Below are positions 1-64,000 of a DNA stretch of 64,000 nucleotides, piece by piece. Both the position numbers and the translations under genes were made by a program. Position 1 is the first letter of the stretch, and each line of letters starts with the position of its first letter. Under the pieces are notes generated by a model. It worked only from the letters and a program-made list of their open reading frames with translations. It ran no database searches and was not told the DNA's origin. Source of the DNA: Zymoseptoria tritici IPO323 (Eukaryota; Ascomycota; Dothideomycetes; Mycosphaerellales; Mycosphaerellaceae); the NCBI RefSeq assembly GCF_000219625.1, contig NC_018205.1, positions 682,001-746,000 on the forward strand, in the 5' to 3' direction.

Positions 1-880
1 CTCTTGATGCGGTGTCCCGCTTAGGACAGCCTGGACATTCCCAGAAACGCCAAATGGCTCACCGGAGAACTAATCAGCATGGTGTTGGTCTGAAGGCCTT
101 GGCGCAGCTTGACAGCTCGAGATCCAGGATCATCGACCAGAGCACTTATTCCCATCGCGAGCATTCATGCACGAAGTTAACCCCTGGCGCTGTTTACGTC
201 CCAAACACCCATGAACCGCACGAGGAGATTGAGGAGCATGCTATGGCGGCTTCGCCGCTACTGATCCTCCCAGAAATCCGCCAACAGCTTCCGCGCGATC
301 AAGGTCCACGATATACCGCGGCGAAGGGCGCTCCGGTCATTCTACTCAACCGCCTCGGTAGGAGCAGAAGGCTGACAGCCCGCGCAATCTTTCGACCCCA
401 TGAATTCCACCTCACTCTGACAGAATGCTGATTTCCGGACTGATCGTGGTAGAAGAGGCGTGGGTAGTACCAATCATTTGGTATGCGCTGGTGGCCCATC
501 TGAGCGGACACGGCTGCTGAGACGTGAGCCGACATTCTGGGAGATTGTGAAGTGTGCTGTGATGAGTGCTGTGATGTTCAATGTTGTGTTAAAGGTGGTG
601 GAAGGTAGTAAAGGAAGAAGAGGTGTGGAGGTGTGGACGGAAGTGTAAGAGAGAGGGTTTAGTAAAAAGAGACATTGCACGAGGTTGAGGAGTTACAGTA
701 AGACCGAGTCGACGGGCGTTTGTGCCACAATGGCGCCCCACAAGCCGAGTGCACGTTCGAGAAGGTAGACAAAGGAGAAACAATCGAGTAGCTCAAGGCG
801 TGAACTGAAAGAGATCCGCAGGTGTCGCATTGCTTTCGCTTGTACTTACATCATCAGAGAGGTCCTTCCCACAAGAACGA
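1..880. other. genic-composition DNA, no recognised gene
   Basis: Base composition is ordinary, with CA and TG present, so this block is not RIPped. Open frames exist on both strands (for example 12-431 plus and 299-535 minus), but none has a motif I recognise and they overlap on opposite strands. It may be the flank or remains of a gene lying mostly left of the window. Confidence 0.3.
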
Positions 881-2644
881 TCAGGGCTGATCATCGAGAT
901 CCATCCGTTGCAGAATCTCCCGAGCCGAGATTCTCGTCCTACAGTCTTGCACGAGCATCTCCGCGACCACGCCCCACAATCTGTTACTGGGGTTCTGGCC
1001 GAATTCCTCGACGACTTCCCGGGCGACCTGCATGGCCTGGTCGTTGTCTGTGAGCGTACGACCTACCAAGACCTGCCAGCAGCAAAGACCGAGAGCCCAG
1101 ATGTCGACCTTGCTGGTGTAGGGCGGTACAGCCGCGGCACGAGACGTGGGGCGTGGACGGTCCTTCAGCAGCATTGTCTCCGGGGCAAGATAGGTGATTG
1201 TGCCGACCATGTGGTTCTCGCTTGAAGCTGCCCTTTTTGCCTGGCCAATGTAAACCTGAAACTGGGCTGAACCGGGAGCACCCAGGATTGAGTGGTGGGA
1301 CTGCGGGCTAATGGAAGGGTTGACGGGTTGGAGGGCAACGTTCGCGGGCTCGAGGTCTCGGTGCATAATTCCTTGTTGGTGGAGATATGCGCAGGCGTCA
1401 GCCGTTTGCCCGAGGAATTGAGCGGCGAAGAAAGGCCGGAATTTGTCGCTGTCAACCTCCGGCGGGAGTAGAGAGCGAAGATCTCGGACAGCCCGGTCGA
1501 GACAGTCTTTCGCCGCGGGGACAACGACGAGGTAGGATTCGCGAATGGCGCTGTTCGAGAAGTACGGCGCCGGGTCGACAAAGTCTTGTAATTTAGAGAT
1601 GTTGGGCTTGAGAGAGCGTAATCTTTGGTCAGCGAGGCAACGTCAGCAGGACTTTCTTGTCCGCTAGACTTACATGATTCAAGGATCGTAGCATGGCCAC
1701 TTCGGCGAGGACCGTGTTACTCGTAGACGGACTTGCAGTGGTAACTCTTTTAATCACCACTTTTGCGCCGGTGGAGAGACAAGCAGCGTATAATATCGTA
1801 CTAAAGCTGCCGCGGGTGAATGGTTGCTAAAGAGCATAGTTCTCTACAACGTGGATAGTAGGTGTAAGAAGGGCCTCGACATCGACGTCGGCTAGCACTT
1901 CCATTGCGACGTTGGCGCGGTTGCCCGTGCACATACGGAATACGTATGCTAGGCCGCCAACGACAAGGCGGGATCCGTCGAGGAGAGCTCTTTAATACTC
2001 CTTATGCGGCTGTTCGATTAGGTTGACATCGGGATGGTTCGGTCTAGCACTCGGCGACGGAGCTGATTGCCGTCGACTTGGAACTCGTACGGATCGGACA
2101 CGGCCAAAAGGACGTTGCTCTGGGATAACACAATCCGGAGATGCCTCGAGTGGACTTCAGGGTAGCCCTTTGGTGCCACGATGAATTCCGCATCGACGCC
2201 CTTCGGCCCCTTCCTTCCCCCGAGCCCGACGATCCAGCCAAGTTTGGGATTCCGGGGCGTAGGCTGAACGAAATTGAAGCGATAAAAGCCGGTGACATTC
2301 GGTAAATTCGCAGCCGAGGTGGGTTCCGGGCATTGTGGGCGGAACGCAGAAGGATCCATCGCTAGTAGGATCGGTGTCGCTTTCGGGGGTCGGGTCGTCG
2401 CCGGCGAATTCCCAATGAATGTAGGGCAGAGAAAAGCTCGGGAGGAGAGTTTGAGCAGGGTCGTTCCGAACGGCGCCTTGAATCAACTGGCGGAAAGCGA
2501 CGCGGCCTTGAGACTGTCGGGAATCATTCGCGCAAAGTCATTTACTGGTGCATTTGGCCAAGAATCCCAGGTCGCTACGTCGACTTCGGTCGGCGCTGGA
2601 GACGGCGGCTGCTGAGGAGCGTTCGAATCGGCGTGTCCGGCCAT
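881..2644 (-). pseudogene. FHA-domain plus protein-kinase gene, disrupted
   Basis: Likely a serine/threonine kinase with an N-terminal forkhead-associated (phosphothreonine-binding) domain, an architecture shared with checkpoint kinases such as Rad53/Chk2. Reading from 2644 down: a Pro/Gln-rich start; an FHA-like stretch (about 2030-2300) with SRHLRIVL and a following VDGN; then a kinase domain with a glycine-loop remnant GSFST, VIKR (the ATP lysine), a helix-C Glu in AEVAMLRSLNH, HRDLEPANV, and SKVDIWALGLCCWQVLVG. A 51-nt intron (GTAAGT to AG, 1623-1673) splits the N-lobe just after LRSLNH. Breaks: frame changes near 2520, 2310 and 2025, a TAA near 1993 and a TAG near 1823 just before the glycine loop. 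The HRDLKPEN lysine reads Glu. GTITYLAPE stands where DFG-APE is expected, and no DFG was seen. The last exon is open to the stop at 881. The kinase call is firm; the FHA call is moderate. Undetected introns could explain one break, but not all. Confidence 0.72.
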
Positions 2645-3420
2645 GAGGTTGCTGCGAAGAGGTGATGGAACTACGAATCTCACGTCACGTGCACGCGCGG
2701 AATCTCCACCCCAACGGGACCGGGACCGGGACGATCTCCGCCAACACCTCACCTCTCTTTCCCGCACACGACTTCGCGATCCATCAGCACCCGACATAGC
2801 GTACACCGTCGCTGGCCGACCGTCTCGCGCTCACGCTCCACCCGAGGCGTTGATGTGATGATGCACCTCGGACTCCGCCGTGCCAGCCCGGTTCACGACC
2901 TCGACCACGCCGACGACGCTGTAGTCGCTTCGCTGGAAGAATTCGCCGCAGAGGGCCAGAAACGGCTGGTTTGCGACCTGAAGCAAGCACTGGGCCGCAT
3001 TCAGCACGATCCTGTCCTGCTTCTCCCGCGTTGCTGCCGGCCATGCTCATCGTCGGCGCCAGAGCTCCTCGATTCGCCTCAGCCTGCAATGCTGTCTCCC
3101 ACACCATCGCCGCTACACACGCCGACACCAGCGACGGCGCCGCAATTGTACAGCGCCGGTCACAACTGGTCCTCCCGCGCTACGTCGCTTCAGCCAGCCA
3201 CTCCTAATGACCGCGTTCCTTTCGATTCTCCACAAGGATGCAAGCGCGACGAGAGTCTTACTAACCAGCAAGAGTCGGCAGAAATTGTTACAGAGCATAA
3301 CGGCCTTTCAGCAGCTGCGTAGCACGCTGTACGGGAGACATTATGCCGCGAAAGATTGGACGCCGAGGAAGTAGAGGACGATTGAAAACATCGTGTTTTA
3401 GGTTCGCCGCCCGTTGATCT
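2645..3420 (+). pseudogene. degraded coding fragment, function unknown
   Basis: A plus-strand frame from about 2855 gives a protein-like sequence with an acidic/basic helix (LVCDLKQALGRIQHD) and a Pro/Thr/Ser-rich linker. After a frame change near 3240 it continues as KLLQSITAFQQLRSTLYGRH and stops at a TAG near 3365. It lies head to head with the kinase pseudogene, with about 200 bp between the two starts. I do not recognise the family. The codon-like continuity across one shift is the only evidence for a gene, and the opposite strand is also open for 114 codons. Confidence 0.28.
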
Positions 3421-4421
3421 CCGCATCTTTGCCCAAAGTCAGAGTACTTCATCGTCAATACGCTCCCACTTCGGCAGGGTGAGCCATGGAACGATTCTCA
3501 CTAGCGTCATTGCGGCCGTGGACTGCTACGGATAGTCGCCCTCAGCGACTGCCTTGAGGGCGTGGCTGTTGAATGTATTTGAACAAGACCTGAGATTGAA
3601 AAGTGTCAGTCAGGGCCACGAATCCCCTGATCAGCGTTCTTCCCGCGGATGCCATCCACCCGCTTTTGAGAGAATTCGTTCGCTTCTCCACTCCTCTGCT
3701 TAGTGGTGATGAGGCCGGCTTGGAGCATGCTCCCGCCAGCCAAGTTTGTACAGTGTTGAGAAACTTCTCCATGTAAGTCTTGGTGATTCCTTGCCCTCGA
3801 AGAAAGGTATGCCGCCTCTAAATCGAGAGAAGTTATGTACGAGCTTGACATCCTGGTCGTACAATCACCACGAGGCGATGGAATGTGGAAACTCATGCGG
3901 GAGTTACCTCGGCCACAAGGATTCTGCATCTCGCCATAGACTCATCCTCGGTTGTGCCTCGCCAAGTTGACTGGGAAGGTATTTCACCGGAGAAAGTTGA
4001 GAGTGGACGAAGGGGAATTCCTGTCCGGTGTCTCGATCAGAGTATGGCTGTCATGATAATGTTGATGGTCGTGATGGGGTTGGTCGTGATGGTCGTAATA
4101 ATGCAAATGACATCGGTCTCGATGATGACGGGATGGTGACCACGGCGTTGGGAGATGTGAGAGAGAAAGCATGCAGTCCAGGCAGTGAGTGTTCTTTGCC
4201 GGCACAGATGAATGTGTCCAATCGACGACAGACGGTCGTGTGTAGAGCTCTTCCGTCATTTGCATTAATCAGCACAATCTTTTGGTCAGAGTAGATGAGG
4301 TACTTAAGAGAAAGACCGCCGCGTAGTTAGAACTATAGAATGAGCCGCGAGCAAAAACCGATGTCCTCGCTTTTGCGGCCTAAGGCGTGCACTTCAGCCT
4401 CAGGCACCCAGACCTCTGGAC
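3421..4421. other. no recognisable gene; short imperfect GATGGTCGTGATG repeats
   Basis: Overlapping short open frames on both strands (about 70-110 codons), none with a motif or a convincing start. Around 4040-4105 a degenerate TGGTCGTGATGG-type repeat occurs about four times. It makes His/Asp-rich ORFs that are probably not genes. Confidence 0.3.
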
Positions 4422-5012
4422 TTGTCACGATCCGGCTGCAACTTCAACTCTTTCTCCATCACATTGCGACACGACCTTCGCATCACTCCAACCGCTACGA
4501 CATCCGCGCCTTCGCTGGTGCCACACTGCACTCATGGGGAGACGCACGTACGTAGACCGTCGCATGTTGCCACAATCACTCCGCTCATTTCCCATCCCAG
4601 CCGAACCAAACCCAAAACCAAACCCAAACCCCGCCCGGAAGCCAACAGCGACAACTCCTTCATCGTTCGCCGTCTCGTGTCCTTCGATGCTCCGAGGCAG
4701 GAAGTCCAAATCGAATAGGAATCTTCTTGGGTGACCGCCCGGCAAGCACGAGCATACAAGGGGGATATCGCTGAGGTGATGGAAGAGGTCGCCGGACGCC
4801 GCCTCTGCAAGGTGCGATGGAAGCTTACTAAAGAGCCAATCAAGTGGTTTATCGCGAATGTCGGGTCAGAGGTGAAGGAAGACCTGCGGGCTCTGATGGA
4901 ACAACAGAAGGCCGACGAGGAGGATCCCGAGGCTGTTGAGGAGGATACTGTTGAGGATACCAGTGGCTCGGTCGGAGTCGAGACTGCTGCAGGTGATGAC
5001 ATGCTGCTGTGA
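4422..5012 (+). pseudogene. chromo-like domain protein with one in-frame TAG
   Basis: A single frame is open from 4422 to the TGA at 5010-5012 except for a TAG at 4716-4718. The translation has a Lys/Pro-rich segment, then FIVRRLVSFDAPRQEVQIE, the stop, ESSWVTARQARAY, then a helical part (VMEEVAGRRLCKVRWKLTKE) and an acidic tail. FIVRRL followed by an aromatic strand (EVQIE-x-ESSWV) resembles the beta-strand core of chromo or chromo-shadow domains, which bind histone tails or partner proteins. The stop sits where chromodomains usually carry Trp, so TGG to TAG (RIP-type on the other strand) is a likely cause. No ATG exists in frame upstream of the domain, so the start may lie in another exon. 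The family call is tentative. Confidence 0.42.
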
Positions 5013-5368
5013 GTAGCACGAACAACTCTGGCATGCTACGCATCCGGCAGCGAGGATGATGTCGAGGTCGCTGCTGGAGAACTCGACGTCTCGGCGTTCC
5101 GGTCATAGTAACGATAAAAACCTCCATTGTCAAACCCGCAAGACTTTGGGTTCCAGATGTCCATCTCGTCCCACACTCATCCATCTCCGCCGGGCCTGAT
5201 GCTCCCCGATAAAGAAACCATAGCATCGGCGGCATACCGATATCCACTCCCATCCGGTGTGGCATTCCACCGCCGAAGTTCCGCTCCGCGTTACGACTGT
5301 ACCGGCATTAGCGAATGCAGCTCGCATCGCGGCGTTCCGTGCAGATCTCCCGGACTTTTCTCTCCTCG
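5013..5368. other. no recognisable gene
   Basis: Short open frames on both strands only. Nothing I can assign; composition is ordinary. Confidence 0.3.
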
Positions 5369-6025
5369 CTATGACCTGCCAGACCTCCTTCTCCGAGTTC
5401 GATCGTTAGAGCCAACAACAACATGCTTCCAAGCTCCACAATCTTGATGCCTTCGACCTCGGGCCCGTCGCATTCGCGTTGAATAGGCCTCATCCTGGAT
5501 GTTAACGAAAAGCCAAGACCAACAAACAACAAGATCCAGATCGCCGAGTCCGTACTTTACCTTGTCGGCAACATCTCCTTTGCGATACTCGATGTCTGCG
5601 ATTATTAACTCTCCGCTCGCACTGAACGCTTCGGTGAAGACGCCCGATTGCTCGCCGGAAATCACAGCACTCCATCAACATGGAGTTCTAATCTACACCA
5701 CGAGGCTCGTGACCTCGAAATTTTTGTTCTGGCCCTTTGGATAAATGGCCGTCTTCGGCGGCGTTGACGTTGAATCTTGACTCGGTCTGCGGGCAGGCAC
5801 TTCAAGCAGGATGCTGTCGTACATCTGACGGAGAGTCGCGCTGGGGTTTGGACGTCGGCGGAGCTGTGTACTCCACGGAGTAGTGATGACCCAAGCTTTC
5901 GGAATTTGCATATACCGACCTCGGGCAGGTTTGAGTTGGAGCAGGCTACGGTCTTTCCACCATCTTGCAATCGCATAACGAGAGGCAAGCGAGAGAGATG
6001 GTGGAGCTCCAAGGTAAGTGGTCAA
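5369..6025 (-). pseudogene. unrecognised coding fragment in two frames
   Basis: On the minus strand, 6025-5693 reads as a protein-like segment (YLGAPPSLSLASRYAIARWW, later LRQMYDSILLEVPAR). After a frame change in 5665-5693 it continues as ISGEQSGVFTEAFSASGELI, then IEYRKGDVADKVKYGLGDLD. Both halves look coding and share strand, so either an intron or a small indel joins them. No catalytic motif was recognised. Confidence 0.3.
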
Positions 6026-7153
6026 GACCCGTTTAGCTCGGGGTGTTGATTGTGAAGCCCATCAGCGATGGACAGAAAGTCGGGTGCAATGAAAAGCCCA
6101 TACCTACCTGAGATTCCATCAGTCACATTTTGACATGGCCACGAGCAAGCTGAGAACGGTGGAGTGCCATTTTCATCATGGACGATCTCCAGAATGACAC
6201 TCTCCCCATGTTGCTCCACCTTCGTTCGCCTTACCCTCCACCATGTAGTCGTTATGACCTTCAAGAGGAAGTCGCCGTGGAGTTGCGGATCGATTGAGAC
6301 AGCCCGGCGGAGGCGGAAGGATGTTGGATAGCTGATTTTAGGTGTTGCAGTGTGAAGCCATCGCGAAGGATTCCTGAACGGAGGTGCGGGGAGCGAGATT
6401 GAGCGGTGTTGTCGAGCCGTCCGACAGACTCTCGTCGAAAGGGAAGGATGGGCAGCGCTTGGGTCGAGATGATCGTAGCTGATTTGCAGCATGTTCGTCA
6501 AGGTCCTCCCACGCCGACTTGAGGTGTTGCCGTGTTTGACCGCTCGTTACAGAATTGTCGTCGAGACTCTCGCACACTTCGTCTCCACGGCGAGGCAGTC
6601 ATCTTGTGACATACTGCACTCCGTCAATGTCCGGTCGCTGGTGAGCGGATGAATGGAAATCGTTGAGCATCTTTGTGAAGCGGGTCGAAAAGCCCGCCGA
6701 GAGCAAGACTTTACCGTCTCATCGTCAACAACTCTATGCATCGGCTGCTTCAGTCTTGGTCCGTATGGTAGATGAGTGTTATCGACCTTGCAGCTTGTTC
6801 GAGCTGGGCTTGCCGCACTTGTCGTGCTCCAGAGACCGCAGGACATTTGAGCCGCAAACCACAGGAGCCGTAGACTTTCTGAGTTCCAGAGTCAACAAGA
6901 TTCCGATGTCGAATGCAAGATGCTGACAGCAGCAATGCTTCCGTAGAGAGATTCCGTATCTTTTGGCCAGTAGAGTTTGCATACCACAGCAGAAGCGTCG
7001 CTTACCATTCCACCTATCGTTTGCCTACCGCGGCATCTCCTTCATTGCCATATATGTCGGCGTCAGCTCGTTGACAGCGCCGGACAATTGGATGTTGACC
7101 TAGCCACAGTATGACCAGTCGCCGAGGACCTTACCTCCAAGGAAGTGTCGACT
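6026..7153. other. fragmentary open frames, probably decayed coding DNA
   Basis: Minus-strand frames at 6022-6501 and 6338-6577 overlap in different frames and both look locally protein-like (for example LKSAWEDLDEHAANQLRSSR), suggesting frameshift decay. The 6547-6982 frames are short. Nothing recognised. Confidence 0.25.
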
Positions 7154-7606
7154 CTAGAAGATGTTCTTCCGGTATTGATTAGCGATGCCTTGACCACATT
7201 CTCTGCGAACGGATCTCGGCGTAAGACTTAGCGCTAAGAAGGTCGACCATCCTTCCCGAATCCGCTCGGTGGAGGAATCTTGTAGTTTGAATCCTTGCAG
7301 CTGCGTACTTTTGAGGTTCCGCAAACGGGAAAGATTTTTAAGTTGAAGACGTCGAGCGTTTCCGTGGTGGAGAGTCCGAAAAATGTAGGCCTGTGGAGCA
7401 GAGACGACCACGAGGTACCTGCGGGTCCCGAAGGCTGTGTTGTCGACATGAGGGGAGAAGGTGAGTAGAAGCAACATAAGCCAGCTGCGGAACTCAGACG
7501 CGATAGAACTATTACGATCTCCAGGGGTGTACTGTACGTTCACGAGTTGCCGACAAGTCTCCAGACTGTCCGCGGCTGATCTGCATCGGCGGCGGCGGCA
7601 TAGCAA
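7154..7606 (-). CDS. hypothetical ORF, 150 codons
   Basis: Open minus-strand frame with a basic N-terminus, a hydrophobic stretch (SWLMLLLLTF) and a basic C-terminal half (LKNLSRLRNLKSTQLQGFKL). Starts and ends fit neither neighbour. Not recognised; it could be a chance ORF in decayed DNA. Confidence 0.2.
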   Translation of the reverse strand: MLCRRRRCRSAADSLETCRQLVNVQYTPGDRNSSIASEFRSWLMLLLLTFSPHVDNTAFGTRRYLVVVSAPQAYIFRTLHHGNARRLQLKNLSRLRNLKSTQLQGFKLQDSSTERIREGWSTFLALSLTPRSVRRECGQGIANQYRKNIF

Positions 7607-9253
7607 GATCCATTACACTGCTGGCGGGCAATCGGTCCGTCCGATGATGGGATTCATTCACGAACAGAGACGAGCGACGAGCGGAGCGGTGCATAGAGAA
7701 CGGAAATGGAATAGAGTTCGATCTGAGTCTAGCTCACTTCTCTCGAGGGTCTGCTCTTGAACCAATCCGTGAGAACCATTGGCAAATGACTTCCTTGGCC
7801 GCCGCAATGTTGGATCGTGTTTGACGGTCAACCTTTGACGGCGGTCATACTGCTCTTCCAACGCCTCTTCCGCCTGCATTGCATTTCGCGGCTTGTCCTT
7901 CGCGGCCAGGGGACGTTTCTGGCCGTGTTCGACCTGCTGCTGCCCGCATCCTTGCTGCTTGGAGAATTGAGCCTCCGCCTTTTCACCTCCCCTCGGCGAT
8001 ACGCTGGCTGCAGCAGTGGCGGCGTCGTGGCAACCAGCTTTGCTCCAGACTTCTGCCCCCTTCTTAGTTGCGCTCCTTCCCCGTCCTCGCTTCTGAACCG
8101 CGGACAGCCAGACTTGATCTTTTCATCTTCGTCTTTTCATCTTCTTACCTGGTCTTCAGCCTTGATCATCACATTGATCTCCTCTCCATCCAACGAGCAC
8201 CCTGTCCCGCTTGGATGCCCGAAAGTTCGCCCTGTCATCTGCCCGGAACGCCTCGTGCGATCGATTGATGGTGTCGACCGCCTTCTCCGCGTCGTTCCTT
8301 ACATAGTATACTGCTGTTGAAGCTCTCCCGACACGTCTCGATGACCGTCCAAATGTCGACCTCCCTCCCGCCGTGGTCTGCTCGTCCTGAGATTGTGGCC
8401 TCTTCGGCCCGAAATGCTCATAGATCCGCTGGAGATGTGATGCGCGTCCCAACCAACGCCATGCACTCGCTCCTTTATCAACTGATCGAAATCATCGTGT
8501 GCTCGCTGAATATGGCTCTCCACTTCTGGAACTCACTCTGATATGTCTGTGCCAACGTCTCTTTGGCTCCCTCAACGGGAATCTCACCTGGCTGCGGCTG
8601 TGGGGTTCTCCTGGTGTGGCGATTGAGTCCTCGCAGGGTTGGACGTAGTGACTGGGACATCAAACGTGAACTTCTTGGGCCGTTTGACAGATCCATCGTC
8701 CTCTGCGATCGTCTGGGCCGGGCAGTTTCGTAGCATTGATGTCAGTGGCATCTCGAAGCTGGCACTTTTCGGTGCCGTGCTATCCCGTGCCCATTGTTGG
8801 GGAGTTCGGAGCAAGGCGGAGACGGAGGTACTGTAGGTGGTGGTGAAGAGGGCTCGGACGGCTCATCAGGCGTGGAGACGGAGGCATGAGGTCTTTCTCA
8901 CATGTCCGGCGCAGGCGAAGTCTCCAAGCGAGCAGACGCTGGCAAAGTCAGTCGATTCGATTGCATTGCTTGCTGAACCGACAGACGTGTGCCTGAGACA
9001 TCGAAGACGTCCATCGCAGCCGACGGGGTGGCAGGCTTCGGGTACCAAGAAACACTCAGTACCTGGTATCATCCTCGTTACTTCTCCACATTTCTCCCAA
9101 CGTACTTCGCGTAGAAGTCTTCGAGAATGATGAAGAAAATGCGCCGCCCTCCAACGGTAATGGTACACGCCGGGAGGCGAGACCAAAGGATGAGCACAAG
9201 AGTTGAAGAGTTGAAGACCAGAGTCTGAAAAGAACGACCAAGAAGATGAGTGG
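7607..9253. other. decayed coding-like DNA, mainly minus strand
   Basis: Around 8814-8156 the minus strand gives three overlapping frames that look like one coiled-coil-rich protein split by indels. One piece carries LAQTYQSEFQKWRAIFSEHT, the next ESHIQRAHDDFDQLIKERVH. The plus strand is also open (7817-8320), with low-complexity Ser/Leu-rich sequence. No family recognised. Confidence 0.25.
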
Positions 9254-9913
9254 TTGGAGGACGCGAACGCGAGACTCTGGGAGCAGCTGGCATGGGCGGA
9301 GAGGGAGCAAGCGCTAAGGAGTCGGTCCAAGGGAGAGAATGAGGGTGCTCAAGACGAGGGAGTGGGATGGGCCTCCATGGACGCGGATCACCGGCGGAGA
9401 GCGTACCATTGCCATCGATCCAATCTGCCATCACCGACGTCACGCAGCCCTCACCATCTACCGTGGTCGATTCCTTCATTGTGCACGCTCAAAGGCGACT
9501 TCTTGACATCATCTCGATCGGCTCCAGCCCGCTCGCTCAAAGGCGACACGAGCGTTCCATTATCTTGCACTTGCACGGTCAAAGGCGATCGTCCGGCATC
9601 AACACCATCATCATGCACAGTCAAAGCCGATCCTCCGCCATATCGACACCACCATCTCGCACGATCACAGGAGATCGCCCAAGGCCTTCATCTCGCTCGT
9701 CCCGTCCTTCACCTCGCTCATCCGACGACGCAAGATCCCCGACAGCCTCCCTTTCAAGTCAACAGTCTGCTGGCACGAAACGAAGCAGCGGACAGAGTCT
9801 GCAGGGAAGGAAAGGGCAATTCGACCGGGACTTGGGGAAATTGCATGTACAGGACCAAGATCTTGGTTCGCCTCGCGTTCTTGAGGTATTGTTTCGCTCA
9901 ACGCAGAAAATGA
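9254..9913 (+). CDS. hypothetical ORF with 14-16-residue repeats
   Basis: A 219-codon plus-strand frame. The motif TCAAAGGCGA (third-from-last copy variants included) recurs at 9489, 9537, 9579 and 9621, spaced 48, 42 and 42 nt, all multiples of three. It encodes TLKGD, SLKGD, TVKGD and TVKAD at 16-, 14- and 14-residue spacing inside a Ser/Pro/His-rich region. In-frame spacing argues that this frame was translated. A second, longer frame (9367-10221) overlaps it and is Ser/Arg-rich, so frame choice is not certain. Function unknown. Confidence 0.3.
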   Translation: MEDANARLWEQLAWAEREQALRSRSKGENEGAQDEGVGWASMDADHRRRAYHCHRSNLPSPTSRSPHHLPWSIPSLCTLKGDFLTSSRSAPARSLKGDTSVPLSCTCTVKGDRPASTPSSCTVKADPPPYRHHHLARSQEIAQGLHLARPVLHLAHPTTQDPRQPPFQVNSLLARNEAADRVCREGKGNSTGTWGNCMYRTKILVRLAFLRYCFAQRRK

Positions 9914-9989
9914 AAGTCCCTCTCTCTCCGTTTCTTTCCGGTGTTATTGCGGTGATTGGGACTGCTTCAGAAAGTGACTCTCCTCCTGT

Positions 9990-10472
9990 TGCTCAATGGT
10001 GTGATACGTCCCTGCAACCCACACGTCTACTTCGGAGCCGAGCTCCTCGAGACTCTCGCGCTCTCCTCCTCCTTCGGACCATTGTCCTCCTCGCGAACCC
10101 AAAGGGTGTCTGTGTTATAATCGTAGCCTCGGTCAATTGGGGGTTGATGCTCTGTAACACTGTCAGCAATATGTGTGTCCAACCAAGTAGAAACCGGTCG
10201 TTGCATACCCGAAGAACCTAAAAGAACCGCCTGACAGTCTCCTTGAAATCCTCGCCTCCAAACGTTTGCTCCCAGCCGTCGTTTTACTTGCGCACCTACG
10301 ACACGCTTCGCGGTCAGCAGTAAATACTGCCAGACCGTGCTTTCAGAATCTTCGTTCAGTGCGGCGGAGCCCGGATTGTCGAGCTCGTGGCGGGCGTAGG
10401 AAGTGACCGCCGAATGACAGCCTTGACAAGGTGTGCGGATCTCCCGGATTGCAAGCGACAGCGTGCGGCATA
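9990..10472 (-). pseudogene. host ORF truncated by the Tc1-type insertion
   Basis: The minus strand reads open from the transposon edge at 10472 down to about 10027 (IREIRTPCQGCHSAVTSYAR, later VWQYLLLTAKRVVGAQVKRR). Its apparent start lies inside the transposon TIR, so the 5' part must lie beyond the insertion, in 13845 and up. Function not recognised. It may be the 3' part of the host gene also hit by the large nest. Confidence 0.35.
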
Positions 10473-10506
10473 GAACGCTCGAATTAAAGAATGAGCCACC
10501 CTCGGT
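10473..10506 (+). repeat. left TIR of the Tc1-type element
   Basis: Begins GAACGCTCG and ends GAGCCACCCTCGGT. It matches the reverse complement of 13809-13842 at 32 of 34 positions and is preceded by the TA target site. Confidence 0.9.
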
Positions 10507-10520
10507 AGTCACGCAATAGC

Positions 10521-10559
10521 GGAGAACGCGCGTACCTATTTTTGGTACGCGCGTTCTCC
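10521..10559. repeat. subterminal hairpin, left end
   Basis: A perfect 16-bp inverted repeat (arm GGAGAACGCGCGTACC) around a 7-nt T-rich loop, 14 bp inside the left TIR. A diverged version lies at the same place inside the right end, so it is part of the element and may bind transposase. Confidence 0.8.
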
Positions 10560-10599
10560 ACCCTTGGTTAGCCGTGGAGGATCGTGTGTATTCATGCTG

Positions 10600-11625
10600 T
10601 ATACCTTATCGTCGCCAATATAGTTAGTCGCCGTCGCCGTCGCTCGTGTTGTTGCTTACTGACTATTGCAGACTCGAGGTTATCGCCTTCTAGAGCACGT
10701 GTAACACCAGCTCCGTAAGGCATTCGACACCGGCTAGAGCAGTCGATATATCGCTAGACGATACAAGCTAGATCGCATAAGGGTGATACGTGTGCGGTTA
10801 TCCATAGAGTTGTTTAGCACCGCGTATCTACCAGCTCTCGTTCGTCGTAGCCGACCGACTGTCCTTACCGCCGCTAAGGAGCTCCAGCTCTTACAATACC
10901 TGTCCGACTAGCCGGACGCATATCTGGATAAAATAGCATAGTTCGTGTTCGATATAATAGGCAAGGTAGTGTGCGACAGGACGGTATGGAATATCCTCTT
11001 CAGGTATAGCTAGAGTCGGAAGGTAGCTCGAAGGATTGCCGGTAAGCGTAATAAAGAGCTAAGGAGCTATTAGAAGGCAAAGGCGACGGGCTGGCTACGC
11101 GAGAAGCTAGTGTTTATTAATAAGTCGGCGGTAAATAAGCGCAATAGACTAAGGAAGTATTCGTAGGGGCCTGTTAGTCGTCCGGCGGATACGTCGTCGC
11201 CGTCGAGGCGGTCGGAGCGGTGGTCGTTAGTGCCTGCAATAACAATTAATAGCTACCTTAATAGCCCTATGCTTAAGCAGGGCGCTATTAAGGCAGAGGA
11301 TATCGTTAGCTAGCTGCGCGACGTTGTCCTTCCACAGCTCTCACCTGGCTCTATTATCGTTATAGACAATGCGAGCATCCACCGGCATAAGGAGGTGTCT
11401 GTTGTAGTCGCTAATACCCTCTGTTTCCTCGAATACCTACTACCTTATTCACCCGACTTCAACCTTATCGAGCAGTCCTTTAACGTGCTAAAGGCGTAGA
11501 TTAAACGGCACCGGATAGAGCTGCCGGCGTTCGATAGTTTTAAGGCGTTCTTAATACATGTAGTGCGTGAGCAAAAGTTTGGTAAGACGGCGTAGAAGCA
11601 TTTTAAGAAGAGCGGTTATTACTGA
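10600..11625 (+). pseudogene. Tc1/mariner DDE transposase, RIP-inactivated
   Basis: Would catalyse cut-and-paste transposition in the nucleus. The C-terminal catalytic half reads clearly: SPGSIIVIDNASIHRHKEV (second Asp, about 11365), a conserved LEYLLPYSPDFNLIEQSFN segment with the third acidic residue, a TAG where Trp is expected, then a C-terminal tail ending at a TGA at about 11622-11624. The N-terminal half is too degraded to place the start, and the first Asp was not identified. Helix-turn-helix motifs are expected upstream but not readable. Inactive because of multiple stops. Confidence 0.75.
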
Positions 11626-11879
11626 AGAATTCGTTATTACAACGGAAGCTCCCTATTAGCCTAGACCGCACCGGGAGCGACCGTTGCGATGCATTACTAG
11701 CGCGAATTGAGGTGAATATGTCTGCTCGAATTCCATCCTCCTTACCAACTACACAACAACCATTCTATTATATATCCTTAATATCGAACTCTGCATATAA
11801 CAAGAGCGTGCGAACAAGCACGACCAGAAAGCTAAGCAAAATGTAGTAGTAGTAGCTTGCAATCGCAACGGCTGCTTAA

Positions 11880-13630
11880 CTTTGCTTCGGAGAACTTCGA
11901 CGCCCCTTTCGAATGTGCTTCTTCTACGCCTTTACAGCGCGATAGTATTTCAATCGGTAACTAATTAAGAAGCCTTCCTGTGCATCCTAATTCTCTTTAT
12001 CTAGCTAACAGAAGTTAGCAATAGCCCAGTTACCTCGTATAATACATCGTTGTATAGCCTCTAAGCCCTGCTAACCGGTAGGATTGCTAAACTCCTTGCG
12101 AGCGCGTGCGAAGGCAAAGAACGCGCTAATGTCGTCGACGTCGTCCGGTTAAGAGCTCGGCGGCTCGCGGTCGTAACCTGTCGAAGGCCGTGAGCCTTTA
12201 CTAGATTTTGTACGAGGAACGACGGTGGCCGCTAGAGGGAGGCTGCTAGATGCCGAGCCGGCGGCATAGATATGGAAGACGAGGTCCTGTTGCATAGCAC
12301 CCCCCTTCATCTTCGAACGCACAGAGTTAATAGTGCCCTCATCCGCGGTCAGACCGCTCGCCTTCCTGTTTACAAGGTCCCTATATATTATAGGGCCTGG
12401 ATCCTCAGCCGTGAGTTGGCTATTCGCAATGCTAGAGGCCCATGTAGTAAGAGTCGTTCCGTAAAGAGGGTAGTAATTAACAGGCTCGTTAATGCTATAG
12501 ACATAGCATGTGAAGCCCTTGTTCTTACAACGAGCGTTCGTGCATAGCTATCGTCTTATGATATCCTTACTTCTGTTACCTGAGCTAGACAACGCCTTAC
12601 GGTCGTTCGGCAACTAACTTAATTAAATCGTCGTAGCCGTTCTTCGACCTGGTGTCGAGCCGACGACCGGAAGCTCTGCCTTAACAACAACATCTACCTT
12701 TTGATCGCTATAGCCGGCACGATGCTACATCTCCAACTGCCTCACGATTAAGTGCTAGCTATACTCGTTCTTCTAAGGAAACTGTATATAAGAGCGGACT
12801 ATAAGCTTCGGATACAACACCTTCATTTGCACTCGATTAAGGACGACCTTCAGATCTACAATAGCATTTCGAATCTATGCCTCGACATCTGATGCCACCT
12901 TATCTTGGTTATTACTAGAGCTATACAGCGTATCTGCTTGTAACTCAGTCCGTCCTTAGCGCACACACAAAGCGATAGTGAATTCGAACGGTGTGTCTTC
13001 CACCTCCTCTTCTTCTTCTACCTTAACAATACGGCTACGAGCTAACAACGTAGGGGCAGAAGGGCGGCGGCGACGACGAGAAGGCGCTAGCGTTTGATAT
13101 AACGGCGGTAGTGAGGTTCTATTGTTTCCTTCTTCTTCCACCTCATCCTTATCCTTAACATCGACATCCGGTCGCGCGCGCTTGCCAGTTATCGCACCGA
13201 CGACCTAAGCAGCCTTCAACCGTAGCCTACGCTGCCGTAAGTATTTACGCTTTAACCTCCTCTTGTCTTCTAACATTGCCGCAGTACGTAGACGGTCTTG
13301 ACGACAAGCCTCTTCTTTAATAGCAGCATCAATCGCGGCCTGCTCGCTGACAGAACGGACAGTTCTACTTCCACCTGCGACTTCTACGTCCTTATTAACC
13401 GCGTTACTACGAGCGACATTATCCTCCTCTTCCTCTTCGATTCGACTCAATTTAGCGTCTACCGCTCCACCTCCACCTCTACCTCCACGACCTCTACGAC
13501 CTCCTAGCCTTAACGCGTTAATAGCTTCCTCGACAACACGCGTACGAACGACCTTCCGCGGTAAGCGACGAGCAGGACTTGATCTAGCGGCAGAAGGAGG
13601 GCTTAAGGGCGGCATAAAAAGAGACGGCAT
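11880..13630 (-). pseudogene. accessory gene of the Tc1-type element, Cys-containing
   Basis: From ATG at 13628-13630 one minus-strand frame can be read for over 500 codons with about a dozen stops, mostly TAG, plus TAA codons. Order: a basic Gly/Arg-rich N-terminus, an acidic run (EEEEED), an Arg/Lys-rich segment with a probable nuclear signal (RRLKRKYLRQRRLRLK), a second EEEEE run, then near 12520 CTNARCKNKGFTCYV (C-x4-C-x5-C), a TTWASSIANSQLTAEDPGP segment and a Gln/Lys-rich C-terminus. The Cys motif plus W-A-x-x-I resembles accessory proteins that I associate with fungal transposon-rich DNA, but I cannot name a family. It converges with the transposase. Confidence 0.55.
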
Positions 13631-13757
13631 AGCAACACCTTAAAGGGCTGGTTTATGACACCTTAAATAGCTGGTTTATGGCGACAATGGAGCTATACCG
13701 ACGACACAAGAGTAGGTAAACAACAGGAAATTAACATTAGGGCTAACTAGGTTTGGT

Positions 13758-13796
13758 AGAGAACACGCGTACCAAACCGTGGTACGAGGGCTCTCT
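13758..13796. repeat. subterminal hairpin, right end
   Basis: Arms AGAGAACACGCGTACC and GGTACGAGGGCTCTCT around a 7-nt loop. Imperfect (three mismatched pairs) and diverged from the perfect left-end hairpin. It lies 12 bp inside the right TIR. Confidence 0.7.
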
Positions 13797-13808
13797 GTAC
13801 GTCCCAAA

Positions 13809-13842
13809 ACCGAGGGTGGCTCATTCTTTATTGCGAGCGTTC
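13809..13842 (-). repeat. right TIR of the Tc1-type element
   Basis: Reverse complement of the left TIR with two mismatches near position 10-12. Followed by the TA target site at 13843-13844. Confidence 0.9.
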
Positions 13843-13844
13843 TA

Positions 13845-14453
13845 ATAGCGGGAAAGACGACGGATTAACCGGCTTTCCATGACGGTGCAATGCCAATCGT
13901 GATTCTCAAGTGAACGCAGGAGTTCTTGCTTTTGCCATTTCCCAACCTCATTGTCGCTTATGGAGTCACATGACATAAAAAGTATTTCATGCGACGGTAA
14001 TGTATGTTCTCATCCCGTCTAGATCGACATGCAGTGCACTGAGAGCACCCGATTCGGCAAAGGTTGCCTATAAATGTGGCGGACGGCTAGCAGCCATAGA
14101 CTTGTCCTTTCTGCTAGTACTTTGCACAACTGACTTCCGAAGCTTGGGGAGAAGGTTGTCTCCGCTGACGATTATCTCGTGGAGATCTTTAAGGGGCTGA
14201 TTATCTGCAGGTGCAAAGTCGAGGACGTTCAGAGGTGTCTTAGAGGGCTGCAGAGGGCGGTGGCGGTCGGTCGAAGTGAGCTATCGGATACAGGAGGGAC
14301 GTGACCGGCGTCGAAGACATCTCTACGCTTGGATCCTACACAGAGAGCAATTCATCATGGCCGACAGCATCGTGCTTCTCCTTCGAGAGACGTGAAACGT
14401 CACACAGCTCGACTAGCTTCCGGACACTTGGATCATCCACGAATTTGGGCTTT
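13845..14453 (-). pseudogene. host ORF fragment between two insertions
   Basis: Minus-strand reading from the big nest edge: KFVDDPSVRKLVELCDVSRL is in frame with the host ORF on the far side of the nest (37997-38310). A TAG follows at 14336-14338, then further protein-like sequence in a shifted frame (PADNQPLKDLHEIIVSGDNL). The 3' continuation is probably cut by the Tc1-type element. CTTT at 14450-14453 is the presumed target duplication of the nest. Function unknown. Confidence 0.45.
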
Positions 14454-14495
14454 GATCGCGTCCCATGTGTTTAAGTAGGCAAAAACACTAAATTT
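14454..14495 (+). repeat. left TIR of the integrase-core transposon
   Basis: Starts GATCGCGTCCCATGTGT and contains GTAGGCAAAAACACT. The first 27 positions align without gaps to the right TIR with three mismatches, and one more lies in the following 15. Unlike the interior it still has CA and TG. Confidence 0.82.
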
Positions 14496-15159
14496 TCAAC
14501 AACACTTCCTCACCACCACTACTAACACCACCGCTATTGTCGCCAATTGCTTATATTGTCGCTATACAGCTGCGCTAGTTACTCTAATTATTAATAATTA
14601 TATATAAGTACGCGACAATACGCGGTTTACGTAGATAAGTATTATTAATACCGCTTTTCTTCGACTCTTATTAATACTACTACTTCTACTACTCTACCGC
14701 GCGCGCTCGTAGCTCGCTCGTTATATAATATATATAGCTCGTAATATCGTACCGCGCGCGTACGTAAAAATAGTCGATTTTATAGTAATTAATACGGAAC
14801 TTAGTAAGGCTCGCGACCCCTAGCGCCTTTAAGGCCTCTCTCTCGACGGTACTTACGACGACGGTAACTCCGAGCTAGCGACCGCATCTACTTTAGCTAT
14901 CGCTCCTACTCCTTAGCTACCTACCGACCTTCTCGTCTACGATAAGTCTACTACGGCTACCTCTAAAGACTTCTAGTATATCTCCGACCTCTAATAGAAC
15001 GATGCCCTCGTTAGAGTATAGAGTAGTAATAAAAACACTAAGAAGAGCGGACGTTAGATACTTATAAGATATGATTATGTACGTAGAGTTATAGAGACGG
15101 ACGAAGGTAATATAGCTCGTACGGCTCTTAGTAAGGCTCGTAGGCTAATAAAAAAAAAT
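14496..15159. other. RIPped transposon sequence, no gene readable
   Basis: Extremely poor in CA and TG and rich in TA, with CpG retained. Short plus-strand protein-like stretches exist (near 15080, RVIETDEGNIARTAL), but stops interrupt. Probably the upstream part of the plus-strand gene that follows. Confidence 0.5.
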
Positions 15160-15603
15160 AGGTATTCCGGTAGTTACCGAGTACGGCTAGTATAAGGATC
15201 GCGGACTCGAGTATAAGACTTCTACGACTCTCCCTACCTACGCCTACTACTACTATAAGGGCAAGCCTCCGTATTTTACTAGAGATTAGGTTAAGATTAA
15301 GGAGGAGCCGGTAGAAAAGAAGTCTATATTAAAGGAGGTAGTTAGTAGTATACGAGGTAAGATAAATAAGGCGTAGGATAAGATCGCTACGTTAGAGTCG
15401 GAGGTGTCGGATTTAAAGTATAAGATTAGCGGTTTAAGGGGCTTAAAAGGTTAGCTAAAGGAGGAGCTAATTAAGGAGATTATAGACGAGGTTAATAACG
15501 TACGGAGTAAGTTAAAGGCTACTATTACTAAGATTAAGTAGTCGGTGTTATAGTATTAGCGTACTATTAACGAGAAGTTCGGTAGACTAGGCGTAATAGA
15601 TTA
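15160..15603 (+). pseudogene. coiled-coil accessory gene of the integrase-core transposon
   Basis: One plus-strand frame, with stops at presumed Gln/Trp codons, reads an aromatic segment (PTYAYYYYKGKPPYFTRD), then a long Lys/Glu/Leu-rich helix (DKIATLESEVSDLKYKISGL, later LIKEIIDEVNNVRSKLKATI) with heptad-like spacing, ending at TAA near 15601. Probably a DNA- or partner-binding accessory protein by position, but no family was recognised. The start is not visible because ATG codons are removed by RIP. Confidence 0.45.
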
Positions 15604-16099
15604 ATAGATAGATCGATTTAGCCTACGAGCTCTCCGCGAGCCTTACGAGCCTATACGTTAATACCTAAATAAATACGTTAGTTACTATATATCTCCTTAA
15701 ATCCCTCGTTTTTACGCTTACGAGCTAGCCGTTTTAGCCTACGAGTACGCTACGAGCCGTTTTTAAGGAAGAGAATTAAGATATTAAGCTATTAAGATAT
15801 AAGATATACGTTTATTGCTCCTTCTAGCTACGAGCTATTCCGTTTAGTCCGCGAGCACGTAACGAGCGAGTCGTCGGTAGCGTATATTTATTAGATTCGT
15901 ATATATTAGTCCTTCTAGTTAGCCCTACCCTTCTCGGTAAGCGTAATAGTCCGCTCGCTCCGTCTAGTACTAATAACTACCGGCTCGTTAACCTTCTTCT
16001 TCTTCTTTATCTTCTACTACTAAACGACCGGCTCGGCGACCTCCTCTAGTATCTCTAAACCCCCTTAATTAATAGTGCTAGCGGTAGTAGTAGTAGTAG
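15604..16099. other. RIPped intergenic part of the transposon with a TAG array
   Basis: Thr/Ser-coding-like low-complexity sequence on the minus strand. An array of about ten GTA/TAG triplets at 16085-16113 ends in a short palindromic TACTACTA. No gene is readable. Confidence 0.45.
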
Positions 16100-16702
16100 T
16101 AGTAGTAGTACTACTAGGCTCCTTCGCCTTCGCCTTCGACTTTAATTAAGGCGTTAGCGTCGTCGTTATCGCCGACGAAGAGGGTATCGTCGAGTCCGAA
16201 CGGATCGCTAGCGCTAGCGTACTAGCTACTACGGAGGTAATCGTCGAAGATCTACTATTCTACTTAGCTCGGCTCGCGGTAGCTTCCTTAGCCTTTACTA
16301 TATCGCCTAAGCTATCTGTATTAGGGTCGAGTAGAATGTAGTCGTTAGGCTAGCTTACTAGCGATAATTAGAGGTCGCGGCTAGTAGGGCGTTTAGAGCT
16401 AGAGCGTTACTAAGGTAGAGGGCTAGAGCGCTCCGGGTCCTACGAGGAGCTAAGGGTACTACGAGCGGAACGAGAACGGCTTACGAGCCCTATAGACTAG
16501 TCTACGAGCGTCTTACTATTACTACCGGACGGACCTACTATAGCTATTATAAGGTAGCGTACCTCCGGTACGAGCTAGCTTACGAGTAGGTAACTCTTAC
16601 CTACGAGGATCTCCCTACCGTCGACGCTAGTATAGCTATTAGTCTATATAAACGGATAGTAAATAACGCCGTCCTTATCTTTAAATATACGCCCGTTAGG
16701 GT
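16100..16702 (-). pseudogene. second transposon gene, 3' part (left of Gypsy)
   Basis: Continues the frame of 28750-30060 when the Gypsy element and one ATAGG copy are removed: YRVYNDSTVL joins YPNGRIFKDKDGVIYYPF without a shift. Further on it reads LVPEVRYLIIAIVGPSGSNS, then Ser/Arg-rich low complexity, with TAG stops. The function is unknown. The seamless join is the main evidence that this was one protein. Confidence 0.5.
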
Positions 16703-16707
16703 ATAGG

Positions 16708-17010
16708 TGTAAAAGGCGCCAAGGCTGAACGCAGGCGGACCGTAGGGACCTTTAGGTCGTTGCGAAGTCCCTACGATATCGTTGCGGTGTGCACATGCGG
16801 GTGCGAGTCAGATGTCGCGCAGCGAGTCGCAGGCGTACCGCACCCATTCCGCACCGACTCGTGTCCATCTCTCGAGGGTTAAAATAGGTAGCCGCCGTAG
16901 GCGGATCGAAAGGGCAAGAATTACTCTTGCACCAGATAGTACGGTATCCTCACACTGTTGCACACCCGAGTAGTACGCTTGTTTATACATCCCTACCACT
17001 TATTATTACA
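16708..17010 (+). repeat. 5' LTR of the Gypsy element
   Basis: Starts TGTAAAAGGCGCC and ends TTATTATTACA; 303 bp, same length as the 3' LTR. Two of the nine LTR differences are RIP-type changes in this copy. Preceded by ATAGG. Confidence 0.95.
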
Positions 17011-17106
17011 TAGTAATTCTTCCTTAACCTTTACTACAAGGGTAACAGTCCGAGGATGCTACCTAAGCGAACTACTAGGGTCGCTGTAGGAAGAGACGAG
17101 CTACTT

Positions 17107-18480
17107 ATGAGTAGCGCTATGCCCGATGAACAGGGCATTACTGCCGAAGCTGTTGCCGATACGGGTCGCATTAAGGAAGTCGTTAATAACGACCAAGATA
17201 ACCTTATTACTAACTAAGAGGAAGGTGACGATATTACCTCGACACTCTCTAAGGAAGAGCACGCAACTACTCCGCCGGCGGATCCCGCCGAGGGAAACGA
17301 AGACGACAATGCCGAAATCGACGAAATAGTCGACCTCTAGGCTGCCGTCGCCGCGGAAGAGGCTCTTACCAAAGCTTTCCTTCGGAAAAAGCTCAGAAAG
17401 ATAAAGAAACTTAATAAGAACTTAGCAGACGATATCGCCTACGGTCGCGTGACCGGACACAAAAGGGTGCGGTCCGATAAAGAGTTTGCCGGAGTTAGAA
17501 GAGCTAAGATTAATATTAAGAAGCCTTTCGACCTTAAGGGCAAGAGCGTAAAGGAGCTGCGTAACTAGCGCTTCGAATGCGAGCTTGCATTTGCTAATGT
17601 ACCGCAGTCGTTCCGCAGTAATTCTTAGAAGGTTATATAGTCTATACAATACCTAGCTTACTCTTACGATCTAAGAGAACGCTAGTACAGCTAGTAGGCC
17701 AACAACCCTAACCTGCGTACCGTAGTAACTTAGGTAGGATTTATAGAATTCCTTAACAACCTGCTGGACGATCCAGACGCTCGTAAGCTCGAGTCCTTTA
17801 AGAAGCATCGCGTCGCGGTACAAGGCAAGGATTAGTCCGTATGCTCGTTCCTTACATACTTAGAAAGCATCGAAGCTTAGCTTCTACTATTACCTTCGGA
17901 GGAATAGTCGTTGTATATGTTTTATGTGCGACTTCGCAAAGATGTTCGTATTAAGATTATAGATTATAATGTAATACTAACTACTCGCATAGAGCTTGTA
18001 GACCTTGCGTCTTGTATAGAGAAGAACATTAAGGATGTAAAAGCTCCCTCTGCGAGCACTAGTTAGAGACCTCTAGAACCTTCTAAGACGCTAGCGCCTC
18101 GCAATCGCGAGCTAAGAAGTAACAGCTAGGGCCGAAACTCTAATAGGAATAACCGTAGAGGAGGCTAGAGAGGCAACGGTAATAATCGTAGTAGAGGAAA
18201 TCGTAGAGGCTTTAGAGGAGGCTCTAATCTTCCTTCGCGCCCCGCCGATTTATCCTCTACTGTCAGCTGCTAGACATGCGGAAAGGCTAGTTATATCTTA
18301 ACTACCTGTCCCTAGAAAGGACAGGGAGGTAGAAATCCAAACCGAGCTCTAATCGGTTCGGGAAAAGGATAGGCTTCGTCGCAACCGCATAAAGTGTAAC
18401 GAAGCCGAAATTAGTGCGGCCTATCGAAGCTAGATAGGTTATTACTCGACAGGTCGATATCGTGTTGTCGTAGGGACATC
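17107..18480 (+). pseudogene. Gypsy gag with zinc knuckle
   Basis: Structural capsid/nucleocapsid polyprotein that packages element RNA. From ATG at 17107 the frame reads an acidic N-terminus, a basic segment (AFLRKKLRKIKKLNKN), a capsid-like helical domain (about 17550-18040, with ARKLESFKKHRVAVQGKD), an Arg/Asn/Gly-rich linker (RGNRRGFRGG) and a zinc knuckle near 18270-18315. The knuckle reads C-x2-C-x4-Y-x4-C; the Tyr replaces the canonical His, explained by CpA to TpA. About ten TAG stops interrupt the frame. Inactive. Confidence 0.8.
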
Positions 18481-19298
18481 GCATAGTCTCCGCCACGTTT
18501 GATATAGGGTCGCAAATTACCCTAATCGACCAGAAGTTTGTAGTTCGCTACAACCTCGCAACAGTCGAGGCCGAACTCCTATCTCTGGTTTAGCTTTAAG
18601 ATTAAAGCATAACCTGTTATGGCGCGTATAATGTTCCTGTTCGGATAATAGACGACAATAGTATCGTCAAAGAACATACTATACTTATATATAGGGTAGA
18701 CAAGGATGGACCAGAGATCCTCTTTAGACAACACACTATAACGACGAAAGGATTTAACATCTAGGTCGGTGCGGGAACCTAGTAATAGGGTCTGGGGACC
18801 GAAACCATCGGCAGGATCTCGTACAAAAGATTAAAGAAGGAGTTAAGGAACGACAAGACTCTGCTTGTTGTCGTCGGGTGGATTATAGTGACACCTGCGG
18901 GATCCATGCGCCTCGCATACACCGTCGGCTTAGCCGAGGTAAAGGTAGTAGAAATCCCTGCGGCTCTCTTAGACTACACCGACGTATTTAACTCTAACTC
19001 CGCTTCTGCGTTGCTAACGCATCGAGCTACCGACTATGCTATTAACCTAGTCGAGGGCCGGGAACTACTATATAGCTCCCTATACAATCTCTCGGAGAAA
19101 GAGTTAGGTATCCTTCGGGATTACCTAGAGAAGGGGTTAGCCTCGGGTCGCATACAACACAGCATCAGCCCTGCGGGTGCACTAGTCATCTTTGTTCCAA
19201 AGAAGGGCGGCGAGCTGCGCTTGTGCGTTAACTACCGAGCACTTAACTCTATTACCGTTAAAGACAGATGCCCTCTGCCTTTAATTGACGAAACCTTA
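18481..19298 (+). pseudogene. Gypsy protease and N-terminal RT
   Basis: FDIGSQITLIDQKFVVRYNL near 18500 corresponds to the aspartic protease start (usually D-S/T-G; here D-I-G). RT begins around 18900. LSEKELGILRDYLEKGLASG, the segment ISPAGALVIFVPKKGGELRL and CVNYRALNSITVKDRCPLPL (about 19225-19285) match the conserved N-terminal RT blocks of Ty3/Gypsy. The ORF is cut at 19298 by the LINE insertion within PLIDETL and resumes at 22870. Confidence 0.85.
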
Positions 19299-22200
19299 TT
19301 GTTTGTTTGTTTGTTTGTTTGTTCCATTTACGTCCTATAGGAGTCTATGACTATGTAGGACGGCTGTCTCGCGACAGTAGTCTATCTATGTACAATTGTT
19401 GTTCTCTCGTATCTCTTAACCTTAGGGAAAGACCCGTACCTAGGATAGTAGCCAGCTAGTATCGAAGGACTTTAAAGAAAGACAAATAAGGAAAAGTAAA
19501 AGGAGTGTAGGCTAGACGGTCTCGTCTTCGCCTCTTGCTAGGTGCTAGGACCTAGAAGCAATCTTTGTATCCGAGAGAAAGGTAGTAAGGTATTTCCGGA
19601 GTTCCTTATCTTCTACTATTTCTAGTAGAGATTGTGCTTATCGTAGCGGTAGTAGCCTAAATACATCGTAAATAGGGCAGCTACATACGAGGTGTTCTGC
19701 TGTTTCTCGTCGTCCGTAAGGGCAGTCTAGCGTCGTTACGTATCTAAAGCGATAGAGATAGGACTTTAGGTATCCGTATCCTAATAGGATAGTATAGAAG
19801 GCACTAGTTAAAGCGCGTCTTCCTCCTATTCTATGTTTTCCTAGCGAGCTCCATAGAAATCGACTAAGGTAGCTATTTGTATTCCTAGGTACCTTATTAA
19901 TCTCCCGTTGTCTTGCTATTTCGTATCGGGTTTTCTAGACGCTAAAGAGATCGTCTTTTGCGTAGTTAGCCCTCTCGTATTCTACGAAATGCTTGTATTA
20001 TCGGAGTCGATAACAGAGTAGTTGTATCTATATTCTCTATCGTTTTTGCGGAAGTATCTCTCTCGAGTCCTCGTGTCGGACTTCTCGCGTATCCGAAGGC
20101 GCGCTTTAGATAGCGAGTCTTACGGGGTAGTTTTCGGGTAGCTTTGCTGCGCGTAGAGAGTATAAAATTAACTGTCTCTCTAGGCGTAGATCCGGGGGGA
20201 AGAGATTTAACTCTACTTCGGACGGGACGTTTAGGGCGGTACGGAAAACGCCTAGGATCTTTCTACAAGCTTTACTTTGTAGGGATACTAGAGGTTTTAT
20301 GCTCTTTTTCGACCGCTACTAAACCGGGGCCCTATAGTCTGCTATTATAGTAACGCAGGCTAGGTAGATCTTTCTTAACGATATAGAAGATAGACCGCGT
20401 TCGGTATTTGCTAGTCTTTCTAATTAATAGAATGCTGCTTGTGCTTGTGCCGATCTTATTGCAATATGCTCCTTAAAGGTAAGACCGGCGTCTAGCTAAA
20501 TCCTAAGCTACCTTATCGCTTTCTTTGCCGGGCGAACAATATCGCCGTTTGGAAGAATTACCGGGCAGTCGGACCCTTTCCCTTTTAAGAAGTATACTAG
20601 GTCTGTCTTTGCTAGGTCGAAAGCAATCGAGTTCTTCTTTCCTAGGTCTATTAGCCTTCTTGCCTTACGTTCTAGTACCTTAGAGTTCTTCTTAAGGGAC
20701 GTAGACGAGGTAGATAGTCTAATGTCGTCGACGTAGGAACTAGGAGTAACTCCTTATAGCGAGAAGAATATGTCGCGCGTATAGATAAGAAAGAGGATAG
20801 GAGACATCGGGCTGCCTTGCGGAACGCCGATCTCTACGTCCTGGAATTCCTATATCTGTCCGTCGAATGCTATTCGTAGGCGTCTATTGCTTATAAACGA
20901 CTAAACCCAATATATAAGGCTGTACGGAAGCCTTAACTGGATTATTATTCTTAACAGTCGGTTCTTTGCAACGTAGTCGTATGCTCCTCTTACGTCGAGG
21001 AAGATAACCGAAGTCTTCTTTTTCTTTCTTCGATTCTCCTCGATTTCGTTCGTTAAGAGAAGCACCGTATCGATGGCCGATTTCTTCTTTCGCCCTCCTA
21101 ACTACGAGTCGTGTAGAAGGGGCTTCGTCTCTGCGATAATCCCTAGGCGTTTTGCGAGTATTCTCTCGCTAATCTTGCTAAGGCAGTTTAGGAGAGAGAT
21201 AACTTGGTAGGCCTTAGGGACCAAATAGTCTAGTTTTCCCGGCTTTGCTAGAACTACGCCTATCGCAACTTTCCAGCATCGGGGGTAGTGTCCTTCGTTA
21301 AGTAGCCTACTATATATACGTAGAAAGGTAATAGGAATAGCGCTGTACACTTTACTAATAATAGCTTGCGTAATACTGTCTAGGCCCGGCGTTTTTCCTT
21401 TTACTATCTTCGTACTACAGGCGGCAGCGAGTTCCTCTTCGGTTAGCGTAGTCCAGCCCTAATCCCCGGCTGTATACGCTTCCTAACGGCTAGGTAGAGG
21501 TTCCTCGGCAGGAGGGCGCGGAAATAAGGCTTCGGAGAAGGCCTTACATTTCCCCTCGAAAGAATCTTCGTTGTTTATCGTAGGTATCTGTCTTCGGCTG
21601 CTATTCCTAGTATAGGACATAGCTTTAAAGATAGATTTCGAGTCTTCTTTTTCGAGGAAAGCGTTCTAGTAGTTCTTCTTAGCTGTTTTAATAGCTTAGA
21701 AGTACTTGTTTCTCGCTTTTATATACGCCTCTTTCTCGTCTAGCGTCGGCGTACGTCCGTAGGTAAAGGTCTGTCTATATGTTCTAGACATTATACGGCG
21801 TAGCGTACGTAGCTCTCTATTCTACTAAGGTTTTGCGCAGGCGTGTACTACTTTCTCTAGGATTGCTCCCCGCATCGATTCGGTAATATACGAGGTAAAG
21901 GAGTCTACGATGTCGTCGAAGGAGTTCGTATAGTTAATAGACGTCGCCTTACTTATTAGGAGATCTGTAAACAGTTCCTAATCTGCGGAAGCTATATCCA
22001 AAACTACTTTCTTCTGTTAGGCTCGATCTTGCGCGCTAATAAGGTCTATAGATATAGCCTTATAGTCTGAGCCTGTCGGAATCGTTCTCTAGTCGATTTC
22101 TTTCGTAGATAAGGATCCTCTTGTAAACGTAAGGTCTAGGACCGACTCTGCGTCTAGGTGCGGCCTATAGAAGGTCCCGACACCTATCGTATTACGTAGA

Positions 22201-22855
22201 GTAAAGCCCTAGTCTTCTATCTACTTTATAAATTCGCGGGCACTAGTAGTATCCTTTCCCCTCGGATCCTAGGACGGGTGTCTAAGGTTAAAGTCTCCTA
22301 CTAGTAGAGTGTTTAGAAGGAACGTGTTACGTAGAGAGTAGAGGCTTCTCTCTATTGTTCGTCGGTTTTGCGGGTTCTCGGTATCCCGAAGGTCCTTCTC
22401 GTTATAGAGATTAACTATCTAGATCTTGTTGCCCTTCTTGTCTGAAATAACAAAGGAAAGTATGTCGCTGTCGTCTAATAAAATAGGAGAGATATTAACG
22501 TTAAGTCTTGTGCTAATATATAGCATTATTCTTGGCCGGATCGTCGAATCCGTAGTCGTTAGGAATAGCTAGTTATACTCCCGGTATGCGATAGATCTTG
22601 TCTCTTTGTAGCCTATTATCGGGTCTTCTATAGTCCACGGTTCCTAGACTAGTAGAAGGTCGGCTTTCTGCTTAACCGCGACGTCTAAGGTAGACTCTAT
22701 AGCCTCGATAGATCGGTTAAGATTAACGTAGAAAATCCGTAGAGAGTGTTCTAACATGTAGAACGTTCTAGGGGCCTCCCTTTCTGTTGTATACGATCCT
22801 TCGCCTTCTCGACTCTTAGGCTGTCCGCGCCTACGTATAGACGGTTTTGAATAGC
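19299..22855 (-). mobile_element. 5'-truncated LINE copy inside Gypsy RT
   Basis: A 3557-bp minus-strand copy of the LINE at 32703-37975. The 3' end is at 19299, with a TTTG-type tail read on the plus strand; the 5' end is truncated within the last part of ORF1. A 14-bp duplication TTGACGAAACCTTA flanks it (19285-19298 and 22856-22869). It carries most of ORF2 on the minus strand: endonuclease remnants near 22400-22750, RT near 20700-21350 (LNCLSKISERILAKRLGIIA) and the C-terminal Cys motif near 19700. In-frame stops show it is dead. Truncation plus target duplication is the normal product of incomplete target-primed reverse transcription. Confidence 0.93.
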
Positions 22856-22869
22856 TTGACGAAACCTTA

Positions 22870-23940
22870 GATCGCCTGATAGGTGCGAAGTTCTTTACTA
22901 CCCTCGATCTTAAGGAAGCATATTATCGCATCCGCATTCGCAAGGGCGATGAATGGAAGACTGCGTTCCGCACGCGGTATGGCTATTACGAGTATAAGGT
23001 CATGCCCTTCGGCTTAACCAATGCTCCGGCCACATTCCAGGCCTATATTAACCGTGCCCTAGCGGGCCTTCTTGATAATCTTTGTGTAGTATACCTCGAC
23101 GACATATTGATTTACACCTATAGTAAGGACATCGAAGGCTATTAGGCTGCGGTCCGCAAGGTCCTAGACCGCTTGCGTATCGCAGAATTGTACGTTAACC
23201 TTAAGAAGTGTACCTTCGCGGCACAGGAGGTTTCGTATTTAGGGTTCCGTATCACGACTAAAGGTGTAACTACCGACCCTAAAAAGATCGCAACGATCTA
23301 GGAATAGCCGCAACCGAATAGCGTCTACGACGTTTAGGTCTTCCTAGGTTTTGCAAACTTCTACCGACGCTTCGTGTTAGGATTTGTAAAGATTAGCAGC
23401 CCGATTACCGACCTACTCTAGAAAGACAAGGAGTTCGTATAGGGCAGGGAAGCTAACGCGGCTTTTAGAAAGCTAAAGGAGGTGTTTACTAGCGATATCG
23501 TTCTTAGGCACTTTAATCCGAAACTAAAGATTAAGCTAGAAACGGATGCCTCTAACTTTAGTATCTTAGGTATTATGTCGCAGCTGCATCTAGATAGTAA
23601 ATAGCACCCTATAGCGTTTACGTCTCGAAAGATGCAGCCTACGGAGCGCAACTACTAGACGTACGATTAGGAGTTGTTAGCAATAGTGTACTGCTTTAAG
23701 GTGTAGAGGCACTATTTTAGTAGTTCGGAAAACCCGGTCTAGGTTTACATAGACTACAACAATCTAAAAGGCATTTAGACTGTCCAGAAGTTAAATGCGA
23801 GGCAAGCGCGGTACGTACTATACCTAGGCTTATTCGACTTCGAGATTTTCTATTAAGCAGGGAAATCGAACCTAGCAGATAGACTATCTCGCAGACCGGA
23901 TTACTAGACTAAAAATTCGGCTATAAACGAACTACTTCTA
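22870..23940 (+). pseudogene. Gypsy RT C-terminal part and RNase H
   Basis: Resumes in frame after the [24 protein letters not shown], then [20 protein letters not shown] and the catalytic YLDDIL (about 23090-23110). LNLKKC/YLGF-type thumb motifs follow. RNase H is seen as LETDASNFSILGIMSQL (about 23530) and TERNY-TYD-ELLAIVYCFKV, then DFEIFY-AGKSNLADRLSRRP. Stops at Gln/Trp positions. RNA-dependent DNA synthesis and template degradation would be its roles. Confidence 0.9.
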
Positions 23941-24299
23941 ACTCTACAGAATAAGCTGAAGTTAGCAAGTTAGAGCGTGATAGTTGCGTTCGCTAGGATC
24001 GCAACCGAAAAGGATTAGGGACCCGATTACGGTATAACACCGTAGGGAGATCGTAACGACCTCCCGGACTAAAGCGACGTAGTCTCTACGAAATCCCCCG
24101 TCGCTAGCACTTCTAAATGTATGCAGATCGTACTACGCTATGTAGCAAAAGTCCTACTTACTAGCGCAACTACATCTTCGGAAGATTTAAAACCTTTCCT
24201 CGAGCTAGTATCTTTACTACAGGATCGCGACGACTTTGTTAAGCGATAGAGATCTAGCGAAGAGATATAGATAGAGAGTTAAAAGAAGCGCGGGAGTTA

Positions 24300-25834
24300 A
24301 GTATAGAGCTTAGGAGACGACAACTTGCTCCGTAGGTACGGCAAGTTGTATATACTAAATAAACCGGCTGTAAAGAACGAAGTTATAGCGGTTTACTACG
24401 ACTCCAAGCTTGCGGGACATTTCGGCGCCGACAAGACTATTATACTTATTACGAGGTCCTTATACTAGCCCGAACTAGACGCGGATGTTAAGCACTTCGT
24501 AAAGACATGTAATGTCTGCTAACGAATAAAGGCTCCGAGATTGTTGCCCTTAGGCAAGTTGTCCAGCCTGCTAATTCTAGGAAAGAATTAGGAAGAAATT
24601 ACCCTAGATTTTATCGTAAAGTTGCCGCCGTCGAAGCGCAACGATAATATATTCGATTCTATACTTATAATCGTAGATAGACGATTAAAGATAGTATTAT
24701 ATATTCTAGGAAAAGAAACTTAGAAAGCTTTAGACTTCGCTAAAGTATTTATAGATCGAGTAGCGTCTAAGTTTGGTTTCCCTAAAGGCATTATGTCCGA
24801 CTGTGGTATACTCTTTACATCTGCATTTTGGATAGAGCTGTGTTTTTAATACTAGATAAGAAGAAGACTAAGTACCGCGTACTATCCGCAAACGGATAGT
24901 TAAACTAAGCGTCAGAACCAGACGCTAAAAGGATTCCTAAGAGCATTCTATAATAAAAGATAGGATAATTAGGCCAAGTTGTTACTATACGCTAAATTCG
25001 CTTACAATAACTCGGACTATTTAAGTACTAGGAAAACGCCTTTTTTCCTAGTATATAGAGAGAATCCATAATAGAACGATATAAACGAGGCCGTTTATTA
25101 CAAAGGGGAGGCGCCGGTAGCAATCGAGCGGTTCGAGGAGATACAAAGCGCACGCGAATCAGCTGCGAAGAAGCTTAAGACCTCTTAGAAGTACTAGCAA
25201 AGGGCGTACGACAAGAAGCATCGCAACTATGCGTTCCGTAGGGGCGACTTAGTATTACTAAGTACGAAAAATCTGAAGTTAAAGAAGCTAAGCCGGAAGC
25301 TATTACCTAGGTTCGTAGGACCTTTCCGAGTAGACGATATAATTAGAGAGAAGGCGCAGGCGTACCGCCTAGTGCTACCTTCGTCATAGCAGATCTATAA
25401 CGTCTTCTATATCTCACTACTACAACCATACTATATTAGACCCGGCTTCGAGCTAAAGAATGTTAAGCTACTAGATATTACTACGGATAGCAACGAGGTA
25501 TATAAGGTCGAAAGAATTGTGGACTAGCGGACTCGCGACGGCGAGATGTAGTATCGATTAAGATAGAAAGACTATAACGAGACTTGTAATACATAGCAAA
25601 CCGCCGATAATTTCGAAGACATAGACGAGCTATTATAAGAATAAGAAGTTACTACGAAGTTACGGCGAAAGACTAGGAGAACATAGATCACGATTAAACA
25701 TATTAGTATTGTCGAACTACTAAGTCGGTGTCGTCCTATACGTATCGCATTCGAGACTCTAATCTAACCAATTGCCCGCGCCCGGAAAATGCGCTATATT
25801 AAAGAAGAGAAGTTATTATAGTAGTAACTGCGAG
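24300..25834 (+). pseudogene. Gypsy integrase with chromodomain
   Basis: HHCC zinc-binding region: GHFGADKTI around 24415, then HFVKTCNVC near 24494-24520. Catalytic core: LDFIVKLPPSKRND (about 24605) and SKFGFPKGIMSDCGILFTSAF (about 24770-24830). A GPY/F-like segment follows (KKLSRKLLPRFVGPFRV as far as stops allow, about 25270-25335). A chromodomain at 25492-25638 (EVYKVERIVD, then YNETCNT, DNFEDIDELL) ends the protein. Chromodomains of this class direct integration to modified histones. Broken by many TAG codons. Confidence 0.9.
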
Positions 25835-25879
25835 TTACAGTTACGATAACAAGTTGTTGCGAGATAGGTGCGGAGTCGG

Positions 25880-28050
25880 TACGGAGATCTACTCTTTATA
25901 GAGCGTTGTTCTTACGCGCTAGATCCTCTAGGTAATCCGCTAGACAAGCCTACATAATTTAATTGCGGTAGTTAGGATTAGCAGGGAACTAAAGGTACAC
26001 CTCCTCTCGAACGGAGCGAAGCAGCAGGTTAGGGTTTGCCGCCGTCGGGTCGCCACGAGTCCCAGGAGTCTAAAGACCTCCGAGGATATAGTTGCTACTT
26101 AGCGGAGTGCCTACGGGTACGTTGCGGTTGGCCTTAACACAAAGAACTACATTAGCGACAGCAGCACAGGTAATCTCGCGGGACTCCTCCTCCGTTATAC
26201 GGGCCTACTCCTCTCGTACTTGGCGCTAGTCGCGCTCGCGCTGGATCATAGCGGTACACTTAATCTTACGCTAGCGAGCCTCTTAGACTTGCTCCTCGCG
26301 GATGCGCTGGCGCTCGCGAAGGAGGGTAAGACGAGCAGATTATAGAGTTAATGCAGGGTTGGTGCGAGCCGTAGGCGTAGTAAGGTTTAGAGGTGGACCA
26401 GCCGAGCCAGCGTTAAATAGGGTAGCGGGACGGCTACCGGCGGTACTATTAAATATTCCAGCCTTACGGTCGAGGTCCTCTTAGGTGCGCTCCGTAAGCT
26501 GTTAATCGAGGCGTAGAGCTTTAGCTTAGTTATTAGCGATCTGGCGGCGAAGACGGTCCTACTTAGTCCCCGAGTTAGGGAGAGCGCTACTTATTATTGC
26601 GGGATCGATCTTAGCGAAAGGCTAGCGACCGCGGTTGTCGCGAGTAGGAGTACCCTCCGGGCTGCCTAGAAGGGTGTTCTTATCGAATGTTATGCGGTTA
26701 ATAGAGCGGTTATAGATAAAGTCGTTACCGGCGGCACCGGTGCGGCTGCCTTACGTAGTAGGAATAGAAACACCTCCGCCACGAGAACGGTTGCGCTTAT
26801 TAGCCGAGCGGATAGTACGGCACTGCTTATCGTAACGGGCACGCTGCTCCTAGCGAGCCGCCTTACGCGCTACTTTCGCACGCTTCTCCTTCGCGAGGCG
26901 GAGAGCACTACCGCCCTTACGAGGCGACTTGCTCTTTAGCACGCGGCTACTAGAAGCCCTACCGTTGTTAAAGGAGCCGCGACGGCGACTACAGCGGACT
27001 ACAGGGGAGTAGACAACATCTTCCTCTTCTTCGTCCTCCGACGACTCCTCGGTGTCGGACACCTCGCTTAAGCTAGTATCCTTATTATAGTCTCTATCGC
27101 CTTCATCCTCCGAGTCGCTACTAGCAGCCGCGGTTACGCCAGAGGCGCTACAGTCGTTAACGCGAGTCGAAGGGGTGCTAGGGGCCTTACGGTTAGAGGG
27201 GAGATGTATATCGGCAGGGCCGGAGCCAAAGGTAATCGCACCCTATTCGTTAGAGGCAAAAGGGCGTACGGCAAGATATAGTTCGATTACTCCGTTAGAG
27301 CGGGGAGTCTAGAGAAAGCGAAAAGTTAGTAAAAGGTCGTTACGGTATAGTTGCGGGATAACATACGCGCGACGCGCTAGAAGAAAACATGCCAGCCACC
27401 TACGAGGCGTGTATGCTATTAAGGCGCGCAGCGGCCTCGTTAGCGAGGAGAGTAGCCTCTATGTTAGAACAAGGCTTCGAAGTTAGGCCGAACAACCGGT
27501 GTCCCTAGCGAGACGTATTCGCCTCTATCTGCTAGATCTCGGAGTTATGCGTCTTTACAGCTAGAGACAGGTTAAGGCCGGCCGTGAAAGCTACGTCATC
27601 CTCGCGGACACACTCCTCTAAGTTATCTAATAGGGTGCCCTCCTCCTCTATTTCGCGGCGGACGCGGTTAATTTCCTCGTAGTAGATATTAAAGAGGGAA
27701 TAGATCTTGTTAACTCTACCCTACATACCGCCGAGCACCTATAATGTAGTTAGCTAAAGTTAACAAGTTATAGCGAAGCGCATACGTACCTAATAGCAAC
27801 CTTTACGGTTGTTAGAGTTACAAAACTTATAAGCCTTATTTGGCGGCTTATTGCATTCCCTACTAACCGTAATAGACTTTGCGCACCTATAGCAATCGAT
27901 CTAGGTAGTAGGAGCATCCGGAGCTATATCGTCTACGCTCTACTTATAGACGGCTTCTTCTAGCAGGTCCGTCAGATATACGAAGTCCGCTATAGCGCCC
28001 TTCTAGTAGCCTATAGCTATAGAGGCGCACGGCACGCTTACGTATGGGTG
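25880..28050 (-). pseudogene. antisense ORF between pol and 3' LTR
   Basis: On the strand opposite to gag-pol, a long protein-like frame runs from about 28050 to 25880 with TAG stops and one frame change near 27430. It starts with a helical part, then CYRCAKSITVSRECNK with later C residues (KFCNSNNRKGCY). Next come DNLEECVREDDVAFTAGLNL and a region with RRWLACFLLARRAYV. An acidic Ser/Glu run (SDSEDEGDRD and TEESSEDEEEEDV) is followed by basic clusters (SKSPRKGG) and an Arg/Glu-rich C-terminus. No family recognised. Sense-strand reading here is not protein-like. It could be an accessory gene with its own promoter, or captured host sequence. Confidence 0.5.
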
Positions 28051-28441
28051 ATAATGTTAGTTAGTAATATTAGTTGTAGATCGGTTGCAGTCTAGTTGCG
28101 AATGCGGCGTGGAAAGACGATGTACCATCGAGGAAAAGTCGTTCGAGAGGAAAATATCTAAGGTATAAATTCGCAGGCGTTCCGCCGAGGATTAACCGGA
28201 GTATTAGTAAAAAAAATTCGGAATAACAACGCGGGGCTACGCCTAGCGACCGTCGCTACGCAGACGCCCCGCAACGACCAAACCAAGACAACTAGAAGCA
28301 CGTGAACCGTGGCGGATCGCAAGGGATCCGAGAGGAGTAAGAAATAAATACCAAGAGAGTTAGGACTACAGGGCGCAAGGAGGCGTAGGCGGATAGCTAG
28401 GGCCTCTACTGCTAAGGACATTAGCACAAGGAGGAGGCGTG

Positions 28442-28744
28442 TGTAAAAGGCGCCAAAGCTAAACGTAGGCGGACCGTAGGGACCTTTAGGTCGTTGCGAA
28501 GTCCCTACGATATCGTTACGGTGTGCATATACGGGTGCGAGTCAGATGTCGCGCAGCGAGTCGCAGGCGTACCGCACCCATTCCGCACCGACTCGTGTCC
28601 ATCTCTCGAGGGTTAAAATAGGTAGCCGCCGTAGGCGGATCGAAAGGGCAAGAATTACTCTTGCACCAGATAGTACGGTATCCTTACACTGTTGCACACC
28701 CGAGTAGTACGCTTGTTCATACATCCCTACCACTCATTATTACA
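28442..28744 (+). repeat. 3' LTR of the Gypsy element
   Basis: 303 bp, about 97 percent identical to the 5' LTR. Preceded by a purine-rich AAGGAGGAGG that could be the polypurine tract, and followed by the ATAGG duplication. Confidence 0.95.
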
Positions 28745-28749
28745 ATAGG

Positions 28750-30060
28750 ACAGTACTATCGTTATATACTCTATAGCTAATTATATACTTAAATGTAGGC
28801 CCGCCGTCCTTCTTTATAGAGCGTTTAAGGTGCTAATATATCTAGCCGCCGTCGTCCGCGTTCTTAGAGCTAGGCTTAAGATCGCTATGCTCGTCGGGCT
28901 TAACGTAGATAATATAAGTAATCCGGACGTTCGCGGTAGGAGTCTTAAGGCCTGTCTTCGGCTTAAACAGCTACATTATCCTAAGCGTAGTATCCGCTAT
29001 AGCGAGATTAGTATTACCGAGCTTAATAGGCTAGCCCTTACTATACTCCTTAGTAAGGTAGATGTCGTAGTAGGGCTTCTATAGCCGCTTCCTCGTAGTT
29101 ATACTCTCGTTTAAGAGATACTATAGGAAGACATTACTACGTTTCTCCGTAATAGCGTCCTTAAGAGCCGTATCTATAGTAGTAATAGTACCTTAGGCTA
29201 ACTATATATACTCGTTACGGCGACTAGAATACCTAGGTACTACGTCCTCGTCGTTATCGCTTAGATCTTCTATGTCGACGGTATCGATAGTATACTTAAT
29301 AGTAAAGACCGGTAATGCTACGACCTTATCGTCCTTCCTCTTAGGGCTAGCCCTATTCGTACTCTTCGTATTAGCTAATAGCTCCTTAATACGCTTAGCC
29401 TTCTTAGCCTCCTTTAATAAGTTAGCGGTAGCGTTAGGGGTCTTACGAGCCTTCGGCTTAGCCTCCTTCCTTATCTCTATATTAGTACGGCTCTACGTAA
29501 TATAAAAGCCCTCGCGAGTACTAGAGCTAGGAGGGGTAGGCTAGCGCTTATAGTTGCTCGTAGGCTCGTCGTCGTCGCTCGCTAGAGCTCGTAAGGGTAG
29601 AGGGCAGCCGTAGAAGCTATAGTTTTTATCGCCTAGGTTAGTATAAGAGGTATAGGGTAGAGCCGTAGGATTACGGTAGAACTAAGGGGTAGCTATAAGA
29701 GCGCTATATATATAAGGGACGGTAGTAAGTAAGAGTAAGAGGAAGAGGAAGAGGAAGGGTAGGAGGGCATACCCTTATATATCGTTTAGTCGAATATAAA
29801 GCTATTAGTACGGAAGAAGTCCCTTATACGGTTACGCGGCTATAACTTAGCGCCCTTCGGAGAGGTCTAAAACTCCGCGAGGTTATTACTAGCGGTAAGA
29901 TAACGAGCGGTAGTATTATAGAGATAGAGATATATATTTATATAGATCTTATCCTCGTTAGCGTCTAGCTCGCGGCTATCTAGCGTTACCGGATAGCTAC
30001 TGGCTACTAGCATCTCGGAAGCCTATAGTAGAGTCGGCGGGGGAAGGTATATAATAAGAT
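28750..30060 (-). pseudogene. second transposon gene, 5' part (right of Gypsy)
   Basis: Minus-strand protein-like reading with RIP stops. A region near 29800-30050 has LDANEDKIYINIYLYLYNTT; a basic helical region near 29300-29470 has KEAKKAKRIKELLANTKS; then EYI-LA-GTITTIDTALKDAI and SIKKDGGPTFKYIISYRVYN at the Gypsy junction. There it continues into 16702-16100. A frame change or intron lies between the first two parts. Not recognised; probably an accessory protein of the integrase-core transposon. Confidence 0.45.
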
Positions 30061-30199
30061 CTATAAATAGTTAGCTCGTTACGGTACGTAAAACGCTCGT
30101 AACGCTAGTAGGCTAAGATACTAACTAGTAAGCTCTTAATCCCTTTACCGCTCCTTAACCTTAGTAGGCTCGTAGTAGGCTCGTAGTAGGCTCGTAGTA

Positions 30200-30299
30200 G
30201 GCTCGTAGTAGTACGTAAGCTACTCGTAGGGGAATCCTAACCGAATTTAGTATACTAATCCGCTATCCGCTAGATACGCGGGTACTCTATATTAAGGTA
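30200..30299 (-). pseudogene. transposase C-terminal end beyond the SINE-like insertion
   Basis: Removing the SINE-like element and one 12-bp duplication joins VEDRGIYLNI to EYPRI in frame, giving the C-terminal tail of the integrase-core transposase. A short run of 11-bp GGCTCGTAGTA repeats (30168-30208) lies just after. Confidence 0.5.
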
Positions 30300-30329
30300 T
30301 TGTTTTGTTTTGTTTGTTTGTTCCATTTA

Positions 30330-30382
30330 CGTCCTTTCGGAGTCCAAGACTATGTAGGACGGCTTTGCCATAAAGGCAAAGC
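30330..30382 (-). other. 3' end stem-loops shared with the LINE
   Basis: Read on the minus strand: hairpin GCTTTGCC-TTTAT-GGCAAAGC (30362-30382), followed by an outer stem CGTCCT/AGGACG enclosing AGTC-TTG-GACT, then the tail. The LINE has the same two-stem layout with a different first stem. Such structures are known to be bound by reverse transcriptases of stringent-type LINEs. Confidence 0.7.
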
Positions 30383-30984
30383 AGTAGATCTAGTTACAAT
30401 CAGATTTTTCGGTATTCTTTGACCTTAGGGGAGACCCCGTGCCTAAGGCAATTGCCTTGCCAAAGGACTTTAAACAAATGCGAGACAAAGGAAATCAAAC
30501 GAGTGTTGCAGCCTAAGGCTGCAGAATTTTCGCGCCAAGCTTTTGCAGAATTTTCAGCGGATGCTTCCGCTTCGTACGCACGCTGCAAATTCGAATGCAA
30601 AAGCAGTGCAAAATGCCGTGCAAAAGCAGTGCAAAATGCCGTGCAAAAGCAGAAGCAGCTGTCCAACTCGCTGCCTTCTCTTGTCCTTAATACGCCTTTG
30701 TGGAACTATATGCCGCTTCCAAACGCATACAGCTACGCAGGTTGATCGCAGAGTTATGGATTCCACCGACTGTTCTAGCTCTTTAAAGTGCTTCGGTTCG
30801 GATTTCGAGGAGGTGCGCGTATAGGGCAGAGTGGACTGCTTCTCCTTCTTCTTCTTCTTCTCGTTTGTAGCGTAGAGGGCTGTTCGTTCGAATCGTGCCG
30901 TTGTTCTGTTGTAGCTTGTATTTCGAGGCGGATTTCGAGAAGGATTTCGGGCGGATTTCGAGAGGTTTTCGAGGAGGTTTCTTC

Positions 30985-31060
30985 CAGACTGTCTTGGTTT
31001 CCCTTCCGAGGAAGGTACTTACGACGGCCACCGCGTGAAGGTGCAGTCTGTTCGGCCGTC
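30985..31060 (-). ncRNA. HDV-like self-cleaving ribozyme, copy 1
   Basis: The first 76 nt of the SINE-like element, on the minus strand. P1 GACGGCC pairs with GGCCGTC (7 bp). P2 CAGACTG pairs with CAGTCTG (7 bp). P3 ACC pairs with GGT, closing L3 TTCACGC (HDV L3 is UCCUCGC). P4 CCTTC-CTCG-GAAGG follows. J4/2 contains CCAAG, fitting the catalytic C-N-A-A-N pattern. Order and nesting are those of the double pseudoknot. P1.1 seems weak (one or two pairs). Predicted cleavage is just before the first G, exactly the 5' boundary given by the target duplication. HDV-like ribozymes are known at 5' ends of R2 and other non-LTR elements, where they release the element RNA from a co-transcript. Confidence 0.85.
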
Positions 31061-31072
31061 TATATTAAGGTA

Positions 31073-32638
31073 AATCCCGCGATCCTCTACGCTATTAGGA
31101 GGATAGTCGTAATTATAAGTAGGAATACTAGGCAAGTGCCCTACGACTTTAGCCTACTTCCGAATAGCGTAGTTGTTATAGCTATTAATAAATAGCTTAA
31201 CCGTGAACCGGAGGATTAGAACGTAGATAGTAAGGAATACTATACGGTTAGCCCTACTATCCTCGCTATAGAGCTCTTTATCGCGGAGCCGGTAGAAGAG
31301 ATTACGCTATCGATTCTATCCTATAGCTATACTAAGACCCTAGAAGCGCTCGATCGTCTAATTACCCTTACTCGTTATATACTAGAAGCTATCGCGGAAT
31401 TTAATACTCGCACCCTCCTAAAGTTTATAGTAGAAGAGGTATATATTAGCTATTATAGGAGTCTCTACGCCGTAATCCGCCTATATAATCTATATATAAA
31501 GGGAGTTAGTAGAGCTACGAGTATACGACGTACGGTAACGAGCCTACCTATAGTATAAAGCTAAGTTCTCGGACTATATCTAAATACTACTTAGAAACCG
31601 AGAAGACCGTCTTAGCTATAGTACCTATATAGATCTATATAATCTTCCGTATAAATATATCGATATAGGCGTAAAAGTAGATACTAAAGGTCTCGAACTT
31701 ATAGTAGGTATCTACTAACTATATATAATTAGGACCCTTAGCCTTTAGACGACTCCGCTAGACTAGCTCCTAAGTACCCCTCCGGCGGCGTATATTATAA
31801 CCTATAGGATTAAGGGTATACGCGATATAAGATATACGATTCCTACGAGCCGGCGAGCGTTAGCGTACGAGCTAGGCGGAGGAGTTTACGAGTAAGGGAA
31901 GTAGCGTAAATTAGGGTTTACGAGCGGACGAATCTAGCCTACGAGCGTACTTACGAGCGTACTTACGAGCGTACTTACGAGCGTATATATAGACCTTCCT
32001 ATAAGGTAGAATTCCTTCCGTAGGTACCTTACTAACCGCTTATATCTATAGTTATCTAGGGCACCGCCTATAATCGTCCCCTCTAATACTATCCGTATAA
32101 TCTTATCGTACTCTAGTTACTTATCTTTAGGAACCTTTCGATATAAGCCTAGCTACTTCCGAATCGTCCGTAACTACCCTAATAATAGCTTAAAACTATC
32201 CTTCCTTAAGTACCTTAAGAGCCTCTTATCCTTAATGTCCTATTACTAGAAGAGCTCCTTAATCCTTATATATAGTAGTACTTTATATTCCTCGTCTTAA
32301 TAGACCTTCGGCTATATTAATAGTCCCTAATCCCTTAGCTTATTACGGAACGTTCGTAGGTATATATTAACGCCCTTCTCGTCCTTTAGCTATTATAGAA
32401 CGTCGTCCTATTTCTACTCGGAGACTCTAAGTAGGAGCTCGATTTCGTCTCGAAGGTAGTCGATATCGATACGAGGGCGTAGTATAGCGGACGGCGAGGG
32501 CGACGGCGAGGGTAAGGGCGACGGCGAGGGCAAGGGTAAGGGCGGTAAGGGTAGTAAGGGTAGTAAGGGTTTAGAGAAGAAGAACGATATTACGAGTAAG
32601 AGAGGTAGACGTTACGAGCGCTTAGTAAGCGTCGACAT
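31073..32638 (-). pseudogene. integrase-core (rve-like) DDE transposase
   Basis: From ATG at 32636-32638 a minus-strand frame with RIP stops reads: a Pro/Ser-rich segment; two winged-helix-like DNA-binding blocks (DYLRDEIELLLRV and LLRYLKEDSFKLLLG-LRTIRK-LGLYRK); then a catalytic core. FETFSIYFYAYIDIFIRKII and TVFSVSK-YLDIVREL match the strand with the first Asp, DYGVETPIIANIYLFYYKL is the second Asp block, and TIERF-GLSIAIG carries the Glu. YNNYAIRK and PTYNYDYPPNSVEDRGIYL form the C-terminal part. This order matches the fungal proteins usually annotated as integrase core domain-containing. The SINE-like element cuts the last codons. Inactivated by about 20 stops. Confidence 0.72.
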
Positions 32639-32664
32639 CGATAAACGAGGATTGAGAAAACGAG

Positions 32665-32689
32665 AAATTCAGTGTTTTTGCCTACTAAC
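32665..32689 (-). repeat. inner part of the right TIR
   Basis: Reverse complement of GTAGGCAAAAACACT plus flanks. Separated from the outer 17 bp (37976-37992) by the LINE, whose target lies in the TIR. Confidence 0.8.
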
Positions 32690-33349
32690 ACACATGGGCC
32701 GCCAACACTTCAACACACCACAACACAACCAATACGCCGCCGATTCGGACGCCGTGTAGCCCGTTTGAAAGCCCTCGACGAGAGCTTTTATTCTAGCTAT
32801 CAAACGCCTGATTTGGTCGAATTTTGAAAGAGCCAAAGGCCAAACAAGAGCAGTGCTCCCAGGATACACAAACATACACATATACTCAGTTCTCTCTACA
32901 CTAGAGTTACCTGTTGTCCTACGCCGCCGAGAGAGGAAGCTAAAGGAGCAGTGTGGCTTAGTAAGGACGAATTTGCACCTCTAGGGATTAGAGTAGTAGT
33001 ACTAGCTGTATAGCTAGATACTCTATATAGAGTATAGGCCTACCTTTCCCTAGAGACAAAGGTTGTCCCGAACCTGCTATAGCTACCCGCAGAACGCCTC
33101 TAAAGCCTGCTATAAAGACGCACGTTGCTGCAGGCCAGAGTACTTCCTAGAAGCAGAGGTATATTTATATATCTCTTCTCTCCTCTTTAAAGTATACCTT
33201 CTCCTACTTTGTATAGTAGGGAGAAGAGTGCCCTAGTGTCGCAAGTAGGCTAGGACCCGAACGCGATTGGAAATAGAGACGAACAAGCAGCCCTCTCGGC
33301 GTAAGACTGCTAAGCCTCTTTTCAAACAACAAACAACAACAACAAGACA

Positions 33350-34522
33350 ATGTCTACCGAGACGGAAATGACAGACGCAAGCTCAGCCCCTTAGACTCTA
33401 AAAGCTACGGCTAGAGGGGACGAGGAAGTTACGTTTAAGTCTCTCAAAACCCTGCCGTTGCCGGAGGAACTACTAAAAAGAACCGGCATTCCTTTCCTAC
33501 CTAGGAAAAGGCAAAACCCCTTCGAATTTAGTATCTCCCCGACTCGCAGCCCTTCTCTCGGAAAGAAACAAACACTCTCTTACACGCCCGCGAACGAGAA
33601 GATCCTACAAGCCCGACAGCTACTAGTCGAAGCGGCGGGGGATCTAGTCGGGTTTCCAGGAGAACAAACCCGGGTTCTTAACCTTCTCGAAGTCTTTCGG
33701 CACTTTACCGAGCGTACAGACTTTAGGACAACGTCCCAAATCCTCGCAAAGCAAGTCTCGAACCTAGAAATAACAACAAAGAAACTAGCAGCACAGGCGA
33801 AGAAGCCTACTTTCGTAGACGTTGTTAAGGGAGACAGCGGATCCGCTACCTCTACCTCTACCTCCTCGACAACAAAGACAACATAACAACAACAACAACA
33901 ACAACAACAACAATAGTAGACGACCGTCTCCCGGAGGGCAAGCAAGCCGAAAGAACAAGCAGAACCGATGCTTCTTATCCTTGTACTAAAGGATAAAGAG
34001 AAGGAACTCGACTAGATCGCAACCCGAGACAAAATTAACGACGCTCTTAAAGGCGAAGACCAAGAGCTAGCTGTCCTTGCGATAAAGAAATTATTTCGGG
34101 GTAACATTGTCCTAAACTTTGCAACAGAGAAAGCCCGCTAACGAACGATCGATAGCCTTACTAAGGTTACCGATATCGTAGGCGAGGCACGGGTAATAGA
34201 GGACTCTCTCTAGCATAAGGTCGTAGTCTACGGCGTCTCGACCGCGAACTTTAACACGCTAACGGGCCTACAGGACATTTAACGAGAAATTAAGACCTTT
34301 AATAGAGGTCTTAAACTCGTAGGCACCCCGATTTGGCTAACAAACGAAGAGAGAAGAAGGACTCTTACTAGGGCGACAGTTCTAGTAGGTTTTGCCACCG
34401 AGGAGGAGGCAAAAAGGGCTATTCAAAACCGTCTATACGTAGGCGCGGATAGCCTAAGAGTCGAGAAGGCGAAGGATCGTATACAACAGAAAGGGAGGCC
34501 CCTAGAACGTTCTACATGTTAG
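33350..34522 (+). pseudogene. LINE ORF1, gag-like RNA-binding protein
   Basis: One frame from ATG at 33350 to TAG at 34520-34522 with internal RIP-type stops. The N-terminal part is basic. There is a helical segment (ILQARQLLVEAAGDLVGFPG), a (CAA)n polyglutamine tract (33886-33913) and a C-terminal part with FRGNIVLNFATEKAR, HKVVVYGVSTANF, and a strand-helix pattern (ATVLVGFATEEEAKRAIQNR) like the ORF1 RRM-like region of fungal LINEs. It ends GRPLERSTC with no CCHC knuckle visible. The stop overlaps the ORF2 start. Confidence 0.78.
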
Positions 34523-37500
34523 AACACTCTCTACGGATTTTCTACGTTAATCTTAACCGATCTATCGAGGCTATAGAGTCTACCTTAGACGTCGCGGTTA
34601 AGCAGAAAGCCGACCTTCTACTAGTCCAGGAACCGTGGACTATAGAAGACCCGATAACAGGCTATAAAGAGACAAGATCTATTGCATACCGGGAATACAA
34701 CTAGCTATTCCTAACGACTACGGATTCGACGATCCGGCCAAGAACAATGCTATATATTAGCATAAGACTTAACGTTAATATCTCTCCTATTTTATTAGAC
34801 GACAGCGACATACTTTCCTTTGTTATTTCAGACAAGAAGGGTAACAAGATCCAGATAGTTAATCTCTATAACGAGAAGGACCTTCGGGATACCGAGAACC
34901 CGCAAAACCGACGAACAACAGAGAGAATCCTCTACTCTCTACGCAACATGTTCCTTCCAAATACTCTACTAGTAGGAGACTTTAACCTTAGACACCCGTC
35001 CTAGGATCCGAGGGGAAAGGATACTACTAGCGCCCGCGAATTTATAGAGTGGATAGAAGACTAGGGCTTTACTCTACGCAATACGATAGGTGTCGGGACC
35101 TTCTATAGGCCGCACCTAGACGCAGAGTCGGTCCTAGACCTTACGTTTACAAGAGGATCCTTATCTACGAAAGAAATCGACTGGAGAACGATTCCGACAG
35201 GCTCAGACTATAAGGCTATATCTATAGACCTTATTAGCGCGCAAGATCGAGCCTAACAGAAGAAAGTAGTTCTAGATATAGCTTCCGCGGATTGGGAACT
35301 GTTTACAGATCTCCTAATAAGCAAGGCGACGTCTATTAACTATACGAACTCCCTCGACGACATCGCAGACTCCTTTACCTTATGTATTACCGAATCGATG
35401 CGGGGAGCAATCCTAGAGAAAGTAGTACACGCCTGTGCAAAACCTTGGTAGGATAGAGAGCTACGCACGCTACGCCGTACAATGTCTAGAACATATAGAC
35501 AGACCTTTACCTGCGGACGTACACCGACGCTAGACGAGAAAGAGGCGTATACGAAAGCGAGAAACGAGTACTTCTAAGCTATTAAAACAGCTAAGAAGAA
35601 CTACTAGAACGCTTTCCTCGAAAAAGAAGACTCGAAATCTATCTTTAAAGCTATGTCCTATACTAGGAATAGCAGCCGAAGACAGATACTTACGATAAAC
35701 AACGAAGATTCTTTCGAGGGGAAATGTAAGGCCTTCTCCGAAGCCTTATTTCCGCGCCCTCCTGCCGAGGAACCTCTACCTAGCTGTTAGGAAGCGTATA
35801 CAGCCGGGGATTAGGGCTAGACTACGCTAACCGAAGAGGAACTCGCTGCTGCCTGTAGCACGAAGATAGTAAAAGGAAAAACGCCGGGCCCGGACGGTAT
35901 TACGCAAGCTATTATTAGTAAAGCGTACGGCGCTATTCCTATTACCTTTCTACGTATATACAGTAGGCTACTCGACGAAGGACACTACCCCCGATGCTGG
36001 AAAGTTGCGACAAGCGTAGTTCTAGCAAAGCCGGGAAAACCAGACTATTCGGTCCCTAAGGCCTACCAAGTTATCTCTCTCCTAAACTGCCTTAGCAAGA
36101 TTAGCGAGAGAATACTTGCAAAACGCCTAGGGATTATCGCAGAGACGAAGCCCCTTCTACACGACTCGTAGTTAGGAGGGCGAAAGAAGAAATCGGCCAT
36201 CGATACGGTGCTTCTCTTAACGAACGAAATCGAGGAGAATCGAAGAAAGAAAAAGAAGACTTCGGTTATCTTCCTCGACGTAAGAGGAGCATACGACTAC
36301 GTTGCAAAGAACCGACTGTTAAGAATAATAATCCAGTTAAGGCTTCCGTACAGCCTTATATATTGGGTTTAGTCGTTTATAAGCAATAGACGCCTACGAA
36401 TAGCATTCGACGGACAGATATAGGAATTCCAGGACGTAGAGATCGGCGTTCCGCAAGGCAGCCCGATGTCTCCTATCCTCTTTCTTATCTATACGCGCGA
36501 CATATTCTTCTCGCTATAAGGAGTTACTCCTAGTTCCTACGTCGACGACATTAGACTATCTACCTCGTCTACGTCCCTTAAGAAGAACTCTAAGGTACTA
36601 GAACGTAAGGCAAGAAGGCTAATAGACCTAGGAAAGAAGAACTCGATTGCTTTCGACCTAGCAAAGACAGACCTAGTATACTTCTTAAAAGGGAAAGGGT
36701 CCGACTGCCCGGTAATTCTTCCAAACGGCGATATTGTTCGCCCGGCAAAGAAAGCGATAAGGTAGCTTAGGATTTAGCTAGACGCCGGTCTTACCTTTAA
36801 GGAGCATATTACAATAAGATCGGTACAAGCATAAGCGGCATTCTATCAATTAGAAAGACTAGCAAACACCGAACGCGGTCTATCTTCTATATCGTTAAGA
36901 AAGATCTACCTAGCCTGCGTTACTACAATAGCAGACTACGGGGCCCCGGTTTGGTAGCGGTCGAAAAAGAGCATAAAACCTCTAGTATCTCTATAAAGTA
37001 AAGCTTGTAGGAAGATCCTAGGCGTTTTCCGTACCGCCCTAAACGTCCCGTCCGAAGTAGAGTCAAATCTCTTCCCCCCGGATCTACGCCTAGAGAGACA
37101 GTTAATTTTATACTCTCTACGCGCAGCAAAGCTACCCGAAAACTACCCCGTAAGACTCGCTATCTAAAGCGCGCCTTCGGATACGCGAGAAGTCCAACAC
37201 GAGGACTCGAGAGAGATACTTCCGCAAAAACGATAGAGAACATAGATACAACTACTCTGTTATCGACTCCGATAATACAAGCATTTCATAAAACACGAGA
37301 GGGCTAACTACGCAAAAGACGATCTCTTTAGCGTCTGGAAAACCCGATACGAAATAGCAAGACAACGGGAGATTAATAAGGTACCTAGGAATATAAATAG
37401 CTACCTTAGTCGATTTCTATAGAGCTCGCTAGGAAAACATAGAATAGGAGGAAGACGTGCTTTAACTAGTGCCTTCTATACTATCCTATTAGGACACGGA

Positions 37501-37761
37501 TACCTAAAGTCCTATCTCTATTACTTTAGACACGCAACGACGCTAGACTGCCCTTGCGGACGACGAGAAACAGCAGAACACCTCGTATGTAGCTGCCCTA
37601 TCTACGATGTATTTAGGCTACTACCGCTACGATAAGCACAATCTCTGCTAGAAATAGTAGAAGATAAGGAACTCCGGAAACACCTTACTACCTTTCTCTC
37701 GGATACAAAGATTGCTTCTAGGTCCTGGCACCTAGCAAGAGGCGAAGACGAGACCGTCTAG
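34516..37761 (+). pseudogene. LINE ORF2, endonuclease and reverse transcriptase
   Basis: Would nick target DNA and prime reverse transcription there. From ATG 34516 the frame is kept to TAG 37759-37761 with many RIP stops. Endonuclease: LLLVQEPWTI and LLVGDFNLRHPS, then GSDYKAIS. RT: KTPGPDG, LLNCLSKISERILAKRLGII, FLDVRGAYDYV, GVPQGSPMSPILF and SYVDDIRLS. C-terminus: LDCPCGRRETAEHLVCSCP (C-x-C-x7-H-x3-C). No DG-type RNase H block is seen between RT and the Cys motif. The start shares ATGTTAG with the ORF1 stop, so translation may be coupled. Confidence 0.88.
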
Positions 37762-37895
37762 CCTACACTCCTTTTACTTTTCCTTATTTGTCTTTCTTTA
37801 AAGTCCTTCGATACTAGCTTGCTACTATCCTAGGCACGGGTCTTTCCCTAAGGTTAAGAGATACGAGAGAACAACGATTGTACATAGATAGACTA

Positions 37896-37942
37896 CTGTC
37901 GCGAGACAGCCGTCCTACATAGTCATAGACTCATACAGGACG
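37896..37942 (+). other. LINE 3' stem-loops
   Basis: Hairpin CTGTC-GCGA-GACAG (37896-37909), then the outer stem CGTCCT/AGGACG (37911-37942) enclosing AGTC-ATA-GACT, immediately before the tail. It corresponds to the SINE-like stems, with the first stem rebuilt from different bases. Confidence 0.7.
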
Positions 37943-37975
37943 TAAATGGAACAAACAAACAAAACAAAACAAACA

Positions 37976-37992
37976 ACACATGGGCCGCGATC
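37976..37992 (-). repeat. outer part of the right TIR
   Basis: Reverse complement of GATCGCGGCCCATGTGT. Ends the integrase-core transposon; followed by CTTT, the presumed target duplication. Confidence 0.78.
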
Positions 37993-37996
37993 CTTT

Positions 37997-38310
37997 CGGT
38001 TGCCTGGGTCGTCTTGGCATCTGTTCCGTTGAAGAGAACCGGTCTGGTTTTGTAGAGCAGGTTGTTCAGGACGCCCGCTTGCTTCTACTGGAAAGTTCCT
38101 TGAAGTTCCATGTCCTGGGTCTGCGTTTGGCCATTCCTGAGAATGGAAGCTCTGGTACTTTTGAATCTCTCCGAGCCAGCTCTGTCGCCAACCCGATTCT
38201 GGCCGGTTCGATGTGAGGAGGTGTCTGGGCAACTTCCATGACGTGCCGGAGTAGATATTAGCAGAGTTATCTATCTGAATCTTGCTGCGCCATGGTCTGA
38301 CCCGGTGCAC
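37997..38310 (-). pseudogene. host ORF fragment, 5' side of the nest insertion
   Basis: Minus-strand frame open over about 100 codons (SFHSQEWPNADPGHGTSRNF, then ALQNQTGSLQRNRCQDDPGN). It joins in frame to KFVDDPSVRKLVEL at 14453 once the 23.5-kb nest and one CTTT are removed. The start is not visible; 38310-38700 contains more protein-like minus-strand sequence in other frames. Unrecognised host gene, destroyed by the insertion. Confidence 0.45.
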
Positions 38311-39127
38311 AACGGCCTAGCCTAGGCTCCAGTATATAAAAAGAATAGCAATAATGACTGTATCGTAAGAGCCTGCAGGTCATTTCGATGCGATAATGCG
38401 GAACCTTCGTACTGCGTGTTGGTGCGGCCGTACTCTTGAGCAGAATGCGGTAGATATTGAGTAGTAAGGGGATACATCAACTCTGGGAAGGGCTTCTGTA
38501 CACCTGCTCCGAGCGAGGAACTTGAACATGACGTCTCGTAGCCACTTCCTCCTGCTTCTGGGCGGTCATGTTACACGCCTCCCGTTCGGAGAATAGCCGA
38601 GTCGTAGTAAGAATTGGCACTTGTGCGGCGGTACTCCTGAGCATGCGGAAATGAAGTAGGCTAGATGCGATGGATTCGACCAAGGCCGATTTGCACCCTC
38701 TGCGAGTGCGACATTATCCGCATCGATAAATCGGGCTGATATCCATAATTAATCTGACCACACGACCACAGCACTTCCCGCTGTCTCTTTGATGAGGCAC
38801 TCTTTGATCGCTGTCGCATAGCATCGTGTCAAAGGGAAGAGTTGTCGAAGGCGCCGGAGCAGTATCGGGATTGAATTAGCTTCAAAGGGCCATTCGGTTG
38901 GCGGATGGAGTTTTTAGCACTCCGTCGGAGTATTCGAAGTAGACCACGCAGGCTAGTGAAGCCATCAGATCGAGGCGTACTTTTATAGTCCAGTCGTGGA
39001 GCATCTGGTCAGGTTTCTGCTTCCCCGTTCCACGAGCAGCACTACAGCTTACCCGAGCCAAGTCCCGCTCTCTCGCCCAAGCGCGGAAGCTGTATGTCTT
39101 GAACGTCCACCAGCTCGATTCCGAAAG
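38311..39127. other. decayed genic DNA, no assigned gene
   Basis: Ordinary composition. Minus-strand pieces near 38340-38690 look protein-like in alternating frames (CQFLLRLGYSPNGRR, RKWLRDVMFKFLARSRC) and may be upstream parts of the disrupted host gene. Nothing recognised. Confidence 0.3.
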
Positions 39128-39691
39128 TCATCGCGGCAGCCGCCGACGCCGAAGATTCGACACGTTGTTGCCTCTTGGAATTCCGTTGTTAGCAGGAAAA
39201 TCTGAGGGCTGGACCCTGGGTATGATTGCAGTCTGTTCGTCTGAATCTGAGCTGCAGCTGGAGTTCCTGTGTACAGTCGAAGGAGCTGCAGGTTCCAATT
39301 TGAGTGTCTTCTCCGGCCTGCACAACGTTAGCGATGTGATGAAGTCTGCTCTGCTGGGAGATGTAGGTTTGACACGGCTCCCTTCGACGTGCAATCTCCA
39401 AGCGAGAAGGATATCGCACCTCGATTTCGCCGGGGTATGAATCGCCATCGCCACCATTATGACTCCTCTCGTAATAGTGCTGAGTTCTGCTTCGCATCCT
39501 ACTAATTCGCGCGAGGTGGACGTCTGCGACTGCGGCATGACTAGGGAGCGCATTGCGTGTGGTGAAGTCGATGCTGCAGAGGTCTGGGTATGGTATGTCG
39601 AAGAGATGTCGTAATGGGCGCGAAGCATGGATTCAGTGAAAGCTTGGCTAGTGGCGGAAGCGTGCGCAGTATGTCCGATTCGCGCAAGCAC
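39128..39691 (-). CDS. hypothetical ORF, 187 codons
   Basis: The longest open frame in the local region; Ser/Thr/Arg-rich, no domain recognised. A shorter plus-strand frame overlaps (39099-39440). Possibly part of a decayed gene; the caller-style start may not be an ATG. Confidence 0.25.
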   Translation of the reverse strand: MLARIGHTAHASATSQAFTESMLRAHYDISSTYHTQTSAASTSPHAMRSLVMPQSQTSTSRELVGCEAELSTITRGVIMVAMAIHTPAKSRCDILLAWRLHVEGSRVKPTSPSRADFITSLTLCRPEKTLKLEPAAPSTVHRNSSCSSDSDEQTAIIPRVQPSDFPANNGIPRGNNVSNLRRRRLPR

Positions 39692-41231
39692 ACCGGCAAC
39701 TGTGTGCTAAAGCGTGCCGCCGATGGTAGTCTTTGTACGAGAGTGCAGGCCCGTAACCAGCTGTACAGCGCCGTTGATGCTGATCCTCAGTAATTGCGAG
39801 GAACGTAGATAACATTTCCACTTTTTGTCGGCGAGGTAGCAGACTTCGCCTTATGCAGTGCGAGACTAGCATGCGGATGCGCATGATCGCGGGTGTTCAG
39901 GTGTGGCGTTGTGTGCGACAGATTGGATTGCCATTCATGTCGAGTGGACTCAATCCATTCCTGGAATTTAACAAGACTCATGCGTAAGACTTCCACCAGC
40001 GCCCTCGACGCCTGGCATCACAGGACCAAAAGCCTCACCAGTGCCCGGAACAATGTTTTCAAATAACTCCTCGACGATGTCACACTCCGATTTTCTTCCG
40101 TTCCTCAGCTTGACCAAAGGACTACGGTATGAACTTGAGCTTGCCTTCAAAATCGTGTCGGTGGCCCGCCCGTCATGACTGCTACACTCGTCTGCAAAGT
40201 TCCGCTCGGATGGAGAACAGGTCCTGTATTCGGCCCTCCTTTGGCAACTTTACGAGGAGTCCTTGACGGTGGTGGCGGTGGGTCTGGAAGTAAAGGTCAA
40301 TCCGATAGAAGAGCCGGAAAGTCCGGTTGGCGAGCTTCGTGTCTTGGTAGATCTGTCGGTCGAGATGAAAGACTTGGGAATTTTTCATGTGTTGTCACGT
40401 CGAGCGCCGAGGCGAGGCCCACGGCCTGCCGCCCGGTGGCTGCATTTCGACGTCCGCGCTGCTGTGAGGATGGGTATGGCCATGGAGGTCGGATCCGCAG
40501 CGGAGTTATGGACTTGAGGGCCGGGTAGGTGATGCCGGCTCTGCTGGGTAATTTCAGCGCTAGAGGTTGAGGCACCTGCGAAGGCTGGTGAAGACGTTGT
40601 TGTCGATAAGAACGGTCTCGGCAGTGATGAGGAAACCAAGAAGAGCGTGAAGAGGAAGCTGGACCTACTACCTTGGTCGCGGAGCATGTCTTCGTCGCAG
40701 AGCAATACAGCGGTCAGTAATCCGACGACCAGCAGTCGTGGTCACAATGAGGTGCTTGTCTCGAGGCGAGTGTAGTGGGATATCAGAGACTGCGCAGGGA
40801 TGTGTGCTGTTCGCTGTTCGCTGTCGCAGAAATCTAGTACGTCTGTCCGTCTGGGTGTGCGAAACATCGGTCGCAGCCCGTCGCGACTCGTCCACCCTCT
40901 CGTCATCATCATCATCCGGACTTACTAGTCAGAGGACATCACGCAGTCTTGGGTTCAACCGCAGTGACTTCTCACCTCCTGCTTTGCCCTCCGCTTTGCT
41001 TTCCGTAGTTGGAGAGTTGGGTGTACCTTTCCTCTCGAGCAGAAGAGCGGACCTGCTTGACGGTACAACTGGGGCCATAACGGTGCGAAATCCGCACGAG
41101 GAAAGGTCTGCTATGTAAGGTGGTATTGAGACGTAGAATATGCTGACAGAGCCGAGGTAGAACGAGGTAGTTCTACCTTACTAACGTTCTACCCACCTGT
41201 GGTGCTGGAACAAAGTATTGCGACACCCTGT
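39692..41231. other. mixed short open frames, no recognised gene
   Basis: Both strands carry frames of 60-120 codons (for example 40175-40528 plus and 40385-40705 minus) with no motifs. Composition is ordinary, so this is not element DNA. Confidence 0.3.
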
Positions 41232-41383
41232 CCGGGCTGCAAAAAAAGTTATGCGGCCTGGGCTGTAAAAGAGTTTATGCGTCCTGGGCCTGGAAAGGTT
41301 TATGCGTCCCGACCGCAAAAAACGATATGCGGCCCGGGCTTACAAAGACTTATACGACTACCTGGGCTGCAAAAGATTCACGA
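41232..41383 (+). repeat. diverged minisatellite, about six 25-bp units
   Basis: Units start at 41232, 41257, 41283, 41308, 41333 and 41361, each like CCTGGGCTGCAAAAGAGTTT followed by ATGCGG. Lengths are 25, 26, 25, 25, 28 and about 23 bp. Several substitutions per unit show the array is old. Unit lengths are mostly not multiples of three, so it was probably not coding. Confidence 0.8.
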
Positions 41384-41691
41384 ATACGAACTTGCCTGCC
41401 CACTATATATTCGGCAGTCCACAAGGGTCAGACGTGAGAGGCAAAGGTTTAGCTTGGGTGTGGACGATGGGAAAGGATGAAGATTGACGCAAATAGCTTC
41501 CCCAGACAGCCGCCCAGTCCGCCATGCGCACTTGATTAGGGTCTTTCTTCGTCTCGATCATCGCCGGCTCTTCCCAAGAAGGTCCACGCTTCTCTGCTTT
41601 GAATGCAAGCCATTGAAGCCAAGCCGTACCGTTCCTTGCCTCCTAGTAAGAAGGCCATATGAATCGTCCACCGCTGCGACACACATTTGAC

Positions 41692-41991
41692 TCAAATGGC
41701 GAGAGACGAAATCTCCCCATCATACTCGGAACTTCTCGCAGCAATGAACCCGGCCAGACGCTGCATGTGCCGCTGGACCACCTGAAGACGGTTTTGAGAA
41801 ATCTTGACTGGTTCTGCTTCGAGATCCTTCAGCCGCAGCTCGAGACGGCCAAGTTCATCTTCGATGGATTTGTCACTTGCGGACCGAGTAGCGAGACGAC
41901 GCTGGCTGGCAAGATATGCTTTGCAGGAGTCGATTTGCTCTTGCCGATGGCTTTTATCTGTGTCCGGTTCGTTGCAAGGTCCGTGTAGCAA
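41692..41991 (-). CDS. hypothetical coiled-coil ORF, 99 codons
   Basis: Protein-like minus-strand frame rich in Leu/Glu/Arg/Gln (KSIEDELGRLELRLKDLEAE, then NRLQVVQRHMQRLAGFIAAR), typical of a coiled coil. The plus strand is also open (41659-41988). Possibly an exon of a larger gene with the minus-strand ORF at 42362-42748. Not recognised. Confidence 0.3.
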   Translation of the reverse strand: MLHGPCNEPDTDKSHRQEQIDSCKAYLASQRRLATRSASDKSIEDELGRLELRLKDLEAEPVKISQNRLQVVQRHMQRLAGFIAARSSEYDGEISSLAI

Positions 41992-42361
41992 AGCAAAGGT
42001 CGACGTTTGTGAGGAGTTCCACCGACAGCACGGCGCCCTGGCATATTATGCCCCATCATTGCCATAGGCGTATAAGGAAGCCGAAAAAAGAGTTTGTGTC
42101 TTGATGCACTCTGCTCTGGGCTCTCTCCTCCGACGAGTCCAACGGATCATCAAGCTCCGCATACTCGCCAGATCGGTGCCGCATGCCGCACCTTAATTAA
42201 GACAGGCACCCTGCTCGCATTTCCCATTTTTTCGACAGCCTTTGACGGCCGATGGAAGACGGCGCGCGATTGCAACGGTGCCTGTCAGAATATCACTCTT
42301 CCGGTATCTCCGGCGATGAAAGACTTCGAGCCAGATCCCCGCCACTCTTGCTTTGAATAGT

Positions 42362-42748
42362 TCATTGCCGGGTCCAAAGGCCGACGAAAGCGCAGAATAT
42401 CAACAGTATGATCGTGAAGACTGCCTTTTCTTGTGCCCGCAAACCAGGAGGATCTGGACGCTGGAGGCGGAAGTATCCGCCGCTTTCGTCTAGAGTATAC
42501 TCCTTCGTCTCATCGCGCAGATTCCGCAACATGGCCTTCAGCCTTTCGAAAGTTGCTTGCCGACTACAACAGCGAGAGAGTTGCGAGGTTTCACGGAGAG
42601 CATCGATACACTCCGAAGTGGTGCTATGGCATCTCGCAATGCGCAAGTCTGGGCGCCGCAAGAAAGGTCGACGTTGATCTACAACGCAAATCTCGTGACC
42701 GACCTCAACGCCCAGCGTCCCCTCATTTCTGGGTATCAAGAACTTCAA
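42362..42748 (-). CDS. possible tail-anchored membrane protein fragment
   Basis: Minus-strand frame with a helical Arg/Glu-rich part (FERLKAMLRNLRDETKEYTL), a proline-containing link and a C-terminal hydrophobic helix (AVFTIILLIFCAFVGLW) just before the stop, the layout of a tail-anchored membrane protein. Opposite-strand frames overlap it. Start uncertain. Confidence 0.3.
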   Translation of the reverse strand: MKFLIPRNEGTLGVEVGHEICVVDQRRPFLRRPDLRIARCHSTTSECIDALRETSQLSRCCSRQATFERLKAMLRNLRDETKEYTLDESGGYFRLQRPDPPGLRAQEKAVFTIILLIFCAFVGLWTRQ

Positions 42749-42985
42749 GACACCGCCGTACTGCTCCGCGAGCAGCGCACCGAGACCAAGCGGCTCCTTG
42801 CGAGCCTCTCGAGGCGCAGAGCTGCGCTGCTGTCAAGTCCCCGCCATCGGCAGGAATACATCCCGGAGCAGACTCTTACCGAAATCTCCGACACCGTGGA
42901 TTTGGACGCCGACGAGCGGGCTCCAAAGGACCCGGCAAGCAACTTTCGAGATGTTTGGATTTCGATGAATCTGAGAGAGGTGTAG
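42557..42985 (+). CDS. hypothetical coiled-coil ORF, 142 codons
   Basis: Plus-strand frame with helix-rich sequence (SGYQELQDTAVLLREQRTET, then KRLLASLSRRRAALL) and an acidic end (DTVDLDADERAPKDPASNFR). Overlaps the minus-strand ORF at its start, so at most one is right there. No ATG-supported start seen at the left edge. Confidence 0.3.
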   Translation: MPTTTARELRGFTESIDTLRSGAMASRNAQVWAPQERSTLIYNANLVTDLNAQRPLISGYQELQDTAVLLREQRTETKRLLASLSRRRAALLSSPRHRQEYIPEQTLTEISDTVDLDADERAPKDPASNFRDVWISMNLREV

Positions 42986-45670
42986 GGTCGTTGAGCTGGG
43001 GACCTGATCAAAATCAGCAGGTGCTCGGCGGTACTTGTGAGGCGGAGGAGGCGTACTTGCAAGGCAAAGGACGCATCGACAATGAGCAATGCAGACGTTT
43101 GTTGTTTGCGGCGCGCATGAGCCGGAATGCGGAAGGAAGCGGGGCGCCCCAGCTTCTGGAACTTAGTAATTCTTGGCGAGACTGCATGCGTCGTCTTGCA
43201 CGTCACGCTTCGCGCGATGCTGTAGATCAAGCTGACTTCAAAAGATGACGGGCAAGTTGGCTGCGACAGACAATGGTCAACTTGGTTTCGACATCCATGA
43301 GCTTGATAGACAATCTGACTTCGGTGACCAGAAATCCAGAAACTTGGTCGGCAAGTCGACGCCGGTGGCGATGAGCTTGAGAAAGGATGCGATGGAGTCG
43401 AGGAAAGCGAGCAGTTCTGATGCCACGCTGCGCTTTCACAGCCATCGCGACCTCAACGTGCGCGATCGAATGCCAATGGAAGACGCCGTCGGACGAACGT
43501 GCATACGCGTTCCCATCTTTCTCCTCGTTCTCAGCAACTTCACCGCTGCTCGTCCTCTTCAACTTCAGATTATCGCTGCTGCAGAGAGACTTTGAGCACA
43601 GCCTCACGCCGCGCAATGATGCCCACTGCATGCTCACCAAATCGATTCGAGCTCGCGGTATCACTCAGTCTGTGACTCGCAGACATGGCCTCGTCCGGTT
43701 CCCGGAGTCCCTTTCATAAGGTTGTGCCAATGCGCGAGAAACTCGTCAAAAAGTTTCGCTGACCTTGAATCGTGGCCCGTTACAGCGAAGGCGGACGACT
43801 TGGAATGTGATTGAGTCCTGAATTATCCATTTCTCGCAACCGGAGAACGGAGGCATTGTTCTCGGATAGTATGAGTGTTGTAGTACTTCTTGGTGCCGGC
43901 CGACGACCAGTCCAGAACTGACCTGTCCGCTCAGATGCGAGTCCGTACAAATCCTTCTCTTGATGTGATCCCGCGCTCTTCTCTTCCCGCATTTGACCAT
44001 CTTCGATCTTCGCAGCACCGTCGTGCTGTAGAGAAGCCTCCACAAGTTGCTTCGTGTCGTTCCGTACCCGTGCGGGAGAGCTGTACAAATGAAGACTGTA
44101 GAGGCGTAGACAATCGGATCACCGAGTTCTTGGCTTCAGATGTTGTAGACGCAAATCTCGTCTCGCGTCTCTTCGGGTTGTCGATGAACTCGCTCCGGAA
44201 TGCTCAGCGGTCAGGCATGGATTGGTGTCGAGGCGCGGCGAGGCATGCGACCGAGGATACTCTGAAACTCTATCCTCCAAGTAAATCAGCGACGAATCGA
44301 AAGGATGGCTTGCCGCATGCATAACGGTAGAGGCGGGTGGTGCGCATAACTTACAGACGCCGACCTTCGCGGGAGGAGAACTCGAGTGAATGTAGTCCTC
44401 GTCACGTGTTATGTTGATGCCTTAATTTCTGCCTGATCCTCAAGCTACATCCACCGGTCTGATGAATAATGGCTGAAAAGTGACCTTCTGTAAACCCACC
44501 AACATCAACACCACCACCACAACCGATATACATTAATCTGTTTAGTGGGATCGATAGAAAAAGTGATTGCGGTCACAGCAATGTAATTATCATACATGCG
44601 CGACGTTGTGTTGTCTCACAACTAATTAATCCAAAAGCCCACCCCCAAGCCGGAGCCCTGCAGCTGAATCAATCGGCCCTCTGCAGATTCACCACTAACA
44701 CCAACATCACGGCGCGACCTGCGCGTCTGTTTGATGAGGGTAAACGAGACACGCTGATCATCCTTTGTGTAGGAGACACCAGCGATTTCCACCTCCTTTA
44801 GTCCAAAAACGCCCACTGGCCACAGACGACGGCGACGGCGACATCTCAGAATCGCACCTCGACTCGCATGCGGCTGTGGATTGACCTCAAGATCACTTCC
44901 ACCAGCAATTGCAAAGCCATACAGGCTGCGCTTCGTGCAGGATATCAAGTTTTCGAAAATTCACCATCATGGCCGGTTCAGACGTCGAGATCGGCAAGCG
45001 GGGGAAGAGGAGGGGGAAAACAGCAAAACACGGCCGAATTGGCTAAAGAACGCCACGGATTGCACAGGGTCCGAGGTGTGGAACATTGGTTGCATGCACG
45101 ACAGCTTCGGGTATTTTGATCGAGCAGACGCACACGTACAGATCGGGCGACGCAGTCCCTTGTTCCACAGCACTCGAGAAAGATGCCGAGTGCTGGAAAG
45201 ACTGAGGTTCTTGCTGGGTTCTTCGGCGACTGAGGTGTTGTGAACGAACGGCTCTCTCCTTCATTTATCTCAACTTTCACAATGAAACCTTCAACGGCTC
45301 CGAGCAATAGTCGCGCGAGCCGCAGAGTGCATGGCCACACGCGGCGCAGGAGCCCCTGCCGCCTGCGACGCTGCTGGCCGGCTGCAGTCGATGCACCGCG
45401 CCGACTACGCAGATGTCAGGTTGGCCGACGTGGGGGTAGAGCAGATCGAGTGGGCGGAATGGGCGGTGCGGGTGGGAATGGGAGCAAGGTCTATGCAGCA
45501 GCTGGAGACTCATCTCGGTTGCAGGATCAGCGTTGTCGTCGTGTGTCACCTCGACCATGTACAATCCTATTATCCCATGACCCGCTAGCGCTGAGTGCGA
45601 CGGCGGGAGTGATGATGATTGATGGTGAGGTAATGATGGCACTCACCTTGCCGATTAGGACATGACTATA
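42986..45670. other. decayed genic DNA, no assigned gene
   Basis: Frames up to 145 codons on both strands (43227-43664 minus, 43890-44324 plus, 44881-45243 plus) without motifs. Around 44400-44640 composition is more AT-rich, with CAACACCACCACC-type runs, like an intergenic spacer. Confidence 0.3.
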
Positions 45671-45705
45671 ATAACTTCTCGCCCTTTCTCTTGTTGAGAA
45701 GTTAT
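45671..45705. promoter_or_regulatory. 10-bp perfect palindrome upstream of a small gene
   Basis: ATAACTTCTC and GAGAAGTTAT separated by 15 nt, 77 bp before the ATG at 45782. Possible operator or upstream stem; the spacing is too wide for a simple dyad site, and its role is inferred from position only. Confidence 0.35.
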
Positions 45706-45781
45706 CATTGCCACAACCGTCCATCTTCAACATCCATCTTTGCTCAATACGACTTTCCCGGCCACCAATCCAACACACATT

Positions 45782-46174
45782 ATGGTTCCACCGCCCGTCG
45801 AGCTGCCCGCCGAACCCATGGCCGCATTCGACAACCTCACCACTACGACGGCGAACATCAATCCAGATGTGGACATCAATCCAGATGAGGACACTAGCTC
45901 AGATGAGGACAAACCATTCAAGCCATATGAGGACAGCAACTCGGATAAGGACATCAAACCAGATGCTAACATCAAATCAAAAGAACGTCGTCCTATCAAG
46001 CAAGACCAACATTTCGTCATCGACCACCGCCCCGTCAAGTTCAAAGGTCCCACACCAACACACAGAATCATTAAGCGAGGAGGCCAACCGCCATCCAACG
46101 CCGCTACTCATCGTGCCTCCCACTTTGACGAGTCATCGTTCGTCTACACCTCGGGCTTCCGCCCACCGCCCTAA
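45782..46174 (+). CDS. small acidic-repeat protein, possibly read further
   Basis: ATG in a reasonable context, 130 codons, TAA at 46172-46174. The middle carries imperfect 6-8-residue repeats (INPDVD, INPDED, TSSDED, KPYED, SNSDKD, IKPDAN) from an 18-bp DNA unit, followed by a basic region (HRPVKFKGPTPTHRIIKRGG). The same frame continues for 78 codons after the TAA (to 46411) with protein-like sequence (YSVKRTLLPSGFTVPEFLQA), so the stop may be a recent mutation. Function unknown. It is one of the better gene candidates in the region. Confidence 0.45.
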   Translation: MVPPPVELPAEPMAAFDNLTTTTANINPDVDINPDEDTSSDEDKPFKPYEDSNSDKDIKPDANIKSKERRPIKQDQHFVIDHRPVKFKGPTPTHRIIKRGGQPPSNAATHRASHFDESSFVYTSGFRPPP

Positions 46175-46583
46175 GTGCCTTTGAGAACGGGATGGTACTT
46201 CGCCCGCCGGTGCGACCTAGACCGCGCGTACAGCGTCAAACGCACCCTACTGCCGAGTGGGTTCACGGTGCCGGAATTCCTGCAGGCAGAGGATGTGTGG
46301 GATCTAAGGCAGGCGGGGGATAAGAGAGTGTCGGGCATCTCGGTCGTGTTCTATGCTGGCGCGGAGGAGAATGGAAGTGTGGATTTAGAAGAAGAGGCGA
46401 AACAGTTCTAGAGATTGAAAGAGTAGATAGGATGGTCTAAGAAATTGTTAAGGTGCCTGATTAATCAGGTTGAGGGTATGTTCTTTTCCTGTCGACCCTC
46501 TTTCGTAGCTCCTGCTAACGGTCTTGGAGGAACACAGCTCGTCCCCGACGAGAGGCATCTTGCGCAAGTTGCCACCATTTTCG

Positions 46584-46686
46584 TACGAGGAAAGAGGGAA
46601 GCGGAATCTATGTTAAAACATTTCATTATACGAGGGAAGAGGGAAATTGAATCCATAGAAAACAGAATCTATGTCAAAACATCCCA
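46584..46686 (+). repeat. imperfect direct repeat
   Basis: TACGAGGAAAGAGGGAAGC followed by GGAATCTATGTTAAAACAT recurs as TACGAGGGAAGAGGGAAA, with AGAATCTATGTCAAAACAT after a small insertion. No gene association. Confidence 0.6.
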
Positions 46687-46737
46687 AAACATGTCATCTC
46701 TCCACATCTCCCGGCCTTGATCGATTGCTTACGCCGG

Positions 46738-46796
46738 CTCGCTCTCTCTCTCTTACTCCCTCTCTCTCCCTCTCTCTCCCCACTCTCTCCTCGCTT
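46738..46796 (+). repeat. CT-rich microsatellite
   Basis: CTCTCTCT-type low complexity, nearly pure pyrimidine, in an intergenic-looking stretch. Confidence 0.8.
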
Positions 46797-47909
46797 ACTT
46801 AAAGGTCTCACACACAAAATCTACTCCTAATTGAGTTTCGAGGTACGCTTAGTTCAGACCACCAGCTAAAACGAATCAAGATCACACTTATTGTGGAGCA
46901 TAAGCTTGTTAAAAAGTCAACCAGCACGCATCAAAATCACGGTGTAGAGAGCAAGTTTAACGGCAAAGCATCCTCCGCGGCTTTCCGCCCGAAAGCGGCT
47001 TTCTTAGAGAAAAGCCTCCGCTTCGTCCCTAGAACTAGAATAATCGCACTTACCTGAACTTTAATCTTAAGAATGGCCACCTAGTGAAGCATCAGACACA
47101 AGAAGGGCGCTTTGTAGCAGCGGGCGACTCGGCAGGAAAGTCTCAACCCTCAATCAGATGGAACAACTTGATAATAAGCATTTCGCTACAGCCGAAAACG
47201 AAGCAGCAATGCTTCAGCTGATTCCCGAACGCCCAGACCTTGCGCACAAGGAGTTCGCTATGATGAGGAGTGGCAGATGACCGATCTCGGGTCGATCAAC
47301 TTGCACCTCCGCAATCGTGGGTACTGAAGCGACAGTGGAGACTTGCGGCGTATGTCCTGAGACATGTGAATCCTTCGTTGAGCTGCGGCGGAGTCGACAG
47401 CGGGTCTGCTGTTAGCTGTCGAGAACGCGGACATGTCTCTCGAAAGACATTTGTTGGCTTTGTGCTCTTCAAATCCAGCCACTCAGTGATCTTGAGCCCA
47501 TTGTCGGATCCCGCATCCTTCGATGATGGCGTGCGATGCGTACACAAAAAAGCAGGAGGAATGCCAACGGTAGTCGGTCCTCGATGTGGCTGCGGACAAG
47601 CAGAGACCGAGGATTCTGCGCGCGGCGTGTAGGAGAGGGCTGTGCGTTGTACGATTCTCGACCGTATTGAAGGCGGCGATTCAACGGGCGAGCATATCGA
47701 CCTGCCGCGCGGAAATTTATCCGAGGGACAAGGATCTTCGGGCCCGGTCTGGGCTGCCGATTTCTGCGCATTCCTAATCAAGCTAGCGCGGGGAACGCTG
47801 ACTCACACCAGCTCAAAGCAACACCGCCGCGCCGCCTACATCTCACCTCAATGCCACCACGACCTTTACCTATCAACAGAGCACTTTCCGCATAGCCATC
47901 ATCGACAAA
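46797..47909. other. no recognised gene
   Basis: 46800-47240 has few open frames and looks intergenic. 47258-47781 has overlapping frames on both strands without motifs. Confidence 0.35.
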
Positions 47910-48551
47910 TGCCTCCAAGCCAGCGACTTACCCGCTCCGCGACCGCGAGGCTCATCGCCGGCGACAACGACAACACCGCCCACCCATCCGCCTTATGGGC
48001 GACCGCTACACCCGCGCTCCGCAAGCGCAAGGCCCTCGCCGAGCCTTCGAGCGTACAACGAGCCATGTTCTCGGAATCACTCAGCTAGTGGACAGCACTC
48101 CGGCACACTCCCAGCCCACATCGTCTTCCACAGACTACGAATCGAGCAATCATCGAGAACGAAGAAGAACTTCGAGCGCGGCGGAAATGTACGTGTCACC
48201 GGTGCTTTAAGAGCATCTGAACCAGTGTTGAAACACGATACCGTCGAAGCAGTCTGGAAGATCCTACCGCGCGACACAGAACTCCGCACATCTCGAGACC
48301 GGAAACTTTCGGCGATGGACACGGCCACGGTGGCACAACAGACATATTTCGCACGCGAGTTGGAATATCGCCAATCAAAGGACAAAGTTCTTGCTGTTCG
48401 CCTCTTACCTCATCTCTCTTGCGGACTGTCGAGCAACAAGCGACTCCACCGCAGTCCCTGCCCGGCGACAATGAATCCGCGAATCCCACAACTTCACACT
48501 CCGGGTGTAGGAAACTCGGACAATGATGCAGAAGGAGATGGTCCAGACTGA
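47910..48551 (+). pseudogene. decayed basic protein gene
   Basis: ATG at 47910 starts MPPSQRLTRSATARLIAGDN, a basic N-terminus of nuclear type. It stops at 48086-48088, while other plus frames stay protein-like: 47995-48210 (STPAHSQPTSSSTDYESSNH) and 48225-48551 (DTATVAQQTYFARELEYRQS). Successive frame changes suggest indel decay, or introns. Function unknown. Confidence 0.35.
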
Positions 48552-48608
48552 AAGAGATGGTGCAGAAGGAGATTCCGCAGAAGGAGATGGTGCAAAAAGG
48601 AGATGGTG
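48527..48608 (+). repeat. imperfect GCAGAAGGAGATGGT repeats
   Basis: About five to six units of 12-21 bp around GAGATGGT-CAGAAGGAG. They generate Cys/Ser/Phe-rich frames on the minus strand that are likely not genes. Confidence 0.6.
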
Positions 48609-49730
48609 GTGGGACACGTGCAAAGAGGTGGTGAAAACTTGGCTGGACACATCCAACGGTCGTTGGGAATTGGTGCTTGCCGCCGCCGAACAGGCCCTGC
48701 ATCTCATCCTCGTCGTCGACTTTAGCGTCCGCCACCAGACTCGTTTGCTCGGACCGTCGCAGCACAGTTCCGAACACAGCCGGACACGATCGATACACTT
48801 TTTGAAATGCCAATCCTTGATTTCTCCCAGCAGTCCATTGCAGCGGACAATCCGGCCGTACTCTTCGGCCGTTGCGGTGTAGTGGAGTGGATATTGGGCA
48901 GTTTGGTGTCCTTCGGATACTCCGCCTTTCTGCCGAGCTCGACAGCAACAACCCACCCGCTTCAGCGATTCACGCACTGTTTCTCCACTCCAGGATGTCC
49001 CGCTGCCTTGATCGATCGCCCAAGAACATGTGCAGCTCACTTAGCTCTTGCATCCTTTGGCGGTGGTCACGATGCGCTGTTGTAAGGCAACAGTTGATTG
49101 CAGCTCATGTCACGACTTGACGTCTTCTTCGTGGATCTGGAACAAACATCAACCATATTTCGCAGCATTTCCCATTTTGACAGAATTCAAATGCCATACG
49201 ATCAGCACTGCTTGAGAGGAGAAGCAGATATCATGCCCCACCCGCACCCCTCGCCGTGCCCGTCGTCCCTCTCCCCCTCCCAGTCCCCTGCCCACCAACA
49301 CCCGTATACCCACTCCTCGTCCCTCCTCTCGTACTCCCCCTCCTCCCCACCCCACATCGTCGGCGGGATGGGGGTCTTGCATCGGTGGGTTTGGTCGGGT
49401 GATGAAGAGAACCAGGCTCCTAGTATGTGAGCTCGTATACTTACCTCTACCGCTCCATTACTAACCGGTGTGCGAATACAGAGAGCTCACTCGCCAAAGT
49501 CCCCTACTACCACTTCAAACGCTCGACAGTCTGAGAGGATGATGATGTTTTCGCCCTTTCGGTGGGAATGCTCGGGACAACCAAAGCGATTGCCTTTGAT
49601 TTTCTCTTTCTAGAGATGCGGACAGGGAGCCCGCACCGATCGAACGTGCCCGCTTCAGGGACGACCTACCTTTTCCTACATTCCCTTCCAGCAACTCTCC
49701 AACCTCCTCGCACAACAGCCTTTCATCGGA
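48609..49730. other. no assigned gene; pyrimidine-rich tract
   Basis: A minus-strand frame (48405-49040) spans this area but is partly repeat-derived. 49235-49345 is C/T-rich low complexity. Nothing recognised. Confidence 0.3.
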
Positions 49731-50283
49731 GTGAGGCACGGTGTCTCTTTTCATTGGAAGTCGAGTTCTGGTCTACCTCGGAGGAAGCAGTACAAAACTC
49801 GATTCCCTAGCTGTCACCTGCTCGACATCTTCCGCTACAAGGCTCGCCTCGCCCATCGCGCCCATCTCACCCACCACCGTCTCCACTGCGATTACACGCC
49901 ACATCTACGCACGTGCAGAACACGAACAACGTCAAAGCTCGTCTCCTACCACCACCGCCACGATGTCTCGCCATCTCCACCGCAGCCTTTTTCCGCCGTA
50001 CACGCGGGGTCACTTCACACTCTACAGGCCGCAGCAGGCATGCGTTGTCCGCGCACCGGCACTTCTCCGAAAGATGACGACGTTCCTGCGAAATTTAGCC
50101 GTACTCCTCGAGGTACATCGGAGTGGGAGATTGCGCATGCCAAGATACGCAGAACTGGACACAACATTTGGCGCGGAAGTTGGGCCTCCGAAGGGCGCCA
50201 TGGAAACAAATCAAGTCGATGATGATCTGCCCTCGCCTTGGTCTCTCTTTATCGTCATGGACATACACGCCCGACCGGTCTAG
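49731..50283 (+). pseudogene. coding-like region in two frames
   Basis: Frames 49731-50222 and 49741-50283 overlap. The first looks coding near its end (SEWEIAHAKIRRTGHNIWRG) and the second near RYAELDTTFGAEVGPPKGAM. Frameshift decay is likely. The 5' end shares a diverged duplicate with 51304-51375. Confidence 0.25.
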
Positions 50284-50524
50284 AGGCGAGCGATTCTCTC
50301 CGTGTACCGCGACGGCGTCTGATCTCTAGCGAGCAAATTGCGCAGGAAGTTGTCCAGGAGCTCTCGGTCTCAAAGCCCAACGACACTGAGGACAAGCTCT
50401 CACGTTCACCATCTCAGCGATCCAGCCATCCGCCACTGCACCTACTGGTACGACAGCTGAAAAACCCAACCCTACGGGCAATCGCGAGGAGGATATGAAC
50501 GACTAACAAGCAAGCGTTCAAGAA

Positions 50525-50911
50525 TTGTTCGACGCTTTGCTGCGTAGAATGAGACTTCAAGTCGCCAAACTCGGGGCGGACCACCAAGCGCTACGAGCTG
50601 CCCAGAGGGTGCAATGCGGGATCCAACCGATCTTGGAAACAAAAGCCGGATTGAACGTCGGAGAGATGACGATAGTAGAGCGGAAAAATGTCAGGAGTCG
50701 AAGGACTTTCGTCAAAACGGAAAGAGAGTGCATCAGCTGTGGGAATCCATTCGCGGTTGGCACGACGGACCTAACATTGGCTACAGAGTCGATGCTAATA
50801 AGCCAGTTTGGAGCGATAACTACGATGGGAGAGGTGAGCCATTATCCCCTCGCTCGGCCTGCGAGAGGAGAGACTGACATCAAGAGTGGGAGTACATTGA
50901 CAAAGCCATAG
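50525..50911 (+). CDS. hypothetical ORF, 128 codons
   Basis: Helical N-terminus (FDALLRRMRLQVAKLGADHQ, then ALRAAQRVQCGI), a common pattern in fungal proteins with a short coiled coil, and a CISCG motif. No clear family. A second plus frame overlaps from 50614. Confidence 0.25.
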   Translation: MFDALLRRMRLQVAKLGADHQALRAAQRVQCGIQPILETKAGLNVGEMTIVERKNVRSRRTFVKTERECISCGNPFAVGTTDLTLATESMLISQFGAITTMGEVSHYPLARPARGETDIKSGSTLTKP

Positions 50912-51752
50912 CAACAAGGACTTACGATTTGCATGTTCCAACCTGTTTGTATTCCAGATTCCATGTTCTGCTCTTGCTTGCTAGGGCCATCATAGATGCT
51001 CTTCCTTCCTCGCTGGTTGGCGAAGAATCTGTTTCCGGCGTGAACCTACTTTCGGAGATACCGTAAATCGATGGACTGGCATGAATGTACATTGTTGTGG
51101 ACATCCGGCTTGTGACACTACAATGCGTAGCAGATAGCTCCGTCTTTGTTTAATACAGCAGATTTCAAAAACCAAAGCATTTGGGCATCCGGACTTCTTC
51201 GGACCAGCCGCGTACCAGCTGTCGTGTATAGTGGCTGGTTATGAACATGGAGGGCGTCGATCGAACCATGTCCGCTTGTTCGTACGACCTATCTTCACAT
51301 GGATTCCAGCAACTTACACAACAGCCTTCCATCGGAGTAAGGCACACGGTGTCTTCTTTCATTTGGAGGACGAAACCCGACCTCCTTCCGTGTAGCGACG
51401 ATCTTCGAGCATGATCCATCATCTCATCGGCACCGAGCAAGTCGCATGCTATGCAGTCGACTGACCGGGCAAGGTGACTGTGACTTGCGTCAGGTATCCA
51501 TCTCCCAGGCCTGCGACATCACACACACGTTGACGTGAGTCTCAATCTCACCGCAGACGAATGGTCTTTGATTTCAGCACCGAGCATCAAGGAAGTCGTC
51601 TCTCCCTCGCAGCAGGGAAGCTTTTGATGGGAATTGCTGGACCTGTAATAGAGCAATTGCATTGGGCGGGCGGGGGCATCTCGAACATGACCTTTGTGGG
51701 TCGCAATGCAGACGAGTGTTGCAAAAAACCATCCTAAAATTGCAAAGCATGC
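50912..51752. other. no assigned gene; diverged copy of 49690-49760
   Basis: 51304-51375 resembles 49690-49760 (CAGCAACT, ACAACAGCCTT, CATCGGAGT, GGCAC, GGTGTCT, TTTCATT in the same order). Other frames are short. Confidence 0.4.
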
Positions 51753-52130
51753 ATGCCAGGAGAGGTGGGTGGGTGTCACGTACTCCAACCCCATCCACGC
51801 GACAGGATGGCGAAACAAGGCGCTCTCTTCATGAATGAAGACTCCGACAGCGCACCTCAGGGCCGCCTCGCCTTCGATCACGAAAGCAATTCCGCCTCTT
51901 CCGATGAGAAGGCAGCATCTTCTTCCCAGACGACGACATCAAACTCGAAGAGGCGGCCATCGAAGAAGACCTCAGCATTCCACACACTGCGTCTGCCGCA
52001 CTCCATCGTCCGGTCTGATGATCTCCTGCGAATGGACCGTGCCAGACCTGAAGAGTCTTACTTCGTGCAATCGGGAACGAACGCCAAATTTGATTCAATT
52101 CGCTTGTTTATTCTGACACACACTTCGCGC
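51753..52130 (+). CDS. hypothetical Ser-rich ORF running into microsatellites
   Basis: The frame from 51753 is protein-like up to about 52100 (Ser/Thr/Lys-rich, NEDSDSAPQGRLAFDHESNS), then becomes His-Thr dipeptides from a CA repeat. The real 3' end or an intron is probably before 52130. Confidence 0.25.
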
Positions 52131-52159
52131 TCCATCGACTGGTCGATCCAATTCCGTAC

Positions 52160-52203
<44 letters not shown>

Positions 52204-52295
52204 ACACAACTGTTCCGCCTCTCGCCCAAGCACACCACGATAAACCATCTCCACATCAAATCCAGTCTCTCCCGCACTTTGCTTTCCCTAACGCC

Positions 52296-52349
<54 letters not shown>

Positions 52350-52441
52350 GTCAATGCCACCGGCCACTCATTCATTTCCTGCCCGCACACCTCGCGCTCC
52401 ATCGACCGACCGACCGACCGACCCAGTTCCGTACAACACAA

Positions 52442-52472
<31 letters not shown>

Positions 52473-52505
52473 CCACAACACAAGTGTTCCGCCTCGCCTC
52501 GCCTC
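52118..52505 (+). repeat. duplicated cassette with CA, GT and GA microsatellites
   Basis: CTTCGCGCTCCATCGAC plus a CA array (52158-52200) recurs as CCTCGCGCTCCATCGACCGA plus a CA array (52443-52471), each followed by ACAACTGTTCCGCCTC or ACAAGTGTTCCGCCTC. A GT/GA block (52297-52350) lies between the copies. The second copy has a GACC tetranucleotide run. Confidence 0.75.
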
Positions 52506-53354
52506 GCCCACCACACACCTCCCACCCACCCCACCCACCCCACCCCTTCCTCGCCGGACTTTCCGTCAAAAACCCCAACTTGACTCTCGGCCTTCCCACA
52601 TTACACGGCGTTGCGGGAGTGAGACCTCGTTTGAGACATGCTTGTCGACCGGCGGATTGGAGGATTTCGATGTCGGTGCTGTGGCTGTGGTGGTTGCGGG
52701 GGAGGGGGGGAAGAGGGGTTCTCGTCTTGGATTGAGGCTGGGGTTAGGGTTGGAGGGCCGGTTTGGGATGATGGTGGTGGTGTTGGGTTTTGGTGGATGA
52801 TGCGGAGGGTGGAGCTGTGGAGGTTGTGGACGGTGCGGAGGGGTGATGTCGTCGTTTGGGAGATCTATCTGGAATGGACGGCTTGGGCACATTCGTTATC
52901 GTTGTCGTCGTCGTTGTAGGCTCCAGGACAGGGAGGACAGGGTACCCACGTGATGATGTTGCTGCTGGTCGATGTGCTTGCCGCTGCTGCGAGGCAATCA
53001 GCCACCTCATTCATACCCACGACATCAAATCACCGCTGCCAGGTCGACTCGATCTCACTTACCAGGCGCCTGATTCTCTTTATTGCTGTAAGTCTTCATC
53101 TTCTCTCCCCCAAGCGGCGAACGCTCCTAGCAGCGCGAACCGCGCCGCGCGTCGTGCGCCACGTCCAGCGCTTCTTTGGCTTGCAGGGTGAGCTCGGCGA
53201 CGGTGGGGCGTTGTAGATCGTATCCCTTTCTTTCCATCCCATGCCACTCGAAGAGAACCATGTCGCAAAACAAAAGAAAACCACAAACACCATACGTAGG
53301 CAGCACCTTGTCAACTCCCCACCCCGCTCCCTTTTCGAGAGACCTCAATCCCAA
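52506..53354. other. low-complexity genic-like DNA, no gene assigned
   Basis: 52640-52850 is G/T-rich on the plus strand with GGTGG runs, giving long but low-complexity frames on both strands. 53100-53350 has overlapping frames without motifs. Confidence 0.3.
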
Positions 53355-54096
53355 TCAACCACACACCTCATCGCCAGCATCCTCCTCCTCGGTAGAACGA
53401 ACCGAAGTAGAACGAAACAGGACAGTCTTCTTCTTCTTGTTGTTGCCGATAGTCTTCTTCTTGTTGCCGACAGTCTTCTTACCCGTCTTGTTGTCCGTCT
53501 TCTTCACAGAAGGAGTCATCATCATCATCTCAGCATACGCCTGGGCCTTGGATTTCAAGTCCGCCTCCTGCCACCACGACAAAAACCCCGCGGTGGGATT
53601 TGACGTAGTGGAAGGAGTTAGCCTGGAGGGAGGGGAGGGTAATGGAAGAGGGGTCGTGGAACCAGTGCAGGAAGGTGGGCTCTGCGGTGACGGTGGCGAA
53701 GGTGTCCACGGGCAGAGAGGTGTTGACGGGCTGGTGAGCGGCGGGCACGGAGGTCTTGACGGGCTTGTAGACCGTAGGGGTGGCGGGCACAGCGGTGAGA
53801 GTGGTGGTGATCTTCCTCTTCTTCTTCTGCGGGGTGAGGATGTGGGAGAAGGGGACAACGGCCTCGGCGTCGTGGGCTGTGGTGATGGAGTCGCCGTCGA
53901 GGTCCGCTAGGAAGTCCTCCTCCACGACTGACTCCTCCACGGACGCCTCGACATCGGACTCGTCTACTTCAACAACAGTACGCAAGCCAGCCTTGGGAGC
54001 CGCAACAGACCCGAGACCGTTGGCGGTAACGACGACCAGAGCTGCGGCCGACTTGTACGGACGCTTAACGGAGGGCCGCGGAGGCTGGTTCTTCAT
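53355..54096 (-). pseudogene. Lys-rich hypothetical gene with one frameshift
   Basis: ATG at 54094-54096 opens 188 codons to 53530: a basic N-terminus (QPPRPSVKRPYKSAAALVVV), acidic middle (VEASVEESVVEEDFLADLDG), KKKRK, a Thr/Pro/Val region and FLHWFHDPSSITLPSLQANS. Near 53595-53605 the coding pattern jumps by one nucleotide into SNPTAGFLSWWQEADLKSKA, then KKTDNKTGKKTVGNKKK, ending at 53355. Together about 245 residues. A one-base indel, or an unusual intron, separates the halves. Nuclear localisation is likely from the basic clusters. Family unknown. Confidence 0.45.
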
Positions 54097-54555
54097 ACCA
54101 AATGGGAGGTGAATCGTGTTGCAATAAGAGCGTGACATGGAAGATATAACCTTGGAAGACAGGCCATGGTCGGCTGGGCGAAGAATTCCGCAACAATTGT
54201 TGACGAGCAGGGATCCTCGTGAGCAGCAACACGATTGGTGATGACGGGAGAGAAGGATGGAAGGGACAGCGCGCTTGCCTGATCTGGATCTGAAGCACGA
54301 GGTGTCCTCATTTCTTCATCACCGAAGGAGATCATGTCACTGGATTTCGATGGGATACTGATGGCCGGAGTAACCTATGAAGTGTGGTGAAGGTGGGAGT
54401 GGTGGTGAGTGGTGGTGAGACGAGATTCGGGCAAGCTTGAGGATCAGATCAGGCATCAATAAATTCTTCCAGGCATCATCAGTTCTTAAAAGCGGAGACA
54501 GTTCCGTTTCCAGCTCTAAAGACTACTAGTGTAACGTTATTAGAGTAACCTCCTT
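54097..54555. other. upstream region and edge of the second RIPped block
   Basis: Ordinary composition to about 54520, then an abrupt switch to CA/TG-poor, TA-rich sequence. The sharp edge is probably an element boundary, but I could not identify a terminal repeat. Confidence 0.4.
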
Positions 54556-54715
54556 AATAGACTCCCGTCTACCCTAACATCTCCTATGTCTACGGCTACT
54601 ACCCTAATATCTTATATATCTACGTCCTCTACCCTAATATCTTATATATCTACGTCCTCTACCCTAACATCTCCTATGTTTACGGCTATTACCCTAATAT
54701 CTTCTATATTCCCGG
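54556..54715 (+). repeat. 30-bp tandem repeat, about five units
   Basis: Unit like CTACGTCCTCTACCCTAATA followed by TCTTATATAT. The unit length is a multiple of three and translates as STSSTLISYI-type decapeptides. It starts right at the RIP block edge. Confidence 0.75.
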
Positions 54716-57318
54716 TCTATATAACCGTCTACGCTCGCGATACGCGACTAAATAAAATAATTTTTATACGGAAGAACTTAAATAAACCTGTTCCTATCTA
54801 CTTTATTATTCTACTTTACTTTATCTCGCTCCTTCTTCTTTATTTTAATAACTTTATCTCTATACCGTATATACTACTTATAAACTACTACTCTAGTTCT
54901 CGGCCGCTAAATAATATTAACTACTACGCTACTACTATAACTACTACGCCGAACCGGACCGACTAACGACGTCCCTTAGCCTTATCGTCTACCCTAATAA
55001 GACTACCGACGACCCCGTAAAATAACCTAACCGTCTCCTCCTCCTCCTCCGCTACCGCTACCCCTAAGATAACTAAAGACGAAGTACTCGCCGAAGTCGA
55101 TTACCTTCGAGCGGAGAGGAAGAGGACTATAAATCTCCTTTAATCGAGGAATACGAACAAATAAGCCCTATTAAATTCGGGACTAGGTACCGGCAAATCT
55201 CTAGCTTCGTCGTCGTCGTCGTCGAGAAGGAAGAAGAATACGGCTTCGGCGAGTAAGAGTAAGGACGTCGAAGATTTAAATCGGAATCGTAAGGGACGTC
55301 CTCCGAGCCCTTAATAGTAGTAGCCTAGTTATAGCTACTAGGATTAGAGACCTACTTCTACCGCGTAACTACTACCTCTACCGCCGCCGCTACCGCCGTA
55401 GTACCTATAGTACTAATAATAATAATACTATATATCTAAACCCTAGTAGCCTTTATACCCTCCCTATAACGACTATTAGAACTAACATTAACTCTAATAT
55501 TAAACTTTAGTATAGTAAGAGCGATATTAGTAACGATAACGCTAGTAACGATAATACTAGTAACGATAATACTAGTAACGATAACAATATTAGGATCTTA
55601 ACGAGATAGACGTACTTATTGCCTACCTTCCCGTAATATATAGTACGCTTATTAACTTATTTATTACCTTATTTAAGTAGCTATTATAGTTAGTCTATTT
55701 ATACTAGCGGTTAGTCCTAGTAAGTAGGAGGTTTCTATTCCTCGCTTTAGGGGGATAAAGATAATAGAGAGAGTAATAATTATAGCGGTAGTATTCGAGG
55801 TAGAGATAATAGTAATAAGGGAGGACGGAGGAGGTCTAGGAGGAGAGGAAGAAAGGAGAGGAAGATAGCTAGTCGAAGAAGTAGCCGAAGTAGGTCTATA
55901 GGGAGGTAGTCCGACGGTTTAAAAGGGAACCCCGATCGAAGGAGTATACTTATATACCTATCGAAGAAGCTATTATAGCTATATTAATAACTATGTCCTC
56001 CTTAACGACTAGGATAGTCCCTAAAACGTCTCTATCTCCTTAAGACGCTACTACCTCGTCTATAGATTAATACGAAAGATACCCTCCCTCCTCGGCTACG
56101 GCTCCGGTACGATAGCGAAAACTAACTCCTTTAGCTACGCTACCTACCTCGGGTCGGCCGCCGCTACTACTACTACCTCCTTCTCGACGATTAGCCTACT
56201 AGCGAATCTCTATCGCCGTAGTAGCGATCTTACCCCTTCTTAGTATTGTCCTCCTCCCGCTTTTCTTCCGGTCTCTACCTCCTTATAATTATAACTCTCT
56301 AATCGATACCCTCCTTAACGCTACTAACTATACCTCCGCTACGCTAGAACTTCTAACGGAAACTACGAGTCGTAAGGCCGATACTTACGTATTTACCTAT
56401 AGGATAATAGAGGCCGCGGCGGAGACTATTACGGAGCTACGGAAGTATACCGCGTTTTAGTAAGCTTTCGCTAGGGAGGGATAGGGATGTCCGGATACTA
56501 TAGACTCGACTAAGACTAAGGCCGCGGACGAGAAGTATACGGATCTAGGCGTAGCGTTAGCGAGTAAATTATAGTACGTCTTTATTATATTGTTATTCCC
56601 CTTACTAAAAAGACTAACGCGCTAAATTTCTTTTAAAATAGGAACATAACTATACTCCTTAACCGCTCTTCTACTACCTCCTAGCTCGGCGCCGTAGAGT
56701 TAAAATACACCGTAGCTCGGACCTAGAAAGCCGCTCGTCGGTCTAAGATATATCGTCTACCTCTCTAACTCCGCGCCGGACTACTACCCCGCCCGACCGC
56801 CTATTATTTCTAGACCTTACTACTATCCTTCCCCGCGACTACTAGCGAATCCGTAGCCTTAAACTATAAGCTCGCCTACTTTAATACTACGCTCTTATCC
56901 CTCGTTACCTCCTAGGCCGATACTTTCGCTTAATTAGAAGAAGTAGGTAGGCGGTGTTTAGTCCGACGGGAGGATTAGATCGCTAATACCGGCACCGAGC
57001 GAGTAACGTAGGACCGCGGCTTATACTTAATAAAGGATATAAAAGTATTATATAAGTAGTTTACTCGGGAGAAGGACGTTATACTCTCTCGTAAGGTAGG
57101 TTATACTAATACCGCTACTAATTACTCGGGCCGAGAGGAGAAAATAAGGGCGCTTATAGAGAAGGCCTACGCGTAGAGACGAAGGAAGTAGAAAACGAAG
57201 AAGAGGGACTAGTAACGCGATCTTCTACTATATATAAGGGTATATAAGGTATTAGTATAGGTAAGAGGGCTATTAGAGGACGTTATAGTAGAAAAGGGAA
57301 AGAGAGAGCTAGGAAGGC

Positions 57319-57352
<34 letters not shown>

Positions 57353-57425
57353 GATAGAAGGCGATAATAGGTTCGATTAGATCGCGCCGTTAATAATACG
57401 CTAGGAGAGAGAAGGTAGATAGTTA
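54716..57425. other. heavily RIPped element DNA, family not readable
   Basis: Almost no CA or TG. Plus-strand protein-like pieces with TAG stops exist (about 56980-57240, VLSRKVGYTNTATNYSGREE). A 15-bp ACTAGTAACGATAAT-type repeat lies at 55530-55600 and a TAG run of about ten units at 57320-57350. Probably the 5' part of one or more transposons. Confidence 0.45.
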
Positions 57426-57632
<207 letters not shown>

Positions 57633-57899
57633 CTTATTAATTAGTTTAATTAGATACGTATAAGTAAAACTACGCCTACTACGATAGCTCGAAAGGAGAA
57701 GGAGGTTTAGTAGAGATATCGTATCTTAGGGGTAGAAGACTACCCTATTATCGAGACGTATAATTATAACTAGGATAACTAAGATAATAACGATAACGAC
57801 GATAATACTAATAATAATAATAACGAGTATAGGGTTAAACTACTATAGGTAACCTATCTATATATATCGTAATAGGCGTAGTAGGTAGGGTAGTATCGA

Positions 57900-57926
57900 C
57901 GGGTACGTATATAGATAAAATTATAC

Positions 57927-57972
<46 letters not shown>

Positions 57973-59900
57973 CTACCTATCTAAGGCTAAAGGGAATAGG
58001 AATATATTTTAAACATTTAAGAATATATATTACCTACTAACTCTCTATAGATCTAGTAGGCCCGCTCTACGTTATATTTTATCCCCGACCTACTAATTAT
58101 AGTATTATTAGTAAATAGCGTATTAAGCCTCCTTCTCTATTATATATTTAGAAAGAGAATATATTCTAAATAGTATAATCTAGGACTTACGAATTAAGAC
58201 ATATATATAAGACTTTAGTTAGGTCTCGTAGCTACTATACTAGTAGGAGCGTAAGTATAATATCTTTAAGATACCCTAAGTCTTATAAAACCCTCCCGTA
58301 TTAAGATATAATAGTTTACCTATAGGGATAGTAAGTTAAAGGCTACGCTTAGGGATATTAGTAGAGCTTCCCTATCTATAGACGGCTAGTAAGCGAAGAC
58401 AATAAAGGCGTTATTTATTATAATTAAGGTCTATTAGATTAATAAATACTAGACCCTTTAGGAGGAGCTCTTAGACTTTCTACTAATTACTAGAGACTAT
58501 ACCGGTTAGAACCTTAGGGAGTTAGTATACGAGGTAGTCTCTATATTTAGCTTAGATAAGAAGCTAGTTAGTATTATAACCGATAACGTATCTAATAATA
58601 GTACTATATATACTTTAATATAGGTCCGAGAGTTCTAGTACCTACTACGGCGAACTAATACTATAGTAGAGTAAATACGATCCTCTAGATACGCGCGGAC
58701 CTTACTAAGAACCTACTTATTAAGCTATCTATCTATATTTAGGATATCGACCCGGTGCTCGAGAGAGTAGAGCTACTTATAGAGAACGACTATACCCTAC
58801 TAGAGTATTTCCTATATATATTATATATTATTTAACTTATAATTAAGGCGTTATATATATACTTAAATCTCGCTCTAACGAATAATAATATCTAGGGCTA
58901 AGGCTAGACGGATATAGATTACTAATAGGGATTACGGTATTCTACTTATATTATATAAAGTAAGTCTTCTATATATAGTTAGTATCGTAGTCGGTACCTA
59001 GTTTTATATTAATAGATAATAGATCTAATAGCTATCCCTCTACGTTAACGCTAGCTCGTAATATACCGAGTAGTTCGAGATTATATAAAAAGAGATTATC
59101 GCCGGACCCCTAAAGCCGCTAGCGCGGCGCTAGGAAAAGAAGGGCTATCTTACTAAGCTACGCCGGATATTATAGAACGTATAGACCCGGTAGGATTTAA
59201 TATACTATATACTTCTAAGAGCTAGCCGACTACGATATATAATTAATACGTACGCGACTAGGATAAACGTTTAGTAGCTACGGCTCGGCGATACCGAGTA
59301 GTTATAGGTTACGTATATAATTAACCTTACGTAATCCTTTATACTTACTATAATAATACTAGGAGTAATAAAGGATATTACTATTTACCTAGTATTTAGC
59401 TTCTATAATAGGCTCTTTAAGATTATTAACCTTATAATCGATAAGCTTAAGAGGAAGACTTAGCCCTAGAAGCTAGCTATAGTCGTAGTACTTAAGGTAG
59501 CGTAGAATAAGCTCGTAAAGTACTACTCTAAGATATAGGATAAGTTTAGAGATATTTATAGTATATCTATACTACTAGATCCTCTTACGAAGAATATAGC
59601 TTTTAATATAGATACTTAGAAAGGGGAAGATAGTAGCGACAATTATAAGAAATACTATAAGAAGAAGCTTTATAAATTATTTAAGGAGAAGTACTTACTA
59701 TTAGCGGACTAAAGGGGTCGGAGGAAGAAGAGATAGAGGAAGTTTAAAGATCCTTTAAGGAACTTTACTTTAGGTAAGCTATACTACTAGAGTAGGGACG
59801 AAGATATAGAACCCGACCTATTAACCTTTATCGACGATACGGATAGAGCTAAGGAGTTAGAATATTACTTCTAGAGAGGTATAAGTTAATTTCGGTATAT
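57900..59900 (+). pseudogene. hAT-superfamily transposase, RIP-inactivated
   Basis: Plus-strand frame with stops at Trp/Gln sites. DG at 58381 followed by AKTIKAFFIIIKVY fits the D-x-W block; then EELLDFLLITRDYTG-NLREL and VYEVVSIFSLDKKLVSIITDN-VSNNS near 58480-58600 match the conserved hAT core (TGENL, TTDNASNN). The C-terminal region near 59820-59890 (DDTDRAKELEYYF) fits the start of the dimerisation domain. Termini and the 8-bp duplication typical of hAT were not found. Inactive. Confidence 0.68.
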
Positions 59901-60239
59901 AGTTAGTAATATAGTTAGTATACTAATATTATAAGGGTAGTATAACTAGGTAGTAACTAATATATATAAGTAGTCTATATACGAATGTCTATATTACCTA
60001 CCGAGTATAACGAAGGGAGGCGAAAGGGAACAAAAGGGAATATATACGCTAAGCCTCGCTTAGGGTAGCCTCGGGTCTATATCGGGTCTATATCGGGCCT
60101 AGAATAGGCCCGATTTAGGCCTAGAGTAGCGATACCCTAGTCGTTTCCTAATAGTATCCCCCCCTCCCCTAGCGGCCTATCCTTAGGTCGTAAAAGAAAA
60201 AATAGTAAAAAGAAACTTAATAATATCTCGAAGCCGACT
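59901..60239. other. RIPped DNA with GC palindromes
   Basis: Repeats of CGGGTCTATAT and GGGCCTAGAATAGGCCC near 60060-60115. Similar GGCCTA palindromes occur at 63325-63370 near the end of the second Gypsy. No gene. Confidence 0.4.
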
Positions 60240-60332
60240 AATAGGGAAGGAATCGAACCGCGGTGTTTTATATATAATCTCCGGTAGGTTAGTCCGTTTA
60301 AGCGCTACTCTAGCTAACTAGGCGCGACGAAA
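60240..60332 (-). other. tRNA-like fragment with A and B boxes
   Basis: The reverse complement has TAGCTAGAGTAG (A-box-like, 60305-60316) and GGTTCGATTCC (perfect B box, 60249-60259) at tRNA spacing, preceded by GGCGCCTAGT-type sequence. T-stem pairing is poor, so it is a degraded tRNA gene or the head of a tRNA-derived SINE rather than a working tRNA. Confidence 0.4.
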
Positions 60333-60468
60333 TTAGTTTACGTATAAAGCGCGTAATTAGTTAGAGTAAGTAGCCGCGCGTTAGTATATAAATATAGTAC
60401 CGAACGCCTCCCTAAAACGGAAATCGGTACTAAAAAGGAAGCGCTATAAGTTAGTCGAAGACGTACTA

Positions 60469-60561
60469 TTCTCTAGAGGACTCGAACCGAGGGCACTATA
60501 AGAGGAAGCTAACGGAAGGAGAAACTATTAAATAGACGCGACGACTACTAGGCTATTAGAA
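60469..60561 (-). other. second tRNA-like fragment with A and B boxes
   Basis: The reverse complement has an A box TAGCCTAGTAGT (60544-60555) and B box GGTTCGAGTCC (60478-60488), with ends TTCTAAT and AGAGAA that can pair partly. 93 nt, compatible with a long-variable-arm or intron-bearing tRNA. Same orientation as the first, about 140 bp away. Confidence 0.4.
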
Positions 60562-62361
60562 CGGAGTTAGTAGTAATCTAGTTATATATATAGGTAGAAA
60601 AAAGGGGGGGGGGTAGAGGTCCGGTTTCGTCGTCGTTATAGTTTCCGGTCCTTATAAGGGGACTAAAGAGGGGTTCGATAGTCTAAATACTATCCCTAGC
60701 CTATATCCGGCGTAGCTTAGGCCTACCGGCTATTATATCTAAGACTCGGACCGAGGAGTCTAATTATTAGGTCCTCCCTAGGTACCTACGCTATAGTATC
60801 GCCTCTTAACTACTATTATATAGTATAAATAGCCCTAAATCCGGTCTCGTAGCTACCTACCTAATACCTAAGGCTCGTAATTGTCCGTAAATTCTTCCCG
60901 TAACTCCTTATACTCGTAATATATTAGTAAATTCGAGTCCTTAATTATAGGCGTAGTCTATATATTCTTACGTATAAAACTACGCTGTTCTACTTATTCC
61001 TTCCTTCCTTCTTTATTAACCTCCTTCGCTTCCTCGTCGATACTACCGTCGACATTATTAAGCTAGCTCTAGCTTTCCTCCTCGTATCTATCTAAGAAGA
61101 CTTTCCGCGGAGAGTATTTAGTAATAGCTTCTTTCCGTTACCGCCCCTTCCCTAGTACTCTACTACGCCTCGCCGAGTTTCTACTATTATAAGCTAGTAG
61201 GGTTTCGTATATAACTATCCCGGCGGTAGTAGTAGTAGTAGTAGCCGTCCTCCGAGTAGCTTTCCCGCTATTAATAGCCCCGAGGGCTAGCGCCTTAATT
61301 AGCGTAATCGTAGCTATAATCGGCGTACTAGCTAGGAGGCCGGTAATAGTCTACCGACATCTCCTTAGGCTCCGGGGACTATACCTCGGTCGAATTCTAA
61401 TAGCTTCCTTACCTAGCGTTTAGGTATATATCTAGTCTAATTCTAGCCTACGACTAAGCTAATATAGATAGGGCCTCCTATTACTATTCCTCTAAAGGCG
61501 AAGATTCCTACGGGTCTCTATTCTCGTAAGGAGATAGCCGTAAGCGACCTTCCGCTTACTCGCGTTCCTTACCTTCCTCCTTACCTATAGCCTCGCCCTC
61601 CGGCTCGTATATTACCCTATATTAACTATATCCGTCGCCTCTAGCCTATCGGCTAATATAACCTCGTACCGTAATAGCTCCTTATTACTACCTACTACGA
61701 TATAAGGGATAATCCGAGTAGTAAGTACTCGTAGTATATTACTAATAAGTAGACCGATCGCTACTATCCTATACCGGAGGAGGCCTTCCGCGCTATAAAT
61801 ATTCTCGATTACCTATAATATACTATAAAGGATTACCTTTAGCGGAACCCTAGTATTACTATCGATAATACTACTAACGACCCTATAGAAAAGACCGACG
61901 CCGTAAAGCGCCTCCTACGCCGGACTAATACGGTTCGTAACTACGCCGCGAAGCTATACCCTTAGATTACGTCCCTAATTAAGGAGGTCTTTATCGCCGG
62001 TATAAATACTCCTACTTACGCGCGTATTCTTACGTTCTTTACTAGGGCTCCCCCCCCTACGCGTAAGTATAAGGACTTAACTTCTAAGCCTACGGAGGAG
62101 TAGTAGATAGCCTACTATCGGTCTCGTCGTACCGATATAATAGGTAAGGAGACGCGGTTTATAGCTAGTATAGGGATATCGTCGTAGTAGCTATTTAATA
62201 TCGTTACGGACGGGCCCTTCGAGCGTCTTATTATCGCGGATATAAGCCCTTATATACTCCGCCTCGTATACTATAGCTATTCGGCCTTTTAAGGGGCTAT
62301 TAGTATAGAATAGGTATAAGGCGGGGCTCTTTTAGAGGGCATTAGGGTATAATAGATAATA
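60562..62361. other. RIPped DNA, unknown element
   Basis: CA/TG-poor throughout. A G run of about ten at 60605-60615. Plus-strand protein-like reading around 61870-62290 (DAVKRLLRRTNTVRNYAAKL, later FIAGINTPTYARILTFFT) could be part of a gag-like gene. Not assignable. Confidence 0.4.
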
Positions 62362-62375
62362 TCGGTATAGTATTA

Positions 62376-63149
62376 TTTGTTTGTTTGTTTGTTTGTTTGT
62401 TCCATTTACGTCCTTTCGGAGTCCAAGACTATGTAGGACGGCTTTGCTATAAAGGCAAAGCAGTAGATCTAGTTACAATCAGATTTTTCGGTATTCTTTG
62501 ACCTTAGGGGAGACCCCGTGCCTAAGGCAATGCTAAAGGACTTTAAACAAATGCGAGACAAAGGAAATCAAACGAGTGTTGCAGCCCAAGGCTGCAGAAT
62601 TTTCGCGCCAAGCTTTTGCAGAATTTTCAGCGGATCCTTCCGCTTCGCACACACGCTGCGAATTCGAAACGTAGTGCAAATGCCGTACAAAATGCCGTGC
62701 AAAAGCAGTGCGAAAGCAGCTGTCCAACTCGCTGCCCCCTCTTATCCTTAATACGCCTTTGTGGAACTGCATGCCGCTTCCAAACGTATACAGCTACGCA
62801 GGTTGATCGCAGAGTTGTAGATTCCACCGACTGTTCTAGCTCTTTGAAGTGCACTTTTCCGTAGAGGACCCGAATCTCTAGAGGGAAAGAGGTGCGATTT
62901 CGGTTCGGATTTCGAGGAGGTGCGCGTATAGGATAGAGTGGACTGCTTCTTCTCGTTCGTAACGTAGAGGGCTGTTCGTTCGAATCGTGCCGTTGTTCTG
63001 TAGCTTGTATTTCGAGGCGGATTTCGAGAAGGATTTCGGGCGGATTTCGAGAGGTTTTCGAGGAGGTTTCTTCCAGACTGTCTTAGTTTCCCTTCCGAGG
63101 AAGGTACTTACGACGGCCACCGCGTGAAGGTGCAGTCTGTTCGGCCGTC
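62376..63149 (-). mobile_element. SINE-like retroposon, copy 2, ribozyme-headed
   Basis: A 774-bp minus-strand element flanked by a 14-bp duplication TCGGTATAGTATTA (62362-62375 and 63150-63163). Same ends as copy 1: TTTG tail at 62376, shared LINE 3' stems at 62418-62462, HDV-like ribozyme at 63074-63149. It differs internally: a shorter GTGCAAAA-type repeat, and an extra 30-nt stretch near 62855-62890. Scarcely RIPped although surrounded by fully RIPped DNA. Inserted just downstream of the second Gypsy pol relic. Confidence 0.88.
63074..63149 (-). ncRNA. HDV-like self-cleaving ribozyme, copy 2
   Basis: 76 nt, identical in all helices to copy 1 (P1 GACGGCC, P2 CAGACTG, P3 ACC, L3 TTCACGC, P4 CCTTC-CTCG-GAAGG). 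The only difference is in J4/2, CTAAG instead of CCAAG, at the position that is variable in the C-N-A-A-N pattern. The first G is again the first base after the target duplication. Confidence 0.85.
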
Positions 63150-63367
63150 TCGGTATAGTATTAAAGACTATAGCGGGGCCTAGTATATTAGACTCCTTAG
63201 TTCGGTTCTTTATTTTTAGCTATAGAGCCTTTTAATTTTTAGCGTAGAGGGTAAGGTAAAAGTATACGACCTTATCTACGAGTTCTTTTCTTTTTTAGTC
63301 GCGTAGGATACCTACCTATAGTAGTGTTCGGGCCTATTTTAGGCCTACCTTCGGCCTATAGCCGGGC

Positions 63368-64000
63368 TTACTTAATTTTAAACTCTTTAATAAGTTTACT
63401 CGCTCCTTCTATATTTTCCGCCGATATCTACTCGTTATGTTCTAGGGAGTACCCTAACTATCGTACTAGATATTCCCTCGTTTCCCGCGTATCGCCCCTT
63501 ATAGCTAGAATCCCTTCTACCTCCTAGTCGTCTTCCTTATTATCGTCAGGCTCGAGGGACTATACTAGGGGTAGTTAGTATCCCTCTCGGGCTCGATATA
63601 GCTCTAGTAGGAATACGTAGAAGATAGAGTAGAACCGCTTTATCGATAGCGGAAGGTCGAGGTAGTAGGCTTACGTCCTAATCCGTTCCGTAATATAGAA
63701 GGGCCTAAGGAACTTATTATCTAGTTTCTAATAGGGTCGCCTAGTCTTAATATTCTTCCTTAATAGTAGTACCCTATTACCGACGTTATAGAACTTCTCT
63801 ACCGTTGTCTTATCGTAGTACTTCTTCTAAAGGGTCGCTATATACTCTAGGTATTCTTTTACTTTAGTAAACTCTATCGCTCTATTCGCGAGATATTCGC
63901 GCGCGGCGTTAGCTAGCGACCTTACTTTAGACGTTAGTCCCTTCGTAGGGAAGTCCTTTTATAATACGCTATTAATAGCGCCTAAATTAGACCTATAAGC
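63368..64000 (-). pseudogene. second chromodomain Gypsy element, pol 3' end
   Basis: Minus-strand reading from the window edge: VRSLANAAREYLANRAIEFT, then KYYDKTTVEKFYNVGNRVLL with LLRKNIKTRRP, LDNKFLRPFYITERI (GPY/F-like), LDLPLSIKRFYSIFYVFLLE, a linker and a chromodomain (EVEGILAIRGDT, EYLVR-LGYSLEHNE-ISAENI), ending KIK and TAA at 63368-63370. Stops at Trp/Gln codons. Different sequence from the Gypsy at 16708-28744. The element extends beyond the window; its LTR was not identified. Confidence 0.75.

Follow-up and report, generated by a model that had tools for sequence, protein, structure and literature searches.

A noncoding SINE of about 760 nt, dispersed in the genome, starts exactly at a predicted HDV-like ribozyme, which likely sets the 5' end of the element by cutting it from read-through RNAs. 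A ribozyme in this position would likely free the RNA of each copy from the transcript of its landing site. At the level of sequence, the support consists of precise 5' ends, target duplications, a LINE-like 3' end, a conserved C in J4/2, retained pairing, and a second ribozyme at the head of a subfamily, called B. Counted against this explanation are a negative Rfam search, a competing fold, a conserved leader, copies that depart from the model, and a cleavage pair other than C-G. A sequence-only reading of the window (the whole 64-kb stretch of DNA that was analysed) had proposed that the retroposon uses its ribozyme for 5' processing, and in this it was probably right; it had foreseen neither the second ribozyme, which heads subfamily B, nor a LINE that has a common 3' tail and in which no ribozyme was seen.

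In the proposed mechanism, a SINE copy would be transcribed within a host or neighbouring transcript, and the ribozyme would fold while emerging and make its cut immediately before its own first base, so that the SINE RNA would begin with a 5'-hydroxyl and carry no host sequence. The LINE machinery would bind the common 3' end and the A-rich tail, target-primed reverse transcription would proceed to the 5' end of the RNA, and insertion would follow, in most cases with 11-18 bp of the target duplicated. As the cut falls upstream of the ribozyme, each full-length copy would retain it.

Architecture of the candidate ribozyme

Ribozyme A occupies positions 30985-31060 on the minus strand, at the 5' end of the SINE. 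Read from 31060, the minus strand is GACGGCC GAA CAGACTG C ACC TTCACGC GGT GGCCGTC GTAAGTA CCTTC CTCG GAAGG GAAACCAAGA CAGTCTG, in which the order of P1 (7 bp), P2 (7 bp), P3 (3 bp), and P4 (5 bp) is that of the HDV nested double pseudoknot. P1 is formed by GACGGCC and GGCCGTC and P2 by CAGACTG and CAGTCTG, with GAA as J1/2; an extra C leads from P2 to P3 (ACC/GGT), and L3 is TTCACGC (UUCACGC in the RNA), which, like that of HDV, begins with U and has G as its next-to-last base. P4 (CCTTC/GAAGG) is flanked by AGTA and GAA, which, going by the motif consensus, we take to be loop-E-like. The conserved C in J4/2 of HDV-like ribozymes is followed by NRA, and the CNAAG carried here agrees with this rule in A and B copies (one A copy has CCGAG). 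The helices, L3 TTCACGC, and CCAAG had all been located within 30985-31060 by the sequence-only reading, and all are in place on the minus strand; CCAAG holds for the window copy but not as the general motif, which is CNAAG across 52 A copies.

The predicted cleavage site has on its 3' side position 31060 (minus strand), the first base of P1 and of the element, where duplications end across copies. The predicted catalytic C of J4/2 is at 30997 (minus strand; SINE position 64). The first C of J4/2 is kept in 52/52 A copies and in 15/15 B copies, and the base after it in A copies is C in 34, T in 17, and G in one (n = 52). Because the following base varies, it is the leading C of this pair that is invariant.

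When pseudoknots are left out, the minimum-energy fold contains P1 and P4 together with a rival 5-bp hairpin that replaces P2 and P3, and the z-score is -1.84; because this fold competes with P2/P3 at such a z-score, folding energy alone is weak evidence. A covariance search of the minus strand, which had been named as a check, was negative: the Rfam HDV model RF00094 gave no match to ribozyme A at either the gathering or the E 10 threshold. At genome scale, the Rfam HDV search matched no control genome either, and its negative result does not show absence. Weak Rfam matches of a 1-kb query to mir-9416, isrI, and Glutamine were far under the cut-off and were set aside.

The descriptor search had the opposite outcome. 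The HDV descriptor, which was composed with the sequence of the window copy already in view, matches the 64-kb window only at 31060 and 63149, each the first base of a SINE copy, and in dinucleotide shuffles of the window a match arose in 2/200. An early, loose descriptor had given 122 matches, and the 40 of them that were listed included at least 20 helix combinations of unrelated kinds; the descriptor was therefore tightened. With a descriptor slightly looser than that used for the window, the full set of fetched loci, which comes to 581,950 strand-bases with overlapping ones included, yielded 67 distinct matches, every one of which (67/67) had the P1 of ribozyme A or of ribozyme B. That the fold arose by chance, in a repeat whose copies simply have a 5' end in common, would be in keeping with the z-score of only -1.84 and with the Rfam negative. 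Such a coincidence is nevertheless very improbable, being disfavoured by the specificity of the descriptor, the kept C of J4/2, the positions at which the duplications end, and the pairing changes between A and B described below.

Copies, 5' ends and target duplications

After the ribozyme, the window copy continues on the minus strand with a leader of 60 nt (30925-30984), which is replaced in subfamily B. The body (30507-30924, minus strand) is common to subfamily B from about position 133, and the 3' part (30301-30506, minus strand) resembles a LINE 3' end, matching it in 155/215 aligned columns (72%), and ends in a GGACGTAAATGGAACAAACAAAC-type A-rich tail. The leader contains repeated CTCGAAATCCGCC-like units. 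No long sense reading frame is present among the frames checked in the window copy, in which the longest ATG frame is 14 aa. A second SINE copy, L012, lies at 62384-63149 on the minus strand; its ribozyme A starts at 63149 and its duplication is TAATACTATACCGA.

No RNA polymerase III A or B box was found on the sense strand of the window copy, so that the element is, in the strict sense, SINE-like; its body also contains five TTTT runs. A tRNA search of the 64-kb window found none. On the plus strand at 30868-30894, one A-box-like and one B-box-like (GTTCGAATC) string lie near each other, antisense to the SINE, and possibly reflect chance or a degenerate antisense tRNA.

The genome searched comprises 39.7 Mb in 21 contigs, in which the 760-nt query found at least 40 loci. 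Genome-wide, there are 174 cores of ribozyme A and 95 of ribozyme B (each with at most three mismatches), or about 269 together, along with 265 SINE-type and 164 LINE-type tails (both with at most one mismatch); reversed-pattern controls gave 0 for the A core, the B core, the SINE tail, and the LINE tail. Tails were paired with cores for the first 100 exact tails of the 265, with entries confined to C1 to early C7, and the pairing used 68 of the 100 listed A cores (174 in all), 36/95 B cores, and 63 of the 100 listed LINE tails (164 in all). A ribozyme core was located 668-885 nt upstream in 95 of these 100 SINE tails (A in 65, B in 30). Among the five coreless tails, three belong to elements whose 5' part is absent in the fetched stretch, with matches beginning near positions 270, 304, and 613; in one, the element, possibly a truncated or interrupted copy, starts immediately after a LINE tail, and in the last it extends beyond the fetched stretch. 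SINE copies without a 5' part are seen at L080, L081, and L083, which begin near 613, 304, and 270, and at L055, which begins at position 589 and has a duplication seen by eye.

In the window, the target duplication TACCTTAATATA is present at 31061-31072 (5' copy) and at 30288-30299 (3' copy), both on the minus strand. The string shared by the two flanks is TACCTTAATATAGA; GA may extend the duplication, the end of which is thus ambiguous by 2 nt in this copy and is fixed by other copies. When joined with one duplication copy and aligned to an empty paralogous site, the flanks run through the junction without a gap, which indicates a clean insertion. Compared with the paralogue at L068, the host repeat (window positions ~29900-31500) has 148 substitutions, and 96 of these, read on the strand of the SINE, are C-to-T or G-to-A, which resembles the pattern of RIP.

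In the fetched loci, 67 distinct elements have their 5' end (52 with ribozyme A and 15 with ribozyme B), and the tail is in reach in 65. A duplication of at least 10 bp was found in 62/65 and was absent in 3/65, whereas mismatched flanks, used as a control, gave at least 10 bp in 82/4160 pairs. Duplications are 11-18 bp long, apart from a single one of 25 bp that includes tail-like repeats. Relative to the first base of the ribozyme, they end at 0 in 30 elements, at +1 in 22, at +2 in five, at -1 in four, and at -8 in one; the last of these, in L062, seems to be a repeat picked in error, because inspection by eye shows another, of 12 bp, directly next to the ribozyme. No ribozyme match starting inside the ribozyme was found in these loci. 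The queries behind most of these loci covered the 5' end, and counts based on tails therefore weigh more: such picks account for 18 of the 65 elements, and 17/18 have a duplication.

The sequence-only reading had placed the HDV-like ribozyme at the exact 5' end of a SINE-like retroposon, and this holds across the copies examined. Its narrower statement, that the first base of P1 is the first after the duplication, is borne out across copies (61/62 end at -1 to +2) but not by the window copy alone, given its ambiguity of 2 nt. Genomic 5' ends scattered around P1, which it had named as contrary evidence, were looked for, and the same 61/62 duplications lie too close to the first base for such scatter.

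Truncated copies also bear on whether the SINE could spread as a ribozyme-cut circular RNA, like plant retrozymes. Self-cleaving non-autonomous retroelements of the retrozyme kind are reported to exist (PMC4918200). In the copies examined here, however, the ribozyme is at the 5' end only, the tail is LINE-like, and L055 is a 5'-truncated copy with a duplication, all of which makes a circular intermediate exceedingly improbable.

Two predicted ribozyme heads and a probable LINE partner

In subfamily B, SINE positions 1-132 are replaced by another module, which starts with GG[T/C]CGGC GAC GAGGAA C ACC TGTACG[T/C] GGT GCCGGCT ACGAACC, followed by P4 and by GAG C[C/T]AAG T TTCCTC. This candidate, ribozyme B, has the same HDV architecture as ribozyme A with helices of different sequence. 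Between 12 of the 21 distinct A sequences and all eight distinct B sequences, 3/7 P1 pairs and one P1.1 pair are changed on both sides and P1 is 100% paired, a covariation that amounts essentially to one comparison of two lineages and not to a set of independent events. P1.1 consists of two pairs in B (U-A and G-C) and of one in A (C-G, or U-G in one sequence), the outer pair not forming in ribozyme A. In P4 of ribozyme B there is one compensatory pair, and in L062 P4 is 6 nt shorter with pairing still possible; the loop-E-like AGUA/GAA flanks of P4 are present in A only. Of the 67 distinct copies that were compared (52 of type A and 15 of type B), every one has the extra C between P2 and P3. 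Since two different sequences keep the ribozyme and in both the element begins at the predicted cut, the B head is the strongest evidence from sequence.

Within ribozyme A, variation is limited to L3, L4, the N of CNAAG, and helix positions whose pairing is kept, with two exceptions: the outermost P2 pair, which is lost in 10/52 A copies and is a departure from the model, and one A of J4/2, altered in the single copy with CCGAG. Among B copies, one P4 pair is broken and one J4/2 base is altered, and 7/95 B cores share a G-to-A change by which one pair of P3 would be lost (e.g. G000:C6:213601 and G000:C13:938181). The cleavage pair is G-C in 48 and G-U in four of the A copies (n = 52), and G-U in 15/15 B copies.

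L068 carries a LINE with an ORF1 of 397 aa and an ORF2 of 1142 aa that includes endonuclease and reverse transcriptase; the organism-named relatives of ORF2 are Sclerotinia proteins, plus one more distant Monilinia protein. Together with the C-to-T/G-to-A excess in the host repeat of the window, these relatives point to a fungus as the likely source of the genome. The 3' end of this LINE matches SINE positions 555-760 at 72%, and both end in a GGACGTAAATGGAACAAAC tail. In 10 further LINE copies, which were chosen by their distance from a reverse-transcriptase match, the match to L068 starts at one base, CATCGACATCC. No match to ribozyme A, to ribozyme B, or to the descriptor was found at the 5' ends of the 11 LINE copies examined, which represent one of several LINE families in the genome (others lie, for example, at C21:15700 and C9:15760). 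An A core lies upstream of only one of 63 LINE tails, on C6, within the span of a SINE, and this is probably a nested insertion. Given the LINE-like 3' end of the SINE and the ribozyme-free LINE, the SINE therefore likely uses LINE machinery together with 5' processing of its own. At L068 positions 7438-7493, a 13-bp repeat of the LINE 3' flank lies 43 nt upstream of the common LINE start, unlike a normal duplication. L039 and L073 are LINE-type copies in which only ~42-44 nt of the 3' end precede the A-rich tail; duplications are visible by eye, and the copies represent extreme 5' truncation.

Because the ribozyme-free LINE copies share one start base, sharp 5' ends alone require no ribozyme. 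The SINE 5' end might instead be set by an internal RNA polymerase II start site, with the fold surviving as a vestige or serving stability or protein binding, and no cutting. The 5' end of the LINE, equally sharp in the 11 copies examined, is in favour of such a start site, and so is the conservation of the leader. Mean pairwise identity in 41 copies, which were not chosen on the ribozyme alone, is 0.968 at positions 1-76, 0.980 at 77-136, and 0.864 in the body at 401-554; in 14 tail-selected copies, the corresponding values are 0.982, 0.971, and 0.813. Conservation is thus not specific to the ribozyme, because the 60 nt after it are about equally conserved. A start site, however, does not predict that A and B both keep the HDV topology and the catalytic C and start at the first base of P1, and we consider this explanation improbable.

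The reach of this conservation, to about position 136, also fits a 5' module that is both promoter and ribozyme, in which case the SINE would have a promoter of its own and the ribozyme would trim read-through RNA. The Pr77 module of trypanosomatids provides a precedent, with both functions within 77 nt, according to the available text of two reports (PMC4035085, PMC8256844). In the window copy, the lack of a sense A or B box and the five TTTT runs speak against RNA polymerase III. Such a module would be compatible with cutting by the ribozyme, and we regard it as possible, although rather doubtful.

Relation to known systems

Retroposons headed by ribozymes are already known as a kind, in trypanosomatids and in Drosophila. 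What looks new is the occurrence in a fungus, a partner LINE that is free of the ribozyme, and a pair of exchangeable heads. The sequence-only reading knew of no described fungal SINE of this kind, and none with an HDV-like ribozyme was found in the literature searched (titles and abstract openings, with subscription papers and preprints outside the scope); HDV-like ribozymes as such had already been reported from fungi (PMC5640933).

That work describes, in the text available, 230 variant HDV ribozymes in 26 fungal species; the genes near which they lie vary widely, and cleavage was shown for two constructs, one from Penicillium chrysogenum and one from Aspergillus niger (PMC5640933). In this class, P2 and P3 are separated by one additional nucleotide, usually C, and part of P4 gives way to a loop E (PMC5640933). 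The candidates described here share the HDV topology with these variants, as well as the extra C in both A and B, and possibly the loop E, for which AGUA/GAA beside P4 is a candidate in A only; they differ in that the fungal consensus prefers a C-G cleavage pair, whereas here the pair is G-C or G-U, and in that B has no loop E (PMC5640933). A further difference is that the ribozyme heads a SINE here, whereas terms such as retrotransposon, SINE, or mobile element do not occur in the main text of that paper (PMC5640933).

A wider, tentative proposal is that fungal SINEs have HDV-type ribozymes as 5' heads that can be exchanged: a promoterless retroposon would swap such cassettes, ride host transcripts, and borrow a ribozyme-free LINE, and most fungal variant HDV ribozymes would be 5' ends of this sort. 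We hold this to be plausible, with the balance slightly against it. The SINE described here would by itself offer a concrete role for fungal HDV ribozymes, whose gene associations were variable and to which no role was assigned in the available text of PMC5640933. It is the parasite SINE that carries the ribozyme, while its LINE apparently has none, and 5' processing would thus be separable from LINE biology. In addition, the ~269 natural ribozyme cores of two types are material for studies of activity and selection.

Among fungal SINEs, the AfuSINE families of Aspergillus fumigatus are similar in that one has a 3' end similar to a resident LINE (PMC5063351). AfuSINEs are related to tRNA or 5S, the tRNA-related ones having RNA polymerase III promoter features, and the word ribozyme does not occur in the main text of that report (PMC5063351).

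HDV-like ribozymes head trypanosomatid retroposons, as set out in the available text of two reports (PMC4035085, PMC8256844). For NARTc, NARTco, and SIDER, which carry the Pr77 ribozyme, the LINE has the same 5' module, and NARTc is described as a shortened form of that LINE (PMC4035085). Here, in contrast, the LINE 5' ends examined are without the module and the SINE shares the 3' end only.

Closer in construction are the R2 SIDE and the R2/R1 hybrid SIDE of Drosophila, in which a ribozyme is likewise fused to a LINE 3' end (PMC3414825). In the hybrid, R1, the donor of the 3' end, is not the source of the ribozyme, and 14-bp duplications are described in the text available (PMC3414825). The Drosophila SIDEs occupy rDNA sites and are described as rare (PMC3414825), whereas the SINE reported here is dispersed, with ribozyme cores of two types.
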